The position numbers were made by a program, and so were the translations under genes. Positions 1-64,000 of a stretch of DNA of 64,000 nucleotides are shown here, piece after piece. Origin of the DNA: Rhodobacteraceae bacterium EL129. Its GTDB lineage: Bacteria > Pseudomonadota > Alphaproteobacteria > Rhodobacterales > Rhodobacteraceae. The notes under the pieces were generated by a model. It was not told the DNA's origin, did not search any database, and saw only the letters and a program-made list of their open reading frames with translations. Location: positions 3,569,909 to 3,633,908 of the forward strand of contig ONZJ01000002.1 in the NCBI GenBank assembly GCA_900313005.1, written 5' to 3'. How positions within the stretch are numbered: position 1 is the stretch's first letter; each line of letters begins with the position of its first letter.

Positions 1-445
1 CCAATACCTCCTCCACCTGATGCGGATCGTCATAGTTCATCGACGCCGAGCGCATGGTATCACTGATCAGGGCAACCGCCTCACCATCTGCTTGAATCTT
101 GGGGTATTTGGAAAAAATTGAAGAGGAACCGGGTTCCTCGATATGCTCTTCAATGGCGACGGGATTGGACCGTGCCAAGCGGATCAATTCAAACAGCAGG
201 CACAGAAGGTCGCGGTAGTCTTCATGCTTCCATTTGGGGCCTTTAAACACTTTGCCGATATCTTTGATGGTGTGTTTGACCGCGGACATATCATTGGAAA
301 TCAGAAAAGCCCCAATGGCCGCTCCTCCGATCATCATCATTTCAAACGGCAGAGCTTTGAGAATGATGCCGAGCTTGCCGCCTGCCAATAGGTAGCCACC
401 AAACACCATCACCATAATTACAAGAATACCAACTATTCCAATCAT
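1..445 (-). CDS. motA: Flagellar stator protein MotA (5' part, cut by the window edge)
   Basis: Inner-membrane half of the MotA/MotB proton-driven stator that turns the flagellum. The frame opens with ATG at 445 behind a GGAGAAGG ribosome site and stays open to base 1, giving about 148 codons; the C-terminal half lies outside the window. Two hydrophobic segments are visible, at about residues 2-22 (starting MIGIVGILVIMVM) and 33-50 (MMMIGGAAIGAFLIS). A cytoplasmic domain rich in charged residues follows, including the KGPKWKHEDYRDLL stretch usual for MotA. It is last in the minus-strand group fliL / small membrane gene / motE-like / motA, about 70 bases behind the motE-like gene. Its partner motB is at 10481-11332. 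Confidence 0.93.
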   Translation of the reverse strand, partial: MIGIVGILVIMVMVFGGYLLAGGKLGIILKALPFEMMMIGGAAIGAFLISNDMSAVKHTIKDIGKVFKGPKWKHEDYRDLLCLLFELIRLARSNPVAIEEHIEEPGSSSIFSKYPKIQADGEAVALISDTMRSASMNYDDPHQVEEVL

Positions 446-515
446 CGCCTTCTCCGCTTGGATTGCTGGTCTGACAGTCGCATCTCTGAGTTAAAAAACC
501 GTGCGTACCGACAGT

Positions 516-1127
516 TTATTCACGTGGTACCTTTGCATTTCGGCCCGCAAGAACAACGCTGAACCGATGTGCAGATTCTGGGCTGAGCCCAGCCAGGATT
601 GCCGCCGCGGCATCAGGCCTCATTCGGCCCAGAAACCCAGCCGCGAATTCTGGTGTCATTTCTTCAAAAAGGGCAGCGGCTTGCTTGGGTTTCATCGTCT
701 CGTAAACCTTGGTCAGTCGCGCCAAATCCCCCTCGGCCGCAGTTTCTGCCAATGCAATCGTTGCACGCAACTCAATTTCAGCGGCCGAAAGCGCCGCGAG
801 TTTCTGCGTGACCTGTTCGTCAACAATTTTCAAAGCATGCAGTCGGTTGCGCAGCGCAACTTCCTGCTCTTGGATGCGCCTCTCACGCTTCTGAAAGGCA
901 TCCAGCATGGCCTTGAATTCTTCGGGTGTTTTTACCTGAGATTGAGCAGGCTCAAGGGGGGTAACCTCCATTTCTTCGGTCGCCAAGGCAAAGGCTTGTC
1001 CTGCGTCGTCACCCATGCGCAATACAGCTGACCCCAGCAGCAAGGCAGCAATCGTGATCAAACCACCGCGATGTGCAGCGCGTCGTTTCCGGCGCGTGCG
1101 TCTTTCCGCCTTAGGTTTGATCATCAT
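516..1127 (-). CDS. MotE-type flagellar protein (MgtE-N/FliG-like fold)
   Basis: 203-residue protein with a basic N-terminus, one membrane segment at about residues 23-37, a coiled coil at about 65-125 (heptad-like KRERRIQEQEVALRNRL), and a C-terminal helical domain (AAALFEEMTPEFAAGFLGRM) like the MgtE N-domain/FliG middle domain. This layout matches the MotE family, periplasmic or membrane helpers of the stator and motor in alphaproteobacteria. The start could be the ATG at 1127 or the next codon at 1124; AGAGGGGG lies just upstream and spaces better to 1124. The start overlaps the stop of the upstream gene. The position between fliL and motA supports a motor role. The exact function here is inferred. 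Confidence 0.75.
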   Translation of the reverse strand: MMIKPKAERRTRRKRRAAHRGGLITIAALLLGSAVLRMGDDAGQAFALATEEMEVTPLEPAQSQVKTPEEFKAMLDAFQKRERRIQEQEVALRNRLHALKIVDEQVTQKLAALSAAEIELRATIALAETAAEGDLARLTKVYETMKPKQAAALFEEMTPEFAAGFLGRMRPDAAAAILAGLSPESAHRFSVVLAGRNAKVPRE

Positions 1128-1516
1128 GCTGCCCCCTCTTTGACATCCGAGTGCCTGCGAAACACAGGCGCTGTATGTTCAACCGCTGGCGCCTGTACTG
1201 GAGATGGAGTAGAGACAACTTGTGTTGTGGTTTCTGGCAAGTCGCTCATCGATGCCATCAGCAATTCCAATCGCTTTGAAACACCCTCTGCCCGATCGGT
1301 CAGCTCCTGCAGGGATAGGGTCGACGTTCCAGCGGATTGCTGCGCGATTTGTAGGGTTTTTGTCAGGTCATCAACCTGCGCTGACAAGACCGCCACCGCA
1401 CCCCCCATGCCATGTTCAAGGTCGTTAAACCGCGTCAATCTGCGTGCCAGAATGAAACAATAGAACCCGGCACCCAAAGCACCAGCCACAAGCAAAATGT
1501 CTGCAATCAATTCCAT
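1124..1516 (-). CDS. Small membrane-anchored coiled-coil protein of the flagellar operon, function unknown
   Basis: 130 residues. An N-terminal membrane segment (about residues 3-22, MELIADILLVAGALGAGFYC) is followed by a short basic stretch (ARRLTRF). Then comes a predicted helical region of about residues 35-90 with alternating hydrophobic residues (VAVLSAQVDDLTKTLQIAQQ), and a Pro/Thr-rich tail. I do not recognise a characterised family; similar small proteins of unknown function occur in alphaproteobacterial flagellar loci. It is 10 bases after fliL and overlaps the motE-like gene by 4 bases, so it is surely co-transcribed with motor genes. A scaffold or stator-associated role is only a guess. 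Confidence 0.7.
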   Translation of the reverse strand: MELIADILLVAGALGAGFYCFILARRLTRFNDLEHGMGGAVAVLSAQVDDLTKTLQIAQQSAGTSTLSLQELTDRAEGVSKRLELLMASMSDLPETTTQVVSTPSPVQAPAVEHTAPVFRRHSDVKEGAA

Positions 1517-1526
1517 CTTATCCTCA

Positions 1527-2027
1527 TCAATTCAGCACAAATTCCATGATCAGCAAGTCGTCCACGCGACCTGTTCCTGTCACGACCTGCACCCTGCGCA
1601 GCATTTGCGCACGCAGGCGGGTGAGAGATGCTCCATGCGCGATATCTTCGACTTCAAGCGCCCGCAGGTAGTTGTTCAACACGTCAACCACCCGAGGCAT
1701 GAGTTTGGTCACGTCTTCGGTGAATTCACTTCGCACTTCGAGCTGCGCACGAAATCGCAGATGCCCGTGGGGTTCCCCCAAGGATATGACAACCGGATCA
1801 ATCGGAACGAAGGCAACATCATCAAGTGTCGAGCCATGCTCCATGGCATGATCTTCTGCATGGTCCATCTCGCCATCAGCATGCGAATCGTCTCCGAACA
1901 ACATGCCCGATTGCACCGCGTAAAAGCCGCCTCCGCCACTCGCCAAAGCCAGCACGAACCCAATGATCAAAGGCATCTTTGATCCCTTCTTGGGCGCATC
2001 TGTCTCGGGTTCTTCGACGTCGGCCAT
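1527..2027 (-). CDS. fliL: Flagellar basal-body-associated protein FliL
   Basis: 166 residues: a short charged cytoplasmic N-terminus, one membrane segment at about residues 19-39, a His/Asp/Glu-rich periplasmic linker (DDSHADGEMDHAEDHAMEH) and the FliL domain (FVPIDPVVISLGEP ... LRFRAQLEVRSE ... VQVVTGTGRVDDLLIMEFVLN). FliL encircles the stator and modulates motor output. The start at 2027 follows GAGGT with a 7-base gap. It is first in the minus-strand group leading to motA and diverges from fliF across a 123-base region that holds a CtrA-like box. The acidic, histidine-rich linker is longer than I expect and could bind metal; that is speculation. Confidence 0.9.
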   Translation of the reverse strand: MADVEEPETDAPKKGSKMPLIIGFVLALASGGGGFYAVQSGMLFGDDSHADGEMDHAEDHAMEHGSTLDDVAFVPIDPVVISLGEPHGHLRFRAQLEVRSEFTEDVTKLMPRVVDVLNNYLRALEVEDIAHGASLTRLRAQMLRRVQVVTGTGRVDDLLIMEFVLN

Positions 2028-2073
2028 ATCGGCAACCTCATTTTTGAGTTTCCTGACTATAGGCAGACAGGAA

Positions 2074-2088
2074 CTAACCGATTGTTAA
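2074..2088. promoter_or_regulatory. Near-perfect CtrA box between fliL and fliF
   Basis: CTAA at 2074-2077 and TTAA at 2085-2088 are separated by 7 bases, so 7 of 8 positions match the CtrA consensus TTAA-N7-TTAA. The box lies 47 bases before the fliL start and 63 bases before the fliF start, in the only non-coding gap between the two divergent operons. CtrA control of flagellar genes is established for alphaproteobacteria such as Caulobacter and for the fla2 system of Rhodobacter sphaeroides. Binding here is inferred. Confidence 0.55.
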
Positions 2089-2150
2089 GCCTGATCCTCC
2101 AATGTCAGGCCAATCGACCGGCAGAATGCCATAGGTCAGGAGGCAGAAAA

Positions 2151-3782
2151 TTGCAGCAACTTGCGACTCTTTGGACATCTTTGGATTCACGCCGCCGCGT
2201 GATCGTATTGGTGGCCACCCTGGCCATGTTTGCCGCCGTCCTATCCTTGGCACGCATGGCATCCTCACCCAGTTTGGCGTTGCTTTACTCAGGCCTGGAC
2301 AGTGGCCCAGCCGGCGAGGTCGTCAGCGCGCTCGAGGCTCAGGGGGCTGCGTATGAAGTCAGGGGAGGTTCTATATTTGTTGATTCGGCGCGGCGCGATG
2401 AATTGCGCATGACCTTGGCCAGCGAAGGCCTGCCAACGAATTCAGGCAGGGGATATGAATTGCTGGACAGCCTGACCGGATTCGGAACGACATCGCAAAT
2501 GTTTGATGCCGCATACTGGCGCGCAAAAGAAGGAGAGCTGGCGCGTACCATCGTGTCACATCCCGCCATCAGCGCGGCGCGTGTGCATTTGGCTAGCGGG
2601 GGCTCCAATCCGTTTCAACGAGATGTGAAACCTTCTGCGTCGGTTTCGATCAACACCAATGGCGCCGAAATCACACCAAAACATGCGCGTGCGCTCAAAT
2701 TTCTGGTGGCTTCAGCGGTGTCTGGCCTGACGGCTGACGATGTCTCGGTGATCGATGCTCAGGGTGGGCTGATAGGCGGCGCGGATGAGGCGCCCTCAAA
2801 CACGGCAGATGATCGCTCCGACACCATTCGCCAGAAGGTACAGCGCCTGCTAGAAGCTCGGGTTGGAGCAGGCAATGCAGTTGTTGAACTTAGCTTGGAT
2901 ACAGTGACCAGCACAGAATCCTATCGCGAACGCAAAATAGATCCTGAAAGCCGCGTCGCCATCAGCACCGATACCGAAGAACGCTCGGATACTGCATCTG
3001 ATCAGGGTGGCGGGGATGTCACCGTCGCATCAAACTTGCCGGAAGGGGATGCAGGCGGTGGTGACAGCTCGTCTAGTCAAACATCTGAGACACGTGAACG
3101 CATAAACTATGAAGTGTCCGAAACCGAACGCCAGGTCACCATGGCCCCAGGTGCGATCAAACGGCTGACCGTCGCAGTTTTGGTCAATGGCACTTTGTCG
3201 ACCGATGCTAACGGTGTTGAAACGTTCCAACCACGTTCGGACGAAGAGTTGGAGTCCCTGCGCGAGCTTGTCGCATCAGCGGTTGGGTTCAACGAAACGC
3301 GCGGCGATGTCATTACGCTGAAGACAATGCAGTTTGAACCTCAGCTTCCTGCTGGCACGTCGGTCGAGGCGTCTCTTTTGGACAAACTGGCGATCGACGT
3401 GATGTCGTTGGTCCAGGCTGCTGTTCTGGCCATCGTTGCTTTGGTTTTGGGATTGTTTGTTGTGCGCCCCTTGCTGAGTGGAACGGCGCCAGAGGCACCT
3501 GCCCAACTGGTACCCCCCCTTCTCCCAGATGACGGTGCAGCAACCTCCCTCACTCCACTGACGGGTGAAATTGATGACGGTGCCATTGATCCAGCGGATA
3601 TGGCGTTGGTGGCCGACGGATCCACCTTGCAAGATGGCACCGTTTCCGCCCTGCCTTCTTTGGGTGAGCCAGATACCTCAGATCCAGTTGAACGCCTTCG
3701 TGCGCTGATCGGAGAGCGACAAGAAGAAACCGTCGAAATTCTGCGCAACTGGCTTGAGGGTGAAGAGGAGCCGATCGGATGA
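2151..3782 (+). CDS. fliF: Flagellar MS-ring protein FliF
   Basis: Forms the inner-membrane MS ring, the base on which the flagellum is built. I start it at TTG 2151 (LQQLATLWTSLDSRRR), because AGGAGG sits 7 bases upstream at 2138-2143; the open frame reaches further upstream without a ribosome site. That gives 543 residues. Membrane segments are at about 20-40 and 435-455. Between them are the ring-building domain (LALLYSGLDSGPAGEVVSAL), the conserved ARVHLA motif of the FliF/YscJ fold and an acidic Gly/Ser-rich periplasmic insert. The C-terminal tail (DPVERLRALIGERQEETVEI), which binds FliG, is intact. Usually fliG follows; here fliH does, overlapping the fliF stop. Confidence 0.93.
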   Translation: MQQLATLWTSLDSRRRVIVLVATLAMFAAVLSLARMASSPSLALLYSGLDSGPAGEVVSALEAQGAAYEVRGGSIFVDSARRDELRMTLASEGLPTNSGRGYELLDSLTGFGTTSQMFDAAYWRAKEGELARTIVSHPAISAARVHLASGGSNPFQRDVKPSASVSINTNGAEITPKHARALKFLVASAVSGLTADDVSVIDAQGGLIGGADEAPSNTADDRSDTIRQKVQRLLEARVGAGNAVVELSLDTVTSTESYRERKIDPESRVAISTDTEERSDTASDQGGGDVTVASNLPEGDAGGGDSSSSQTSETRERINYEVSETERQVTMAPGAIKRLTVAVLVNGTLSTDANGVETFQPRSDEELESLRELVASAVGFNETRGDVITLKTMQFEPQLPAGTSVEASLLDKLAIDVMSLVQAAVLAIVALVLGLFVVRPLLSGTAPEAPAQLVPPLLPDDGAATSLTPLTGEIDDGAIDPADMALVADGSTLQDGTVSALPSLGEPDTSDPVERLRALIGERQEETVEILRNWLEGEEEPIG

Positions 3783-4366
3783 CGATTTCGCATTTGCTTG
3801 AAGACTTCAGCGACATGCATCGCGGTACGCCGGTGGCTTTGACTGATGTGTCGCTTGAGGAGCAAAAGCTCGAGTCATTTGAAAAAGGCTATCAGGCAGG
3901 GTGGGACGATGCTGTGAAGTCAGGGACAGATGATGCCCGGCACATTTCGGCCGATCTCGCGCAAAACCTGAGCGACCTTTCCTTTACCTATGAAGAAGCC
4001 CATCAGGCTGCGCTGGTTTCAATGAAATCTTTGTTGGACCAAATGATACAAACCATTTTGCCAAAGCTCGTGCAACATACGCTCGGCCTTCAGCTTTCGG
4101 AACAACTGAGCGAGATCATCAGTACTGGTCACAGGTTAAAATTAGAAATCGTCTGCGCCCCCAATGATCATCCGGCATTGGACAAGATACTGGATGAAGC
4201 GGGCATCCCGAACGCTTCTCTTGCCGAAGACTCTTCATTGGCAGACGGCCAAGTTTACATCCGCTTTGGTGACCAAGAACGCGAGATAAATCTGAGTGAA
4301 ACCCTCGCGGCAATGGATCAGGCAATATCAGGATTTTACAATGAACATCAGAGGGAAACAGCATGA
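3779..4366 (+). CDS. fliH: FliH-like flagellar export regulator
   Basis: 195 residues, ATGA overlap with fliF upstream and with fliN downstream. A helical, acidic N-terminus with the FEKGYQAGWDDAVKSG pattern of FliH/YscL proteins is followed by a coiled region and a C-terminal domain (LPKLVQHTLGLQLSEQLSEII ... LKLEIVCAPNDHPAL). FliH binds the export ATPase FliI and docks it to the C-ring. Sequence conservation in this family is low, so the call rests on the N-terminal pattern, length and the fliF-x-fliN position. The ATPase gene fliI is not in the window. Confidence 0.72.
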   Translation: MTISHLLEDFSDMHRGTPVALTDVSLEEQKLESFEKGYQAGWDDAVKSGTDDARHISADLAQNLSDLSFTYEEAHQAALVSMKSLLDQMIQTILPKLVQHTLGLQLSEQLSEIISTGHRLKLEIVCAPNDHPALDKILDEAGIPNASLAEDSSLADGQVYIRFGDQEREINLSETLAAMDQAISGFYNEHQRETA

Positions 4367-4659
4367 TTGATCAATCAGCCCAGACACCTGGACTCACCGA
4401 ACCCCAAAGCCCATTTACGGCCGTTCCCATTGAAATCACCATCTCAGTTGGAAAGGCCCGACCCTTAATCCGCGACTTGCTCAAGTTAGGGCAAGACGCC
4501 GTGCTTGCGTTGGACAAACGGGTGGATGATCCTGTGGAACTTTATGTCGGCGACCGTCTGATTGCCCGAGGTGAGCTTGAAGAAATGGACGGCGATGCCA
4601 AAGGTCAACTGGCCGTACGTCTGACTGAAGTTGCCGACTTGCAAGACGGCCTGAAATGA
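4363..4659 (+). CDS. fliN: Flagellar motor switch protein FliN
   Basis: 98 residues, essentially one SpoA (surface presentation of antigens) domain: VPIEITISVGKARPLIRDLL, then GQDAVLALDKRVDDPVELYVGDRLIARGE and a short tail. FliN forms the bottom of the C-ring with FliM and receives switching signals. The length is normal for a stand-alone FliN. It overlaps fliH and fliP by 4 bases each, so translation is coupled. FliM and FliG are not encoded in this window. Confidence 0.93.
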   Translation: MIDQSAQTPGLTEPQSPFTAVPIEITISVGKARPLIRDLLKLGQDAVLALDKRVDDPVELYVGDRLIARGELEEMDGDAKGQLAVRLTEVADLQDGLK

Positions 4660-5393
4660 AAATCAATTCCCTAAGTCTGATCGTTTTCGGGTTGATCATT
4701 GCCCTGGGTGCGACCGCGGCTGAGGCCCAAAGCATCGAAATTTCATTGGGAGATGAAGCAGAGCTGTCCACACGAACTTTTCAGCTGATCTTGTTGATTA
4801 CCGTTCTCAGTCTGGCACCCGGATTGGCAATAATGATCACTTGTTTTCCGTTCATCGTGACAGTCCTGTCGATATTGCGACAAGGTATTGGTTTGCAGCA
4901 ATCTCCACCAAACATGTTGATTGTAAGTCTCGCACTTTTTCTCACATATTTTGTCATGGAGCCCGTTTTTACGGCAGCGTGGTTGGACGGGATATCCCCC
5001 TTGATCGCAAACGAACTACCGATGGAAGAAGCAATCCCCAGGACACTGGATCCATTTCGCGCCTTCATGGCGGGCCGAATGGACAATGAGACTTTCGTAT
5101 CCATGGCAGCCTTGCGACCGGATGCAGCAGGCATCTCAGCGGGTCCGGATGCGCCGTTGTCTGTTTTGATCCCCAGTTTTTTATTGTCTGAAATCTCTCG
5201 CGCTTTCCAGGTGGGTTTTCTGATCTTTCTCCCTTTTTTGGTCATTGATCTGGTCGTCGCCGCGATCTTGATGTCCATGGGCATGATGATGGTGCCACCG
5301 GTGATCGTGTCACTGCCCTTCAAACTCGCGTTCTTTGTGATTGCAGATGGGTGGCGCTTGATTGCAGATAGCCTGGTGCGTGGCTACTTCTGA
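4656..5393 (+). CDS. fliP: Flagellar type III export gate protein FliP
   Basis: 245 residues, usual length. A cleavable signal (about residues 1-24, ending AEAQS) precedes four membrane segments. The signature FliP/YscR stretches are present: LITVLSLAPGLAIMITCFPF near residue 50, the GLQQSPPNMLIVSLALFLT region, and the C-terminal LVVAAILMSMGMMMVPP followed by LPFKLAFFVIADGW. FliP forms the core of the export gate in the centre of the MS ring. It is last in the fliF-fliH-fliN-fliP operon and converges on flgI, with 45 bases between the two stops. Confidence 0.96.
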   Translation: MKINSLSLIVFGLIIALGATAAEAQSIEISLGDEAELSTRTFQLILLITVLSLAPGLAIMITCFPFIVTVLSILRQGIGLQQSPPNMLIVSLALFLTYFVMEPVFTAAWLDGISPLIANELPMEEAIPRTLDPFRAFMAGRMDNETFVSMAALRPDAAGISAGPDAPLSVLIPSFLLSEISRAFQVGFLIFLPFLVIDLVVAAILMSMGMMMVPPVIVSLPFKLAFFVIADGWRLIADSLVRGYF

Positions 5394-5438
5394 TCTCTTA
5401 GAGACACACTGTTTGAAAACACGCACCTCGACGACCCC

Positions 5439-6554
5439 TTACCGAACGACGAATTCTGCATGCAGCGCACCTGCTGCCTTGATGCTTTTGAGAATATCAA
5501 TCATGTCGCGTGGTGACACGCCCAATGCATTCAGCCCAGCTATCACTTCTGATAGTGAAGTGCCGGGGGGGACTTCAGCAAGACCAGTTCCAGGCTCTTC
5601 ATCGATCTCGGCATTGGTGCGTGGAAGCACGATGGTCTCACCCTCCGCAAAGGGATTGGGTTGAACTGCAAATGGCGTTTCCTGCACGCGCAATGTCAGG
5701 TTTCCTTGCGAAACCGCCACCCGGGATATCCGCACGTCATCGCCCATGACGATCGTGCCTGATCTTTGGTCGACCACCACTCTTGCCTTACGCTCGGGCT
5801 CAACCAATATATTTTCGATACGGCCCACCGCATGGGCCGCCGAACGGGCGTTGGTTCCATTAATACTCATCCGCACCGTGCCCGAATCCAGCATCAGAGC
5901 CACACGCCCACCAAACGCTTGATTTATCGCAGCTTCGATACGCGCAGCGGTGGTGAAATCAGGCTCTCGCAAAGCCAAGCGTAAGGTTTCCAAAGTCGCG
6001 AACTCAAAATCTATTTCGCGCTCGACCCTGGCGCCTGCGGGGATCACGCCGGACGTTGGCACGCCTTGCACCACTCCGGCTGCTTGTCCTTCGACTGCTA
6101 CGCCACCCGCGATAATTGTCCCCTGCGCCACGGCATAAATGTCCCCATCTGCTGCGTTTAACGGTGTCATTATCAGTGTTCCACCGAGCAGGCTTTTGGC
6201 GTCGCCAATTGCCGAGACCGTAACATCGATTTGTCCCCCAGCGCGTGCAAATGCCGGAAGACTGGCCGTCACAAATACGGCTGCAACATTCTTCGGCCGA
6301 AACTGCTCTCCCGTCACATTCACGCCCAGCCGTTCCAAGATGTTCGACATAATTTCCTCGGTGAAAGGCGCATTGCGAATGCCATCACCTGTGCCATTCA
6401 ATCCAACGACCAAGCCATATCCGACCAGATCGTTACCGCGCACACCATCAAATTCCACAAGATCCTTGATCCGGATCGGGCTGGAGAGTGCGGGCAAAGA
6501 CGGCAGCGAAACTGCCAAGAACGACAACATCAGTATTTTGTGTATATGTCTCAA
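5439..6554 (-). CDS. flgI: Flagellar P-ring protein FlgI
   Basis: 371 residues, family-typical. An N-terminal signal peptide (about residues 1-24) is followed by the diagnostic RIKDLVEFDGVRGNDLVGYG and GLNGTGDG motifs. The conserved VFVTASLPAFARAGGQIDVT and the C-terminal LNALGVSPRDMIDILKSIKA are also present. FlgI forms the bushing ring in the peptidoglycan layer around the rod. It is the last gene of flgE-flgK-flgL-flgI, overlapping the flgL stop by 4 bases. Confidence 0.97.
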   Translation of the reverse strand: MRHIHKILMLSFLAVSLPSLPALSSPIRIKDLVEFDGVRGNDLVGYGLVVGLNGTGDGIRNAPFTEEIMSNILERLGVNVTGEQFRPKNVAAVFVTASLPAFARAGGQIDVTVSAIGDAKSLLGGTLIMTPLNAADGDIYAVAQGTIIAGGVAVEGQAAGVVQGVPTSGVIPAGARVEREIDFEFATLETLRLALREPDFTTAARIEAAINQAFGGRVALMLDSGTVRMSINGTNARSAAHAVGRIENILVEPERKARVVVDQRSGTIVMGDDVRISRVAVSQGNLTLRVQETPFAVQPNPFAEGETIVLPRTNAEIDEEPGTGLAEVPPGTSLSEVIAGLNALGVSPRDMIDILKSIKAAGALHAEFVVR

Positions 6555-7555
6555 AGGAAATTCACCAAGCTAAGGCGCGCCGTGCGCGCTGTGATTGTGT
6601 AGAGCGTCTCAAGTCGCAGCTGAACAGTTTCCAATTCAGTTGCTTTGGTAAAAGGATCGATGGCGAGCAGTTCGCTTTGGATCATTGCGAGACTTGTCTG
6701 CTCGGCGGATATCCTTGAGGCTGCAAGATCAATCCGACTTTCTGCAAACCCGAGTTCTCCTCGAATTCCTGTGAGCCGAGACTGCGCGCCCAAAAGAGCT
6801 TCTCCTGCTTCTGAAGCAAGGGTCAATTGCTCGCTCGTCGTCAATGTGACGCCCGGATCATCCAAGACAGAAATGATCGCAATCTGCTTCAACACATCCC
6901 GCAACCCGGGATGATCGGCGCGCAGATCCAGTGCGACCGATTCTCCCTCACCGAGTTGATACGCGCTCCGAGCTGCGGTGCCCCCTTGATAGATGAGTGT
7001 TTCAAACCCGCCACCGGGGTCAAAGAATGCGTCAAGGGCCGTCATCACATCAATCGCAGATGCAGCACCAGCAACGGTCAGTTGGATTTCAGCCAGAAAC
7101 GTCTCAGCCGGGACCAAAGGGATTTCGCCCACTTCATTCCCTGAGAACAGGGAGCGTCCTCCGACGCTTGAGTTTAGAGAGGAAAATACGAATGTAGCCG
7201 CATTGCGCGCGTCACCTGTGAATGAACTGAGGTCTGTGGCACCTGGCGATGTACCGAGATTAAGCCCCGTCAGAGCTAAGGATTCTGTCGAAAGCTGAAC
7301 ATTTTCGAGCGCTGTTTGCATCAGCGATGTTTCCAACCGCCCTTGATCAGCGCCACGTTGGTAGCTTTGCGACAGAGAGAGCCTTTGTTGCACATCCGCA
7401 AGCGAAATGAAGTTTCCCGAAAGGTGCCGAGACACATCAGCCGTCAACCCGCTTGCCAGTTCCTGCGTGAGTTGGTCCATTTGTTTTTTGAGGGTGATGT
7501 TTTGCTGACGTAAGGCAAAGCCCTGAGCCAGATCTCCGATCGAATTGAACGTCAT
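6551..7555 (-). CDS. flgL: Flagellar hook-filament junction protein FlgL
   Basis: 334 residues with flagellin-like coiled ends: N-terminal SIGDLAQGFALRQQNITLKK and TQELASGLTADVSRHLSG, C-terminal GFAESRIDLAASRISAEQ. The divergent middle (VGGRSLFSGNEVG) resembles the FlgL/flagellin core. FlgL joins the FlgK ring to the flagellin filament. It begins 3 bases after the flgK stop and overlaps flgI. Its family is variable, but the position directly behind flgK settles the assignment over flagellin itself. Confidence 0.88.
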   Translation of the reverse strand: MTFNSIGDLAQGFALRQQNITLKKQMDQLTQELASGLTADVSRHLSGNFISLADVQQRLSLSQSYQRGADQGRLETSLMQTALENVQLSTESLALTGLNLGTSPGATDLSSFTGDARNAATFVFSSLNSSVGGRSLFSGNEVGEIPLVPAETFLAEIQLTVAGAASAIDVMTALDAFFDPGGGFETLIYQGGTAARSAYQLGEGESVALDLRADHPGLRDVLKQIAIISVLDDPGVTLTTSEQLTLASEAGEALLGAQSRLTGIRGELGFAESRIDLAASRISAEQTSLAMIQSELLAIDPFTKATELETVQLRLETLYTITARTARLSLVNFL

Positions 7556-7558
7556 TGA

Positions 7559-9010
7559 TTAAATCCTTAATAGGGCTTGCATCATCTCATCTACAGTTTG
7601 GATCATCCGAGCGTTTGCGGCATAGGCCTGTTCGACCAACAAGAGCTTCTGGAGTTCTGCATCCGTATCTACACCGTCCTCCAGCTCAAGGTTTTCCAAG
7701 GCGGACAGACGGGCGGTCGCAAAGCTCACACTTTGATCAAGCGCCAATCGGTTAGATCCAACCTGAGATGAAAAGGTGGCCAGATGACCGCCAAGCGAAC
7801 GCGCAGTCGCGCCCAGATTGCCCGTGGCCAAAGCGATGTTTCCTGACAAAGCGGCAGCCAAATCGACCAGTAAGTCCGCATTTCCGGTTGGCCCCTGAGC
7901 TACCGAACCCAAACCATCACGCAAACGCCAAACAGCGCCACCCTGATCCGGGTCCACCAAGACATTAAGGGAAACACGGCCAGCAACGCCCACTTCATTA
8001 AGTGGATCAAATGCGGCTCCATTGTCGGTAAACAGCCCAGGATCACCAGCAGCACGCGTGGTGTCCAACCCGGCATCCTGGAAGCGCTCAAGCATGTTCC
8101 GCGCCAATGCATCAATCTGTGATTGCGCATCAGGTGCCAGTTCGTCACGCACTGAGAACAGAGCAGACAGCCCTCCTCCTTGGATCGGGCTGCCATCCCC
8201 GGAGGGGGACACGGCAATGCCATTGATCGAGAGTCCTGACAGCAATCCGTTGTCGATCGTCATATGTGGGGCGACAATGTTAGAGGCCGAAAATTCTAAT
8301 GTTGCCACAGGCCCATCCAATAGAATGGCACCGCCCGGGGTCATCAGTGCAACTGTACCTCGATCCCGCGCGATCTGGCGCACAGGAATCAGCTCTGACA
8401 ATGCGTCAATCTGAGCCTGTCGCTGATCCAACATGGACGCCGAAAGGTGGTCTTTGTTCGTGTATCGCGAAATTTCGACATTCAGTTGTTGGATATTGTT
8501 CAGCAGTGAATTGACGCGATCGACGGCGTTGGAAATCTGCCCTTCCACGATTGTTCGTTGCCGCTGGATCTCGTCAGATGCTGTGTTGAACCCATCCACC
8601 AGCTCATCGGCCCGGAGCACGATATCCTGCAACGCAATCGTGTTTTCTGGGTTGTTGGACGCATACACCAAGCTGGCCTCGAGCCGTGCCAGACGTCCAG
8701 ACAAAGATGACGGATTATCAGGAGTGCCCAAGGTTCCTTCCAACGTTAACAAAAAGTCCGCGCGGGTTTGGGCATAGCTCACTGCCCCACCTGCAGCGCG
8801 ACGATCTGAAAGGATCCCTAAGTCTACTTGACGCGTGATACCATTGATACGCACGCCAGGCCGATCATAGCCCAGCGCGCCTTGGTCCAAAGACCGTTTG
8901 ACGTAACCTTCGGTCAGGACATTCGCGATGTTAGACGATGCAACTTCAGCTGCACGAGAAGAGGCCGTTAATCCAGTGATGGCTGAGTTCAACGCATTGG
9001 AAATGCTCAT
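7559..9010 (-). CDS. flgK: Flagellar hook-associated protein FlgK
   Basis: 483 residues. The N-terminus shows the rod/hook signature (SNALNSAITGLTASSRAAEV, SSNIANVLTEGYVKR). The C-terminus ends in the conserved LLVEQAYAANARMIQTVDEM motif of FlgK/FlgE proteins. FlgK is the first junction protein between hook and filament and is exported through the flagellar secretion channel. The start at 9010 follows a GAAAAGGGTG ribosome site. It lies 45 bases behind flgE and 3 bases before flgL. Confidence 0.95.
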   Translation of the reverse strand: MSISNALNSAITGLTASSRAAEVASSNIANVLTEGYVKRSLDQGALGYDRPGVRINGITRQVDLGILSDRRAAGGAVSYAQTRADFLLTLEGTLGTPDNPSSLSGRLARLEASLVYASNNPENTIALQDIVLRADELVDGFNTASDEIQRQRTIVEGQISNAVDRVNSLLNNIQQLNVEISRYTNKDHLSASMLDQRQAQIDALSELIPVRQIARDRGTVALMTPGGAILLDGPVATLEFSASNIVAPHMTIDNGLLSGLSINGIAVSPSGDGSPIQGGGLSALFSVRDELAPDAQSQIDALARNMLERFQDAGLDTTRAAGDPGLFTDNGAAFDPLNEVGVAGRVSLNVLVDPDQGGAVWRLRDGLGSVAQGPTGNADLLVDLAAALSGNIALATGNLGATARSLGGHLATFSSQVGSNRLALDQSVSFATARLSALENLELEDGVDTDAELQKLLLVEQAYAANARMIQTVDEMMQALLRI

Positions 9011-9055
9011 GTCTTCACCCTTTTCTGACTGAAAGGAGGTTACGCTAAGAACGGT

Positions 9056-10357
9056 TTACCGCTTGATGTTGGTTGTTTCCTGCAACATCTCATCAACCGT
9101 CTGAATGACCTTGGCGTTTGACGAATAGGCCCTTTGGGTCTGGATCATATCCGTCAACTCGCCGGCCACATCGGTGGCTGATTCTTCACGCGCAAAGGCC
9201 ACGACATCACCCGTCGGCCCGTCGCCTGCGTCCCAAAGGAAAAATGATCCACTACCAGGAGACGGCAAATAGGTTTGTTGATCCAATGTTACCATCCCAT
9301 TGGGGTTCGGAAGATCCACCAAGGGCACCTGATAGATGACCCGTGTGATGCCTGTATCAAAGGAGGCATGCACAAAGCCGTTTGCATCCACCTCGGCCGA
9401 CGTCATGTTCCCCACTGGGGAGCCGTCTTTGGAAATCGAGAGGGGTGCGAAGCTGTTGGACAGCTGTGTCATACCGTCCGCCGCTCCCAGTGTGCCTATC
9501 GTCACTTCGATTGGGCCGCCGGCCACGTTGACGATCATGCTGCCTGACACACCGTCATAAGCCCCGCCAGAGACTGTCGCCACATTCAACAGTGTCCCGC
9601 CCGAGGCGCGCGCGTCGTCAAAGGTCAGCGTGTATTCCCCGATGACCGTACCGCCCTGTGCCGAATCTGCGATGGTCATGGTCCATTCGTTTGAGGCACC
9701 CACACCCGGAACTGTTGGGGTGTATTCAATCGACAGGTTTTCAGATTTCCCAAGGTTGTCAAAATACTCAATCGACAATTGTTGAGAGGTTCCCACGCTG
9801 CCTGCTTCTGTTTCAGTCGCCGGCAGGTTCACACCCAGAGCAACCTCGGTCGTGGGTTCGCCAGTGAGTTGGTTCACGTTGATCTGGACCGGCTCAAGCC
9901 CGTCCGACGTATCGCGCGGAAACTCGGGCACTGTCCCATCCGGGTTGGCTGGCCAACCTAACAGAACAAGGCCGCTTTCGGTGACCAGACGACCTTCGTC
10001 ATCGGTGCGGAAAGATCCTGTTGTGGTCAGCAGCATCTGGGCGTCACCATTTGCAACTTCAACCTCAGACGCCCGTGCCACAGGCAACATACCGCGACCC
10101 CGCACAGCCAAGTCTGTCGCGTTGTTGGTTGAAACAAGCGACCCGCGTTCGTCAATCAGACGCTGCGTGGTCGAACGTACACCCCCGGCAGAATAGCTGC
10201 CACCCGTCGAGGAGATCACAAGGGATTGAAAATCAGCCTCGACCCGTTTGTACCCATAGGTCGCCGAGTTTGCGATGTTGTCCGAGATCGCCGCAAGCCG
10301 TGTGGCTTGTGAACTGAGGCCGGCCACACCGGCATTAAGAGAGGAAGAAATTGTCAT
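9056..10357 (-). CDS. flgE: Flagellar hook protein FlgE
   Basis: 433 residues from ATG 10357 (MTISSSLNAGVAGLSSQATR), chosen because GAAAGG lies 7 bases upstream; an ATG 24 bases further out lacks a ribosome site. Signature pieces: SDNIANSATYGYKRVEADFQ at the N-terminus, a Gly/Thr-rich hook core, and the C-terminal DMIQTQRAYSSNAKVIQTVD. FlgE polymerises into the curved hook. It heads the flgE-flgK-flgL-flgI operon and is preceded by a 123-base gap after motB that holds a weak CtrA-like box. Confidence 0.95.
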   Translation of the reverse strand: MTISSSLNAGVAGLSSQATRLAAISDNIANSATYGYKRVEADFQSLVISSTGGSYSAGGVRSTTQRLIDERGSLVSTNNATDLAVRGRGMLPVARASEVEVANGDAQMLLTTTGSFRTDDEGRLVTESGLVLLGWPANPDGTVPEFPRDTSDGLEPVQINVNQLTGEPTTEVALGVNLPATETEAGSVGTSQQLSIEYFDNLGKSENLSIEYTPTVPGVGASNEWTMTIADSAQGGTVIGEYTLTFDDARASGGTLLNVATVSGGAYDGVSGSMIVNVAGGPIEVTIGTLGAADGMTQLSNSFAPLSISKDGSPVGNMTSAEVDANGFVHASFDTGITRVIYQVPLVDLPNPNGMVTLDQQTYLPSPGSGSFFLWDAGDGPTGDVVAFAREESATDVAGELTDMIQTQRAYSSNAKVIQTVDEMLQETTNIKR

Positions 10358-10414
10358 GGATACGCCTTTCTGCTGCATCAAGCGGGTTCAAGCTTCAGGC
10401 ATAAGGCCTCCGTC

Positions 10415-10429
10415 TTACTACCGAGCTAA
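10415..10429. promoter_or_regulatory. Weak CtrA-like box upstream of flgE
   Basis: TTAC at 10415-10418 and CTAA at 10426-10429 with a 7-base spacer match 6 of 8 positions of TTAA-N7-TTAA, about 57 bases before the flgE start. It is the best candidate in the motB-flgE gap, but two mismatches make it weak. Support comes only from similar boxes before fliL/fliF and motB. Confidence 0.3.
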
Positions 10430-10480
10430 CAATTAAAATCCGCTCTATTTCTTCTGCTCTCTCTTTTGCCAAGACACGGG

Positions 10481-11332
10481 TTAAATATCTGAGCGTAGTA
10501 AAATCACTTCAATTCGGTTGTTCCGCACGGCCATCGGATTGCGCACGACGGTTTCGCGATCTGCATGTCCGGTGATGCGGCGCATTCGTGCGGGAACCAC
10601 ACCCTGTTCTTGCATCAAGAGCCTGACGCGATTGGCCCGAGCTGTCGACAAATCCCACACTGGGTTCTGTGCCAACACAATCGGCTCGGATCGGGTATGT
10701 CCTTCGATTGCGATCTGGTTTTCAACCAATCCGCTGACGCTGGCCAGCAGCCTCGCAATGTCATTCAATAAGGGTGTGGGCACGTCTTTACCCGGTTCAA
10801 ACAATTGACTGTTATCGAGGTCAAAGAATTCAATGACCAGCCCTTCGTCTGTAACGCGCGTCAAGATGTGTCGGCGGGTTGCCTCGCTGACCATGCTTTC
10901 ACCACTCCGGGCGGTTAGCGCATCTTCGATGGCTTCAATCGCATTCAGCATTTCGGAGGATTGTGCGTCTTGCCCCTGATCGCTCAGCCCCATCTGACCA
11001 CGAGACTGGTTTGATTCTGTCGGGCGCTGATTGGTGGCACCGGTTCCGCTTTGCGGCAGCACGTTTTCCGAGAACACACTATCACCACCAAAGGCCCCAT
11101 CGCCACCACCTGAAACACGGTTTATCGCGATGGTTGGGCTGAAGTAATCCGCAAGGCCTTTACGTTGCTTTTCTGTTGTCGCGTTCAGAAGCCACATCAA
11201 CAAAAAGAAGGCCATCATGGCTGTGACGAAATCAGCGTAGGCCACTTTCCAGGCCCCACCATGATGCCCGCCGCCGCTGATCACTTTCTTCTTCTTGATG
11301 ATGATTGGCGCGACGTTGCTGTCGGTACTCAT
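10481..11332 (-). CDS. motB: Flagellar stator protein MotB
   Basis: 283 residues from ATG 11332; a GTG three codons upstream is possible. The N-terminus is rich in Lys (IIIKKKKVISGGGHHGGAWK). A single membrane helix at about 28-48 carries the proton-conducting aspartate in VAYADFVTAMMAFFLLMWLL. A Ser/Gln-rich linker leads to the OmpA-like peptidoglycan-binding domain (IAIEGHTRSEP ... LSTARANRVRLLM ... RITGHADRETV). MotB anchors the MotA/B stator to the cell wall. It lies behind the molybdenum hydroxylase operon on the same strand but has its own 95-base upstream gap with a CtrA-like box, so a separate promoter is likely. Confidence 0.96.
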   Translation of the reverse strand: MSTDSNVAPIIIKKKKVISGGGHHGGAWKVAYADFVTAMMAFFLLMWLLNATTEKQRKGLADYFSPTIAINRVSGGGDGAFGGDSVFSENVLPQSGTGATNQRPTESNQSRGQMGLSDQGQDAQSSEMLNAIEAIEDALTARSGESMVSEATRRHILTRVTDEGLVIEFFDLDNSQLFEPGKDVPTPLLNDIARLLASVSGLVENQIAIEGHTRSEPIVLAQNPVWDLSTARANRVRLLMQEQGVVPARMRRITGHADRETVVRNPMAVRNNRIEVILLRSDI

Positions 11333-11380
11333 ATCCACCACCTGTGTTGCTCACCCACGACAAGGATTAGCAGAGGGATG

Positions 11381-11395
11381 TTACAGCGTGCTTAA
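11381..11395. promoter_or_regulatory. Near-perfect CtrA box upstream of motB
   Basis: TTAC at 11381-11384, 7 bases, TTAA at 11392-11395: 7 of 8 consensus positions. It ends 49 bases before the motB start at 11332, a usual distance for an activator overlapping the -35 region. A further TTAA follows at 11399-11402. Regulation by CtrA is inferred from the motif and the motility gene behind it. Confidence 0.5.
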
Positions 11396-11427
11396 CACTT
11401 AAATTTTTCGGCAATCCGATGACGAAG

Positions 11428-11673
11428 TTAACCGCCCACCATATAGGGCATTAGAACCACTTCGTTTTCCTCACTGACAGGTGTGAACCAAGCCTCCCTG
11501 TAAATCACCCCATCAAGTGCCAATGACACACCCCGCTTGATACGCGGGCCGAGGGCAGGATGTTTGGCCTCCAGTTGTTCCAGCACCTGTTTGAAGTTGC
11601 TGGCCTCAACCTCGACCATCTCCTGCCCATCGGCCAGGTCACGCAGGGAACCCCATAGCTTGACCTGGACCAT
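11428..11673 (-). CDS. MoaD/ThiS-like small sulfur-carrier protein
   Basis: 81 residues with a beta-grasp pattern (MVQVKLWGSLRDLADGQEMV ... VSLALDGVIYREAWFTPVSEENEVVLMPYMVGG). The C-terminal Gly-Gly is the hallmark of MoaD/ThiS proteins, where it is adenylylated and thiocarboxylated to carry sulfur into molybdopterin or thiamin. It begins 6 bases after the molybdenum hydroxylase large subunit, so it is part of that operon. It may supply dithiolene sulfur or assist cofactor sulfuration of that enzyme. Whether it replaces or duplicates the genomic moaD cannot be told here. Confidence 0.72.
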   Translation of the reverse strand: MVQVKLWGSLRDLADGQEMVEVEASNFKQVLEQLEAKHPALGPRIKRGVSLALDGVIYREAWFTPVSEENEVVLMPYMVGG

Positions 11674-11679
11674 TGGCTT

Positions 11680-13920
11680 TTACCGTTCTGACATCGCCTT
11701 GAGCACGCGAGGAGGTGACATCGGCAGTTCAGACATACGCACATCTGCAGCGCGTGACACCGCGTTCGAAATCGCCGCCAGTGGCGGCACGATAGATGTC
11801 TCTCCCACACCGCGCACTCCGTAAGGGTGGCCGGGATTGGGAATCTCAAGGATCACCGTATCAATCGCTGGCAGGTCCGAAGCCACAGGCACGCGGTAAT
11901 CCAGGAACATGGGGTTCTGCAAACGCCCATCTTCGCCATAGATGTATTCCTCGTTCAGTGCCCAACCGATGCCTTGCACAGCACCGCCCTGCATTTGCCC
12001 TTCGACATAATCAGGGTGAATGGCCTTGCCCGCATCCTGGAACACGGTGTAGCGCAGAATCTTGGTGGCACCGGTTTCAGGGTCCACCTCAGTATCTACC
12101 AGATGCACGCCAAAGCTGACGCCAGCGCCGTCGGCATTCACCTCGTGGTGACCCGCAATCGGTCCGCCAGTGGAATCCATGTCAGCCGCAATTTCTGCCA
12201 ATGTCATGGGGGGATGATCCCCGGCATTCGGCCCCGATGGCTTGGCGGCACCGTCTTCCCAGACAACAGCTTCTGCATCAATGCCCCAGATTTGCGCGGC
12301 GCGTTTGCACATCTCACGTTTGGCGGCACGGGCCGCCTCGATCGTGGCCAGACCCACGGCAAAGGTCACGCGGCTGCCATCGGTCACATCGTTAAAGCCC
12401 AGAGAGTTGGTATCCGTGATCACCGTGCGGACTTTCTCGTAAGGGATGTCCAGCTCTTCGGCGGCCATCATGGAGATCGAGGCCCTAGACCCACCGATAT
12501 CCGGATTGCCTTCGACCACACCCACGGTTCCGTCATGGTTGACGTTCAGCGACACGCAGGTATTGCCGCCAAAGTTGAACCAGAACCCGCAGGACAGGCC
12601 GCGACCCTGATTTTCACCCAAGGGTGCCGCATAATGCGGGTGTGCTTTGGCCGCTTCCAGAGTGGCCACAAGACCGATGTCATTAAACGTCGGACCATAA
12701 GACGCAAGCGTCCCTTTCTTGGCCGCGTTTTTCAACCGGACATCCAGCGGATCAAGACCTAGTTCCTGGCATAATTCATCCACAACACTCTCAACCGCAT
12801 AGATCGCCATGGGTGCACCCGGCGCACGGTATGCTGCTTCTTTGGGGCGGTTGGTCAGCGTGTTCCAGCCATATGATCGCACGGCTTCCAGATCATATGC
12901 AGCAAATGCGGACTGGGCACCGAACTCAACCGTGCCACAGGGAAACGCTCCACCCTGATAGCGTAGCTTGGCCGAGGCCGCGGTGATGCGACCGTCCTTG
13001 GTCATGCCGACTTTGACATCCGAGGACGACGATACGGTTGGGCCCGTGGCGCGAAACACCTCTTCGCGGCTCATAACAATCTTGACGGGCTTGCCCGATT
13101 TACGGGACAGCGCTAAGGCGACGGGTTCGATAAAGCAGGTCGTCTTGCCACCAAAGCCACCGCCAATTTCTGAAGCCGTCACGCGCAGTTGTGTCGCTTC
13201 GATGCCGCAAACTTCGGCGCAGATGGTGCGCACATTGTATTGACCTTGGGTGCAGCACCACAGATCTCCACGGCCATCCGCACCCATTGATGCCAGACAG
13301 GCATGAGGCTCGATGTAGCCCTGATGAGTCGCCGCTGTTTTGAAGCTGCGTTCGATGATTTTGTCGGCCTTGGCAAAGCCTGCTTCCAGATCGCCATGGC
13401 CAAACTCAAGATAGGTGGTCACATTAGGGCCAGAGCCAGCAGGCACTGTTTCATCCGCGCGACCTTCCTGCACCACCGGCGCGTCGGGCTTCATCGCCTC
13501 ATCCACGTCCGTCACGCTGGGCAGCTCTTCATACTCCACCTTGATCGCCCGGATCGCTGCCCGAGCAATCGACCGGCTGGTCGCGGCTACAGCCGCCACG
13601 GCGTGGCCATCATAAAGCGCCTTATCACGGGCCAGACAGTTGTCTTTAACATCGCGGAAAAAATCATCTTCGGGCTCTGCAAGATCACTGTTGACCACAA
13701 CGGCCTTCACACCTTTCATCGCCTCAGAGGCGCTGGTGTCGATCTTCTTGATCCTGGCGTGGGCGTGCGGGCTGCGCAGCACCCGGCCAATCAACATGCC
13801 CGGTGCAGAAAGGTCCGCACCATAAAGCGCTTTGCCTGTCACCTTGTCGATCCCGTCAGGGCGCGAGACGCGCTGACCGATGACCTTGAACTCCGTTTTC
13901 ACGTTTTCATCAAAAGCCAT
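11680..13920 (-). CDS. Molybdopterin-binding subunit of a xanthine dehydrogenase/CoxL-family hydroxylase
   Basis: 746 residues, catalytic subunit of a three-subunit molybdenum hydroxylase. Landmarks: ALYGADLSAPGMLIGRVLRS near residue 31, the HQGYIEP motif at 199-205, GGGFGGKT at 253-260, AAYRAPGAPM at 362-371 and the catalytic glutamate in GVGE at 704-707. The loop that carries Ser-selenyl-Cys in true CO dehydrogenase (AYxCSFR) is AYRAPGA here, so it is not form I CO dehydrogenase. The substrate is unknown; purines, aromatic heterocycles, aldehydes or aryl-CoA are all possible in this family. Operon order is FAD subunit, Fe-S subunit, this gene, MoaD-like gene. Confidence 0.85.
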   Translation of the reverse strand: MAFDENVKTEFKVIGQRVSRPDGIDKVTGKALYGADLSAPGMLIGRVLRSPHAHARIKKIDTSASEAMKGVKAVVVNSDLAEPEDDFFRDVKDNCLARDKALYDGHAVAAVAATSRSIARAAIRAIKVEYEELPSVTDVDEAMKPDAPVVQEGRADETVPAGSGPNVTTYLEFGHGDLEAGFAKADKIIERSFKTAATHQGYIEPHACLASMGADGRGDLWCCTQGQYNVRTICAEVCGIEATQLRVTASEIGGGFGGKTTCFIEPVALALSRKSGKPVKIVMSREEVFRATGPTVSSSSDVKVGMTKDGRITAASAKLRYQGGAFPCGTVEFGAQSAFAAYDLEAVRSYGWNTLTNRPKEAAYRAPGAPMAIYAVESVVDELCQELGLDPLDVRLKNAAKKGTLASYGPTFNDIGLVATLEAAKAHPHYAAPLGENQGRGLSCGFWFNFGGNTCVSLNVNHDGTVGVVEGNPDIGGSRASISMMAAEELDIPYEKVRTVITDTNSLGFNDVTDGSRVTFAVGLATIEAARAAKREMCKRAAQIWGIDAEAVVWEDGAAKPSGPNAGDHPPMTLAEIAADMDSTGGPIAGHHEVNADGAGVSFGVHLVDTEVDPETGATKILRYTVFQDAGKAIHPDYVEGQMQGGAVQGIGWALNEEYIYGEDGRLQNPMFLDYRVPVASDLPAIDTVILEIPNPGHPYGVRGVGETSIVPPLAAISNAVSRAADVRMSELPMSPPRVLKAMSER

Positions 13921-13921
13921 G

Positions 13922-14398
13922 TTATGCGCTCCTCATTTCAGCGGCAGCGTCCTGCACTGCCTTGATGATCTTGTCGTAGCCAGTGCAGCGGCACAGGTTG
14001 CCAGCCAGCCAATAGCGGATTTCGGTTTCAGAGGGGTCGGGGTTTTTCTCGAGCAGCGCCTTGGCCGCCACCAGAATACCTGGGGTGCAAACCCCGCATT
14101 GAAGCGCTGCCTTTTCGATAAAGACTTTCTGCAGCGGGTGCAGTTTATCCCCATCTGCCATGCCCTCGATCGTATCAACCTTGCCACCTTCGGCTTCGGC
14201 GGCGAGCACCAAACATGAGCAGACCAACCGATCATTCAGAATCACGGAACAGGCCCCGCAATCGCCAGTGCCGCAGCCCTCTTTAGACCCAGTCATACCC
14301 AAACGGTTCCGCAGCACATCCAGCAGCGTCTCATCGGGTTCGCAGATGAACTCGGCCTCGTCGCCGTTCACTGTGGTGTTGATGTGAAAATTCTTCAT
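13922..14398 (-). CDS. (2Fe-2S) subunit of the molybdenum hydroxylase
   Basis: 158 residues with both 2Fe-2S clusters of the family: a plant-ferredoxin-like site (GCGTGDCGAC and CSCLVLAAEAEGG) and a C-terminal helical site (CGVCTPG and CRCTGY). It passes electrons from the molybdenum centre to FAD. The length is that of CoxS/HcrC proteins. It overlaps the FAD subunit gene by 4 bases and is 1 base from the catalytic subunit gene. Confidence 0.93.
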   Translation of the reverse strand: MKNFHINTTVNGDEAEFICEPDETLLDVLRNRLGMTGSKEGCGTGDCGACSVILNDRLVCSCLVLAAEAEGGKVDTIEGMADGDKLHPLQKVFIEKAALQCGVCTPGILVAAKALLEKNPDPSETEIRYWLAGNLCRCTGYDKIIKAVQDAAAEMRSA

Positions 14399-15258
14399 TT
14401 CGACCCTCCTGCGCGCTCATACGCGATGTGGGCGGCGCGCTTGGCCAGCACCCCTGCTGTTTTGGTACGGAACTCGACAGTGCCGCGTTTGTCATCAATG
14501 GGTGAGCATGCAGCTTCCACTGCAGCCATCATGTTGGCGATCGCCGTATCGTCCAGCTTTGAGCCCACCAGAGCCGTCCCCGCCTCCTCAACCAGACGCA
14601 CAGTTGGAGCAACAGCTCCGACTGCAACACGCGCTGATGTGACGGTGCCATCGGTATCCAGTTCAAGGTTCGCAGCAGCTGACGACACAGCAATGTCCAT
14701 TTCGGTGCGCGGTATAAACCGCAAATAGGCATCGCCTGAACGCTCGGGACGCGCAGGCAGGAAGATTGAAGTGATAAATTCACCTTTGGCCAAAGAGGTT
14801 TTGCCAGGACCCGTCGGAATTTCTTCGACAGGCACATCACGTTCGCCATCAGGGCCGTGTACGCGCACGACGGCACCCGCAGCCACCATTCCCGGCACAC
14901 TGTCGCCGGCGGGCGAGCCATTGCAAAGGTTGCCAACCATCGTGCAGCGTCCCTGGATCTGGGTTGAGCCGATCAATTCGGCGCCTTCGATCACACCCGG
15001 CCATGCCGCATGCAGCGCCTTGTGTTCATACATCTCAGCGCTGGGTACGCCGGCACCAATGCGAAAACCACCGTCTTCCGACGTGATGTCCCCAAACCCT
15101 TCAAGATGTTTGAGATCCACAATCAGATCAGGTTCAACCACCTCTGATCTCAACTGCACCAACACATCGGTTCCACCAGCAAGAATCCGGGTAGTACCCG
15201 GTTCTTCGCTCAGCAACACCGATGCAGCATGAAGGCTCTCCGGCTTCACGTATTTCAT
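14395..15258 (-). CDS. FAD-binding subunit of the molybdenum hydroxylase
   Basis: 287 residues from ATG 15258 (MKYVKPESLHAASVLL), chosen because GGAG lies 8 bases upstream; the frame extends further but the extra residues are unlike the family. FAD contacts are visible in ILAGGTDVLVQLR near residue 29 and in QIQGRCTMVGNLCNGSPAGD, the counterpart of the TIGGN motif. The C-terminal CO_deh_flav domain is complete (DTAIANMMAAVEAACSPIDD). This subunit transfers electrons to the final acceptor. It is the first gene of the operon, so its promoter should be in the 294-base gap upstream. Confidence 0.88.
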   Translation of the reverse strand: MKYVKPESLHAASVLLSEEPGTTRILAGGTDVLVQLRSEVVEPDLIVDLKHLEGFGDITSEDGGFRIGAGVPSAEMYEHKALHAAWPGVIEGAELIGSTQIQGRCTMVGNLCNGSPAGDSVPGMVAAGAVVRVHGPDGERDVPVEEIPTGPGKTSLAKGEFITSIFLPARPERSGDAYLRFIPRTEMDIAVSSAAANLELDTDGTVTSARVAVGAVAPTVRLVEEAGTALVGSKLDDTAIANMMAAVEAACSPIDDKRGTVEFRTKTAGVLAKRAAHIAYERAGGSK

Positions 15259-15552
15259 AACATCTGCTCCGACTAAATCCCTGAACACGCTTTCAATGAG
15301 GCGCACCCCGGAGATACTGGAGGGGATTAGACGCAGCGTCAATGGACTCAAAGGCGCTCGGTAAAATTTCCCGCCCGTTGCAATTGATGAAAAAATATCT
15401 TCTCTAAAATCGCTGTAGACTGATCAATGCCAATCCCAATGAAATATCCTGAGTATTCGACGGAGTTCCAGATGCCATGTAATCCCACGTGGTTCTGGGT
15501 CTCTCCGTTGTCAGGCACTTTTTTGCGATCTGATATTCCGGCTGAAGCAGGT
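15259..15552. other. Non-coding gap between the hydroxylase operon and hemY
   Basis: 294 bases between the start of the FAD subunit gene and the stop of hemY, both on the minus strand. I see no convincing gene, tRNA or strong terminator. On the minus strand a TTGATC near 15426 could be a -35 element for the hydroxylase operon, but I could not place a good -10 at 16-18 bases. No inverted repeat stands out. Confidence 0.5.
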
Positions 15553-17025
15553 CTACTTGTCAGCCAAAACCTCTTCTTCCGTATCCACTTCAACAACTTC
15601 GGCGTCCACAACATCAGACTCGGTGTCTGAGTCATCAGAGTTATCTTCGATTGCGCCCACGATCAGAGGTAGCATTTCGACACCTGTCGCGGTGGTAACC
15701 GTTGATTCTGGCGGAGCGGCCCAGCTGAGCGTGTCGAAGGATTGGCAGTTTTCGCAAGCAGGTACCCATTCGGCGTGAATATGATGACAGTTATCACACA
15801 CCCATTGCGGACCGCGCGGCGCTGAAAGCGCGCGTGCAAGCCAGCCTTTCACAACGGCGTCCGACGCCCCTTCGCCTCGCTCCACAGCAGCCATGATGGT
15901 CAGCGCCCGTGCATCCGCATCGGTTTCCACAATCTCTGCCACTGCACGGCGCGCCGACGGGAAATCTTCTGCAGCGATATGCAGTTCTGCCTCCAAGAGT
16001 TTGCTTTCACGATGATCTGGATGCACCCGGATCAATTTGGCAAACCGCTTGATCCGCGCCTGTGGTGTTTCATCCGGCTCAATCTCGGCAAAGACCGCCG
16101 CCAGATCAGGATGAGGTTGGGCGTCCCAGGCCTTTTTGACCACCCGCGTTGCATAGCGTTTCGAGCTTTGCTCAATGTACCCACGTGCGGCCATAACGGC
16201 TGCTGGCACAAGATCGGGAGAGAGGCGGTTGGCCTCAATCGCTGCTTCTCGTGCTTCAATCGAGTTACCGTCTTCCAAAACTTCTTTGGCTTCGGACAAG
16301 GCGAGAACGGCATCACGGCGCTTGTGCACATCCCTCGGCAAAGTTCCGTACTTCAGCTTCGCCTTAAGCGTCTCGCGTGCACCGGACCAGTCTTCGTTCT
16401 GGGCCTGCAACTGCAGCAACGTATCCTGTACTTCCGAATGCTTGGGCTTGAGGGCGAAAGCGGTCTGCGCCAGTTTCAGCGCGGTATCCGTGTCCCCTTC
16501 AGACAGCTTCTGGCGCAATATTCCACGGACACCAACAAAGCGTGTCTTCTCATTGGTTAGAAGACGTTTATAGACTTCTTCAGCCTTTCGTCGATCACCA
16601 TTCAATTCGGCAGCTTGCGCCGTGATAAGATTGGTCAGAGCGGGTTTGCGCAGATATTTCTCTGCTTTGCTTGCTTGCGCCATCGCCACATCGCCCTCGC
16701 CCGAGGCCAATGCGAGCATCCCTTCGGACAGCGCCTTGTAGCCTTTTTCCTGACGATTGCGATGAAAGTAGCGCGTCATAGCGGTTTCATCGCCATTCAG
16801 AAACTTCAACACGGCAAAGATAAGTGAAACAAGCTTGAGCAACACCCAAATGCCAATCACAAGCAGCACTAGACAGATTACCGCCATCAAGGGCGTAAGG
16901 TTAAATTCCTGGCCCGCCATCTGGATGCGCACACCGCCGTCCAGTTCCAGCAATTGCCCGGCACCAATCGCGGCAGCTGCAACCAGAGAGACGAAAACAA
17001 CAATCTTAATTATTGACCAAAGCAT
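15553..17025 (-). CDS. hemY: HemY-like heme-biosynthesis-associated TPR membrane protein
   Basis: 490 residues. Two N-terminal membrane segments (about 4-22 and 42-64) carry the HemY_N pattern (VRIQMAGQEFNL, FLNGDETAMTRYFHRNRQEKG). TPR-like helices follow (YKALSEGMLALASGEGDVA ... LTNLITAQAAELNGDRRKA). Near the C-terminus is a Cys4 knuckle, CDNCHHIHAEWVPACENC, which looks like a zinc ribbon, then an acidic tail. This HemY is the proteobacterial hemX/hemY operon protein, not the Gram-positive oxidase of the same name. It lies behind hemD and the mitofilin-like gene, so the operon is hemD - mitofilin - hemY. Confidence 0.85.
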   Translation of the reverse strand: MLWSIIKIVVFVSLVAAAAIGAGQLLELDGGVRIQMAGQEFNLTPLMAVICLVLLVIGIWVLLKLVSLIFAVLKFLNGDETAMTRYFHRNRQEKGYKALSEGMLALASGEGDVAMAQASKAEKYLRKPALTNLITAQAAELNGDRRKAEEVYKRLLTNEKTRFVGVRGILRQKLSEGDTDTALKLAQTAFALKPKHSEVQDTLLQLQAQNEDWSGARETLKAKLKYGTLPRDVHKRRDAVLALSEAKEVLEDGNSIEAREAAIEANRLSPDLVPAAVMAARGYIEQSSKRYATRVVKKAWDAQPHPDLAAVFAEIEPDETPQARIKRFAKLIRVHPDHRESKLLEAELHIAAEDFPSARRAVAEIVETDADARALTIMAAVERGEGASDAVVKGWLARALSAPRGPQWVCDNCHHIHAEWVPACENCQSFDTLSWAAPPESTVTTATGVEMLPLIVGAIEDNSDDSDTESDVVDAEVVEVDTEEEVLADK

Positions 17026-17044
17026 ATAGCGCGCCCTTCTGCGA

Positions 17045-18367
17045 TCAGTTCAATTCTTGGACCAGAGCCTCGGCTGCTGAGATTGCTGCCTGTCTGCGAG
17101 TCACGTTTGTGGTCCAGTCCGAAAGTGCCGCACGCCCAGATTCAGGCAGCGCTTCAATTTCGGCCAATACATCGGCCAACCGGCCTTCTCTTGCAGCAGC
17201 TTCAGCACGAGACAGAACCGCGTCAGGATCATCCCCTTCGCGCGGCTCCAAAGACCGTGTGCCCAGCTGATTTTTCAAAAATGCCGAGAACCCGCTTTGC
17301 TCGCCGCTTTCAGCGGCTTCTTGACGGGCGACGGCAAGAGCGGCGCGTGCCGCATCGGGAAAGCTGGTTTGCAGCTCTGCCAGCGACGCCACGCCATCTT
17401 CAGCGACTTCACTCAGTGCGGCCGGAATTTCAATACCACCAGCTTGCAAGTCACCCAGCGCAGGCGCAAAGCCACCGCCACTGTCTAATGCCGTCTGTAC
17501 CCTGCTCAGGGCGGCGCGCAGCATTGTCGCTTTGGCCGTTTCTTCGGCATTGCTTTCCATCGACTGCGCTTCGGAAGCCATCGCTTCAATCTCGGCGCGC
17601 TGGGCGGCCATGGTATCTTGCAGTGCTTTGAGTTCGCGTTCGTACGCCGCGACAGCTGCATCAGACGCCCCTTCGGAAATGGGGCGTTTCTCAACCTGGG
17701 TCAAGCGATCATCCAGTGCAGCGAATTGTTCTTCCGCAGCGTTTAAGCGATCTACCAAGCTGTCCAGAGACGCACTCAGATTTCCCTGTTCTTCTAAAAC
17801 CCCGTCCAGATTGGCAGGCTCCGGCAGGGCGCTCAGGCTCTCTGAGAGCGTTGCGATATCTGAGCTGTTCTGGTCCAATTTGGCCGATACATCCTTCTGG
17901 AAGGAAGAGAGATCGCCTTCATTTTGCTGACCTAAGTAGTATGACGCACCAAAGCCAACGCCCCCTGCCAATAGGCCACCCAGCAACAGCGGGATGAAGC
18001 CTCCTCGACGCTCCACAATGGTCCTCGTTTCCACGGGCACATCGGGGCCGGAGTCACTGGCGTCAGCGATTTCAGAATCCGGCTCACTCTCGAGTGTGAC
18101 ATCCGCAGTATCTGCGACAGAGTTCGGGTCATCGCTTTCCAACACCAATTCAGCATCGACGATATCTTCCAGATCATCGTCCAGCGCCTGTGCTTCTTCA
18201 AGCGCGTCGAGCTCATCCGTCAAGGTCTCTGCTGTCTCAGCTTCGTCCGATACAAGATCCTCGACAGCATCTGTGGCATCCTGAACTTGATCCTCGACGG
18301 TGTCCTTGGCAGGCGCGTCATCAGGTTTCGCGCTTCCTTTGGATGTCGATGTCTTCTTTCTTGCCAC
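17045..18367 (-). CDS. Mitofilin (Mic60)-like inner-membrane protein
   Basis: 440 residues. A very acidic cytoplasmic N-terminus of about 120 residues (repeated DALEEAQALDDDLEDIVDAE) leads to one membrane helix at about 125-145 (GGFIPLLLGGLLAGGVGFGA), a long coiled coil at about 155-285 and a C-terminal helical domain (LARALAVARQEAAESGEQSG-like). Alphaproteobacterial homologues next to hem genes are relatives of the mitochondrial crista protein Mic60 and may shape or tether membranes. Position between hemD and hemY is the conserved setting. The start at 18367 follows AAAGGTGATTTG. Confidence 0.8.
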   Translation of the reverse strand: MARKKTSTSKGSAKPDDAPAKDTVEDQVQDATDAVEDLVSDEAETAETLTDELDALEEAQALDDDLEDIVDAELVLESDDPNSVADTADVTLESEPDSEIADASDSGPDVPVETRTIVERRGGFIPLLLGGLLAGGVGFGASYYLGQQNEGDLSSFQKDVSAKLDQNSSDIATLSESLSALPEPANLDGVLEEQGNLSASLDSLVDRLNAAEEQFAALDDRLTQVEKRPISEGASDAAVAAYERELKALQDTMAAQRAEIEAMASEAQSMESNAEETAKATMLRAALSRVQTALDSGGGFAPALGDLQAGGIEIPAALSEVAEDGVASLAELQTSFPDAARAALAVARQEAAESGEQSGFSAFLKNQLGTRSLEPREGDDPDAVLSRAEAAAREGRLADVLAEIEALPESGRAALSDWTTNVTRRQAAISAAEALVQELN

Positions 18368-18415
18368 GTCAAATCACCTTTATCGAATCTTTGCTGCTCT
18401 AGGCACCAGTTGACC

Positions 18416-19147
18416 TTACTGCGCCCGATATGTGCCCTCAAGTCGCTTGGCCTCTTCCAAGAGAACATCCATTGCGGCCAACATCGCCTCTGCGTTCGGC
18501 TGAGTGGCTGTTAATACGCGCTTTGCAACACCTTCAGGCACGATTTCCGCCACGTTCTCGCTGATCGCTGCGATCAACAAAGGCGCATCTGGCCGCACGT
18601 CGTTGAACACTAGTTTTGCAGAGCGCGGTGAATAAAGGGGAAGAATCACAGGCGTTCCCCTACGAAGACCGGCGATGGCGTCCGAAGTAAGTGCGCGCTT
18701 CTCTTGTTCATAGAGGACAGAGGCATGAGTCCGCAAACCCTCATCCGAGAGCATTTGCGCGATATCCATGGACACATGCGCCCCTCTGATGTGCATCATG
18801 AGGCCGGGCGGCGGATGAGCAACAATGTGATCAATCAGCATATTGGCATCACCATTGGATTGAGACACCTGAAAACCCGCCCGCTTTGCGTGCTCGGAGG
18901 TGGCAGGGCCTACCGCGTAACACGGAATATCGCGCCGGTCCGACAAGCGGGTGAAGGCTACAACACCATTCTGAGACGTAAAAATGAGCGACTGCGAGTC
19001 CTCTAAATCTGGCAGCTCATCCAAGAACACAATCTCTGTCACAGGTGACACGATCATCTCTATCCCACAGCCCCAGCGGTTGCGCAGCTGGTCCGCCAAC
19101 TCAAGGCCGGACGGGTCAGGTCGGGTGATCAGCACCGCTATTGTCAT
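18416..19147 (-). CDS. hemD: Uroporphyrinogen-III synthase HemD
   Basis: 243 residues from ATG 19147 (MTIAVLITRPDPSGLELADQ); the upstream extension in the same frame is arginine-rich and unlike the family. HemD closes and inverts hydroxymethylbilane into uroporphyrinogen III. The N-terminal LITRP, the SQSLIFTSQNGVVAF segment and the C-terminal LPLYSPRSAKLVFNDV with LIAAISENVAE are the usual conserved blocks of a weakly conserved family. It starts the hemD - mitofilin - hemY operon and diverges from tsaD across 71 bases. hemC, often next to hemD, is not here. Confidence 0.88.
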   Translation of the reverse strand: MTIAVLITRPDPSGLELADQLRNRWGCGIEMIVSPVTEIVFLDELPDLEDSQSLIFTSQNGVVAFTRLSDRRDIPCYAVGPATSEHAKRAGFQVSQSNGDANMLIDHIVAHPPPGLMMHIRGAHVSMDIAQMLSDEGLRTHASVLYEQEKRALTSDAIAGLRRGTPVILPLYSPRSAKLVFNDVRPDAPLLIAAISENVAEIVPEGVAKRVLTATQPNAEAMLAAMDVLLEEAKRLEGTYRAQ

Positions 19148-19218
19148 AAGGCTCCGCCATTGTCTCAACGCCTGACCGGTGTTACCTGCGCTGGCACGAT
19201 CACGCAACGGGTGGGACA

Positions 19219-20316
19219 ATGGGCACGCAAGCGACACTGTTGGGAATTGAAAGCAGCTGCGACGATACCGCCGCGGCTGTCGTCCGTGTTTCAGAAAGTG
19301 CTGCGCCACAGATTTTGTCCTCAGTCGTCTATGGGCAGGATCAACTGCACGCGGCCTTTGGCGGCGTGGTGCCCGAAATTGCCGCACGTGCGCATGCGGA
19401 AAAGCTCGACACCTGCGTGGCCGAGGCTTTGGCGCAATCTGGGCTTGCTCTGCCTAACCTAGATGCCATTGCCGTGACAGCAGGCCCCGGATTGATTGGC
19501 GGCGTCATCTCGGGTGTCATGTGCGCCAAAGGGTTGTGTTCTGGAACCGGTTTGCCTCTCATCGGAGTGAACCATCTGGCGGGACATGCTTTGACGCCCC
19601 GGCTCACTGATCAGCTAAGTTACCCATATCTGATGTTGCTGGTTTCGGGTGGGCACTGCCAATTCCTGGTGGTCCGCGGCCATGATGATTTCGCCCGATT
19701 AGGTGGCACAATCGACGATGCACCGGGCGAGGCCTTTGACAAAACGGCCCGTATCCTGGGGCTTGGTCAGCCCGGTGGACCCGCTGTCGAAACTGCAGCG
19801 CAAGATGGGGATGCCAAGCGATTCAAGCTGCCGCGCCCCCTTTTGGACCGACCCGGTTGTGACATGTCTTTCTCTGGTCTCAAGACCGCAGTCTTGCGAC
19901 TGCGAAATCAGCTGGTCGAAAAATACGAAGGCCTGCCCTATCAAGATCGTGCAGATATCTGCGCCGGATTTCAGGCTGCCGTGGCGGATGTTCTGTCGGA
20001 AAAGACGCGCCGCGCGCTTGAAGTGTATCTGGCTGACACCCCCACCCAACCTGCGATCGCTGTTGCCGGAGGGGTGGCTGCCAATCAAACGATCCGGACC
20101 GGCCTCGAAGCTGTCGCTCAGGCTCACGAGGTCGCGTTTATCGCGCCGCCATTGTCGCTTTGCACTGACAATGCAGCGATGATCGCCTACGCTGGCGCCG
20201 AACGGTTTCTGGCCGGGGAACGAGATGACATGACCTTAGCTGCAAGGCCCCGTTGGCCGCTGGACCAAACCAGTCCTGCCATGCTGGGAAGCGGTAAGAA
20301 AGGGGCCAAGGCATGA
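19219..20316 (+). CDS. tsaD: tRNA N6-adenosine threonylcarbamoyltransferase TsaD
   Basis: 365 residues. ASKHA-fold enzyme that, with TsaB and TsaE, moves threonylcarbamoyl from its AMP carrier to A37 of tRNAs. The N-terminal [15 protein letters not shown], the metal-ligand histidines in [38 protein letters not shown] and FSGLKTAV, and the C-terminal [12 protein letters not shown] are all intact. Start ATG 19219 follows GGGTGGG. Its stop overlaps gpsA by 4 bases, a common alphaproteobacterial pairing. The partner TsaE is at 31416. Confidence 0.97.
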
Positions 20317-21263
20317 TCACTGTTGTCGGCGCAGGTGCATTTGGAACAGGCCTTGCAATTGCAATCGCACAGAAAGGCCAGGTAAACCTGTGGGCCCGCG
20401 ATGCAGCGCATGTCGGCGAAATGCAATCACACCGCGAAAACGCACGTCGTCTGCCGGGCATCCCTTTGCCCGATCCGGTTCATGTGACGTCAGACCTTGA
20501 AATGGGTGGGACGTATTTATTGGCCGTGCCGATGCAAAAGCTTCGGCAAACCCTGACCCAGCACCAACACGTTTTCGACAGGCATCGAATAGTGGCTTGC
20601 TGCAAAGGGATTGAACTTGATACCGGCCTGCGCGCCACTCAGGTGATTTCCGAGGTTTTGCCAACTGCCACAACTGCCATTCTCACCGGACCCAGCTTTG
20701 CTGCAGATATCGCGCAAGGGTTGCCAACTGCACTGACATTGGCCTGCGCTGATGAAAGTACTGGGCGAGAAATGCAAAAGGCGTTGGGCACATCTGTGTT
20801 GCGCCTTTACCGGACAACGGACGTCACGGGCGCCGAAATTGGAGGCGCATTGAAGAACGTGATGGCCATCGCCTGCGGTGCAGTCATGGGTGCCCAGCTG
20901 GGGACCAGCGCGCGTGCTGCTTTGATGACTCGTGGCTTTGCCGAGATGATCCGCATGGCAGAAACCAAAGGTGCTGATCTGGCCACCCTGGCAGGATTGT
21001 CGGGCTTTGGAGACCTGGTGCTGACGTGCACTTCGGACCAATCACGCAACTATCAATTTGGCCTGAGCCTGGGTCGGGGTGAAACATTTGATCCCTCCGT
21101 AACCGTCGAGGGGGCTGCAACGGCCCGTGCCGCGCTGTCAGAGGCTCAAAAGACCGGGCTGGATATGCCCATCACTGGCGCCGTTGTTGCGCTGGCCTCC
21201 GGCAAATTGCAGGTTGGCGATGTGATGGATATGCTGCTCTCAAGACCACTGAAGGAAGAATGA
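20313..21263 (+). CDS. gpsA: NAD(P)-dependent glycerol-3-phosphate dehydrogenase GpsA
   Basis: 316 residues. Reduces dihydroxyacetone phosphate to sn-glycerol 3-phosphate, the backbone of phospholipids. The nucleotide-binding [10 protein letters not shown] at residues 6-15 is followed by [24 protein letters not shown], the catalytic lysine region [13 protein letters not shown] and the substrate-site [20 protein letters not shown]. Length and motif order are standard. It overlaps tsaD by 4 bases and shares one base with the YciI-like gene downstream. Confidence 0.97.
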
Positions 21264-21532
21264 TGCTAATAGCTTTGATTGGCCGGGACAAACCCGGCGC
21301 GCTGCAAACCCGCTTGGACAACCGCGATGCTCATGTTGGGTATCTCAAAAGCTCGGGCATGGTATCGCAAGCTGGCCCCCTTTTGGATGCCGAGGGTCAG
21401 ATGATCGGATCGTTGGTGATTTTGGAAGTGGAAGACATGGCTGCAGCCGAGACTTGGGTTGCGGGAGACCCCTACGGCCATGCTGGTCTGTTTGCATCGG
21501 TTGAATTGATCCCATGGAACAAAGTGATCTGA
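21263..21532 (+). CDS. YciI-like protein
   Basis: 89 residues from ATG 21263; an ATG one codon earlier is possible, and GAAGGAAG precedes both. The dimeric alpha/beta-barrel YciI fold is suggested by [46 protein letters not shown] and DPYGHAGLFASVELIPW, the last containing the conserved DP-x-x-x-AGLF pattern. Family members bind small molecules and their reaction is mostly unknown. It is read with gpsA and the EVE gene, but no functional link is evident. Confidence 0.85.
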   Translation: MLIALIGRDKPGALQTRLDNRDAHVGYLKSSGMVSQAGPLLDAEGQMIGSLVILEVEDMAAAETWVAGDPYGHAGLFASVELIPWNKVI

Positions 21533-21535
21533 CGC

Positions 21536-21955
21536 ATGCGCTATTGGTTGTTCAAATCTGAATCATCGACCTGGAGCTGGGACGACCAGATGGCCAAGGG
21601 GGACGCTGGGGAAGAATGGGACGGTGTGCGCAACTATCAGGCACGCAATTTCATGCGTGAAATGTCTGTGGGTGACCGCGGATTTTTCTATCACAGCCAG
21701 ACTGAAAAAGCGGTGGTGGGCGTGGTTGAAGTTTGCGCAGAAGCGCATCCTGACAGCACCACGGATGATGACCGTTGGGACTGTGTGGACATCAAAGCGA
21801 TCGAACCTGTTACGCGTCCAGTCACCTTACAGATGATCAAGGATGATCCAAGATTGGCTGAAATGATCCTTGTCAAAAATTCACGCCTGTCGGTTCAGCC
21901 TGTGACCGAGGAAGAGTGGAACATCGTCTGTGACCTTGCAGGCGTTTCCCCCTAG
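21536..21955 (+). CDS. EVE (PUA-fold) domain protein
   Basis: 139 residues, a single EVE domain: YWLFKSESSTWSWDD, WDGVRNYQARNFMREMSVGD, FFYHSQTEKAVVGVVEV and the C-terminal NSRLSVQPVTEEEWNIVCDL. EVE domains are related to PUA and YTH folds and are thought to recognise modified bases in nucleic acids. Stand-alone copies downstream of gpsA and a YciI-like gene are common in alphaproteobacteria. It is 3 bases behind the YciI-like gene. Confidence 0.93.
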   Translation: MRYWLFKSESSTWSWDDQMAKGDAGEEWDGVRNYQARNFMREMSVGDRGFFYHSQTEKAVVGVVEVCAEAHPDSTTDDDRWDCVDIKAIEPVTRPVTLQMIKDDPRLAEMILVKNSRLSVQPVTEEEWNIVCDLAGVSP

Positions 21956-22010
21956 GCTGAGCCTCTTTTATCGGGCATTCTTGAAGGCAGACAAAAGAGA
22001 GGGACATATC

Positions 22011-22403
22011 ATGGAATTCGTCAGTGTGATCATAGCTGCAATTGCCGGTTTTGCTTTTGGAGCAGTTTGGTACATGACCCTGAGCAAGCCGTGGGTAGAA
22101 GCATCGGGCATTGAAGTCGATGCCGACGGCAAACCCGTCGATCAATCTGTGACCCCGTTCATCATGGCCGGAATCGCAATGCTTCTGGTGGCCGGCATGA
22201 TGCGCCACACCTTTGAACTAAGCGGAATAGAAACTTTTGGCAAAGGCTTCACCTCGGGATTGGGAATTGGGCTGTTTTTCATTTCGCCCTGGATCATGAT
22301 CAATAATGGCTATGGGGGCCGACCCTTTAAGCTTACTATCATTGATGCAGGCTATGCGACGTTTGGCTGCGCCATAATAGGTGCGGTTCTGACCTTGTTC
22401 TGA
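22011..22403 (+). CDS. DUF1761-like small membrane protein
   Basis: 130 residues from ATG 22011 (MEFVSVIIAAIAGFAFGAVW), preceded by AGAGAGGGA. Four hydrophobic segments at about 4-20, 50-66, 78-96 and 108-128. The AGFAFGAVWYMTLSKPW opening and the later PFKLTIIDAGYATFGCAIIG fit the DUF1761 membrane family. Function is unknown. It is 55 bases after the EVE gene and ends in a convergent gap. Confidence 0.75.
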   Translation: MEFVSVIIAAIAGFAFGAVWYMTLSKPWVEASGIEVDADGKPVDQSVTPFIMAGIAMLLVAGMMRHTFELSGIETFGKGFTSGLGIGLFFISPWIMINNGYGGRPFKLTIIDAGYATFGCAIIGAVLTLF

Positions 22404-22414
22404 TCTGAACCAGT

Positions 22415-22458
22415 CTAAAAAACATGAAGGGCTCAGTTGGAAAACCTGAACCCTTCAT
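22415..22458 (-). terminator. Rho-independent terminator facing the minus strand
   Basis: A 13-base stem (22424-22436 with 22446-22458, one G-U pair) and a 9-base loop. Read on the minus strand it is followed by a run of six T, so it ends transcription from the DUF2853 side. On the plus strand there is no T run, so it would be a weak stop for the DUF1761-like gene. Confidence 0.75.
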
Positions 22459-22662
22459 ATCCCCTTGATCCCTACGCACCACACGTATCTGAGGAGTAAA
22501 TCTGGTTCAGCCATCCTAGCATCAGCTCGATCAAACTACCGTCGGAAGGTCATCAAATCAAACCACAAGTGATTAGAATACAGATCAAATACGCTGCACC
22601 AAGAAACGCAAATACGCCCACCTCTATGGGTGGACGCTTCGTGGCCTTAGAACAGGTCGGTG

Positions 22663-23004
22663 TTAGCCGTAGACTGACTCTTTGCCGAAATGCTTGGTCA
22701 GCATGTAGTAAACCACGGCGCGATACTTGTTGCGCTCGGACTGACCGTAGGTTTGCAGTGCCTGGTTAATGGCATCCATCAGCTGAGGACCATCGGCCAA
22801 ACCCAGTTTCTTTATCAGGAAGTTTTCCTTGACGGTTTCCAGCTCGGACGGCTGGCTGCCCGCCACGGTCGACGCGTCCGCATTGTAAATGGCTGGACCA
22901 CAGCCGATTGTGACTTTGGTCAACAGATCCATGTCTGGCTGCATCCCGCATTTATTGCGAAGATCGTCAGCATACTGTGCGATAAGGTCGTCGCGTTTTC
23001 CCAT
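22663..23004 (-). CDS. DUF2853 family protein
   Basis: 113 residues from ATG 23004 (MGKRDDLIAQYADDLRNKCG), with GGGAGAAC just upstream. All-helical: TVKENFLIKKLG is followed by MDAINQALQTYGQSERNKYR and VVYYMLTKHFGKESVYG. This matches the DUF2853 family of small cytosolic proteins of unknown function. It has its own leader with a hairpin (see 23023-23038) and a terminator at 22415-22458, so it is probably a single-gene transcript. Confidence 0.85.
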   Translation of the reverse strand: MGKRDDLIAQYADDLRNKCGMQPDMDLLTKVTIGCGPAIYNADASTVAGSQPSELETVKENFLIKKLGLADGPQLMDAINQALQTYGQSERNKYRAVVYYMLTKHFGKESVYG

Positions 23005-23022
23005 AAGAGTTCTCCCACCTGG

Positions 23023-23038
23023 CCGGCAAACATGCCGG
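23023..23038 (-). promoter_or_regulatory. Perfect 6-bp hairpin in the DUF2853 gene leader
   Basis: CCGGCA, 4-base loop, TGCCGG lies 19 bases before the start codon and a few bases before the ribosome site. It could stabilise the mRNA or modulate translation. No known riboswitch pattern is recognised. Confidence 0.35.
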
Positions 23039-23170
23039 AATTTCGATAAATACCGCCCCTTTTGAAGCGCTGGCTGAACGATAACGGCAGATTGATGTGT
23101 CACAAAGGGAAAACTTTGCTGGATTCTCCCCCTGTAACGTGGCGTCCCGAACACGCCTGCCCACCGTCAT

Positions 23171-23185
23171 TTCACGTGTCGTGAA
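23171..23185. promoter_or_regulatory. Operator-like inverted repeat upstream of the DUF2853 gene
   Basis: TTCACG, 3 bases, CGTGAA forms a perfect 6+6 inverted repeat in the 198-base gap between the DUF2853 gene and the extensin-like gene, 167 bases before the DUF2853 start. It resembles the middle of parS but lacks its right half. The regulator is unknown. Confidence 0.3.
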
Positions 23186-23202
23186 TACGCTGGACGTGAG
23201 CA

Positions 23203-23901
23203 CTAGCGACAAAACCCCCAACCCCTGGTTTGCAGATGGAAATGATCGGCGTGCAACGCATTGAATTCTGGGCCCAATGCCACGGGAAACCATAGACACG
23301 CGGATTGAAACGCATCCCTCAGGAAATCAGAGGTCGGGCCGATCTTTGGCCAGTCTCGTTTCAAATCCACAGTTCTCCCGTCCTTTAGCACAAATCCTGA
23401 GATATCAATCGCATTTGCGGTCGCATGTGTGCTCATCCCCGCATCTTCGCCAGAACCTGTGCGCATCTTGCGGCAACTATAGCTTGAGAAATGCCGTACT
23501 TCGGACACCATCGTCCCCATGTGACGTTCGGCGGCCGCCTGCAACCCATGTCGTTCCCACATCGCCATACGCAATGCGGTTTGACATCGGGTTTCCACTG
23601 CGCGCAATTTCGCCTGACCGACCCGGCGCAAAGTAATCCGCGGAGAAATGATGCAATCGACGCTGTCTTCCAATGGAGATTCCGACCGAAAGTCCGCCGC
23701 ATCCTCCAAAACCGCCAGACATCGAGCGTCATCACCCATCGTCAAACGCAGTTTGTACGCTGTCAATGGTGTGATGGGAGCATCAACATGCAGCGGTATG
23801 ATCGGATTCCATTCATCGGGCAAAGGTGTGTCATGATGAAACACAGCCGCGATACACCCGATGAGCGCCACAACCAAACCGGCCTTGAACAGATGCCTCA
23901 C
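23203..23901 (-). CDS. Extensin-like domain protein (secreted)
   Basis: 232 residues. An N-terminal membrane or signal segment at about 6-21 (AGLVVALIGCIAAVFH) leads to the extensin-like C-terminal domain of proteobacteria: LTMGDDARCLAVLEDAADF, the paired cysteines (SYSCRKMRTGSGEDAGMSTH), ATANAIDISGFVLKDGR and the ending LHADHFHLQTRGWGFC. The His/Asp pattern H-x-x-A-x-A-x-D near residue 160 resembles peptidase M15 (D-Ala-D-Ala carboxypeptidase) active sites, so a cell-wall role is possible. It overlaps the DUF922 gene by 4 bases. Confidence 0.85.
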   Translation of the reverse strand: MRHLFKAGLVVALIGCIAAVFHHDTPLPDEWNPIIPLHVDAPITPLTAYKLRLTMGDDARCLAVLEDAADFRSESPLEDSVDCIISPRITLRRVGQAKLRAVETRCQTALRMAMWERHGLQAAAERHMGTMVSEVRHFSSYSCRKMRTGSGEDAGMSTHATANAIDISGFVLKDGRTVDLKRDWPKIGPTSDFLRDAFQSACLWFPVALGPEFNALHADHFHLQTRGWGFCR

Positions 23902-24407
23902 TGCAAGAACACACCTTCTGTTTTGCCATGGTCTGTGCGTGCATCATAAGCTTTGTCCTGACCGCGCCATTTGCGCAGGATCGCATTTCCGTTCACGCAA
24001 TTGGCCCCCTCGATCTCTCTTGCCGCGTTGATCGCGTGTCGGCCATGCTGTTCTTCATGACGGCGCATTGCCTTGATCATACGATTCCATTTCCTTCGAA
24101 GCTCCGGGCTCATTTGTTCAGGGTTTGAATGTACAGGCATCGAATACCTGATCTTCACCCGTACTTCGCATTGCCCACGCCATGCCACGCTTGTACGCGT
24201 GAACGCCCAAAAGCCAATCGGCCCGCCCACGCTCATCTGCGCGACTAGTCCTTGCGCAGTGGTGGCACTGACTTTGTAAGGCCGTTCGATTACCTTGATC
24301 GTTGGCTCTGCAAATGCAAAGGCGCCTGTCAAAAGACAGACGCCTAAAGCAAGCCAAAAACTGACTTTTTGCTTAGTAGCGGTAATGCTCTGGCTTGTAT
24401 GGTCCAT
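23898..24407 (-). CDS. DUF922 protein, putative secreted zinc protease
   Basis: 169 residues from ATG 24407. A signal segment (about 14-33, [20 protein letters not shown]) precedes the DUF922 domain with [20 protein letters not shown]. The metal-site helix [20 protein letters not shown] at about residue 115 carries an H-E-x-x-H motif typical of zinc metalloproteases. The start lies inside the 3' end of ahcY (35-base overlap), so it is translated from the ahcY transcript. Substrate unknown; pairing with an extensin-like protein hints at envelope work. Confidence 0.78.
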
Positions 24408-25764
24408 CAACGTCTACCCCGATATAGGAAGCCTGTTCAGACTTCAGCTCGGTCAACTTCACGCCGATGCGATCCAGATGCAAGCGGGCTACCTTCTCAT
24501 CAAGGTGTTTCGGCAAGATATAGACTTCGTTGCCGTAATCATCGCCTTTGGTCCACAGCTCAATTTGCGCCAGAACTTGGTTGGTAAAGGACGCCGACAT
24601 CACGAAGGATGGGTGGCCTGTGGCATTGCCAAGGTTTAGCAAACGACCTTCGCTGAGCAGGATGAGACGGTTGCCCGAAGGCATCTCGATCATGTCGACT
24701 TGTTCTTTAATGTTGGTCCATTTGTGATTCTTCAGGCTGGCCACCTGGATTTCATTGTCGAAGTGACCGATGTTGCCAACAATCGCCATGTCCTTCATCT
24801 CGCGCATGTGCTCGATGCGGATCACGTCCTTGTTGCCGGTTGTGGTGATGAAGATATCAGCGCTGTCCACAACATCTTCCAGAACAACCACTTCAAATCC
24901 GTCCATGGCGGCCTGCAGGGCGCAGATCGGGTCGACCTCAGTCACCTTCACGCGTGCGCCTGCTCCGGCCAGGGACGCGGCCGAGCCTTTGCCCACATCG
25001 CCATAACCCATCACGATAGCAACCTTGCCCGCCATCATGGTGTCTGTCGCGCGACGGATGCCATCCACAAGCGATTCCTTACAGCCGTATTTGTTGTCGA
25101 ACTTCGATTTGGTCACACTGTCGTTCACGTTGATAGCCGGGAAAGGCAGTTGGCCTTTCTTGTGCAAATCATACAGGCGGTGAACACCTGTGGTTGTTTC
25201 TTCCGAAACGCCTTTGATTGCTGCGCGTGTTTTGACAAACCAGCCCGGTGTTTCCGCCATGCGCTTTTTAATCTGAGCGAAAATCGCCTCTTCTTCTTCC
25301 GAAGTAGGCGTTTCGATCAGGTCGGTTTCACCTTCTTCGACACGGGCTCCCAGCAAGACATACAAGGTTGCATCACCACCATCGTCGAGGATCATGTTCG
25401 CGCCGTCTGGGAACATGAAGGACCGATCAAGGTAATCCCAATGCTCAACCAGGGTCTGACCTTTGATTGCAAAGACCGGCGTACCGCTTTCTGCAATTGC
25501 AGCTGCAGCATGGTCTTGCGTGGAGAAAATGTTGCACGACGCCCAGCGCACATCCGCACCCAAAGCCACCAGTGTTTCGATCAACACAGCCGTCTGAATT
25601 GTCATGTGCAAGCTGCCGACAATCCGCGCACCTTTCAGCGGTTTGCTGTCACCATACTCTTCGCGCAATGCCATCAGGCCGGGCATTTCGGTTTCTGCGA
25701 TATCAAGCTCTTTGCGCCCAAAGACCGCAAGGTTGATGTCTTTTACGATATAGTCCTTCGCCAT
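24373..25764 (-). CDS. ahcY: S-adenosylhomocysteinase AhcY
   Basis: 463 residues. Hydrolyses S-adenosylhomocysteine to adenosine and homocysteine, relieving product inhibition of methyltransferases. Motifs: [35 protein letters not shown], the NAD-binding [18 protein letters not shown] (about residues 255-272) and the C-terminal [20 protein letters not shown] ending HYRY. The insert [20 protein letters not shown] is the one found in bacterial and plant enzymes. GAGGAG lies 9 bases before the ATG. DUF922 and extensin-like genes follow on the same transcript. Confidence 0.98.
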
Positions 25765-25770
25765 TACTCA

Positions 25771-25795
25771 GGCTCCTCGAAATAACTGTTGGAGC
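25771..25795 (-). promoter_or_regulatory. Possible SD-masking hairpin in the ahcY leader
   Basis: In the minus-strand leader, GCTCC at 25791-25795 can pair with GGAGC at 25771-25775, which is the ribosome-binding site of ahcY. The loop would be about 15 bases. It does not match the SAH or SAM/SAH riboswitch consensus as I remember them, so the pairing may be incidental. Confidence 0.25.
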
Positions 25796-25922
25796 GCAGA
25801 TAGCACTGCACCCTGCTTTCGGCAATGTGCGAATAGTTGAGAGGGGCGAAAAGTGAGGTCATGGCAACTGATTGCGCCACAGCCGCCGTCCGATTAAGCA
25901 GGATCTAAAGGAAGGATATGAC

Positions 25923-26519
25923 ATGGCCCCCAAACCCGCGCGCGCCTGGCAAAAAATGCTGTCAGGACGCCACCTGGACCTGCTGGACCCCACACCGGTT
26001 GATATCGAAATCGAAGATATCGCCCACGGGCTTAGCTTTGTCGCGCGTTGGAATGGTCAAACCATCGGCGATTATGCCTATTCAGTTGCCGAACACTCTT
26101 TGCTGGTCGAGCAGCTGTACAGCCGCATGACGCCCAAACCCGATCCAAAATGGCAACTGGCGGCCTTGCTGCACGACGCGCCTGAGTATGTGATTGGCGA
26201 TATGATATCCCCCGTCAAAAATGCAGTGGGACCGGGATATAATGATCTGGACAAGCGCCTTATGGCTGCCATCCATATTCGCTTTGGCTTACCAGCCATG
26301 ATCCCGCAACACATCAAGCGCCAGATCAAAAAAGCTGACAAAATCAGTGCCTGGATGGAGGCGACGCGGATCGCTGGGTTCTCGGAAGCTGAGGCGAACT
26401 GGTTTTTCGGAATTCCCGATGCACAGTTGATTTCAGGTCTGGACATTGTGCTGCGCCCACCCATGCAAACGCGGGCGGATTTCACTGCCCGCCACGATAC
26501 ATTGTCAGGTCAGTTTTGA
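25923..26519 (+). CDS. HD-domain phosphohydrolase (YfbR-like)
   Basis: 198 residues from ATG 25923, preceded by AAGGAAGGA. Metal-binding HD-fold residues are visible in VAEHSLLVEQ (first His) and AALLHDAPEYVIGDM (the HD pair), with a later Asp in KKADKISAWMEATR. The LDLLDPTPVDIEIEDIAHGL opening is typical of alphaproteobacterial HD hydrolases related to 5'-nucleotidase YfbR. Likely substrate is a nucleotide, not proven. It overlaps the acetyltransferase gene by one base. Confidence 0.85.
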   Translation: MAPKPARAWQKMLSGRHLDLLDPTPVDIEIEDIAHGLSFVARWNGQTIGDYAYSVAEHSLLVEQLYSRMTPKPDPKWQLAALLHDAPEYVIGDMISPVKNAVGPGYNDLDKRLMAAIHIRFGLPAMIPQHIKRQIKKADKISAWMEATRIAGFSEAEANWFFGIPDAQLISGLDIVLRPPMQTRADFTARHDTLSGQF

Positions 26520-27004
26520 TGATTCACATCCGACCTGCCGGTGCCTTGGACGCCGCCGCGATGGCCGAGCTTTTGAATGCAATCATCGCCAAGGGTGGCA
26601 CAACGGCGCACACCACACCCTCCACACGCGAAGACATGTTGGCAGCCATGAACAGTTGCCCAGGCCAATCAAGCTGGTTACTTGCCGAAAATGAAAGTGG
26701 AGAGCTGTTGGGGTTTCAGCTGATCGAAGCCTTTCCCCCGCTACCCCCGGAAGCCTGTGACATCGGTACTTTCACTCGTCTTGGCCTCACCCAATCCGGA
26801 ATTGGATCCGCTCTGTTTGATGAAACAGTCAAAGCGGCGCGGCGTCTGGGGTTTGAGTGGATCAACGCCACGATCCGTGCCGACAACGCGGGCGGGCTGG
26901 CTTACTATCAAAGTCGCGGGTTTGAAGAATACAAGATCACGCGCAACGTCGCTTTGAAAGACGGCACGATAGTCGACAAGGTCAGTAAGCGGTTTGAGCT
27001 CTGA
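26519..27004 (+). CDS. GNAT-family N-acetyltransferase
   Basis: 161 residues from ATG 26519 (TGATG overlap with the HD gene). The acetyl-CoA fold is shown by LGFQLIEAFPPLPPEACDIG, the A-motif equivalent LTQSGIGSALFDETVKAARR and the B-motif INATIRADNAGGLAYYQSRG with FEEYKI. The canonical R/Q-x-x-G-x-G/A loop is reduced to QSGIGSA. The substrate is unknown. Convergent with regA, 5 bases apart. Confidence 0.85.
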   Translation: MIHIRPAGALDAAAMAELLNAIIAKGGTTAHTTPSTREDMLAAMNSCPGQSSWLLAENESGELLGFQLIEAFPPLPPEACDIGTFTRLGLTQSGIGSALFDETVKAARRLGFEWINATIRADNAGGLAYYQSRGFEEYKITRNVALKDGTIVDKVSKRFEL

Positions 27005-27009
27005 GCTGA

Positions 27010-27561
27010 TCAGCGTGGGCTGCGTTTGGCCAAAATTCGCTGAAGCGTCCGTCGGTGCATGTTCAATCGCCGCGCAGTTTCGGACACGTTACGATCACAT
27101 AGCTCATACACTCTCTGGATGTGCTCCCACCGGACACGATCTGCGCTCATCGGATTTTCAGGGGGTGGTGGCAATTCATCACCCATTGCCAGCAACGCGT
27201 TGGTGATATCCGTAGCATCTGCAGGCTTTGACAGGTAATCTGTCGCACCGATTTTGACTGCGGCCACTGCCGTGGCAATTGCCCCATAACCGGTCAACAC
27301 AACAATCCGGCTGTCAGGTCGTTTCTCGCGGATTACTTCAACCACGTCCAACCCATTGCCATCTTCGAGGCGAAGATCACACACTGCATAAGCGGGAGGT
27401 CGAGCGGTCGCTATCGCTCTACCTGCGGTCACAGACCCGGCCGTTTCCACTTCAAAGCCACGCTTCTCCATTGCCTTGGCCAAGCGCCGCAAAAAGGGTT
27501 CATCATCATCGACTAGAAGCAGAGACTTGTCTTCACCGATAGCACTATTTTCGTCGGTCAT
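27010..27561 (-). CDS. regA: Redox response regulator RegA/PrrA/ActR
   Basis: 183 residues. Receiver domain with acidic pocket LLLVDDDE, phospho-acceptor Asp62 in CDLRLEDGNG, Thr-Gly switch VLTGYGAIATAV and KPAD lysine. A four-proline linker (ELPPPPENP) leads to a Fis-type helix-turn-helix (RWEHIQRVYELCDRNVSETA, then RRLNMHRRTLQRIL). RegA activates photosynthesis, respiration, CO2 and N2 fixation genes when oxygen falls. It is 74 bases behind senC on the same strand and across from regB. The hvrA gene that follows regA in Rhodobacter is missing. Confidence 0.96.
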   Translation of the reverse strand: MTDENSAIGEDKSLLLVDDDEPFLRRLAKAMEKRGFEVETAGSVTAGRAIATARPPAYAVCDLRLEDGNGLDVVEVIREKRPDSRIVVLTGYGAIATAVAAVKIGATDYLSKPADATDITNALLAMGDELPPPPENPMSADRVRWEHIQRVYELCDRNVSETARRLNMHRRTLQRILAKRSPR

Positions 27562-27635
27562 TTGCTTCTCATCCCGTATTAGCCCGTGACGTTCATCCTA
27601 GACACGCACGAGGCCACACGTCAAACGCGCATCCC

Positions 27636-28265
27636 TCAGCTGGCGTCGACAAAGCACTGAACTTTTTCTGCCATATCTTCTGCGCGTATCGCACGACGGA
27701 AAAACTCGACAAAGCCATGTTCAGGCAGGACGAGATAGGTGAAAGTCGAGTGATCAACCAGATACAGATCTTCGGCACCAGGTTCGGGTTCCTGCTTTTG
27801 ATAAAAAGTCCTGTACGCCTTGCTTGCAGCTTTGACCTGCTCCGCAGACCCGGTCAGGCCCAACATTCGGTCGTGCATGTAATCGGTGTATTCCTTGACC
27901 ACTTCAGGCGTATCGCGTTCGGGATCTATAGAAATGAAGACCGGTTTCACGATTGATCCTTTTTCCTCAAGGATCGCCACAGCCTCACCGTTGCGGGCTG
28001 CGTCCAGAGGGCAAACATCGGGGCAAAACGTATACCCAAAATAAATCAGGGTCGGCTGATCAATGACTTCAGCCTCCGTCACTGTCTGACCGTTTTCGTC
28101 AATCAACGTAAACGGTCCGCCAATCTGTTCGGACCCACCTGCAATTTGCGCGCTGCGGCATTGCGCAAAAGCGTCGGCGCCAGACCTGCTGCCTGAAATG
28201 AAATACAATCCTGCGAGTGAAGCAACTACCGCAACTGAAGCAGCGATGGCGAAAATGCGGGTCAT
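27636..28265 (-). CDS. senC: SenC/PrrC (SCO-family copper chaperone)
   Basis: 209 residues from ATG 28265, preceded by TCAGGAG. An N-terminal signal-anchor (about 3-22) is followed by a thioredoxin fold with the copper-binding C-x-x-x-C in GYTFCPDVCPLDAARNG (about residues 79-95) and the third ligand histidine in LYLVDHSTFTYLV. SCO proteins deliver copper to cytochrome oxidase. In Rhodobacter the homologue sits between regB and regA and affects redox signalling. The same arrangement holds here: regB diverges and regA follows. Confidence 0.93.
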   Translation of the reverse strand: MTRIFAIAASVAVVASLAGLYFISGSRSGADAFAQCRSAQIAGGSEQIGGPFTLIDENGQTVTEAEVIDQPTLIYFGYTFCPDVCPLDAARNGEAVAILEEKGSIVKPVFISIDPERDTPEVVKEYTDYMHDRMLGLTGSAEQVKAASKAYRTFYQKQEPEPGAEDLYLVDHSTFTYLVLPEHGFVEFFRRAIRAEDMAEKVQCFVDAS

Positions 28266-28328
28266 GGTGATCTCCTGAAAGTGGGCCTTGGCACTGACTT
28301 GAGGCACATCTAGCATCAGGCATGGAAC

Positions 28329-29747
28329 ATGCAATGGGACGAGACAGCACAGATGGCCGATAGCACGAACGTGATCTCCAGCTCGCGCCGACGGGGCAAC
28401 TGGATCCGGCTGAGAACACTGGTGATGCTGCGCTGGTGGGCAATCTTTGGCCAAATCTCGGCATTGATCGTGGCGCAAAGGCTGTACAATCTGACGCTCG
28501 ATATTGGCCTTTTGTATTTGGTGATTGGTGTTTCAGTCATCACCAATTTGGTGGCGACCTTTATCTACCCCGAGACCAAACGGCTGCGCGAAACCGAAAC
28601 GCTGTTGGTCGTGCTATATGACATGTTGCAACTGGGGTTGATGTTGTATCTGACCGGAGGGTTGAACAATCCATTTTCAATCCTGATCGTAGGGCCGGTC
28701 ATGGTGACGGCCTCTGCACTATCCTCCAGATCGACCCTGTTTCTGGGCTTTTCCGCGATTCTTATTGTCACGCTGCTCAGCCAGTACCACCTGCCCTTGC
28801 GTACGGACCAAGGGTTTGTGCTGCGCGTGCCCGAGGTCTTTTTGTTTGGTAACTGGGCAGCGATAGTCATCGCTGTGCTGTTTCTAGGCGCCTATTCGCG
28901 CCGGATCGTATCGGAAATGCAGTCCATGTCAGATGCGTTGCAGGCGACCCAGATGGCGCTGTCGCGTGAACAAAAGTTGACCGATCTGGGCGGCGTTGTC
29001 GCCGCGGCGGCCCATGAACTTGGTACGCCTCTGGCCACGATCAAACTGACCAGCACCGAACTTGCACACGAACTCAAGAACGATCCGGATCTTTATGAGG
29101 ACGCGGTTTTGATCTCGGAACAGGCTGACCGTTGTCGTGATATCATGCGGTCCATGGGGCGGACTGGCAAAGATGATTTGCATGTTCACACAGCTCCGAT
29201 ATCAACCATCATCGAAGAAGCCGCAGAGCCTCATATAGATCGTGGAAAAACAGTCGTGTTTCATCACGGGATCGACACAGACGACGAGCCCGTGCCGCCA
29301 ATCGTGCAAAGACAGCCCGAGATTGTACATGGGATTCGCAATCTCGTGCAGAATGCTGTCGATTTTGCCCAAAGCACAGTTTGGGTGGAAACCGATTGGT
29401 CCGATGACTGCATTTTGGTTCGCATTATGGACAATGGCAGCGGGTACCCTCCGAACCTGCTGGGTCGGATTGGTGACCCGTTCGTGCGCCCACGCTCGCA
29501 CAGCAGTGACACGCAACGCCCGGGATACGAAGGTATGGGGCTGGGTCTTTTCATCGCAAAAACTCTGCTTGAGCGATCGGGTGCAGAATTGAGCTTCGCC
29601 AACGGCGATGATTCGTACCTGGACGAAGACAGCTATCCCGAGCGCACCGGGGCCGTGGTGGAAGTCACCTGGCCAAGATCCGTGTTGGAGGGTGGAAAAG
29701 ACGGCCAAGGCCGAGCTCCGCTTGGGGAAAACCTGCCTTTCCAATGA
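28329..29747 (+). CDS. regB: Redox sensor histidine kinase RegB/PrrB
   Basis: 472 residues if started at ATG 28329; ATG 28353 is an alternative and neither has a strong ribosome site. Six membrane segments cover about 30-190. The quinone-binding heptapeptide GGLNNPF is present at 110-116. His229 in AAAAHELGTPLATIKL is the phospho-acceptor, and Cys269 in ADRCRDIMRSM corresponds to the redox-active cysteine of Rhodobacter RegB. ATPase boxes: NLVQNAVDFA (N), MDNGSGYPP (G1) and GYEGMGLGLFIAKTLLERSG (G2). It activates RegA, encoded across a 63-base divergent gap together with senC. Confidence 0.95.
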   Translation: MQWDETAQMADSTNVISSSRRRGNWIRLRTLVMLRWWAIFGQISALIVAQRLYNLTLDIGLLYLVIGVSVITNLVATFIYPETKRLRETETLLVVLYDMLQLGLMLYLTGGLNNPFSILIVGPVMVTASALSSRSTLFLGFSAILIVTLLSQYHLPLRTDQGFVLRVPEVFLFGNWAAIVIAVLFLGAYSRRIVSEMQSMSDALQATQMALSREQKLTDLGGVVAAAAHELGTPLATIKLTSTELAHELKNDPDLYEDAVLISEQADRCRDIMRSMGRTGKDDLHVHTAPISTIIEEAAEPHIDRGKTVVFHHGIDTDDEPVPPIVQRQPEIVHGIRNLVQNAVDFAQSTVWVETDWSDDCILVRIMDNGSGYPPNLLGRIGDPFVRPRSHSSDTQRPGYEGMGLGLFIAKTLLERSGAELSFANGDDSYLDEDSYPERTGAVVEVTWPRSVLEGGKDGQGRAPLGENLPFQ

Positions 29748-29784
29748 AATGCAGCGTCCCCTGTTCGGGATGATCCTCTCTCAG

Positions 29785-29799
29785 TTAACGAATGCTTAA
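29785..29799. promoter_or_regulatory. Perfect CtrA box upstream of the DivL-like gene
   Basis: TTAA at 29785-29788, 7 bases, TTAA at 29796-29799: all 8 consensus positions. Another TTAAC follows at 29816. The box ends 46 bases before the start codon at 29846, in the 98-base gap after regB. CtrA boxes are palindromic, so no strand is assigned. In alphaproteobacteria DivL controls the CckA-ChpT-CtrA relay, so this would be feedback. Confidence 0.65.
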
Positions 29800-29845
29800 C
29801 TATCGAAGCGCACCCTTAACCATCAACCAGATGTGAGCGCTTTCT

Positions 29846-31375
29846 ATGGGCATGTTAACCTTTCCTGAGTTCTTAGGACTACTGATGGTTTCACTATCGG
29901 CGTCCCTGATCGTGATCTGGGTGCTCGGCAAATTGCGAAGTACGTCAGAGCCCTTTGTGGCGGAGACCTTCGTTGGTACCAACAAGGATGTTTTCTTGTT
30001 TGAAAAAGACATTCTGATTGATCACGATGTAAACCCTCCCCCACCCTCTTGGCAAAATATTGATATGCTTGCTGACTGGTCAGATCTGCGCAATTGGTTT
30101 GGGCTTCGGTTTTCGGACCTGCCCGCCTCGCTCGCCAATCTCGAAGAGGGCACATGCGTATTCGACGATCTGCTGGATCGTGCTTCTGGTCTGCAATTGA
30201 AACTGACACGTCACGGACAAACCACGCGTGTGGAGCTGCTGAACGAAAGCAGTGTTTCACCCGCGAACTGGCATTGCACCAACCTGCAGATAAACTTGGC
30301 GCGTGACGCCACAGAAGTGTTGGACCGCACGCCTTTCCCTATCTGGAAAACGGACGAAAATGACAAAGTCACATGGCGTAACCCGGCGTTTGAGAAGATC
30401 GTTTTAGAGTCGGGTCAGATGCCGGAGATAGTCAAAGATTCCAGGCGCAAGGACAGACCTGAACGATTTTCGGCACCTGCCAGACACGGGAAAGAGGCCA
30501 AGTGGTTCGAAGTGAACACACATCCCTTGAACGACTCAAACACTCTACATGTCGCAACAGCCATTGATCAGGTCATAAAGGCTGAGACAGCCCAGCGCGC
30601 GTTTGTACAAACCCTGACCAAGACGTTTGCCACACTGACAACTGGATTGGCCGTTTTCGACAAGAACCACCAACTTGCCCTGTTCAATCCCGCATTGGTG
30701 GATCTCACGGGCATTTCGGTCAGCTTTCTCAGTGCACGCCCGGATGTCATCCGATTTTTTGATGAGTTGCGCGAAAGGCAAGTTCTTCCCGAACCTAAGA
30801 ACTACGCCACCCTCAGAAGTAAAATTCGTGAAGTGATCGCACGGGCACATGATGGCAGCTATTTGGAAATGTGGAATTTGCCTGGTGGCGAAACCTACCG
30901 CATCACTGGCCGTCCACATCCTGATGGTGCCGTTGCCTTCCTAATAGAAGATATCTCTGCCGAAGTTATCAAAACGCGTCAATTCAGATCGCAAATTGAT
31001 CTGGGCCAATCAGTTATTGATGCTTTGAACGAAGCGATTGTTGTTATCGCACCAAACGATACGGTTCTGTTCTGCAACACCGCTTGCACTGATATGCTCA
31101 AGATTGATCCGGCGGTCAGCTTTAGTGATCTCTCGGTGGACGATCTGATCAACGCATGCCGCGATCAATTTCAGTCTAATGCCCTTTGGTCGATCTTCGA
31201 GGCGAATGTGCGCAATGATGTGGGCCGTCTCGATACGACAAGCCGATTTCTGAACCATCGTTCTGGTATCCGCATGCAATATCAGATCAAGGCGCTCACC
31301 GGTGGCATACGCATGATCAATTTCTCTCAATTGGCTTTGTCCACATCCAAAATTTCAAGCACCGCCGCAGAGTAA
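29846..31375 (+). CDS. divL: DivL-like PAS-domain protein lacking the kinase domain
   Basis: 509 residues. One N-terminal membrane segment (about 8-28) is followed by at least three PAS-like domains: about 155-240 (LDRTPFPIWKTDENDKVTWR), about 255-375 (FATLTTGLAVFDKNHQLALF, then the LPGGETYRITGRPHPDGAVA sheet) and about 395-500 (VIDALNEAIVVIAPNDTVLF). It ends soon after, with no DHp helix and no ATP-binding boxes. Order divL-tsaE-amgK-murU-addBA is, from memory, the alphaproteobacterial one. A PAS protein named DivL regulates CtrA and gene-transfer-agent production in Rhodobacter capsulatus. The name rests on position and domain type, not on alignment. Confidence 0.65.
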   Translation: MGMLTFPEFLGLLMVSLSASLIVIWVLGKLRSTSEPFVAETFVGTNKDVFLFEKDILIDHDVNPPPPSWQNIDMLADWSDLRNWFGLRFSDLPASLANLEEGTCVFDDLLDRASGLQLKLTRHGQTTRVELLNESSVSPANWHCTNLQINLARDATEVLDRTPFPIWKTDENDKVTWRNPAFEKIVLESGQMPEIVKDSRRKDRPERFSAPARHGKEAKWFEVNTHPLNDSNTLHVATAIDQVIKAETAQRAFVQTLTKTFATLTTGLAVFDKNHQLALFNPALVDLTGISVSFLSARPDVIRFFDELRERQVLPEPKNYATLRSKIREVIARAHDGSYLEMWNLPGGETYRITGRPHPDGAVAFLIEDISAEVIKTRQFRSQIDLGQSVIDALNEAIVVIAPNDTVLFCNTACTDMLKIDPAVSFSDLSVDDLINACRDQFQSNALWSIFEANVRNDVGRLDTTSRFLNHRSGIRMQYQIKALTGGIRMINFSQLALSTSKISSTAAE

Positions 31376-31415
31376 TCCCGCTTGCAGGCCAGCGGTCTGA
31401 GAGTATTCTCGGACC

Positions 31416-31892
31416 ATGTGTTCAATAGACCTGATCTTTTCCTCTGACTCACCCGATATGACGTGTGCTTTGGCCAGCAACCTGTCCAAACTGCTCAAGC
31501 CGGGTGACGTGGTATTGCTGTCAGGAAATGTGGGCGCGGGGAAAACGCATTTCGCACGATGCGTCATACAAGCCAGCCTGATCCAGCACGAAGATGTCCC
31601 TTCCCCAACCTATACATTGGTCCAAACCTATCAGGCACAAACTGGTGAGATTTGGCATTCCGACTTGTATCGTCTCAGCGATCTTTCCGAGATCGAAGAA
31701 CTAGGCCTGTTACAAGCTTTCTCAGACGCGATTTGCCTGGTGGAATGGCCCGACCGATTAGGAGAGTGCGCCCCACCCTCGGCGCTCTACGTCACCCTCG
31801 AACCTGACCCGAGTGAAGACGCGCGGATCATCCGAATGACATCATCCGACGCCAGCTGGGCACATCGGCTGAAAGGACTTTCACATGTCTGA
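31416..31892 (+). CDS. tsaE: tRNA threonylcarbamoyladenosine biosynthesis ATPase TsaE
   Basis: 158 residues. Walker A in LLSGNVGAGKTHFARCVI (about residues 34-51), the switch-like SPTYTLVQTYQ, DLYRLSD and the Walker B region ICLVEWPDRLGE define TsaE. It drives turnover of the TsaB-TsaD complex (TsaD is encoded at 19219). It starts 40 bases after the DivL-like gene and overlaps amgK by 8 bases. The start at 31416 (MCSIDLIF) lacks a strong ribosome site. Confidence 0.94.
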   Translation: MCSIDLIFSSDSPDMTCALASNLSKLLKPGDVVLLSGNVGAGKTHFARCVIQASLIQHEDVPSPTYTLVQTYQAQTGEIWHSDLYRLSDLSEIEELGLLQAFSDAICLVEWPDRLGECAPPSALYVTLEPDPSEDARIIRMTSSDASWAHRLKGLSHV

Positions 31893-32910
31893 CCGCGACA
31901 GAGCGATTACATCTTTCCTTCAAACGTCTGGCTGGGGTGATGCTGAAGTCGGCCCTTTGGCAGGCGATGCCTCTAACCGGTGTTATCTCAGGATCTCCAG
32001 AGAGAGCGGGCGCGAGCGTGCGGTTCTCATGGATGCCCCGTCAGAAAAGGGCGAAGATGTGCGCCCGTTCATCCATATCGCCCAGTGGCTAAATCAATCT
32101 GGTTTCAGTGCTCCGGCGATTTTTGCACAGGATGAACAGCAAGGGTTGCTGCTGCTCGAAGACTTGGGCGATGACTTGTTCGCACGGGTTGTGCTGGATG
32201 AACCTGATCTCGAAAACACTCTCTATTGCAGCGCAACGGACGTGCTTGTCACCCTGCACGAGGTTCATCCTCCTGAAAACCTGCTGCCCTATTCCACAAG
32301 CGTCATGACCGATCTCGCGGCCTTGGCCTATGACTGGTACCTGATCGCGGCTGCGCATTCCGATGAGATTGCGAAGGTTCAGTTCAAAAAAGAGATATCA
32401 TCTCTTCTGGACAAGTTTGCGCCGAACCAGACTGTTGTGATCCAGCGGGATTATCACTCGGAAAATCTGCTTTGGCTGCCCGAGAGGCAAGGTGTCAAAC
32501 GTGTCGGACTGCTTGATTTTCAGGACGCCATGCTGGGCCACCCAGCCTACGATCTGGTGTCGTTGCTGCAAGACGCAAGACGCGATGTCCTCCCTGCGAT
32601 CGAGACTGAGATGATCAGCCGCTATGTTGCTGCGACCGATCAGAACCCCGAAACGTTCGAAGCAGCATATCATGTGCTGGGCGCGCAGCGAAATTTGCGT
32701 ATCCTTGGCGTATTTGCGCGGCTTTGCGTGCGCGATGGAAAGGCGCATTATGTTGATCTGATCCCGCGGGTTTGGGCCCTGTTGCAACGCGATCTGTCAC
32801 ACGCCGCATTGTCTGATCTTGCTGAGATTATTGACCAGTCACTGCCCGCGCCCACCAGGACGGTATTAGAAGGTCTGAAAGACAAATGCGCGACCATCCC
32901 AGCTCTGTAA
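31885..32910 (+). CDS. amgK: AmgK-type anomeric sugar kinase (N-acetylmuramate/GlcNAc 1-kinase)
   Basis: 341 residues of the aminoglycoside-phosphotransferase fold. The catalytic loop is QRDYHSENLLWLPE (H-x-x-N) and the metal-binding DFQDAMLGHPAYDL follows at about residues 210-228. The N-terminal nucleotide site includes AGDASNRCYLRI. AmgK phosphorylates C1 of N-acetylmuramate and N-acetylglucosamine recovered from peptidoglycan; MurU, the next gene, makes UDP-MurNAc from the product. Overlaps tsaE by 8 and murU by 25 bases, so the pair is tightly coupled. Confidence 0.85.
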   Translation: MSDRDRAITSFLQTSGWGDAEVGPLAGDASNRCYLRISRESGRERAVLMDAPSEKGEDVRPFIHIAQWLNQSGFSAPAIFAQDEQQGLLLLEDLGDDLFARVVLDEPDLENTLYCSATDVLVTLHEVHPPENLLPYSTSVMTDLAALAYDWYLIAAAHSDEIAKVQFKKEISSLLDKFAPNQTVVIQRDYHSENLLWLPERQGVKRVGLLDFQDAMLGHPAYDLVSLLQDARRDVLPAIETEMISRYVAATDQNPETFEAAYHVLGAQRNLRILGVFARLCVRDGKAHYVDLIPRVWALLQRDLSHAALSDLAEIIDQSLPAPTRTVLEGLKDKCATIPAL

Positions 32911-33578
32911 TGCTGTTTGCCGCCGGGTTTGGAACCCGCATGGGTGATCTGACAGCAGATCTTCCAAAGCCTTTGATTGAAGTGGCAGGGCAGCCATTGA
33001 TCGAACACGCGCTGTCCTTGGTTGAGGCTTACAAACCTGAAAGGGTTGTCGCCAATTTGCACTACAAACCCGAGATGCTGGAACAGTATCTCTCGGATCG
33101 CAATATTGCGTTTTCGCACGAGCTTCCCGACATTCTTGAAACCGGCGGAGGATTGCGTGCCGCCTTGCCATTGTTGGGCGAAAGCCCGCACTTTACGATG
33201 AACACCGATGCAGTCTGGAACGGGCCGAATCCTTTGTCTTTACTGGCAGAGACGTGGGATTCGGCAAAAATGGACGCACTGCTGTTATGCATTCCCTTGG
33301 ACAGCGCCTTGGGACATACTGGACAGGGTGATTTCATTTTGTCCGAAACGGGTCTGCTCAGCCGTGGTCGTGGTCAGGTTTACTCGGGTGTGCAAATCAT
33401 TAAACCCGATCTTCTGCATGAAATCGCCGAGGCTTCATTTTCACTCAATATTCTATGGGACAAGATGCTCTCAGAAGATCGGCTGTATGGCTTAAGCTAT
33501 CCGGGCAAATGGTGTGATGTCGGACGGCCTGAGGGCATCAGTCTTGCCGAAAATATGCTGGCCAACGATGATGTTTGA
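32886..33578 (+). CDS. murU: MurU-type N-acetylmuramate-1-phosphate uridylyltransferase
   Basis: 230 residues of the nucleotidyltransferase A fold: VMLFAAGFGTRMGDLTADLP (G-x-G-T-R-M and then KPL), a product-site ILETGGGLRAALPLLG, metal aspartate in FTMNTDAVW, and the C-terminal KWCDVGRPEGISLAENML. With AmgK it forms the MurNAc recycling route that bypasses MurA. A later start at 32910 lacks a ribosome site, so I keep 32886. It overlaps addB by 8 bases. Confidence 0.87.
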   Translation: MRDHPSSVMLFAAGFGTRMGDLTADLPKPLIEVAGQPLIEHALSLVEAYKPERVVANLHYKPEMLEQYLSDRNIAFSHELPDILETGGGLRAALPLLGESPHFTMNTDAVWNGPNPLSLLAETWDSAKMDALLLCIPLDSALGHTGQGDFILSETGLLSRGRGQVYSGVQIIKPDLLHEIAEASFSLNILWDKMLSEDRLYGLSYPGKWCDVGRPEGISLAENMLANDDV

Positions 33579-36519
33579 GCCATCTGATCATCCTCGCCTC
33601 TTTGGTTTGCCACCAGGCGTTGATTTTCCAAATGCTCTGATCGACGGACTGCGAAGTCGACTGAAAGGCGCCCCACCCGAGGCGTTGGCGCAGTCACATC
33701 TGATCGTCAACACCCGACGAATGGCTCGGCGCATTCGCACGCTCTTTGATAGCGGTCCCGCGCTTTTATTGCCCAAGGTCAGTCTTGTCACCGATCTGGC
33801 GGACAGTTTTTCGCTCCATGATATTCCTCGTCCATTGCCTGCACTGCGTCGACGTCTGGAATTGACACAATTGATTGCGCGTCTGTTGGATCAACAGCCC
33901 AACATTGCCCCACGCGGTGCGCTTTATGACTTGGCCGACAGCTTGGCCAATCTGATGGACGAAATGCACGGAGAAGGCGTGACCCCTGAAGTGATTGAGG
34001 CCCTCGATGTCGCCGATCAATCAGGGCATTGGGCACATATCCTTGAGTTTCTCAAGATCGTGAAGCAGGTGTTTGAGGCCGGTAAAGAAGCACCCGATGC
34101 CGAAGAGCGGCAACGCCTTTTGGTTGCTCGTCTGATTGCCAAATGGGACGTCGAGCCGCCGCAAACGCCGATCATACTTGCCGGATCCACTGGATCTCGA
34201 GGTACGACTTTGATGTTGATGAACGCCGTTGCGCGCCTTCCGCAAGGTGCGGTCGTTCTGCCTGGGTTTGATACGAACATGAAAGCCGATCAATGGTCCG
34301 CATTGATATCCGACGACAACGGGATCCTGCCCGTTGAGGACCATCCGCAATACCGATTTCTGCGCCTGATGAATGAATTGGATATTGCCTTTGATCAGAT
34401 CTTAGCATGGCACGACACACCAGCGCCGGACCCGGCGCGCAATCGACTCGTTTCGCTTGCGTTACGCCCTGTTCCCGTCACTGATCAATGGCTTCGGGAT
34501 GGACCCGAATTGGGCAACCTGCTTCCCGTCACTAAACGCATGACATTGCTTGAAGCACCGTCATCAAGAAGTGAAGCGCTGACCATTGCCATGCGGCTGC
34601 GTCAAGCTGCGGAAGATGGACAAACAGCAGCGCTGATCACTCCAGATCGAACTCTGACGCGCCAGGTCACAGCCGCATTGGATCGGTGGAATATCGTAGC
34701 AGACGACAGCGCGGGGCGGCCATTACACCTGTCACCACCCGGTCGATTCCTGCGGCATGTGGGTGATCTCATGCGCCAAAGGCTAACAGCGGAACATTTG
34801 CTGACGTTGCTCAAGCACCCTCTGGCACATTCCGGGGGTCACCGCGGAACACACTTGCGTCTGACACGCGAGCTGGAGCTGCACATCCGCAAAACCGGCC
34901 TGCCGTTTCCCGAAACCTCTGACCTTGAGGATTGGGCCGCTCGGCAAAAGGATCCTTTCGCAGCACCTTGGGTCGCTTGGCTCAGCAGTACTCTTTTCGA
35001 CCAACATCAGAATGATACTGGTGCTTTGTCAGATCAAGTCACCCGTCATTTGGCCTTGGCCGAGGCCATCGCGGATGGGTCAGCGCCTGAAAAACAAAGC
35101 GAGCTTTGGAAAGAGGACGCCGGACGTAAGGCCCAAGACGTCGTCGGCGCATTGGTGGAGCATGCTCCTTTTGGCGGGCAGATTGACCCGTTTGACTATG
35201 CAACGCTGTTCCATTCGCTTTTGGCCCGCGAAGAGGTGCGCAATCCCGATACGCCGCATCCTCATATCTTAATCTGGGGAACCCTTGAGGCACGCGTGCA
35301 AGGGGCCGATCTGGTTATTCTGGCCGGCCTGAATGAAGGAAGCTGGCCGTCCTCGCCTTCACCCGACCCTTGGTTGAACCGTGCACTCCGACATCAGGCG
35401 GGTCTGCTGTTGCCTGAACGGCGCATCGGCCTGTCGGCGCATGATTTCCAACAGGCGGTCGCTGCCAAAGAAGTTTGGTTGACCCGATCTGTCCGTTCGG
35501 ATGATGCGGAAACCGTTGCCTCCCGCTGGGTAAATCGGTTGACCAACTTGATTGCCGGCTTGCCCGATCAGGGCGGCAAGGAGGCGTTGGAAGCCATGAG
35601 GCACCGCGGCGCAATTTGGATACAACTGGCCACAGCGCTTGAAACGCCACCCAAAATCGAGTCGGCCCCGCGCCCAGCGCCTTGCCCCCCGGTCGACGTG
35701 CGCCCGCGCCAATTGTCCGTCACCGAGATCAAACGCCTGATCCGCGATCCCTATGCGATCTACGCCAAGCATGTGCTGCGTCTGCGACCGCTGAACCCAT
35801 TGATGCGTGCACCCGATGCCCTTTTGCGCGGAATTGTTTTGCACGGTGTGCTCGAAGGCTTTGTTCGGGACTCCACAGATGATCCGGCCAAGCTCACGCG
35901 CGAGTTCCTGATGGAAAGAGCCATCCTTGAACTGACCAGGTCGGTTCCTTGGGCTGAAACCCGTGCCACGTGGCTGGCCCGACTGGAGAGGGTTGCAGAT
36001 TGGTTCGTTGACACTGAGCATGCCCGGCGTGAATTGGCGCGCCCCACAGCATTTGAAGCGATCGGCAAGATCCAAATTCCATCGCTCGGATTCACCCTTA
36101 CTGCCGGCGCAGACCGCGTGGATATGGACGCGACGGGACGTCTGTACATTTACGACTACAAAACAGGTGCGGCACCGTCTGGCCCCGAACAAGCTCACTT
36201 TGACAAACAGCTATTGCTGGAGGCCGTGATCGCCGAGAATTCTGGTTTTGGAAAAATAGCGCCGAACACGGTGTCACGAGCCGTCTACATCAGCCTTGCT
36301 TCTGTTCCCAAAGAAGTGGACGCGCCTCTGATCGATGAACCAAGCAGCAAGGTCTGGACCGAGTTTCAAGAGCTCATTTCGGCTTATTTAGACCCTGATA
36401 CAGGCTTCACGGCCCGCCGCGCGCCACGCAAAATGGATGACATGTTTGAATATGATCACCTGTCCCGGTTTGGAGAATGGGATATCACCGCGAAACCCAA
36501 CAAGAAGGTGTTGGGATGA
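33571..36519 (+). CDS. addB: Double-strand break repair protein AddB (alphaproteobacterial type)
   Basis: 982 residues from ATG 33571 (MFEPSDHPRLFGLPPGVDFP); the ATG one codon before is equally possible. AddB pairs with AddA in the helicase-nuclease that resects broken ends and loads RecA. The N-terminal helicase-like half is degenerate (no clear Walker A); the C-terminal RecB-type nuclease shows TAGADRVDMDATGRLYIYDY with KTG and a downstream EAVI. The iron-sulfur cysteines of Bacillus AddB are absent: the position corresponding to CPFKYF reads DPYAIYAKHVLRL, and the C-terminal Cys cluster is missing. It overlaps addA by 4 bases. Confidence 0.94.
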   Translation: MFEPSDHPRLFGLPPGVDFPNALIDGLRSRLKGAPPEALAQSHLIVNTRRMARRIRTLFDSGPALLLPKVSLVTDLADSFSLHDIPRPLPALRRRLELTQLIARLLDQQPNIAPRGALYDLADSLANLMDEMHGEGVTPEVIEALDVADQSGHWAHILEFLKIVKQVFEAGKEAPDAEERQRLLVARLIAKWDVEPPQTPIILAGSTGSRGTTLMLMNAVARLPQGAVVLPGFDTNMKADQWSALISDDNGILPVEDHPQYRFLRLMNELDIAFDQILAWHDTPAPDPARNRLVSLALRPVPVTDQWLRDGPELGNLLPVTKRMTLLEAPSSRSEALTIAMRLRQAAEDGQTAALITPDRTLTRQVTAALDRWNIVADDSAGRPLHLSPPGRFLRHVGDLMRQRLTAEHLLTLLKHPLAHSGGHRGTHLRLTRELELHIRKTGLPFPETSDLEDWAARQKDPFAAPWVAWLSSTLFDQHQNDTGALSDQVTRHLALAEAIADGSAPEKQSELWKEDAGRKAQDVVGALVEHAPFGGQIDPFDYATLFHSLLAREEVRNPDTPHPHILIWGTLEARVQGADLVILAGLNEGSWPSSPSPDPWLNRALRHQAGLLLPERRIGLSAHDFQQAVAAKEVWLTRSVRSDDAETVASRWVNRLTNLIAGLPDQGGKEALEAMRHRGAIWIQLATALETPPKIESAPRPAPCPPVDVRPRQLSVTEIKRLIRDPYAIYAKHVLRLRPLNPLMRAPDALLRGIVLHGVLEGFVRDSTDDPAKLTREFLMERAILELTRSVPWAETRATWLARLERVADWFVDTEHARRELARPTAFEAIGKIQIPSLGFTLTAGADRVDMDATGRLYIYDYKTGAAPSGPEQAHFDKQLLLEAVIAENSGFGKIAPNTVSRAVYISLASVPKEVDAPLIDEPSSKVWTEFQELISAYLDPDTGFTARRAPRKMDDMFEYDHLSRFGEWDITAKPNKKVLG

Positions 36520-39500
36520 CCGAGCGTAACGACGCCACGAAAGTGCAGATCAAAGCAGCGCGGCCAGATCAATCGACCTGGCTTTCCGCCAATGCAGGAT
36601 CAGGCAAGACGCGCGTGCTGACTGATCGGGTGGCACGTCTCTTGCTTGACCGGGTTAATCCGCAAAACATCCTGTGCCTGACCTACACCAAAGCCGCTGC
36701 CAGCGAGATGCAGAACCGTCTGTTTCAACGGTTGGGTCATTGGGCGATGCTGCCGGATGATGGCCTTAGAAAGCAGCTGCGCGACTTGGGTATGGATGGG
36801 GAGATTGCGCATAAAGACCTGCGTCTGGCGCGCCGTCTGTTTGCCAGCGCGATCGAAACGCCCGGTGGGCTGAAAATCCAGACGATCCATTCGTTTTGTT
36901 CATCCCTCCTGCGGCGGTTTCCGTTAGAGGCGGATGTCACTCCTCAGTTCACCGAAATGGAAGAGCGCGACGCCGCCTTGCTGCGCTCACAAGTCACCGA
37001 AGAAATAGCAAGCGGACCGGATGCCGGACTGCTTTATGATGTAGCGCGCTATTATGGCGGCGAAAGCTTTGAGGATTTGACTGCTGAAATTGTCCGGCGT
37101 CGCTCAGCATTTGCAAAAGGTCTGACAGATGACGCCCTCAGCGCCCAATTTGGGCAGGACGCCAACATTACTCTCGAACAGATTGCGGCGCAGGTGTTCT
37201 TGGGGTCAGAACGATCTCTGCTCGACCCGTTGGTGGCGGCTTTGATGGCAAGCGGAAAAAACGATGTCAAAGCCGGTCTAAAACTTGGAGCTCTCCAAGA
37301 TTTGGACGCGCGGGCCCTGCCTGTTCTCGAATCTGTATTTCTTACTGGTAAGGGCGCCAAAGAGCCTTTTACATCGAAGATCGGCAGCTTTCCGACCAAG
37401 GGCTGCCGCGCAAATCTCGAAGCCATCATGCCGCAGGTTGAGCAATGGATGCAGCGCGTGGAGACTGCGCGTGACCTGCGACTGGTGGCCGATGCCGTCG
37501 CCAAAACCCGCGCCTTACATGCCTTTGCCAACGTGTTCCTTCCAGCATATGAGACCATCAAAACCCGGCGTGGATTGTTGGACTTTGACGACCTGATTTT
37601 GCGCGCCCGGGATCTGTTGACCGACCCCAATGTCGCAGCTTGGGTGCTTTTCCGGCTGGATGGCGGCATCGACCATATTCTGGTGGATGAAGCCCAGGAC
37701 ACCAGCCCGGTGCAATGGCAGGTGATCGAACGCCTGGCACAGGAACTGACCAGTGGCGAAGGCGCGCGTACGGATGTTCTGCGCACGATCTTTGTGGTCG
37801 GCGACAAAAAGCAATCCATCTATTCATTCCAAGGCGCCGATCCTCGGGAATTTGACCGAATGCGGACCGAGTTTGAAACTCGGCTGGCATCAGGTCAGAA
37901 GACGCTGGAAAACATGGAGATGGCGTATTCTTTCCGCTCGTCCCATGCCATTTTGGATCTGGTTGATCATACCTTCAGCAGAGCTGAGCAAAGCGGGTTT
38001 TCCTCAGAACATCCCCACATCGCGTTCAAGGCGGACATGCCAGGCCGCGTCGATTTGTGGCCCGTCATTCCCAAACCCGAAAGCGAAGACAAACCCGCAT
38101 GGCACAAACCTGTGGACGTGAAGGCCACCAATGACCCTGCCGTTGTGCTGGCCCGCCAAATTGCCGAGACGATTGATGACCTGATCAAATCGAAACACCC
38201 GATCCCGCATGAACCTGAACACGGCGGCCCGTATATCAGCCGCCCCGTAACGGAAGGGGATTTCCTGATATTGGTGCAGCGGCGCTCAGACCTGTTTCAT
38301 GAAATCATCCGCGCATGTAAGGCACGCAATCTTTCTGTTGCGGGGGCGGACCGGTTGAAGGTCGCTGCAGAACTCGCTGTGCGCGATCTGGCCGCATTGC
38401 TGACGTTCTTGGCCACACCCGAAGACAATCTATCGCTGGCCATTGCGTTGAAATCGCCGATCCTGGGCTGGGACGAGGCGAAGCTCTACGATCTCGCACA
38501 GGGCCGGTCGGATACTTATCTTTGGGCCGAGATGCGCAATCGGGCCGAGGAATTTCCAGAGACTTATGCCATTCTGCGGGATCTGCGGGACCAGGCCGAT
38601 TTTCTACGGCCCTACGACCTGATTGAACGCATCCTGACCCGGCATGAAGGCAGGCGTAACATTCTGGGTCGATTAGGATCAGAAGCCGAAGATGGAATTG
38701 ATGCACTGCTATCGCAGTCCATGGCCTATGAGCGACATGCGGTAGACAGTCTGACGGGATTTCTGGTTTGGCTGGAAAGTGACGAACTGGAAATCAAACG
38801 GCAAATGGACAGCGCCGGTGATCGCATTCGCGTCATGACCGTACACGGCGCAAAGGGTCTGGAAGCACCTATCGTTATTCTGCCGGACACTGGCGTCCGC
38901 AAGATCACGCTGCGTGATCGGGTGATTGTGTCGGATGGCATTCCATTGTGGCGCACCACGTCAGATGCGTCACCCAGCGCGATCAAAGCCACAACAGATA
39001 AGATCAAGGAGGCCGAACGTGCCGAGCGAGATCGGTTGCTCTATGTCGCCGTGACCCGTGCTGAAAAATGGTTGATCGTTGCTGCCGCGGGCGAGTTGGG
39101 GACACAAGGTGACACTTGGTATGAAAAGATCGAAGCCGGATTGCAGCTGGCAGATGCCAATCCGTACTCGTTTCCAATAGGTGAAGGTCTACGTCTCGAA
39201 CATGGGGTCTGGGGGCAGACGCTTGTGGACGTCAAAGAACAAACACCACTTAAGCCCGTCGTTTTGGACACCTTCTTTAACTCGCCTGCCCCTGAGGTTT
39301 CTCTCCCGCCCGCCACGCTCAGCCCCTCTGAGCTAGGGGGGGTCAAAGCTTTGCCAGGTGAAGATGGGCAGGATGAAGACGCGGCGAAGCTGCGCGGCAC
39401 TCAAATCCACCGTCTGCTTGAGATTTTGCCTGGTGTTCCCCGGGATGAATGGCCAGATAAGGCTGCACAAATCTTAGGGCACCCCTCTGATCTCCAAAGC

Positions 39501-39881
39501 ATACTGGACGAAGTGACCTTGGTTTTGACCTCTCCTGAATTGGCAGAGGTGTTCGGTAAAGCCGCATTGCGGGAAGTGCCTATCACCGCGAATCTCGACG
39601 CTTTGCACGCGAGACGCATTCACGGTGTTATCGACGTGCTGGTGGTTAACTCTGATCGCGTTCTGGCGATTGATTTCAAATCAAATGCGGTTGTGCCAGA
39701 AACCGTCACCGATTGCCCAATTGGTCTGCTTCGGCAAATGGGCGCTTATGCACACGCGCTTGCCAGCATCTATCCCAATCGTAAAATTGAGACGGCGCTG
39801 CTTTGGACCAGGACTGCCGATCTCATGGTTCTGCCACACGATCTTGTGACTAAAGCCTTGGTGAACACCCATATATCTTGA
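36516..39881 (+). CDS. addA: Double-strand break repair helicase AddA (alphaproteobacterial type)
   Basis: 1121 residues from ATG 36516 (ATGA overlap with addB). UvrD-like helicase motifs in order: [20 protein letters not shown] (I, near residue 23), [12 protein letters not shown] (Ia), [14 protein letters not shown] (II), [18 protein letters not shown] (III), [13 protein letters not shown] (IV), [20 protein letters not shown] (V) and [16 protein letters not shown] (VI). The C-terminal nuclease shows [14 protein letters not shown] and [10 protein letters not shown]. Subunit of the AddAB resection machine; operon murU-addB-addA. Confidence 0.97.
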
Positions 39882-39943
39882 CCTTCGCCAATGACGTACA
39901 TAGGTTGCGAGCCTGTGCCCGCACCCTGATAGGAGAGAGTCCC

Positions 39944-40264
39944 ATGGCCACCGTTGCCGTAACCGACGAAACATTTGATGCCGAAGTAAAGAATTCCGAC
40001 GTCCCCGTTGTGGTGGATTTCTGGGCCGAATGGTGTGGCCCCTGTAAACAGATCGGCCCTGCTCTGGAAGAGTTGGCAGCTGAAATGGGCGACAAGATCA
40101 AAATCGCCAAGGTCGATGTCGACAGCAACCCGAACTCTGCCGTTCAAATGGGTGTGCGTGGTATCCCCGCGCTTTTCATCTTCAAGGATGGCGAAGTGGT
40201 GTCCAATCGCGCAGGTGCCGCCCCAAAGGCCGCATTGCAAAGCTGGATCGAAGAAAGCATCTGA
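39944..40264 (+). CDS. trxA: Thioredoxin TrxA
   Basis: 106 residues from ATG 39944, with AGGAGAG upstream. Active site WCGPCK in [18 protein letters not shown], the buried aspartate and the cis-proline in [13 protein letters not shown] are all present. General disulfide reductant. It is 62 bases after addA, in the usual alphaproteobacterial addAB-trxA order, and is closed by a strong terminator at 40287-40312. Confidence 0.98.
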
Positions 40265-40286
40265 ACTTTCGACGACCGCGAAGACG

Positions 40287-40312
40287 AAGGGCGCTCACTC
40301 GGCGCCCTTTTT
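40287..40312 (+). terminator. Rho-independent terminator after trxA
   Basis: Stem GGGCGC/GCGCCC (40289-40294 with 40302-40307), 7-base loop, then five T. It starts 22 bases after the trxA stop and isolates the divL-trxA block from hslV. Confidence 0.88.
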
Positions 40313-40389
40313 GTTTGGCACATGTCTGTCTCTTGCGACCCACCAATTCAAACGCCATATAGGAGCGACCCAACAGAAAGGCCGACCCA

Positions 40390-40947
40390 ATGTCTGATAG
40401 TGAATTCCCCGGATGGCATGGCACCACGATCATCGGTGTCCGCAAAGGCGGCGAAGTGGTGATTGCGGGCGATGGTCAGGTTAGCCTGGGTCAAACAGTG
40501 ATCAAGGGCACGGCTCGCAAGGTACGGCGGTTGTCTCCGGGCGGATATGATGTTGTAGCAGGCTTTGCAGGTTCAACCGCAGACGCTTTTACGCTGTTAG
40601 AGCGGTTGGAATCCAAGTTGGAAGCAACGCCCGGACAATTGCAACGTGCGAGCGTCGAGTTGGCCAAAGACTGGCGCACCGACAAGTATCTGCAAAAACT
40701 GGAAGCCATGTTGATCGTCACTGATGGAACTGAGCTCTATGTCATCACCGGAGCTGGCGATGTATTGGAGCCCGAACATGATGTAACGGCTATCGGCTCG
40801 GGCGGGAACTTTGCCCTGGCAGCTGCCCGTGGAATGATGGATACGGATAAGTCGGCTGAACAAGTCGCCCGAGATGCGATGGCGATTGCTGCGGATATTT
40901 GTGTTTATACGAACGGCAATCTGACGGTGGAAAAAATAGGGGGCTGA
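40390..40947 (+). CDS. hslV: ATP-dependent protease subunit HslV (ClpQ)
   Basis: 185 residues. The mature N-terminal threonine is in [13 protein letters not shown]; the conserved [25 protein letters not shown] and [12 protein letters not shown] motifs follow, as does the C-terminal [12 protein letters not shown]. HslV forms a double hexamer capped by the HslU unfoldase. The partner hslU lies 1.7 kb downstream instead of adjacent, separated by the DM13 and DUF2157 genes. Start ATG 40390 is preceded by GAAAGG. Confidence 0.97.
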
Positions 40948-40990
40948 CAGCTCGCGGCCCTCAACCCCCGATTACAAATCCGTGAGTGGA

Positions 40991-41401
40991 TTACTTCAGG
41001 CTGGCTACACCCAGCGGCACACCTGCAACTTCGCACCAAATGTAAACTTCGTTGTAATCGGCAACGGACCAGACCGAAGGAACGGCGTACCGTTGTTTGC
41101 CAGTCAGGCTGACAAGCGCGCCCAGATAACCTTCTTTGTTCACTTCGCCATCTTTGCCAAAGATCACGCGCGGGTCAGGACCACCATCAAGCGAGAAGTC
41201 ATCGCCCAGATCCACAAAAGTACGATCGCCTTCCTTGACGATTTTAACCGAACCCGAGGTCACATGATTGCTGCGGCCTTCAAACATGCCGGATGATGCG
41301 ACCATCATCTCTTGGGCAATGGCGGTGTTGGCTGTTGACGCCAACAATGTTGCGGCGGTTACGGCACCTGTCGTGCGCAGGAATGTACGGCGATTGATCA
41401 T
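40991..41401 (-). CDS. Tat-exported DM13-domain protein
   Basis: 136 residues. A twin-arginine signal (NRRTFLRTTGAVTAATLLAS) ends near residue 30. The rest is a DM13-like domain: SGMFEGRSNHVTSGSVKIVK, RTFVDLGDDFSLDGGPDPRV and VYIWCEVAGVPLGVASL with the single conserved cysteine. DM13 is proposed to take part in redox chemistry, probably as a cytochrome-like or metal-binding fold. Tat export suggests the protein folds with a cofactor before secretion. GGAGGA lies 6 bases before the ATG. It is encoded opposite to hslV and the DUF2157 gene. Confidence 0.82.
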   Translation of the reverse strand: MINRRTFLRTTGAVTAATLLASTANTAIAQEMMVASSGMFEGRSNHVTSGSVKIVKEGDRTFVDLGDDFSLDGGPDPRVIFGKDGEVNKEGYLGALVSLTGKQRYAVPSVWSVADYNEVYIWCEVAGVPLGVASLK

Positions 41402-41413
41402 GGGATGTCCTCC

Positions 41414-41434
41414 TTGGGGTTAAACGATCCCCAA
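41414..41434 (-). promoter_or_regulatory. Hairpin adjoining the ribosome site of the DM13 gene
   Basis: TTGGGG (41414-41419) and CCCCAA (41429-41434) form a 6-bp stem with a 9-base loop. On the minus strand the stem ends directly against the GGAGGA ribosome site (41408-41413). Could be an mRNA stabiliser or translation control element. Confidence 0.35.
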
Positions 41435-41602
41435 ACACATAGACAAAACTGAACTATGCAAAACCCTTTGAAACCTGTTCTCACAACCCTCTCATTCCAC
41501 GTGATCGCTTCGTTAATTTCCGTGATATCCAGTCTTGCGCTTCAATCCGAGCACAATTGACCATAGATATTGCCCAACAGAGTGACGAACAGGTTTTGTA
41601 CA

Positions 41603-42661
41603 ATGCAATTGAACGAAGACGATATTCGCGCTGCAACTGCAGCTGGTATCATTGATGAAGCGCAAGCCGCCGGACTGACGACGCTTGCTCACAAACGGAC
41701 AGGACGTCTGGCCAGAGGGCTGCCGGAGGATGAGCCATTTGAGCTTTTCAAAGGCTTTGCCGAGATCTTTGTTTCTCTCGGTCTGATCCTTCTGATCGGC
41801 AGTGCGATGGCCTTTGCCGCTGCCATCGGAGGTGTCTTTGCTATCACACTTGGTTTGGCAGCATTGTGCTGGTTCGCTGGGCTTTACTTTACTCAAAAGC
41901 GGCGGATGACACTGCCATCAATTGTGTTGGTGTCAGGATACTCCATCGGGATCGGATCGTTTCTTGCATGGTTGTTCGATGCCATTGGATTTGATGGATC
42001 TGGGTTTGCAATCGTCATGATTGGTATCCTGGGGGTCCTGGCCATGTTGCTGCATTTTCGCAAATTCCATGTTCCGTTCTCGATGTTCCTGGCCGGGCTC
42101 TATGGGTTACTTGTGGTGTTCGGGTTCACTGCTGAGGTCAGTCTGGACGATATGTTTGTCAGCGACTTTGATACACTGTTCGACCTGCGCCAGGGCAGTA
42201 GCTTTGCCATTGCGACGCTGATATTCGGGATCTTCGCGTTTATTGCGGGCCTCTGGTTTGATTTGCGTGATCCGCACCGTGTGGGCCGCATGGCCCGCTC
42301 GGCCTTTTGGCTGCATATGTTGGCGGCTCCGGCAATGGTCAACACCGTGATGATGACCGCCTATAACGTGCAGGGGCCAATGGGTATGGTGCTGACCATC
42401 TTTGGCCTGACATTGATCACTATATTCGCCCTGATTATCGACAGACGGTCGTTCCTGACTGCTGGTCTGGGATATCTGGCTGCCGTCATCTTTAGCTTGC
42501 TGGAACAAGGCGGCGGGAATTTGTCCATTCCAACGCTGATGCTTGTACTGGGTGCAATCGTCACTTATCTCGGCACCTTCTGGACCAATCTGCGCGTGCG
42601 CCTTATGCAGGCGTTGCCAGTGTTTCCCGGCAAGACCCGCCTGCCCCCTTATTCGGAGTGA
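41603..42661 (+). CDS. DUF2157-like multi-spanning membrane protein
   Basis: 352 residues from ATG 41603 ([20 protein letters not shown]). A soluble N-terminus of about 55 residues with the short helical DUF2157 opening precedes some nine to ten membrane segments (for example [36 protein letters not shown]). Function unknown. It ends 2 bases before the hslU start and is therefore probably co-transcribed with hslU. A small cytosolic tail ends LPPYSE. Confidence 0.75.
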
Positions 42662-42663
42662 CC

Positions 42664-43974
42664 ATGACCGACCTCACCCCCCGCGAAATCGTTTCCGAAC
42701 TGGACCGATTCATCATTGGCCAATCAGATGCCAAACGCGCCACTGCTGTCGCCCTGCGTAACCGCTGGCGTCGCAAGCAATTGTCCGATGATTTACGTGA
42801 CGAGGTCTATCCAAAGAATATCCTGATGATCGGACCAACTGGCGTAGGAAAAACTGAAATCAGCCGCCGCTTGGCGAAACTGGCGCGTGCGCCGTTCATC
42901 AAGGTCGAAGCCACCAAGTTTACCGAGGTTGGGTATGTAGGCCGGGATGTCGAACAAATCATCCGCGATCTGGTGGATACCGCCATCGTGGATACGCGCG
43001 AATGGATGCGTGAAGACGTCAAAGCCAAGGCCCATGCCCGTGCCGAAGAGCGCGTGATCGACGCCATTGCAGGTGAGGAAGCGCGAGAGGGGACGCGGGA
43101 TATGTTCCGCAAAAAACTAAAAGATGGCCTGTTAGACGATACAGTAATCGAGTTGGAAATTGCCGACACCTCAAACCCCATGGGCGGCATGATGGACGTG
43201 CCCGGACAACCCGGTAGCCAGATGGGCATGATGAATATCGGTGACATTTTTGGCAAAGCCTTTGGCGGCCGCACTGTGCGCAAGAAAATGACTGTGGCCG
43301 AAAGCTATGACATTCTGATCAGCGACGAGGCCGATAAGCTGCTGGATGATGAAACTGTAAACAAGGCCGCGCTGGATGCTGTTGAACAAAACGGCATCGT
43401 CTTCCTGGACGAAATAGACAAAGTCTGTGCTCGCTCGGATGCGCGTGGCGGAGACGTCAGTCGTGAAGGCGTGCAACGTGATCTCTTACCTCTTATCGAG
43501 GGCACCACCGTGTCGACTAAACATGGTGCCGTGAAGACCGATCATATCCTGTTCATCGCATCAGGTGCGTTCCATATCGCAAAGCCATCTGATCTTCTGC
43601 CAGAGCTGCAGGGCCGTCTTCCCATACGCGTCGAATTGCGTGCACTGACAGAAGAGGACTTTGTGCGCATTTTGACCGAGACAGACAATGCTTTGACCCG
43701 CCAGTATTCAGCCCTCATGGGCACTGAAGAGGTCGAGGTGACATTCACGGATGACGGCATCGCCGCCCTTGCCCGGATCGCAGCCGAGGTGAACCAATCC
43801 ATTGAAAACATCGGAGCGCGTCGGCTCTACACGGTGATGGAACGCGTGTTCGAAGAACTTAGCTTCACCGCCCCGGATCGGTCTGGCGATAAGGTCGAGG
43901 TGAATGCGGAGTTTGTTGAGGCCAACCTGGGCGAGCTTTCCAAATCGGCTGATCTCAGTCGATATGTTTTGTAA
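42664..43974 (+). CDS. hslU: ATP-dependent protease ATPase subunit HslU (ClpY)
   Basis: 436 residues from ATG 42664 ([20 protein letters not shown]), CGGAG 5 bases upstream. Walker [14 protein letters not shown] at about 57-69, pore-loop [14 protein letters not shown], the I-domain insert ([20 protein letters not shown]) with a Met/Gly-rich stretch, Walker [11 protein letters not shown] and the sensor-2 [13 protein letters not shown]. The C-terminal LSRYVL inserts into HslV. Unfolds substrates for HslV (40390). Confidence 0.98.
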
Positions 43975-44079
43975 AAGCAAACGAAAAAACGCCTGAAGCC
44001 AGATTTTCAATTGGTGCTTTAGCAATCCGGAAAACTCGAAACTTCTTTTCTTCTGCATCTTTCCGGGTGACAGAGGATT

Positions 44080-45309
44080 ATGACGATTCTCGCCTTCTTT
44101 CGTGACAACGCCCGTTGGCTTAGTGCAGGGATGCTACTGACCTTTCTCAGCAGCTTTGGACAGACGTTTTTTATCTCGATCTTTGCTGGTGAAATTCGCG
44201 AAGGGTTTCAGATCAGCCATGGGCAGTGGGGTGGCATCTACGCGCTGGGCACCACAGCGTCGGCAGTTGTTATGGTCTGGGCAGGGGGACTGACCGATCG
44301 GTTTCGAGCGCGCAGTTTAGGGGCTTCGATTTTGCTGATGCTCGCCGGGGCCTGTCTCTTTATGGCAGTCAATCCTGTGTGGTGGCTGTTGCCCTTGGTG
44401 ATTTTCTGTCTGCGCTTCACTGGCCAAGGCATGACCAGCCACATCGCCGTGGTTGCTATGGGTCGCTGGTTTACTGCCACGCGTGGCAAAGCCTTGGCAT
44501 TTGCAACCTTGGGTTTCGCTTTGGGTGAGGCCCTTCTTCCCCTCATCTTCGTCGCCCTGCTCGCGGTCTACGATTGGCGATTACTTTGGGTTGGCGCTGC
44601 GGTGATTGCCGTTGCTGGCATTCCGGCCCTAGTATCTTTGCTGCGCGAAGAACGCACACCACAATCCATGGCCCAATCAGATCAGTCCCTTGGCATGGAT
44701 GCCCGACATTGGAGCCGCAATGAAACGCTGCGTCATCCATTGTTTTGGTTCATGGTGCCCGCACTGCTTGGGCCCGGTGCCTTTAACACCGCCTTCTTTT
44801 TTCATCAGGTTCATTTCGCCGACGTCAAAGACATGTCCCACGTGGAGCTTGTCGCTATGTTCCCGTTCTACACTTTGGTTGGCATCGCCGCGATGGCGCT
44901 GTCTGGTTGGGGCCTGGACAAGCTGGGCACCCCGCGGCTGATCCCGTGGTTTCAACTGCCCATGGTCGCGGCCTTCGTTGTCTTCGCTTACGCTGACAGC
45001 ACGGCCACAATGCTGTTAGGGTTTTTCTTTCTGGCCCTCACGACCGGCGCGAACACCACTTTGCCAAATGCCTTTTGGGCAGAATTTTTCGGTACGCGGT
45101 ATCTGGGATCCATTAAAGCGATGGCCGCAGCTGTCATGGTGTTAGGTTCGGCCCTTGGGCCGGGGTTAACCGGGATGGGAATTGATTTGGGTATGGGGAT
45201 CGAAACGCAATTTCTGCTTGTGGCAATCTATTTTGTATTTGCCACGATCATGATGTCGATGGGCGTGGCCAGGTATCGCAATCATATCCGCAAGTCCGTG
45301 CTGTCCTAA
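44080..45309 (+). CDS. Major facilitator superfamily transporter, substrate unknown
   Basis: 409 residues with twelve predicted membrane segments. Loop 2-3 carries GGLTDRFRARSLGA, the MFS A-motif, and the second half has SGWGLDKLGTPRLI at the equivalent place. AEFFGTRYLGSIKAM near residue 345 resembles sugar- or organic-acid-transporting MFS subfamilies. No neighbour suggests a substrate. It starts about 100 bases after hslU and converges on smr with a 4-base overlap. Confidence 0.85.
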   Translation: MTILAFFRDNARWLSAGMLLTFLSSFGQTFFISIFAGEIREGFQISHGQWGGIYALGTTASAVVMVWAGGLTDRFRARSLGASILLMLAGACLFMAVNPVWWLLPLVIFCLRFTGQGMTSHIAVVAMGRWFTATRGKALAFATLGFALGEALLPLIFVALLAVYDWRLLWVGAAVIAVAGIPALVSLLREERTPQSMAQSDQSLGMDARHWSRNETLRHPLFWFMVPALLGPGAFNTAFFFHQVHFADVKDMSHVELVAMFPFYTLVGIAAMALSGWGLDKLGTPRLIPWFQLPMVAAFVVFAYADSTATMLLGFFFLALTTGANTTLPNAFWAEFFGTRYLGSIKAMAAAVMVLGSALGPGLTGMGIDLGMGIETQFLLVAIYFVFATIMMSMGVARYRNHIRKSVLS

Positions 45310-45896
45310 CGCATCCGACGCAGGTATACATAATACGCACCGCCACCACCATGACGTAGATGCGCCTCGCTTACTTGCAATACCACTTGTGCCAACGGGG
45401 GTTGTGCCAGCCATTGCGGTACATTGTGGCGTAACACCCCCAGCCGCGTTGGGATCGGCCCACCATCATCGCGGTCTTTACCCTTACCCGTGACGACCAG
45501 CACCAACCTTTTGCCACTGGACTGTGCGGCCAAGATGAAGCGGGTCAACGCGGGGTGGGCCTGATCCAATGTCATCCCATGCAAATCCAGTTTGGCCTCT
45601 GGCTTCATCTTCCCGCGTTTGAGGCGCGCAAATTTCTTTTGATCCATTTGTATCGCAGCCGAGGCCACCTGTTCGCGAACACCAGGCAAAACATCGTGCT
45701 TTGAGGATGTGCCATTCGTTCTTTGCCCTATGTCAAAAGGCGCGATCGGTTGGCGTATCGGTTTGTCCGATGCTGGCGGTTTGAGGTTTGTCAGGGGTGT
45801 CTCCAGCGCTTTGCGGTCGGCCTGCAAACGTTGCGTGTTTACTGCCACCTTACGCCATAACTCCAGCTCATCAGGTTTCAGGCGCCGTCCGGTCAT
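45306..45896 (-). CDS. Smr-domain protein (MutS2 C-terminal type)
   Basis: 196 residues. The N-terminal about 100 residues are helical and linker-like; the C-terminal Smr nuclease domain shows KLDLHGMTLDQAHPALTRFI, GKRLVLVVTGKGK and SEAHLRHGGGGAYYVYL. The L-D-x-H-G and HGGxGA motifs are the catalytic and structural elements of the family. Probable endonuclease of branched or single-stranded DNA. It overlaps the mltA stop by a base, so smr follows mltA on the same transcript. Confidence 0.88.
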   Translation of the reverse strand: MTGRRLKPDELELWRKVAVNTQRLQADRKALETPLTNLKPPASDKPIRQPIAPFDIGQRTNGTSSKHDVLPGVREQVASAAIQMDQKKFARLKRGKMKPEAKLDLHGMTLDQAHPALTRFILAAQSSGKRLVLVVTGKGKDRDDGGPIPTRLGVLRHNVPQWLAQPPLAQVVLQVSEAHLRHGGGGAYYVYLRRMR

Positions 45897-46924
45897 TACA
45901 GATGCTCCGGCAACATCGCATAGGCACGCTGGATCGGCACCAACACGACCATACGCCCGGGATCACGCAGCTTGCCCGCCTCACGGCCAGCCCTGTCGCC
46001 AGTACCAAAGAAAATATCCGCCCGCTGCGGCCCCTTGATGGCCGATCCAGTATCCTGGGCAATCATCAACCTGTTAATCGGGTTGGCCCCTTCCTTTTCG
46101 ATCCAAACCGGTGAACCCAACGTGGTATAGGCCGGATCCACAGCAATGGTGCGCATGGTCGTAATCGAGCGGTTCATCGCACCCTTAGGTCCACTTTCGG
46201 GTGGGATGTCGTCTATTCTACGAAAAAAGACATAGGATGGATTATGATACAGCAGCTCTTGTCCATCCAACGGATTGCGGTTGACCCAGTTTTTGATCAC
46301 CTGCGCCGACACCTGATGCGCCTTGTAAACCCCGCGCCGGACCAGCTCGACTCCGATCGAGCGATATTCGTGCCCGTTTGATCCGCCGTACCCAACTCTG
46401 ATCATATTTCCATTGGGCAGTTTGATCCGTCCTGAACCCTGAATTTGCAGAAAAAACAGTTCGACTGGATCATCAACCCAGGCAATTTCATAACCTTGCA
46501 TGAAATCACCTGTTTCGATCTCGCGCCGCGTGTACCAGGGGTTGGAAACTTTAGATTCCTGCGGTTCTCGATAAAGCGGGTATCTGTATCGGCTGCTGGG
46601 TTTGAGAGACCCATTCAACTCGGGCTCAAAATAGCCTGTGAACAAAGAGCGGCTGTCGTTTTGGATCAGCACGGGGCGGAAAAACAATTCAAAGAAAGAT
46701 TTTGCTTCGGGTTGATCCTTGGCCAAAGCACATAAAGCCCGCCAGTCCGGATCTCGCATGTCCCCGCAAGTGTTTAAAAAAACCGCAAGCGCCTTATCGT
46801 GGTCATCGGTTTCCCAGTCCTTCAGGTCAGCAAATCGCAATAACGAGTGGGTCAGTTCAGTCGCGGATAGGGCGCCCGCTAAGGACGCCCACATCAGCAG
46901 TACCGCAACCCACGCCCGGGTCAT
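45896..46924 (-). CDS. mltA: Membrane-bound lytic murein transglycosylase A (MltA)
   Basis: 342 residues with a signal peptide (about 1-20, MTRAWVAVLLMWASLAGALS). It cleaves glycan strands with 1,6-anhydro formation. MltA domain: FFRPVLIQNDSRSLFTGYFE, PLYREPQ, QIQGSGRIKLPNGNMIRVGY; 3D domain: SIGVELVRRG and VWIEKEGA, then RLMIAQDTGSAIKGPQRADI with the catalytic Asp. No lipobox cysteine follows the signal. The products feed recycling enzymes such as AmgK/MurU (31885). Overlaps the Tim44-like gene by 4 bases. Confidence 0.96.
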   Translation of the reverse strand: MTRAWVAVLLMWASLAGALSATELTHSLLRFADLKDWETDDHDKALAVFLNTCGDMRDPDWRALCALAKDQPEAKSFFELFFRPVLIQNDSRSLFTGYFEPELNGSLKPSSRYRYPLYREPQESKVSNPWYTRREIETGDFMQGYEIAWVDDPVELFFLQIQGSGRIKLPNGNMIRVGYGGSNGHEYRSIGVELVRRGVYKAHQVSAQVIKNWVNRNPLDGQELLYHNPSYVFFRRIDDIPPESGPKGAMNRSITTMRTIAVDPAYTTLGSPVWIEKEGANPINRLMIAQDTGSAIKGPQRADIFFGTGDRAGREAGKLRDPGRMVVLVPIQRAYAMLPEHL

Positions 46925-47583
46925 TCGCCCGTGGCAACAAGCCGCCAGTTTGGATCGTCCGAACCCATCATGCGTTCAAACGTCCAGCTGTCTTTTTGCT
47001 TTTTCGATTGTCCAGGTGCGCCTTCGACGATCTCGCCTTCTTTGTTTTTCACGACCGAAACCAACTCGCCCACAAAGCGTACAGTGATTTCAGCCCGCTT
47101 ATTGCTTTGATCAAAAGCAGCGTCTGCCAAGGAGGTTTCTCGCAATCCGATAAACTCGGCGTCGATGCTAAGGCCTTGTTCTTCGCGTGCATCTACAACC
47201 TGAACAAAAGTTTCATAGACGTCTTCGGACAGAAACGGCATCACTTCGTCCAGTTTACCATTTTCAAAGGCCATCAGGATCATTTCATAGGCACCGCGCG
47301 AACCTTGAAGGAATTCGGTCACGTTGAATGATGGTTCGATCCGTTTCATGTCGGCCAAGGCACCTGCCGCATCCGTATCTTCGGGAACGTGATCGGTGAT
47401 GTCGCGGTCAGGGCCTCCGTCCACAACTTCAAAATCGGCTCGACGCGCCTGAGATGAATTTTCAGACGCACCGCGTGGCGGCCCCTCAAACCCATCTCGC
47501 GTGCCCAGTACAGATTTCAGGCGCAAGATCAGGAAAACCGCGATGCCAGCCAGCACCAGCAATTGCAAGATTGGCGAATTCAT
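46921..47583 (-). CDS. Tim44/TimA-like putative adaptor protein
   Basis: 220 residues: an N-terminal membrane segment (about 6-20, LQLLVLAGIAVFLILRL), a charged linker, and a C-terminal Tim44-like domain (FNVTEFLQGSRGAYEMILMA, FVQVVDAREEQGLSIDAEFI, ending WRLVATGE). Alphaproteobacterial Tim44-like proteins are relatives of the mitochondrial import motor component. Next to mltA and secB in many alphaproteobacteria, it may link membranes to envelope assembly. First gene of timA - mltA - smr, start at 47583. Confidence 0.87.
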   Translation of the reverse strand: MNSPILQLLVLAGIAVFLILRLKSVLGTRDGFEGPPRGASENSSQARRADFEVVDGGPDRDITDHVPEDTDAAGALADMKRIEPSFNVTEFLQGSRGAYEMILMAFENGKLDEVMPFLSEDVYETFVQVVDAREEQGLSIDAEFIGLRETSLADAAFDQSNKRAEITVRFVGELVSVVKNKEGEIVEGAPGQSKKQKDSWTFERMMGSDDPNWRLVATGE

Positions 47584-47603
47584 AGTGACCTCATATCAGG
47601 CAA

Positions 47604-47619
47604 GGCATGGAAACATGCC
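47604..47619 (-). promoter_or_regulatory. Perfect 6-bp hairpin in the Tim44-like gene leader
   Basis: GGCATG, 4 bases, CATGCC lies 20 bases before the start codon of the Tim44-like gene and just outside the GAGGT ribosome site. It is one of three genes in this window with such a hairpin directly in front of translation initiation. Confidence 0.3.
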
Positions 47620-47711
47620 CCTTCGGCTCTTATGTAGGTGACTGTTAGGCCCAAGTCCACCATCGCTCTGGTGAGAATCCGGTAAGAGGTCTTGGATAAA
47701 GGAGAATTCCC

Positions 47712-48212
47712 ATGTGGCTCTTTCTGGCGTTTCTTGCTGTCCCGCTGATCGAGATCGCTTTGTTCATTCAGGTTGGTGGCGCGATTGGCCTCTGGCCGAC
47801 GTTGGGTATCGTTGTGCTGACAGCGATTTTGGGCACTTTCCTGGTCAAAACCCAAGGCGCCTTGGCCATGAATAATTTGCGAGGATCGTTCTCGCGGCTT
47901 GAAGATCCGTCAGAACCCCTGGCGCACGGGGCCATGATATTGGTTTCTGGCGCTTTGCTGCTGACACCTGGCTTTTTTACGGATGGGGTCGGTTTTGCAT
48001 TGCTGATGCCCCCTGTCCGCAGCGCCGTCTTTGGATACTTACGCAAACGAGTAAAAGTTCAGCGTTTCGATATGGGTCAGGGACCCGCGTCCCATGCTCC
48101 AAGGACACATCACCCAAACACCCCCAGTGACGATATACTCGAGGGTGAATATACCGAAGTTTCCGACCCAAAAAAACCTACACACTCGAACTCTGGTTGG
48201 ACAAAGCACTGA
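47712..48212 (+). CDS. fxsA: FxsA cytoplasmic membrane protein
   Basis: 166 residues. Three hydrophobic segments form the FxsA domain: FLAFLAVPLIEIALFIQVGG, IGLWPTLGIVVLTAILGTFL and HGAMILVSGALLLTPGFFTD, with LMPPVRSAVFGYLRKR. The C-terminal 50 residues are hydrophilic, with a Ser/Thr/Lys-rich end. FxsA modulates phage T7 exclusion in E. coli; its normal role is unknown. Divergent from the Tim44-like gene with 128 bases between, AAGGAG before the ATG. Confidence 0.93.
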   Translation: MWLFLAFLAVPLIEIALFIQVGGAIGLWPTLGIVVLTAILGTFLVKTQGALAMNNLRGSFSRLEDPSEPLAHGAMILVSGALLLTPGFFTDGVGFALLMPPVRSAVFGYLRKRVKVQRFDMGQGPASHAPRTHHPNTPSDDILEGEYTEVSDPKKPTHSNSGWTKH

Positions 48213-48283
48213 ACCAACCATTGAGGCGACCGATCCATCCTGCTACATGTGCCGCCGAGTTTTAATTTCCTCTGGAGACCGCA

Positions 48284-48787
48284 ATGGCTGAGACAGAAAA
48301 TGGCGCCGCGCAAGAAGCGCCGCAGGTCAAGATGAACATCCTGACCCAATTCGTACGTGACCTTTCATTTGAAAACATCCTCGCCCAACGCGGCGTCGGT
48401 GGCGAAGTGACCCCTGACGTAACAGTCAATGTGAACCTTGAGCCGAAAAAACGTCAGGCTGATAATCAGTATGAAGTCATCACCAAACTGAAAATCGACT
48501 CGAAAAACAAGGAAGGCGGCGAACCTTTGTTTCTGCTTGAGCTGGAATACTCGGGCATTTTTCAGATCGAAGGTCTTCCAGAAGAGCAACTGCACCCATT
48601 CTTGTTGGTAGAATGCCCACGGATGATGTTCCCCTTCTTGCGTCGGATCGTCAGCGATGTAACACGTGACGGCGGCTTTCCTCCACTGAACCTGGAGAAT
48701 ATCGACTTCGTCGCTTTGTACCGTGGTGAAATCGCACGCCGTCAGGCGGAAGCCGCAGCTGGCGGAGAAAAAGCCCCTTCAGCCTAA
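48284..48787 (+). CDS. secB: Protein-export chaperone SecB
   Basis: 167 residues. Tetrameric chaperone that holds precursors unfolded for SecA. Conserved NILTQFVRDLSFENILA, PDVTVNVNLEPKKRQ, LFLLELEYSGIFQIEGLPEE and the C-terminal PRMMFPFLRRIVSDVTRDGG, PPLNLENIDFVALYRG are present. The Ala/Gln/Glu-rich tail is the usual alphaproteobacterial one. Convergent with dnaQ with a 9-base overlap of the 3' ends. Confidence 0.97.
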   Translation: MAETENGAAQEAPQVKMNILTQFVRDLSFENILAQRGVGGEVTPDVTVNVNLEPKKRQADNQYEVITKLKIDSKNKEGGEPLFLLELEYSGIFQIEGLPEEQLHPFLLVECPRMMFPFLRRIVSDVTRDGGFPPLNLENIDFVALYRGEIARRQAEAAAGGEKAPSA

Positions 48788-49474
48788 CGTCTTCCACAAA
48801 GCATCATCGCCCAAGCCATCAACCATGGCTTGGTGCGCAGCACGCTCAGCCTCCGTCAAACGTGGTGGCAGGGCTTCGGCCCGTTTTTCCGGACGCCACA
48901 TCTCTGTCTCACCCGATGTATTTGACTGGGATCTAGAATTCTCGGCCAATACAAGATCGGGTTGTCGTCCACCGATCAGCTCCAGATACACTTCGGCCAA
49001 AATTTCAGAATCGAGCAGGGCACCATGCAAGGTTCGCGCCGAATTATCTATGTTGAACCGTCGGCACAGCGCATCCAGCGATGCTGGTGAGCCGGGAAAC
49101 TTCTTGCGTGCGATCATCAGCGTGTCTACCGCACGCTCAAAGGGCAGCTTGGCCATATTAACCCAGCCCAATTCGGCATTGATAAACTTCATATCAAACG
49201 ACGCATTGTGAATGACCAGTTTGGCGTCACCAATAAAATCGACAAAATCCTGCGCAATTTTCGCAAAGACGGGCTTATCTCTTAAGAAATCATCTCCCAA
49301 TCCGTGTACTTCAAATGCCTCGTTCGGCATGGAGCGTTCCGGATTGATATACTGATGATAGGTTTTGCCCGTTGGCATATGATTGATAAGCTCAACCGCA
49401 CCAATCTCTACGATGCGGTCACCCTGCTCAGGTTCAAAACCGGTGGTTTCAGTATCAAGTACAATTTCACGCAT
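48779..49474 (-). CDS. dnaQ: DNA polymerase III epsilon subunit DnaQ
   Basis: 231 residues. DnaQ-type 3'-5' proofreading exonuclease: Exo I VLDTETTGFEPEQGDRIVEI, Exo II KLVIHNASFDMKFINAELG and Exo III LHGALLDSEILAEVYLEL, with the catalytic D-E-D-H-D residues in place. A C-terminal extension of about 50 residues contacts the alpha subunit. Last gene of the maf-aroE-coaE-dnaQ operon, overlapping coaE by 8 bases. Confidence 0.96.
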   Translation of the reverse strand: MREIVLDTETTGFEPEQGDRIVEIGAVELINHMPTGKTYHQYINPERSMPNEAFEVHGLGDDFLRDKPVFAKIAQDFVDFIGDAKLVIHNASFDMKFINAELGWVNMAKLPFERAVDTLMIARKKFPGSPASLDALCRRFNIDNSARTLHGALLDSEILAEVYLELIGGRQPDLVLAENSRSQSNTSGETEMWRPEKRAEALPPRLTEAERAAHQAMVDGLGDDALWKTLG

Positions 49475-50060
49475 CGGCCAGATCTGCTCTTATTTTCGCC
49501 ACCATATCCTGAACCTGCGCCCGTGCAGATTCAAGTGTGTCCGTTATGATCACATAATCTGCTTTGGCGCGCTTCTCGGAATCCGGCATCTGCTTTTGAA
49601 TGATCGCATTGAATTGCTCTGGCGACATTTGGCCACGCTCCAGCAGGCGTTTTCTTTGTTCTTGTGGATCGGTGCTGACAACCACCACGGCATCCATTTG
49701 GTCGGCTGCACCTGTCTCATACAGCAAAGGGATGTCGAGAACGGTGATGTCTGCTGTGGCTGTATTGGTAAAGTTTTGACGATCTTGGGCAACAAGAGGA
49801 TGAACGATGTCTTCGATCTTCTTCAGGTTTTCCGGGTTCGTCTTGATAAGGTCCTTCAACCTCTCTCTTGAAACAGAGCCATCCTGAATAGAAGATGGGA
49901 ACACCGCAGCCATAGGGGCGACTGCCGCTCCTCCTTTGGCATAAAGCTGATGCACCGCGGCATCGGCATCCCATAGAGCACATCCTTCAGCCACAAACAT
50001 TTTTGCTGTTGTCGACTTTCCCATGCCTATGGAGCCAGTCAATCCAAGCAGAAATGTCAT
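49467..50060 (-). CDS. coaE: Dephospho-CoA kinase CoaE
   Basis: 197 residues. Final step of coenzyme A synthesis. P-loop LTGSIGMGKSTTAKMF at residues 7-22, the DADAAVHQLYAKGGAAV substrate motif, and the lid LDIPLLYETGAADQMDAVVV are present. It overlaps aroE and dnaQ by 4 and 8 bases. Confidence 0.97.
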   Translation of the reverse strand: MTFLLGLTGSIGMGKSTTAKMFVAEGCALWDADAAVHQLYAKGGAAVAPMAAVFPSSIQDGSVSRERLKDLIKTNPENLKKIEDIVHPLVAQDRQNFTNTATADITVLDIPLLYETGAADQMDAVVVVSTDPQEQRKRLLERGQMSPEQFNAIIQKQMPDSEKRAKADYVIITDTLESARAQVQDMVAKIRADLADA

Positions 50061-50890
50061 CTAAGGGCCGCAGCGCGTGTTGCGCTATCCACTTCTGGAC
50101 GCACTCCGAACCAACGTTCAAATGCCGGCACAGCCTGATGCAATAACATACCTAGGCCATCCACCGTTTTACATCCCATTTCTTCTGCTTCGAGTAGCAG
50201 CCTGGTTTTGAGTGGGGCATACACGAGATCAGTCACCAGTGCATTTTTGTTCAAACCGTCCAGTGGTACCCTTAACGGGGGTTTGCCCATCATTCCAAGT
50301 GATGTGGTGTTCACTACAAGACTAGCCTCATCCAGCATGTTGCCGGCTTTGACCCAATCAAACACACGCAAGCGTTTACCAAAGTCTGTTTTCAAAGCGT
50401 CAGCACGCACCCTGGTTCTGTTAGAGATCAGAACTTCGGGCACACCCACATCTAGAAGAGCTGCAACAACAGCACGTGCTGCCCCGCCAGCGCCAAAAAC
50501 TGCAGCGGGTCCTGATTTGGGATCCCAACCCGGTGCATTCTGTTTCAGGTTTTGAATAAATCCATACCCATCCGTGTTGTCGGCATGGATCTTCCCATCC
50601 TTGCGGAAAATAAGCGTATTTGCAGCCCCGATCAAAATGGCCCGATCCGTCACCAGATCAGCGATCTCCATCACCTTTTCCTTATGTGGTACGGTGATGT
50701 TGGCACCGACAAATCCCATCTTGGCAAGTGTTCTGACCACATCCCCTAAATCATCTGATTCAACGTGTATGGGTATGTAATGCCCTTGAAGACCGTATGT
50801 TTTGAGCCAATGAGAGTGTAATTGTGGAGATTTGGAATGCGCGATGGGCGATCCGATCACTCCGGCAAGCGGGATTTTGGTATTTGTCAT
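50057..50890 (-). CDS. aroE: Shikimate dehydrogenase AroE
   Basis: 277 residues. NADPH-dependent step of aromatic amino acid synthesis. Substrate site AGVIGSPIAHSKSPQLHSHW at residues 9-28, catalytic lysine in ANITVPHKEKVMEIADLV, dinucleotide-binding AAVFGAGGAARAVVAALL and the C-terminal TVDGLGMLLHQAVPAFERWF are intact. Second gene of the maf-aroE-coaE-dnaQ operon. Confidence 0.97.
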   Translation of the reverse strand: MTNTKIPLAGVIGSPIAHSKSPQLHSHWLKTYGLQGHYIPIHVESDDLGDVVRTLAKMGFVGANITVPHKEKVMEIADLVTDRAILIGAANTLIFRKDGKIHADNTDGYGFIQNLKQNAPGWDPKSGPAAVFGAGGAARAVVAALLDVGVPEVLISNRTRVRADALKTDFGKRLRVFDWVKAGNMLDEASLVVNTTSLGMMGKPPLRVPLDGLNKNALVTDLVYAPLKTRLLLEAEEMGCKTVDGLGMLLHQAVPAFERWFGVRPEVDSATRAAALR

Positions 50891-51486
50891 TGATCCAACA
50901 CTCCACGGAGACCCAGGTAAACCAGTACTTCCAACAAAGGTATGCCCAGCACGGTGAAATAGTCACCCTTTACCTCTGTAAACAGTCTTACGCCCTCTTC
51001 TTCAAGTTTGTATCCACCAACGGCGTGTCGGACACTGTCCCAATTCCGTTCGATATACTCATCCAAGTAGGCTTCACTTTTGGTCTGCATTGTCATGGTC
51101 ACACGACCGACCGTGCGCCACACTGGTTTACCTGATTCATAGATCACAACGGCGGATAACAATTCGTGCGAGGCACCGCATAAGGCTTTCAATTGATCCT
51201 TCAGATCTTTCTTGTCCTTTGGTTTGGAAAGGAGCGTGCCGTTAAAACTCAGCACTTGGTCACATCCTAGTACCAGCGCATCAGGATGCTTATCGCTAAC
51301 CTTACGCGCTTTCATTTCCGCCAAAGTGTCGGCGATATCTCTCGCGGGCGCTCTCTCGGCTAACAAGGCATTCTTGATCGCGTCTTCATCAATACGTGCC
51401 ACGATACTCTCGTGTGGCACTCCAGCCTGAGAAAGTAATTTCCGCCTAATTTCGGAGCCTGATGCAAGAATGATTGGGATAGTCAT
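50887..51486 (-). CDS. maf: Maf-family nucleotide pyrophosphatase
   Basis: 199 residues. Hydrolyses non-canonical nucleoside triphosphates and can arrest division when over-produced in other bacteria. ILASGSEIRRKLLSQAGVPH is the N-terminal signature; ALVLGCDQVLSF, then DLKDQLKALCGASHELLSAV and the C-terminal GGYKLEEEGVRLFTEVKGDY match Maf. The ATG at 51486 overlaps a perfect DnaA box; the likely chromosome origin lies immediately upstream. Confidence 0.95.
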   Translation of the reverse strand: MTIPIILASGSEIRRKLLSQAGVPHESIVARIDEDAIKNALLAERAPARDIADTLAEMKARKVSDKHPDALVLGCDQVLSFNGTLLSKPKDKKDLKDQLKALCGASHELLSAVVIYESGKPVWRTVGRVTMTMQTKSEAYLDEYIERNWDSVRHAVGGYKLEEEGVRLFTEVKGDYFTVLGIPLLEVLVYLGLRGVLDQ

Positions 51487-51494
51487 GTGGATAA
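51486..51494 (-). promoter_or_regulatory. Perfect DnaA box
   Basis: TGTGGATAA on the plus strand, that is TTATCCACA on the minus strand, the exact DnaA consensus. It overlaps the last base of the maf start codon (ATG complement at 51484-51486), so DnaA binding there could also affect maf expression. Confidence 0.8.
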
Positions 51495-51507
51495 CCCAGT
51501 GTAGATC

Positions 51508-51522
51508 TTAATGAAGTGTTAA
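51508..51522. promoter_or_regulatory. Perfect CtrA box inside the putative oriC
   Basis: TTAA at 51508-51511, 7 bases, TTAA at 51519-51522: exact CtrA consensus. It lies 13 bases to the right of the perfect DnaA box. In Caulobacter, CtrA boxes in the origin repress replication. A weaker ATAA-N7-TTAA is at 51711-51725 in the AT-rich stretch. Confidence 0.65.
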
Positions 51523-51763
51523 GGAGAGGTGACGAATAAATCCATCGCCATCATGGTTATCCTCCGAGTCACCATCATTTCGTAAGAATGTGCGTTTCTT
51601 TTACCTCTGTGGAAATGAGTAACTCTGAAATTGGCTGATCTCTCTTTATCGTTAAACAATCCCTGATTTTTGCACAGTGTGATTCTCCTGGAATATGTTT
51701 AAATTACTGAATAATAACGATTTAATATAGCATATCCAATAATTTCCAATAGTCATCCACTCT

Positions 51764-51772
51764 TTTTCCACA
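51764..51772 (+). promoter_or_regulatory. DnaA box, one mismatch
   Basis: TTTTCCACA, one base off TTATCCACA, on the plus strand at the right edge of the AT-rich stretch. Confidence 0.55.
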
Positions 51773-51798
51773 TGTGTACAAAGCATGGCATAACGCAT

Positions 51799-51807
51799 TA
51801 ATCCACA
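51799..51807 (+). promoter_or_regulatory. DnaA box, one mismatch
   Basis: TAATCCACA, one base off the consensus, plus strand, 26 bases after the previous box and on the same strand. Confidence 0.55.
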
Positions 51808-51892
51808 GGTTTGGCCCCTACCTACAAATCACATCATCCTTTCTAATCTTTCTTTTTATTTATAGAGAGTGACCAGCAAGGAGTGCGTAGAA

Positions 51893-52342
51893 ATGAGTGA
51901 TCTTCTGGCCTCACTTTATCCGTGGACGAAGGCTTTGCATATTGTCTCGGTGATCTCATGGATGGCAGGGATGTTTTACCTGCCACGTCTCTTTGTCTAT
52001 CACGCTGAACAATCCAAACCCGGTGATGCACGTGATGAAGTGTTTCAGGAGATGGAACGTAAACTGCTTCGAGTGATCATGAATCCAGCCATGATTGCGA
52101 CTTGGGTTTTTGGTTTGATGCTCGCGTTCACACCAGGGATTGTCGATTGGTCTGATGTGTGGCCCTGGTTCAAAGGTTTTGGCGTTCTGGTTATGACTTG
52201 GGCGCATCATTGGTTGGCGCTCAGGCGTAAGGACTTTGCAATGGGTCAAAATACAAGACTCGGAAAAACCTATCGATTGATGAATGAAGTCCCAACCCTG
52301 ATGATGATCTTGATTGTCTTTGCAGTGGTCTTGCGCTTCTAG
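51893..52342 (+). CDS. hemJ: HemJ-type protoporphyrinogen oxidase
   Basis: 149 residues from ATG 51893; AAGGAG lies 8 bases before. Four membrane segments with the conserved histidine in YPWTKALHIVSVISWMAGMF, LPRLFVYHAEQ and the C-terminal TYRLMNEVPTLMMILIVFAV. HemJ oxidises protoporphyrinogen IX in bacteria lacking HemG and HemY-oxidase. It is the first gene right of the origin and is followed by rho. Confidence 0.93.
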   Translation: MSDLLASLYPWTKALHIVSVISWMAGMFYLPRLFVYHAEQSKPGDARDEVFQEMERKLLRVIMNPAMIATWVFGLMLAFTPGIVDWSDVWPWFKGFGVLVMTWAHHWLALRRKDFAMGQNTRLGKTYRLMNEVPTLMMILIVFAVVLRF

Positions 52343-52462
52343 CTTCGTTGACTCAAGGCCTCTCAGCCCTTAAGGAGCGGTCAAGCGCCCGTCCGGGTGA
52401 CTGTTTTTCCATTGATGACGTAAAATGCCCGCCAACCTATTGGCGCGAGCCGAGGTATACTA

Positions 52463-53734
52463 ATGTCCGACGAACGCCTGAACCTATCCGATCTTAAAGC
52501 ACAATCCGCTAAGGATTTGCTGAACATGGCTGAAGAGCTTGAGATCGAAAATGCTTCGACCATGCGCAAGGGCGAGATGATGTTCTCGATCCTGAAGGAA
52601 CGCGCTGAGGAAGGCTGGACCGTCTTCGGCGATGGTGTGCTTGAGGTCGTGCAGGATGGTTTTGGATTCTTGCGCTCACCAGAAGCTAACTATCTGCCAG
52701 GTCCAGATGACATCTATGTCTCACCTGACATCATTCGAAAGCATTCATTGCGCACTGGCGATACGATTGAAGGTGAGATCAAACAGCCAGAGGACAGTGA
52801 ACGTTACTTTGCGCTGACCGTGGTTACGGTGATAAATTTCGAAGAGCCGGAAAAAGCCAAGCACAAGATTGCCTTTGATAACCTGACGCCGCTTTATCCG
52901 GATGAGCGGATGACAATGGAAATCGCGGATCCTACCGTTAAAGACCGTTCTGCCCGGATTATTGATTTGGTCGCACCCATCGGAAAAGGGCAACGTTCGT
53001 TGATCGTGGCCCCGCCCCGTACGGGTAAAACAGTGCTGTTGCAAAACATCGCAACCAGCATCGAACAAAACCATCCCGAATGTTATCTGATCGTCTTGCT
53101 TATCGACGAGCGTCCCGAAGAGGTGACGGATATGCAGCGTTCCGTCAAAGGTGAGGTTGTCAGCTCGACCTTTGACGAACCAGCAACCCGGCACGTCGCC
53201 GTATCTGAAATGGTGATCGAGAAAGCTAAGCGACTGGTGGAACATAAGCGAGACGTTGTGATCCTGCTCGATTCTATCACGCGCCTTGGTCGCGCGTTTA
53301 ACACGGTTGTGCCGTCCTCGGGTAAGGTTCTGACCGGTGGTGTGGATGCCAACGCCTTGCAGCGTCCAAAGCGCTTCTTTGGGGCCGCGCGGAACATCGA
53401 AGAAGGCGGATCGCTCACAATTATCGCAACAGCGCTGATCGAAACCGGAAGCCGTATGGATGAGGTGATCTTTGAAGAATTCAAAGGCACCGGTAACTCA
53501 GAAATCGTGTTGGATCGCAAAGTGGCGGATAAACGTGTGTTCCCCGCCATGGACATCCTCAAATCTGGGACCCGGAAGGAAGAGCTATTGGTGGATAAGA
53601 TCGACCTGCAAAAAACTTTCGTTCTGCGCAGAATTCTGAACCCAATGGGCACCACGGATGCGATCGAGTTCCTGATCTCAAAACTCAAGCAGACCAAAAC
53701 CAATTCGGATTTCTTCGACTCGATGAACACCTAA
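52463..53734 (+). CDS. rho: Transcription termination factor Rho
   Basis: 423 residues. Hexameric RNA-DNA translocase ending transcription. N-terminal Rho_N ([20 protein letters not shown]), the RNA-binding cold-shock domain ([20 protein letters not shown]), Walker A PPRTGKT at about 184-190, Walker [17 protein letters not shown] and the Q/R loops ([19 protein letters not shown]) are complete. It is 120 bases behind hemJ and 27 before mnmE, the order seen at alphaproteobacterial origins. Confidence 0.98.
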
Positions 53735-53761
53735 GATCGGTGTCAGCGGGGGCCTGACCCA

Positions 53762-55048
53762 ATGGATACGATTTTTGCGCTCTCGACGGCACCTGGCAAG
53801 GCCGGTGTGGCCATTGTACGAGTGTCAGGGCCTATGGCCCATAGTGCTGTAAAAACCCTGTGTGGTCAGCTCCCTGTCCCACGTACGGCCACCGTGCGCG
53901 TGTTGAAGGATCAAGATGGCAATGTGTTGGATCAAGCGTTGGTATTGGTCTTTGACGCGGGCCATAGCTTTACGGGCGAAGCGTCTGTTGAATTTCACTG
54001 CCATGGAAGTGTTGCAATCACAGCAGCCGTGCTGTCCGCGCTGAGCAAGATGTCTGGACTTCGCCACGCCGAGCCGGGTGAATTCACTCGCCGGGCTTTG
54101 GAAAATGGCCAGCTTGATCTCGCCCAGGTCGAGGGGCTTTCTGATCTCATTGAAGCAGAAACTGAAGCCCAACGCCGTCAGGCTTTGCGCGTGTTCAGCG
54201 GAGAACTTGGAACGAAAGCAGAAAATTGGCGTCGAGATCTTATCCGTGCGGCTGCTTTGCTTGAGGCGACCATTGATTTTGCTGATGAAGACGTTCCGGT
54301 CGACGTGTCCCCCGAAGTGTCAGGTCTTGTATCGCGGTCGATTCAGTCGCTCCAGGAAGAGATTTCAGGCGTTGAGGCTGCAGAACGCATCCGCACAGGA
54401 TTTGAAGTCGCTATTGTAGGCGCGCCGAATGTTGGCAAATCTACGTTGTTGAACGCTTTGGCAGGACGGGACGCTGCAATTACCTCAGAATATGCAGGCA
54501 CAACCCGAGACGTAATCGAGGTACGAATGGACCTTGGAGGGCTTCCTGTCACGGTTCTGGACACTGCTGGCCTACGAGAAACGGATGATGTTGTGGAGTC
54601 CTTAGGGATTGATCGTGCGCGCGAGAGAGCGGCCCGATCTGATCTGAGAGTGTTTCTGGTAGAATCTATTCAAGATATTGATATTAAAAAAGAAAAATAC
54701 GATATTGTTCTTTTCCCGAAGGGAGATTTACGCGATAGTCCTGTTGGCTCCGTGTCCGGGGTCACGGGTTTGGGCGTATCGGATCTAGTGCTCCAAATCA
54801 CGAACATCCTCAAGTCCCGCGCGTTGGACGTTGGCATTGCAACGCGCCTACGGCATGGGCAAGCGATGCAACGTGCAGTTCAACATCTCGAGCAGGCTCA
54901 ATATCTTGTGTCGTCGGGTGAAGAAGCGGCTGACATTACTGCTGAGGAGTTTCGATCTGCTATCAGAGCTCTTGATTCTCTGGTAGGACGCATAGATGTG
55001 GAGAATGTCTTGGACGAAATCTTTGCTAGCTTTTGCTTGGGTAAATAG
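53762..55048 (+). CDS. mnmE: tRNA modification GTPase MnmE (TrmE)
   Basis: 428 residues. With MnmG it makes the 5-aminomethyl modifications at wobble U34. The N-terminal folate domain ([40 protein letters not shown] block), the G domain and the C-terminal FCLGK are present. G1 GAPNVGKST is at 220-228, G2 EYAGTTRD at 243-250 and G3 DTAGLR at 267-272. G4, normally N/T-K-x-D, reads PKGD at 319-322 and lies in an AT-rich patch (54660-54720). Nucleotide affinity may be altered. Downstream mnmG begins inside a parS site. Confidence 0.95.
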
Positions 55049-55066
55049 GCGTTCGCTTTTGGGGAG

Positions 55067-55082
55067 TGTTTCACGTGAAACA
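55067..55082. other. parS: parS centromere site 1
   Basis: Perfect 16-base palindrome TGTTTCACGTGAAACA, the canonical ParB-binding parS. It spans the start codon of mnmG, so codons 1-3 of mnmG are part of the site. parB is at 58363-59259. Confidence 0.95.
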
Positions 55083-56937
55083 TTTTGATGTCATCGTTAT
55101 TGGTGGTGGGCATGCTGGCTGTGAAGCTGCACATGCCTCTGCGCGCATGGGAGCAGCAACAGCGCTGATTACCCTTCGTCGCGATGGCATTGGCGTCATG
55201 TCATGTAACCCTGCCATTGGGGGGTTGGGCAAAGGCCATCTGGTGAGAGAAATTGATGCGCTAGATGGCGTGATGTCTCGCGTCGCTGACGCGGCGGGTA
55301 TTCAGTTTCGCTTGCTAAATCGTCGCAAGGGTCCTGCGGTACAAGGTCCGCGGGCGCAGGCTGACCGCGCAATTTATCGTGACGTCATGCTAAAGGAAAC
55401 CGAAACACAGCAAAACCTGACGATCATTGAAGGTGAAGCAGTCGACTTCATCATGGATGGCCATCGGGTTTCCGGAATGGTTCTGGCTGATCGTTCTGAA
55501 ATCCATTCCCGATCGGTGATTTTGACGACCGGTACGTTTTTGCGAGGCGTCATTCATATCGGAGACGTTTCTCGGCCAGGGGGACGTATTGGTGATAAAC
55601 CTTCGGTTAAATTAGCTGAGCGCATCGATAGTTTTGACATGTCATTGGGGCGCCTTAAAACAGGAACGCCACCTCGCCTGTCGGGAAAGACGATCAAGTG
55701 GGACGAGTTGGAAAGCCAGCCTGGCGATGACGAGCCCGTGCTTTTTTCCTTTATGTCAAAAGCGACTTCCGCGCGGCAAATTTCATGCGGTATTACGCAC
55801 ACCAATCCGCTCACGCATGAAATAATTGAGAAAAACCTATCCAGATCAGCGATGTACGGGGGTCATATCGACGGTGTCGGTCCACGATATTGCCCGTCGA
55901 TCGAAGATAAAATCGTGAGGTTTGCAGATAAGTCGTCGCATCAGATATTTCTCGAACCTGAAAGTCTTTCCAACGATCTGATTTATCCAAACGGAATTTC
56001 TACATCTCTACCTGTTGAAGTGCAGGAAGAGTACGTTCATTCGATCAAGGGGTTGGAGACTGCTGAAATCGTGCAGCCAGGCTATGCCATTGAATATGAT
56101 TACGTTGATCCCCGAGCGTTAAATACCCAACTGGGTGTGCGGAATGTTCCAGGCCTTTATCTGGCGGGCCAAATCAACGGAACAACTGGATACGAGGAGG
56201 CTGCAGCTCAAGGCCTTGTTGCAGGGCTTAATGCGGCGTTGGTATCAGCAGATAAAGAACCCATCAGCTTTAGTCGTTCTGACAGCTACATTGGCGTAAT
56301 GATTGATGATCTGACGACCCGTGGGGTTTCGGAACCCTATCGAATGTTTACCTCTCGCGCTGAATTTCGCTTGTCGCTGCGCGCAGACAATGCAGATCAA
56401 CGTTTGACACCTGTTGGGATTGCCTTGGGATGCGTCAGCAACCAACGCCAAAAGGTGTTTGAAGAAAAAATGGGCAAACTTGATGAAGGCCGGAAGCTCT
56501 TGGATTCTCAGGCGTTTACGCCAAAGCAATTGCGCACGGCTGGTCTTGATGTAAAAGAAGATGGTTCCCGCCGAACAGCTTTCCAGCTGTTATCCTTTCC
56601 CGATATCAATTTTGATGTGATTGATTCTTTGAATGCGGGTTTTGCAGATATAGACGGCGAAACCAGAAGCCAGCTTGAGAAAGATGCGCTTTATCACAAT
56701 TACATTGAGCGGCAGAAACGAGATGTTGAACTCATGCGCCGCGACGAAGAAAAAACGATCCCTGCTGATTTTGATTATAGTCAGATCACCGGGCTTTCTA
56801 ATGAGCTGCTGTCAAAGCTGACGACAGTGCGCCCGACTACCTTGGCGCAAGCTGGCCGAATAGATGGTATGACGCCTGCTGCTCTTACGTTGCTGTTGAT
56901 GAGGTTGCGCCAATCCAAGGGAAGTAAGTCAGCATGA
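55075..56937 (+). CDS. mnmG: tRNA uridine-5-carboxymethylaminomethyl modification enzyme MnmG (GidA)
   Basis: 620 residues if started at GTG 55075, with GGGGAG 8 bases upstream; GTG 55066 is an alternative but touches the ribosome site. FAD-binding [20 protein letters not shown], then [20 protein letters not shown], and the [20 protein letters not shown] motif with the C-terminal GA domain ([18 protein letters not shown]). The start lies in the middle of parS site 1, so ParB could cover its translation or transcription start. Ends with a 4-base overlap on rsmG. Confidence 0.96.
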
Positions 56938-57545
56938 TCTCTCATGAAGAGATAGGTGTTTCACGTGAAACATTCGAGAGGCTGAAAACATACGTGGAGC
57001 TTCTGAAAAAATGGAATCCACGTATCAATCTGATTTCAAAATCCACGTTACCTGATGTTTGGGTCCGTCATGTCCAGGATTCAGTTCAAATCTCCAATTT
57101 GGCGCCCAAGCCCTGTAAAATATGGGGCGACTTAGGATCAGGTGGGGGATTTCCCGGGCTTGTTGTTGCAATAATGGCTTTGGAAACTGGGACACCAGGT
57201 CAGGTTTTCCTTGTAGAAAGTGACCAACGTAAATGCGCATTTTTGCGCACGGTAATCCGTGAAACTGGCGCGCGCGCTGAGGTCATAAACAAACGGATCG
57301 ATGAAGTAAAAGGTTTGAATGCGGATGTGATCTCTGCCCGAGCATTGGCCAGTTTATCCAATTTGCTAGAGTTCGCAGAAATTCACCTTTCTCCAAATGG
57401 CACAGCAATTTTTCCCAAAGGAGTGAGTTGGGAAAAAGAACTGATTGAGGCGCAAGCCCTGTGGAGTTTCAAACACCATGTTGTTAAAAGTCAAACTGAG
57501 ACGGGCCCCGTCATACTAAGCATCACCGGAGTTTCACGTGTCTGA
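56934..57545 (+). CDS. rsmG: 16S rRNA m7G527 methyltransferase RsmG (GidB)
   Basis: 203 residues. SAM-binding [18 protein letters not shown] at about residues 66-83 and [20 protein letters not shown] near the N-terminus define RsmG. Codons 8-13 (GVSRET) are encoded by parS site 2. It overlaps mnmG by 4 bases and the parA start by 8 bases. The last codons (GVSRV) contain a degenerate half parS. Confidence 0.96.
56957..56972. other. parS: parS centromere site 2
   Basis: A second perfect TGTTTCACGTGAAACA, 1890 bases after site 1, inside the 5' end of rsmG in a frame that reads VSRET. Together with site 1 it provides a two-site nucleation region for the ParB complex beside parAB. Confidence 0.95.
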
Positions 57546-58338
57546 CCCATTACGCCCTCATGGACCAAAGATCATCGCGGTTGCTAACCAAAAAGGTGGG
57601 GTGGGAAAAACAACGACGACAATCAACCTGGGTGCAGCGCTTGCGGAGGCAGGCCAGAATGTTCTGATCGTGGATCTTGATCCTCAGGGAAATGCATCAA
57701 CAGGTTTGGGTATTGATGCCGCAGATCGTGAATTCACGACGTATGAATTGTTGTTGGAGGAAATTGAGCTTGGGTCAGTTATACAAGAAACTGAAACTGC
57801 AAATCTAAGCATAATTCCGGCCACTGTTGATCTGAGCTCGGCTGATATGGAGTTGATCTCAAATGAAAAACGCAGCTTCATGCTGCATGACGCTCTTCGT
57901 CAGCCTGCGATTGATGAATATGAGCTTGATTATGTATTGATTGACTGCCCCCCGTCGCTCAACCTTTTGACGGTGAATGCAATGGTTGCTGCTCATTCGG
58001 TTCTGGTTCCGTTGCAATCCGAGTTCTTTGCACTCGAAGGTTTGTCTCAACTTATGCTCAGCATTCGTGAAGTGCGCCAAACGGCCAATCCTGATCTGCG
58101 AATAGAAGGGGTTGTTTTGACAATGTTTGATGTCCGTAACAATCTCTCTACCTTGGTAGAACAAGATGCACGCGATAATTTGGGCGAATTGGTCTTTCAA
58201 ACACGCATTCCGCGCAATGTAAGGGTGAGCGAAGCTCCCTCCTTTGCGCAGCCGGTAATCAGTTACGATTCCACCTCAAAAGGCGCAAACGCATATCGCG
58301 ATTTGGCTAAGGAATTGGTCCGAAACAACCGCAAATAG
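57538..58338 (+). CDS. parA: Chromosome-partitioning ATPase ParA
   Basis: 266 residues from GTG 57538, overlapping the rsmG stop by 8 bases. The deviant Walker A is KGGVGKTTTT at 19-28; Walker B is in YVLIDCPPSLNLL; the DNA-binding region and the C-terminal RIPRNVRVSEAPSFAQPV are standard for chromosomal ParA/Soj. It drives segregation of ParB-bound parS. 24 bases before parB. Confidence 0.97.
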   Translation: MSDPLRPHGPKIIAVANQKGGVGKTTTTINLGAALAEAGQNVLIVDLDPQGNASTGLGIDAADREFTTYELLLEEIELGSVIQETETANLSIIPATVDLSSADMELISNEKRSFMLHDALRQPAIDEYELDYVLIDCPPSLNLLTVNAMVAAHSVLVPLQSEFFALEGLSQLMLSIREVRQTANPDLRIEGVVLTMFDVRNNLSTLVEQDARDNLGELVFQTRIPRNVRVSEAPSFAQPVISYDSTSKGANAYRDLAKELVRNNRK

Positions 58339-58362
58339 GCGGGAACTATCAGGGGGTCTGTC

Positions 58363-59259
58363 ATGGCGGACAAGAAATCAAAAAGAGGGCTCGGGCGAGG
58401 GTTATCTGCCCTCATGGCGGATGTTTCAGAAGTACCAGCGCCAGAAAACGCCCCTGCTCGGGCGGATCTGATGGTTCCTATCGAAAAGGTCAGTGCCAAT
58501 CCCGACCAGCCAAGGCGGAGTTTTGATAAACAACAATTGGAAGATTTGGCGAATTCAATTCGCGAAAAGGGCATCATCCAGCCCTTGATTGTTCGAACAC
58601 ATCCTAAGCGAAGGGCCGAGTTTGAAATTGTTGCTGGCGAACGTCGTTGGCGCGCTGCGCAAATGGCAAAACTACATGAAGTCCCTGTTATTGTTAAAGA
58701 ATTTGACGATACAGAGGTGCTTGAAGTAGCGATTATTGAGAATGTTCAACGAGCTGATCTGAACCCGGTAGAAGAGGCCTTGGGGTATAGCCAATTGATG
58801 GATAAGTTCGGGCACACCCAGGAAAAGCTGGCAGAGGTTCTGGGAAAAAGTCGAAGCTATATCGCAAACATCGTCCGGCTTTTGCAGTTGCCGCGAGAGG
58901 TTCAGGCTTTTCTACAAGAAGGTAAATTATCTGCAGGACATGCCCGCGCATTGATCACTGCCGAAGATCCCGTGGCCTTGGCCCGTGAAGTCATCAGAAA
59001 AGACCTGTCCGTGCGAGAGACAGAGAAACTGGCCAAGGCTGGTCTGACGAATATTTTCTCTGACAAGGGCACTCCAAAAGCTAAAACTGTGGGTGACAAA
59101 GATGCGGATACTAAGATGTTGGAGGGTGATCTTTCCGCCAATCTTGGCATGAAAGTTTCCATTGATCACAAGCCCGGTCAGGAAGGTGGTTCAGTGACCA
59201 TCCGTTATTCATCCTTGGACGAACTTGATGATCTATGTCGAGTCCTTAGTTCAACATAA
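58363..59259 (+). CDS. parB: Chromosome-partitioning protein ParB
   Basis: 298 residues. CTP-dependent clamp that loads at parS and slides. Box A (GERRWRAAQMAKLHEVP at 92-108), ENVQRADLNPVEEALGY at 126-142, the helix-turn-helix TQEKLAEVLGKSRSYIANIV and the C-terminal dimerisation motif (RYSSLDELDDLCRVL) are present. The N-terminus RGLGRGLSALMAD is the ParA-contacting motif. Cognate sites are at 55067 and 56957. Converges on hemW with 25 bases between. Confidence 0.97.
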   Translation: MADKKSKRGLGRGLSALMADVSEVPAPENAPARADLMVPIEKVSANPDQPRRSFDKQQLEDLANSIREKGIIQPLIVRTHPKRRAEFEIVAGERRWRAAQMAKLHEVPVIVKEFDDTEVLEVAIIENVQRADLNPVEEALGYSQLMDKFGHTQEKLAEVLGKSRSYIANIVRLLQLPREVQAFLQEGKLSAGHARALITAEDPVALAREVIRKDLSVRETEKLAKAGLTNIFSDKGTPKAKTVGDKDADTKMLEGDLSANLGMKVSIDHKPGQEGGSVTIRYSSLDELDDLCRVLSST

Positions 59260-59284
59260 TATATAAATATCAAATACTTATGTT

Positions 59285-60442
59285 TCAACTCGGCAATAAC
59301 TCTTCGATGATGGCATTCAACACCATCCTGCCTTTTAGGGTGGTCCGCAACGAATTGTCTGCTACTTCGATCATGCCGAGGTCTTGAAGATTGGCCAAAG
59401 TATCAAAGCAGATCGGATCGCCAGACAAGGCTGCGTATCTTTCAAGATCAACGCCTTGTGTGATACGCAATCCCATCATTACATACTCAGAAGCTTGATC
59501 ATTGCCGCTCAAGTATGTGTGCGGTTTTTCACTTTGATCTGATGAAACCGCCTGCAGCCATTTGTCCGGTATCGACCAGGCTTCGGTTGCATATTTTTGC
59601 CCATCCACAGTAATCCGGCCATGGGCGCCGGGTCCGATTCCAATGTAGTCCCCGTAGCGCCAATAGATCAGGTTATGGCGCGATTCAGAACCTGATCTGG
59701 CATGGTTTGACACTTCGTAGGCCGGCATGTCTGCTGCTTCGCAGATGTCTTGGGTCAACTCGTACATATCTGCGGCAACGTCATCTTCGGGTAGCCCGCG
59801 AAGTTTGCCGCGGGCGTAACGATCCCCGAAGGCTGTCCCGGCTTCAATCGTCAATTGGTAAAGAGACAAATGATCCGCAGCCATATCCAGCGCTGTCTCA
59901 AGTTCGATTTGCCAATCCGCGATGGATTGATCCTGACGGGCATATATCAGATCAAAGCTGACGCGATCAAAATGTGTGCGGGCCACATCAAAGGCCTGAC
60001 GTGCTTCTGCTACGGAATGAATTCGACCGAGTCGTTTCAAATCACGATCGTTCAAGGCTTGAATGCCCATAGAAACACGCGAAACGCCCGCCTGCGCAAA
60101 TGCGCGAAACCGTGATGATTCAACGGATCCCGGATTTGCCTCTAGTGTTATCTCAAGATTATTTGCTGTCGGCCAGCTTTGGTGAATGCGGTCAATGATC
60201 GCATGCACGGTCTCCGGAGCCATCAAGCTGGGAGTGCCACCACCAAAAAAAACCGAGTTCAAGACACGATCTTGAAGGAGCGCGGCATACCGATCAATTT
60301 CTGAAAGATACGCTGCCTGCCACGCTTTTTGGTCAATTTTGCGAGAGACGTGTGAATTGAAATCACAATAAGGACACTTCGCCTCGCAAAATGGCCAGTG
60401 GATATAAAGGCCAAAGCCTCCGTTTTTCCAGTCCTCAGCCAA
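59285..60442 (-). CDS. hemW: Radical SAM heme chaperone HemW
   Basis: 385 residues from TTG 60442, which overlaps the rdgB stop by 8 bases and follows AAAGG. Radical SAM C-x3-C-x2-C is in FCEAKCPYCDFNSH (about 18-31). The FGGGTPSLM and ITLEANPGSVESSRF motifs match the HemN/HemW group; the short N-terminus and HNLIYWRYGDYIGIGPGAHG fit HemW, not the coproporphyrinogen oxidase HemN, which has an additional cysteine. HemW inserts heme into proteins. Operon rph-rdgB-hemW. Confidence 0.9.
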   Translation of the reverse strand: MAEDWKNGGFGLYIHWPFCEAKCPYCDFNSHVSRKIDQKAWQAAYLSEIDRYAALLQDRVLNSVFFGGGTPSLMAPETVHAIIDRIHQSWPTANNLEITLEANPGSVESSRFRAFAQAGVSRVSMGIQALNDRDLKRLGRIHSVAEARQAFDVARTHFDRVSFDLIYARQDQSIADWQIELETALDMAADHLSLYQLTIEAGTAFGDRYARGKLRGLPEDDVAADMYELTQDICEAADMPAYEVSNHARSGSESRHNLIYWRYGDYIGIGPGAHGRITVDGQKYATEAWSIPDKWLQAVSSDQSEKPHTYLSGNDQASEYVMMGLRITQGVDLERYAALSGDPICFDTLANLQDLGMIEVADNSLRTTLKGRMVLNAIIEELLPS

Positions 60443-61043
60443 AGCAACCTTTCACGAGCCTTTTAAAAGCATCGGCGCGGTGGCTGATCTTGTTTTTTTC
60501 CCAGCGATCCATCTCGCCGAAGGTGATGTCGTGTCCATCTGGTGTGAAGATTGGGTCATAGCCATGGCCTTGGTCACCACGCATGGGCCAAGTGATTTGG
60601 CCGTTGATGACACCCGGAAAAACCTCATCATGACCATCAGGCCAGGCCAACACCAGCGTACAGCAGAACCGTGCGCGCCAGGGCTTGGAAGTGGAGCCCG
60701 CGATCAATTCTTCATACGCCCGGGTCATCGCCATGACGAAATCACGGCCAACACCGGTCTCGGCCCAATCCGCGGTGTAAACACCGGGAGCCCTGTCAAG
60801 CGCGTCGATTTCCAAACCGGAATCATCCGACAATGCAGGAAGCCCAGTTGCCTGAGCAGCCGCATGCGCCTTGATTCGAGCGTTGCCCACGAAAGTGGAT
60901 TCGGTTTCATCCGGTTCCGACAAACCCTTTTCGGCAGCACCCACAACAGAGACTTTGTATGGGGCCAACAATGCGGCGATTTCTTCCAGCTTGCCCGCGT
61001 TATGCGTGGCCACCAAAAGCGTATCGCCGTCAAATTTACGCAT
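60435..61043 (-). CDS. rdgB: dITP/XTP pyrophosphatase RdgB
   Basis: 202 residues from ATG 61043, overlapping the rph stop by 8 bases. N-terminal [20 protein letters not shown], catalytic [20 protein letters not shown] (the D-D-S-G motif), [26 protein letters not shown]. It hydrolyses inosine and xanthosine triphosphates to keep them out of DNA. Middle gene of rph-rdgB-hemW. Confidence 0.97.
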
Positions 61044-61752
61044 TGGTCGCCGCCAATTGCATCGCGGCCAGTTCGCCCACACCTTTTTCAGCCAAATCCA
61101 TCAATTGATTCATCTGATCGCGGCTGAAAGTGGATCCTTCGGCGCTCATCTGCACTTCAATCAGCTTGCCGGATTGGGTCATGATAAAGTTGCCGTCGAC
61201 CCCTGCTTCGCTGTCTTCTGGATAATCCAGATCCAACACCGGCTGACCGGCGTAAATACCACAGCTGATCGCGGCGACAGGGTCAACCAATGGATTGCTG
61301 ATCACATCTCCAGCTTTCATGAGTTTGTTTACAGCGAGACGCAATGCAACCCACCCGCCCGTGATGGAGGCACAGCGAGTGCCGCCATCTGCCTGAATAA
61401 CATCGCAATCAATGGTGATCTGACGTTCACCCAAGGCCACACGGTCGACACCAGCGCGCAGGCTGCGGCCGATAAGGCGTTGAATTTCGACAGTTCGCCC
61501 ACCTTGTTTGCCCGCCGAGGCTTCGCGGCGCATGCGACTGGTGGTTGAACGAGGCAGCATTCCGTATTCGGCAGTGACCCACCCCAATCCGGATCCTTTG
61601 ATAAACGGCGGAACACGATCTTCAATTGTTGCGGTGCACAGAACATGTGTGTCCCCCATCTTGATCATGCAGGACCCTTCAGCATGTTTTGTTACTCCGG
61701 TCTCAATTGAAACCGCACGCATTTCACTTAAATCTCTACCGGACGGGCGCAT
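61036..61752 (-). CDS. rph: Ribonuclease PH
   Basis: 238 residues from ATG 61752 ([20 protein letters not shown]), the family's usual start. It trims tRNA 3' ends by phosphorolysis. [43 protein letters not shown], the [19 protein letters not shown] block and [19 protein letters not shown] are conserved. First gene of rph-rdgB-hemW, diverging from hrcA by 118 bases. Confidence 0.98.
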
Positions 61753-61870
61753 GTTGTATTCCTTTTCTGTGTCACCACAGGGGATACGGTTGGCAACAGC
61801 GCGGTGCAACCCCGATTGACCTTTTTGCGCGCGGGTCTTTAATGGCAGGTCAGATAGGACACCCAAGCTG

Positions 61871-62935
61871 ATGAATGACGCCAGTCAAATCCTGGAAGAA
61901 ATGAATGACCGCTCGCGCGAAGTGTTTCGGCGCGTGGTAGAATCATATCTGGCGACAGGTGATCCGGTAGGATCGCGCACCTTGACCCGTGAACTAAGTG
62001 AAAAAGTAAGTGCCGCCACCATTCGCAACGTGATGCAAGACCTTGAGTATCTCGGTCTGCTCGATAGCCCACACATATCTGCCGGCCGCGTTCCAACGCA
62101 ACAAGGTTTGCGGATGTTCGTCGATGGTTTGCTTGAAGTTGGCGACTTGCAGGGCAACGATCGCGAGATGATTGATGCCACGTTAGGAAGCAATTCAGAT
62201 GATGTCAGCACAGCGCTTGACCGCGTTGGGTCAGCCTTGTCCGGAGTGACCCATGGTGCGTCATTGGTATTGACGCCAAAGCGTGAAGCTCCAATCAAAC
62301 ATATCGAATTTGTTGGCCTTGGCCCGGATCGAGCGCTTGTTGTGTTGGTTTTTGGTGATGGTCATGTGGAAAACCGGATCTTCACGCCGCCTCCCGGACA
62401 AACGCCCAGCTCCATGCGTGAGGCGGCAAACTTCCTGAATGCTTTGATCGAAGGCAAGACCTTGTCGGATTTGCAAACAGATATCGCAAAACAGATTGCC
62501 CAGCGCAGGCAGGAAATTGATCAGCTGGCCCATAGTCTGGTTGAGAGCGGTTTGGCGGTTTGGGACAATGGAGAGGAATCCTATGAACGCCTGATCGTGC
62601 GCGGCCGCTCAAATTTGCTGAATCCCGAGACCGAAGAAGAAGAGCTGGACCGCATCAAAACCCTCTTTGATGACCTCGAACGCAAGCGCGATATCGCTGA
62701 ATTTCTAGAACTGACTGATGAGGGAGAAGGTGTTCGCATTTTTATTGGCTCTGAGAACAAACTTTTCTCACTTTCGGGTTCCTCTTTGGTGGTGTCTCCC
62801 TATATGAATGCCGATCGAAAGATCATCGGTGCGGTGGGCGTGATTGGCCCCACCCGCCTGAACTACGGACGGATTGTGCCCATTGTGGACTACACGGCGC
62901 AATTGGTTGGCAAGATAATCGCTGACCGAAGTTAG
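61871..62935 (+). CDS. hrcA: Heat-inducible transcription repressor HrcA
   Basis: 354 residues. N-terminal winged helix-turn-helix ([20 protein letters not shown]) and the conserved [20 protein letters not shown], then the effector domain with the [20 protein letters not shown] ending. HrcA represses groESL and related operons through CIRCE. No CIRCE element is seen in its own 118-base promoter gap. It is 9 bases before grpE, the typical arrangement. Confidence 0.95.
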
Positions 62936-62944
62936 AGGTGAGAC

Positions 62945-63505
62945 ATGGCAGAGCCAAACGAAGACGATTTCCTGGATGATATTGAAAAAGCCATGGAAGA
63001 CGAGTTTGAACAGGATATGGCGGAAATTTCCGAAGAAGAGGCTGAAATAGACACTCTTCGTGCGGAACGGGATGCACTGCAAGACAAGTTCATGCGCGCC
63101 CTTGCAGAGGCAGAAAATGCGCGGAAACGATCTGATAAAGACCGCCGTGAAGCACAGCAATATGGTGGGTCACGTCTGGCGCGAGATATGTTGCCTGTCT
63201 ACGATAACATGAAGCGGGCGCTCGATTCCGTGTCAGACGAACAACGCGAATCGTCAAAGGCACTGATTGAGGGAATTGAACTGACCATGCGCGAATTGCG
63301 CAATGTGTTCGAAAAGCACGGCGTCACGGTTATCACTCCCGCCGTTGGTGACAGGTTTGATCCACAACTGCACGAAGCCATGTTTGAGGCCCCTCTGCCA
63401 GGAACCAAAGCTGGAGATATTATTCAAGTCTCTGCCGAAGGCTTCATGCTACATGATCGGATTTTGCGCCCTGCTCAAGTCGGAGTGTCGTCGCAAACCG
63501 GATAA
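62945..63505 (+). CDS. grpE: Nucleotide exchange factor GrpE
   Basis: 186 residues. The acidic N-terminus and coiled coil (EAEIDTLRAERDALQDKFMR and ALAEAENARKRSDKD) lead to the C-terminal beta domain (VFEKHGVTVITPAVGDRFDP, LHEAMFEAPLPG). GrpE removes ADP from DnaK. Second gene of hrcA-grpE, ended by a strong terminator at 63509-63537. Confidence 0.97.
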   Translation: MAEPNEDDFLDDIEKAMEDEFEQDMAEISEEEAEIDTLRAERDALQDKFMRALAEAENARKRSDKDRREAQQYGGSRLARDMLPVYDNMKRALDSVSDEQRESSKALIEGIELTMRELRNVFEKHGVTVITPAVGDRFDPQLHEAMFEAPLPGTKAGDIIQVSAEGFMLHDRILRPAQVGVSSQTG

Positions 63506-63508
63506 CTG

Positions 63509-63537
63509 TTAGGGGGCCACGTGGCCCCCTAAATTTT
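63509..63537 (+). terminator. Rho-independent terminator after grpE
   Basis: Eleven-base perfect arms (63510-63520 with 63521-63531, TAGGGGGCCAC and its complement) with essentially no loop bases except those forced open, followed by AAATTTTT. It ends the hrcA-grpE operon 4 bases after the grpE stop. Confidence 0.85.
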
Positions 63538-63549
63538 TCAGGACGTCAT

Positions 63550-64000
63550 ATGATACGGCTCACCTCTTTTCTCTTTCTTATCTTAATAATCTGTACTCCC
63601 GTTACAGCTCAGACCAACTATCCTGACTTCAAAGACCTTTACGTAAATGATTTTGGGAGCTTGCTGAGCAGCGCTCAAGAACGTTCCATTCGCACCAAGT
63701 TGAAAGAACTGCGCGACAAACGCGATATCGAGTTTACTGTGGTAACAATCCGCCGATTGTCCGATTACGGACATGAAGAACCTATTGAGCCGTTTGCAAC
63801 GGAGCTCTTCAATGCTTGGGGCGTTGGGAATGCCTATCGCAATGATGGTGTCATGATGTTGGTTTCGCGTGATGACCGGAAGATGCGAATCGAAGTGGGT
63901 TCAGGTTACGGGTCGTCCAAGAATCCTGCGATGAAACGCATTATTGATCGCAAGATCACGCCGCGCTTCAAACAGTCTGAGTATTTTGAAGGTATCTCGG
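63550..64000 (+). CDS. TPM-domain protein (YgcG-like), truncated by the window edge
   Basis: 150 codons are visible from ATG 63550; the frame continues past base 64000. A signal peptide (about 1-21, MIRLTSFLFLILIICTPVTA) precedes the TPM_phosphatase domain: YVNDFGSLLSSAQERSIRTK, EFTVVTIRRL, LFNAWGVGNAYRNDGVMMLV and MRIEVGSGYG. Such proteins are periplasmic or membrane-anchored and linked to membrane or photosystem quality control; the reaction is uncertain. It lies 45 bases after grpE behind a terminator, so it probably has its own promoter. Confidence 0.88.
   Translation, partial: MIRLTSFLFLILIICTPVTAQTNYPDFKDLYVNDFGSLLSSAQERSIRTKLKELRDKRDIEFTVVTIRRLSDYGHEEPIEPFATELFNAWGVGNAYRNDGVMMLVSRDDRKMRIEVGSGYGSSKNPAMKRIIDRKITPRFKQSEYFEGIS

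Follow-up and report, generated by a model that had tools for sequence, protein, structure and literature searches.

Sequence comparison indicates that the CtrA-type box in the putative replication origin of Rhodobacteraceae bacterium EL129 is real, specific in its spacing and patchily kept among relatives. The box lies in a 64-kb stretch of DNA that was analysed as a whole and is called the window below. The initial annotation had claimed an exact TTAA-N7-TTAA with a perfect DnaA box 13 bases away and had estimated fewer than one such match per 64 kb by chance. These claims were borne out, as both TTAA are exact and 7 bases apart, 13 bases lie between the box and the minus-strand DnaA box, and 100 shuffles of the window gave a mean of 0.22 exact matches vs. 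the two that were found. At least two matches were reached in 2 of these 100 shuffles. The second exact match, absent from that annotation, lies upstream of a divL-like gene and was used as positive control (Table 1). When the maf-hemJ gap was shuffled alone, an exact match appeared in 2.6% of 3,000 shuffles. The origin box is beyond chance expectation.

Table 1. Features of the putative origin and of the divL-like locus, with positions in the 64-kb window.
Feature	Position	Strand	Evidence or remark
Second exact TTAA-N7-TTAA, positive control	29785..29799	+	Precedes the divL-like gene by 61 bases
divL-like PAS protein, 509 aa	29846..31375	+	Pfam PAS domains only; DivL by resemblance
maf (Maf family, PF02545)	50887..51486	-	Profile match
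Perfect DnaA box, TTATCCACA	51486..51494	-	Overlaps the maf start codon
maf-hemJ gap, putative oriC	51487..51892		406 bases, 37% GC
CtrA-type full site, exact TTAA-N7-TTAA, TTAATGAAGTGTTAA	51508..51522	both (TTAA is self-complementary)	Spacing controls, column test
Degenerate DnaA-box-like element, AAATCCATC (putative role)	51538..51546	+	On the far side of the CtrA-type box; alignment columns 52-58, 0.5-1.2 bits, 42 rows
AT-rich stretch, candidate unwinding element	51687..51766		GC content of 23% and 30% over two steps of 40 bases
Weak match ATAA-N7-TTAA in the AT-rich stretch	51711..51725		Unsupported as CtrA site
DnaA box with one mismatch, TTTTCCACA	51764..51772	+	Motif match
DnaA box with one mismatch, TAATCCACA	51799..51807	+	Motif match
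hemJ (UPF0093, PF03653)	51893..52342	+	TIGR00701, 137.4 bits, slightly below the cut-off of 138.05
Perfect parS	55067..55082	+	Inside the start of mnmG
Perfect parS	56957..56972	+	Inside the start of rsmG

The maf-hemJ gap as replication origin

The GC skew changes sign at the gap, from about -0.10 before it to values between +0.07 and +0.11 after it, a change to be read together with the divergent orientation of the flanking genes, which by itself shifts the skew there, and with the sign flips found elsewhere in the window (e.g., near 20, 36-44, and 59-62 kb). Along the chromosome, twenty stretches of 20 kb were compared. Their skew was positive at 3.68 and 3.86 Mb as well as between 0.5 and 1.5 Mb, was mostly negative between 1.7 and 3.5 Mb, and was weak or inverted at 0.1, 0.3, 2.1, 2.3, 2.7, 2.9, and 3.3 Mb. 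This places the origin at 3.5-3.68 Mb and the terminus at 1.5-1.7 Mb; the maf-hemJ gap is found at 3.62 Mb.

The DnaA boxes occupy preferred places in the gaps of relatives. Considering boxes with at most one mismatch in 176 distinct gaps, those on the minus strand peak at the start of maf, where the bin from -5 contains 94, and those on the plus strand bunch family-wide at 100-76 bases before hemJ, with 58 in the bin from -95. Many gaps retain the DnaA box lying across the start codon of maf, and the N-terminus of Maf is thereby tied to origin function. After hemJ, the ORFs were read as rho, mnmE, mnmG, rsmG, and parA; maf, hemJ, rho and the ParA-like ORF were checked against profiles, and the others are presumably mnmE, mnmG, and rsmG. 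This order, together with the neighbouring maf-aroE-coaE-dnaQ, resembles what we take to be that of Caulobacter. The sites at 55067 and 56957 were called parS from the consensus that we assume for this element, and both are within coding sequence, so that partition sites are written into genes.

The gap therefore has the features of an alphaproteobacterial oriC in silico, namely the change of GC skew, conserved DnaA boxes, an AT-rich stretch, two perfect parS sites with parA nearby and the gene order, and the earlier placement of the box inside the origin is supported. The gap also contains two GANTC sites and one IHF-like match, with one mismatch with respect to the consensus that we presume for this protein. 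No Rfam element reached its gathering score between positions 50000 and 53500, and relatives of HemJ sought among viral contigs were not found.

Distribution of the origin box among relatives

The origin loci taken were 198, of which five had no maf match (L039, L055, L108, L120, and L196); the 193 usable ones were reduced to 176 after removing identical gaps. Genome contigs were those of the best 80 of 213 relatives. In a wider search of the family 263 of 295 genomes matched and, from the matches listed, 28 new loci were added along with 57 chosen down the HemJ score list; because of this score order the family sample is skewed to nearer relatives. The hand-chosen set also held three places of the genus. 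The 36 genomes of the genus, this one included, gave 31 gaps, since one had no HemJ match, two had poor matches only and in two maf was cut off by the end of a contig. Finally, a clade of 42 rows was read off a FastTree tree built on 249 columns and having many weak forks. All counts of rows among relatives given here are inflated by shared descent.

Spacing 7 is favoured close to maf. In the first 60 bases from this gene, exact TTAA pairs were found with spacing 7 in 11 of the 176 gaps and with spacing 6 in two (L102 and L104, both at offset 32), and no such pair appeared at the remaining 19 spacings between 0 and 20. At offsets 10-45, a range which narrowly leaves out both spacing-6 pairs, the exact pair was present in 11 gaps for spacing 7 vs. 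none for spacings 3-6 and 8-12. When one mismatch was allowed, the figures were 27 gaps vs. 1-8 at the other spacings. Under the looser TTWW rule the contrast shrinks, with 13 gaps for spacing 7, seven for spacing 6 and five for spacing 8. Considering whole gaps, an exact spacing-7 pair occurred in 20 of 176, vs. a mean of 2.6 and a maximum of 6 in 100 rounds of shuffling.

Ten of the 11 exact boxes near maf start at offset 21 or 22 from this gene, including the one studied here. Their carriers include Roseovarius gahaiensis, Roseovarius litorisediminis, Lutimaribacter pacificus, together with two strains listed under Roseobacter sp. The partner of this genome in the tree (L095) has an exact origin box, and the relative with the most similar HemJ (L094, 83%) has one with a single mismatch. 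Among the 31 same-genus gaps, this genome included, the box is exact in five, has one mismatch in seven and more in 19, so that 12 of 31 hold it within one mismatch. In the 176 gaps, a box within one mismatch at offsets 14-31 was found in 28 and was absent from 148, and on the rough tree of 176 rows this state changes at least 15 times.

The initial annotation had held that a box missing from close relatives that keep their DnaA boxes would speak against its proposal, and this was the situation in 19 of the 31 same-genus gaps; the DnaA box at the maf start, with at most one mismatch, was kept in 30 of these 31 gaps and in all 42 rows of the clade. The origin box is labile among same-genus relatives. 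Conservation across related genomes is consequently not general, but relatives do carry a box that is specific in spacing and close to maf.

The weaker ATAA-N7-TTAA at 51711, also mentioned in that annotation, is present, but its reading as a CtrA site did not survive the spacing control. At offsets 195-250, exact pairs with spacing 7 were found in six gaps vs. 0-4 for other spacings, and the figures with one mismatch allowed were 25 gaps vs. 11-37. As this AT-rich region shows no preference for spacing 7, the box was rejected as a second CtrA site.

Conservation of the half-sites

The spacers of the exact boxes vary (TGAAGTG, CAATTGT, CGAAGGT, CGGCTGT, GAGATGT, and others) and both TTAA remain constant. 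Since shared descent would have preserved the spacer as well, half-sites kept around divergent spacers are not explained by descent alone. In addition, the eight half-site columns jointly matched the commonest letters in five of the 28 genus rows, a count reached by only 2 of 6,435 eight-column subsets, itself included, and in eight rows of the 42-row clade, a count reached by 9 of 6,435 subsets.

The divL box and other CtrA-type sites in the genome

Thirty same-genus divL loci were obtained from 39 matching genomes and all of them, this genome included, had an exact spacing-7 pair within 300 bases upstream of divL, vs. zero or one for other spacings. Taking the nearest box of each locus, its start was 48-69 bases away from the start codon of the gene in all but one of the 30. 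Three loci (L240, L246, and L254) had two overlapping boxes upstream of divL. None of the NCBIfam models matched the divL-like protein of the window. Upstream of ctrA, no exact box was identified within 300 bases in any of 30 loci.

Genome-wide, 25 exact matches were found at spacing 7 and 95 at spacings 3-12 together, i.e., 70 for the nine other spacings in sum and about 7.8 for each on average. A backward control pattern gave 44 matches at spacing 7 of 385 over the ten spacings, with no excess. These counts and those upstream of divL indicate that selection acts on the motif here and across the genus. One exact box, at 1788995, precedes a cckA-like gene with, by inspection, the kinase-receiver layout of CckA. 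Other exact sites are near an autoinducer-binding LuxR-type gene, sensor genes and response-regulator genes, and several of the 25 are inside mechanically called ORFs or beside genes with no evident CtrA link; these neighbourhoods were read from a scanned subset of 9 plus 10 proteins.

A weight matrix trained on the 29 divL boxes of the relatives scored the origin box at 7.4, the divL box of the window at 16.8 and the box of the cckA-like gene at 7.95. Scores of at least 7.4 were reached at 43 of 927,076 positions in 464 kb, origin box included. The value for the cckA-like gene suggests that modest sites may still be targets, and the matrix probably over-fits divL. The extension TTAACC follows the second half in 27 of the 29 matrix boxes and is absent from the origin box. 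The diagnostic value of this extension is doubtful because none of the 25 exact sites of the genome carries it, and its use as a mark of real CtrA sites was dropped.

CtrA and its partners

The genome encodes a CtrA of the Rhodobacter type, identified by NF045991 with 424.7 bits vs. a cut-off of 350. Among its 12 matches to Trans_reg_C, one (L086) had been picked by sequence and was then scanned as CtrA. Directly upstream of ctrA and on the same strand (G000:C2:1758991-1760070), near the terminus placed by the skew, there is a gene for a DUF1153 protein, which we take to be SciP. GcrA is also encoded, and a flagellin gene is present. In a near relative (L317; G003:C2:1496600-1498000), ctrA is broken into two reading frames, with the break at about residue 133 between the receiver and the DNA-binding domains, which may be a real mutation or a sequencing error; this relative has an origin box with one mismatch and two boxes at divL.

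Comparison with known systems

The Caulobacter origin Cori is silenced by CtrA through five sites, and its boundary genes are COG1806 and hemE (PMC1914354). As in Cori, a TTAA-N7-TTAA is inside the oriC of EL129 near DnaA boxes, in a genome with CtrA, a CckA-like kinase, a DUF1153 protein and GcrA. Unlike Cori, there is only one exact CtrA site, it is 13 bases away from the perfect DnaA box and does not overlap it, although overlap with degenerate boxes is possible, and the boundary genes are maf and hemJ. Because multiple sites and an overlap with a DnaA box were sought and not found, the locus was not classed as a Caulobacter-type origin; it is at most a reduced version of it.

Hyphomonas neptunium offers a further case of a CtrA site near an alphaproteobacterial origin outside Caulobacter, with a CtrA ChIP-seq peak adjoining ori (PMC7200025); binding was measured there and the motif was found here. 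In the origins of Rickettsia and Wolbachia, which are obligate intracellular lineages, the number of CtrA boxes varies under a looser counting rule (PMC1914354); a range from none to several among relatives is shared with the present case. In motif and spacing, the origin box is like the promoters that CtrA targets in Rhodobacterales, among them those of divL, cckA, quorum-sensing and fla2 genes, and in this genome the motif recurs upstream of the divL-like, cckA-like and LuxR-type genes; cckA and divL are predicted CtrA targets in Dinoroseobacter shibae (PMC4046655). The origin box differs from the divL box, which was present in all 30 loci examined, in being patchy and 21 bases from maf.

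The initial annotation had also stated that CtrA control of replication is not an accepted feature of Rhodobacterales. This needs qualifying, since ctrA, cckA, and chpT mutants of D. shibae show altered chromosome numbers (PMC4046655); still, the passages drawn on from PMC4046655 and PMC6473078 name no direct action of CtrA at the D. shibae oriC. In the parts consulted of the respective sources, Rhodobacter sphaeroides is said to be without such control (PMC6315104), the CtrA of Brucella is cited as not binding the Brucella origin, and Rhodobacterales are proposed to have a CtrA circuit that is simpler (both PMC2877005). No description of a CtrA box in a Rhodobacteraceae oriC was found among the titles and abstract openings listed in searches of open-licence papers. 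Ori-Finder 2022 annotates CtrA sites automatically (PMC10225481), hence unreported predictions of such boxes may exist. The same source marks two possible CtrA sites in the origin of a species that has no CtrA, which makes the motif alone weak evidence.

Possible function of the origin box

The explanation that we prefer, tentatively and at somewhat under an even chance, is that CtrA has a genuine, if modest, site here within oriC, which selection has retained in this species and in scattered relatives and which would hinder DnaA assembly. It is favoured by the exact motif, by the spacing preference and the joint retention of the half-sites, by the CtrA, DUF1153 protein and GcrA that the genome encodes and by the presence of the same motif before the cckA-like and divL-like genes. 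Against it stand the patchiness of the origin box as compared with the divL box, its low matrix score, the unequal conservation of its halves and the smaller spacing contrast under the TTWW rule. Phosphorylated CtrA would occupy the box and, being placed between the maf-proximal DnaA box and the degenerate element on its far side, would hinder the assembly of DnaA. Origin firing would then be less likely in cells with high CtrA~P, and initiation would be damped. Since there is a single site and it is often lost, the probable outcome would be a tuning of initiation and not a strict block as in Caulobacter.

An unlikely alternative is that CtrA binds the box to serve the maf promoter, covering its likely -10 and start region and repressing maf with little effect on replication. 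The centre of the box lies 28 bases away from the start codon of maf, and the nearly constant offset of the exact boxes would fit a promoter element; moreover, the CtrA half-sites that repress in Caulobacter overlap the -10 region (PMC6180460). In R. sphaeroides, the fla2 promoters have their CtrA boxes by the -35 element, with 12-33 bases from the transcription start to the start codon (PMC6180460). The origin box is nearer to maf than this activating layout allows, which leaves repression of maf or an origin role. However, a constant distance to maf is an equally constant distance to the DnaA box over its start, and the box sits inside oriC. As both this alternative and the preferred modest origin site involve CtrA, its binding to the box is predicted to be rather probable, and an effect of the box on initiation is quite possible, if short of likely.

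The asymmetry of the box raises another alternative, also improbable, namely that a different protein or a composite element recognizes a core TTTA(A/G)G(A/G)A, with the left TTAA included in some lineages only and a partial likeness to a CtrA site. In the 42-row alignment, the right half and the G and A that follow are conserved more strongly than the left half: columns 34, 35, 37, and 39 reach 1.1-1.7 bits vs. 0.1-1.1 for the left half, and TTAA or TTAG is present at the right in 25 rows vs. TTAA at the left in 12. This argues against a symmetric dimer site, which does not predict such asymmetry, and the low score of the origin box with the divL matrix points in the same direction. However, the exact pairs at offsets 10-45 occur at spacing 7 only among spacings 3-12, and the two TTAA tend to co-occur, with both in eight rows, the left only in four, the right only in eight and neither in 22 (Fisher p 0.02, a test that ignores descent). 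CenR was considered as binder and rejected, as its motif TGA-N8-TGA (PMC9275681) has no match on either strand of the gap. The conserved core around the right TTAA (51518-51526, columns 32-40) is kept in many rows that have no left half.

Finally, a chance origin, by which an AT-rich gap yields the motif occasionally and near relatives share it by descent, would agree with the matches found in shuffled gaps and with the many gaps having no box, but this least probable reading is disfavoured by the spacing contrast close to maf, by spacers that diverge while the half-sites stay fixed and by separate clades that carry the box at the same offset.

Should the preferred origin site be correct, the sequences would point, rather doubtfully, to an origin that CtrA controls directly in some members of one Rhodobacterales clade, a control which would have been lost or gained many times within one genus while ctrA and the divL site stayed. 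A CtrA site inside oriC would give a direct route, confined to some lineages, to chromosome-number effects of the D. shibae type. Since the divL box is kept by relatives whether or not they have the origin box, the effect of a single origin site is open to study through a comparison of species or a small mutation. If true, these bacteria would form a natural series for watching how replication control is wired and unwired.
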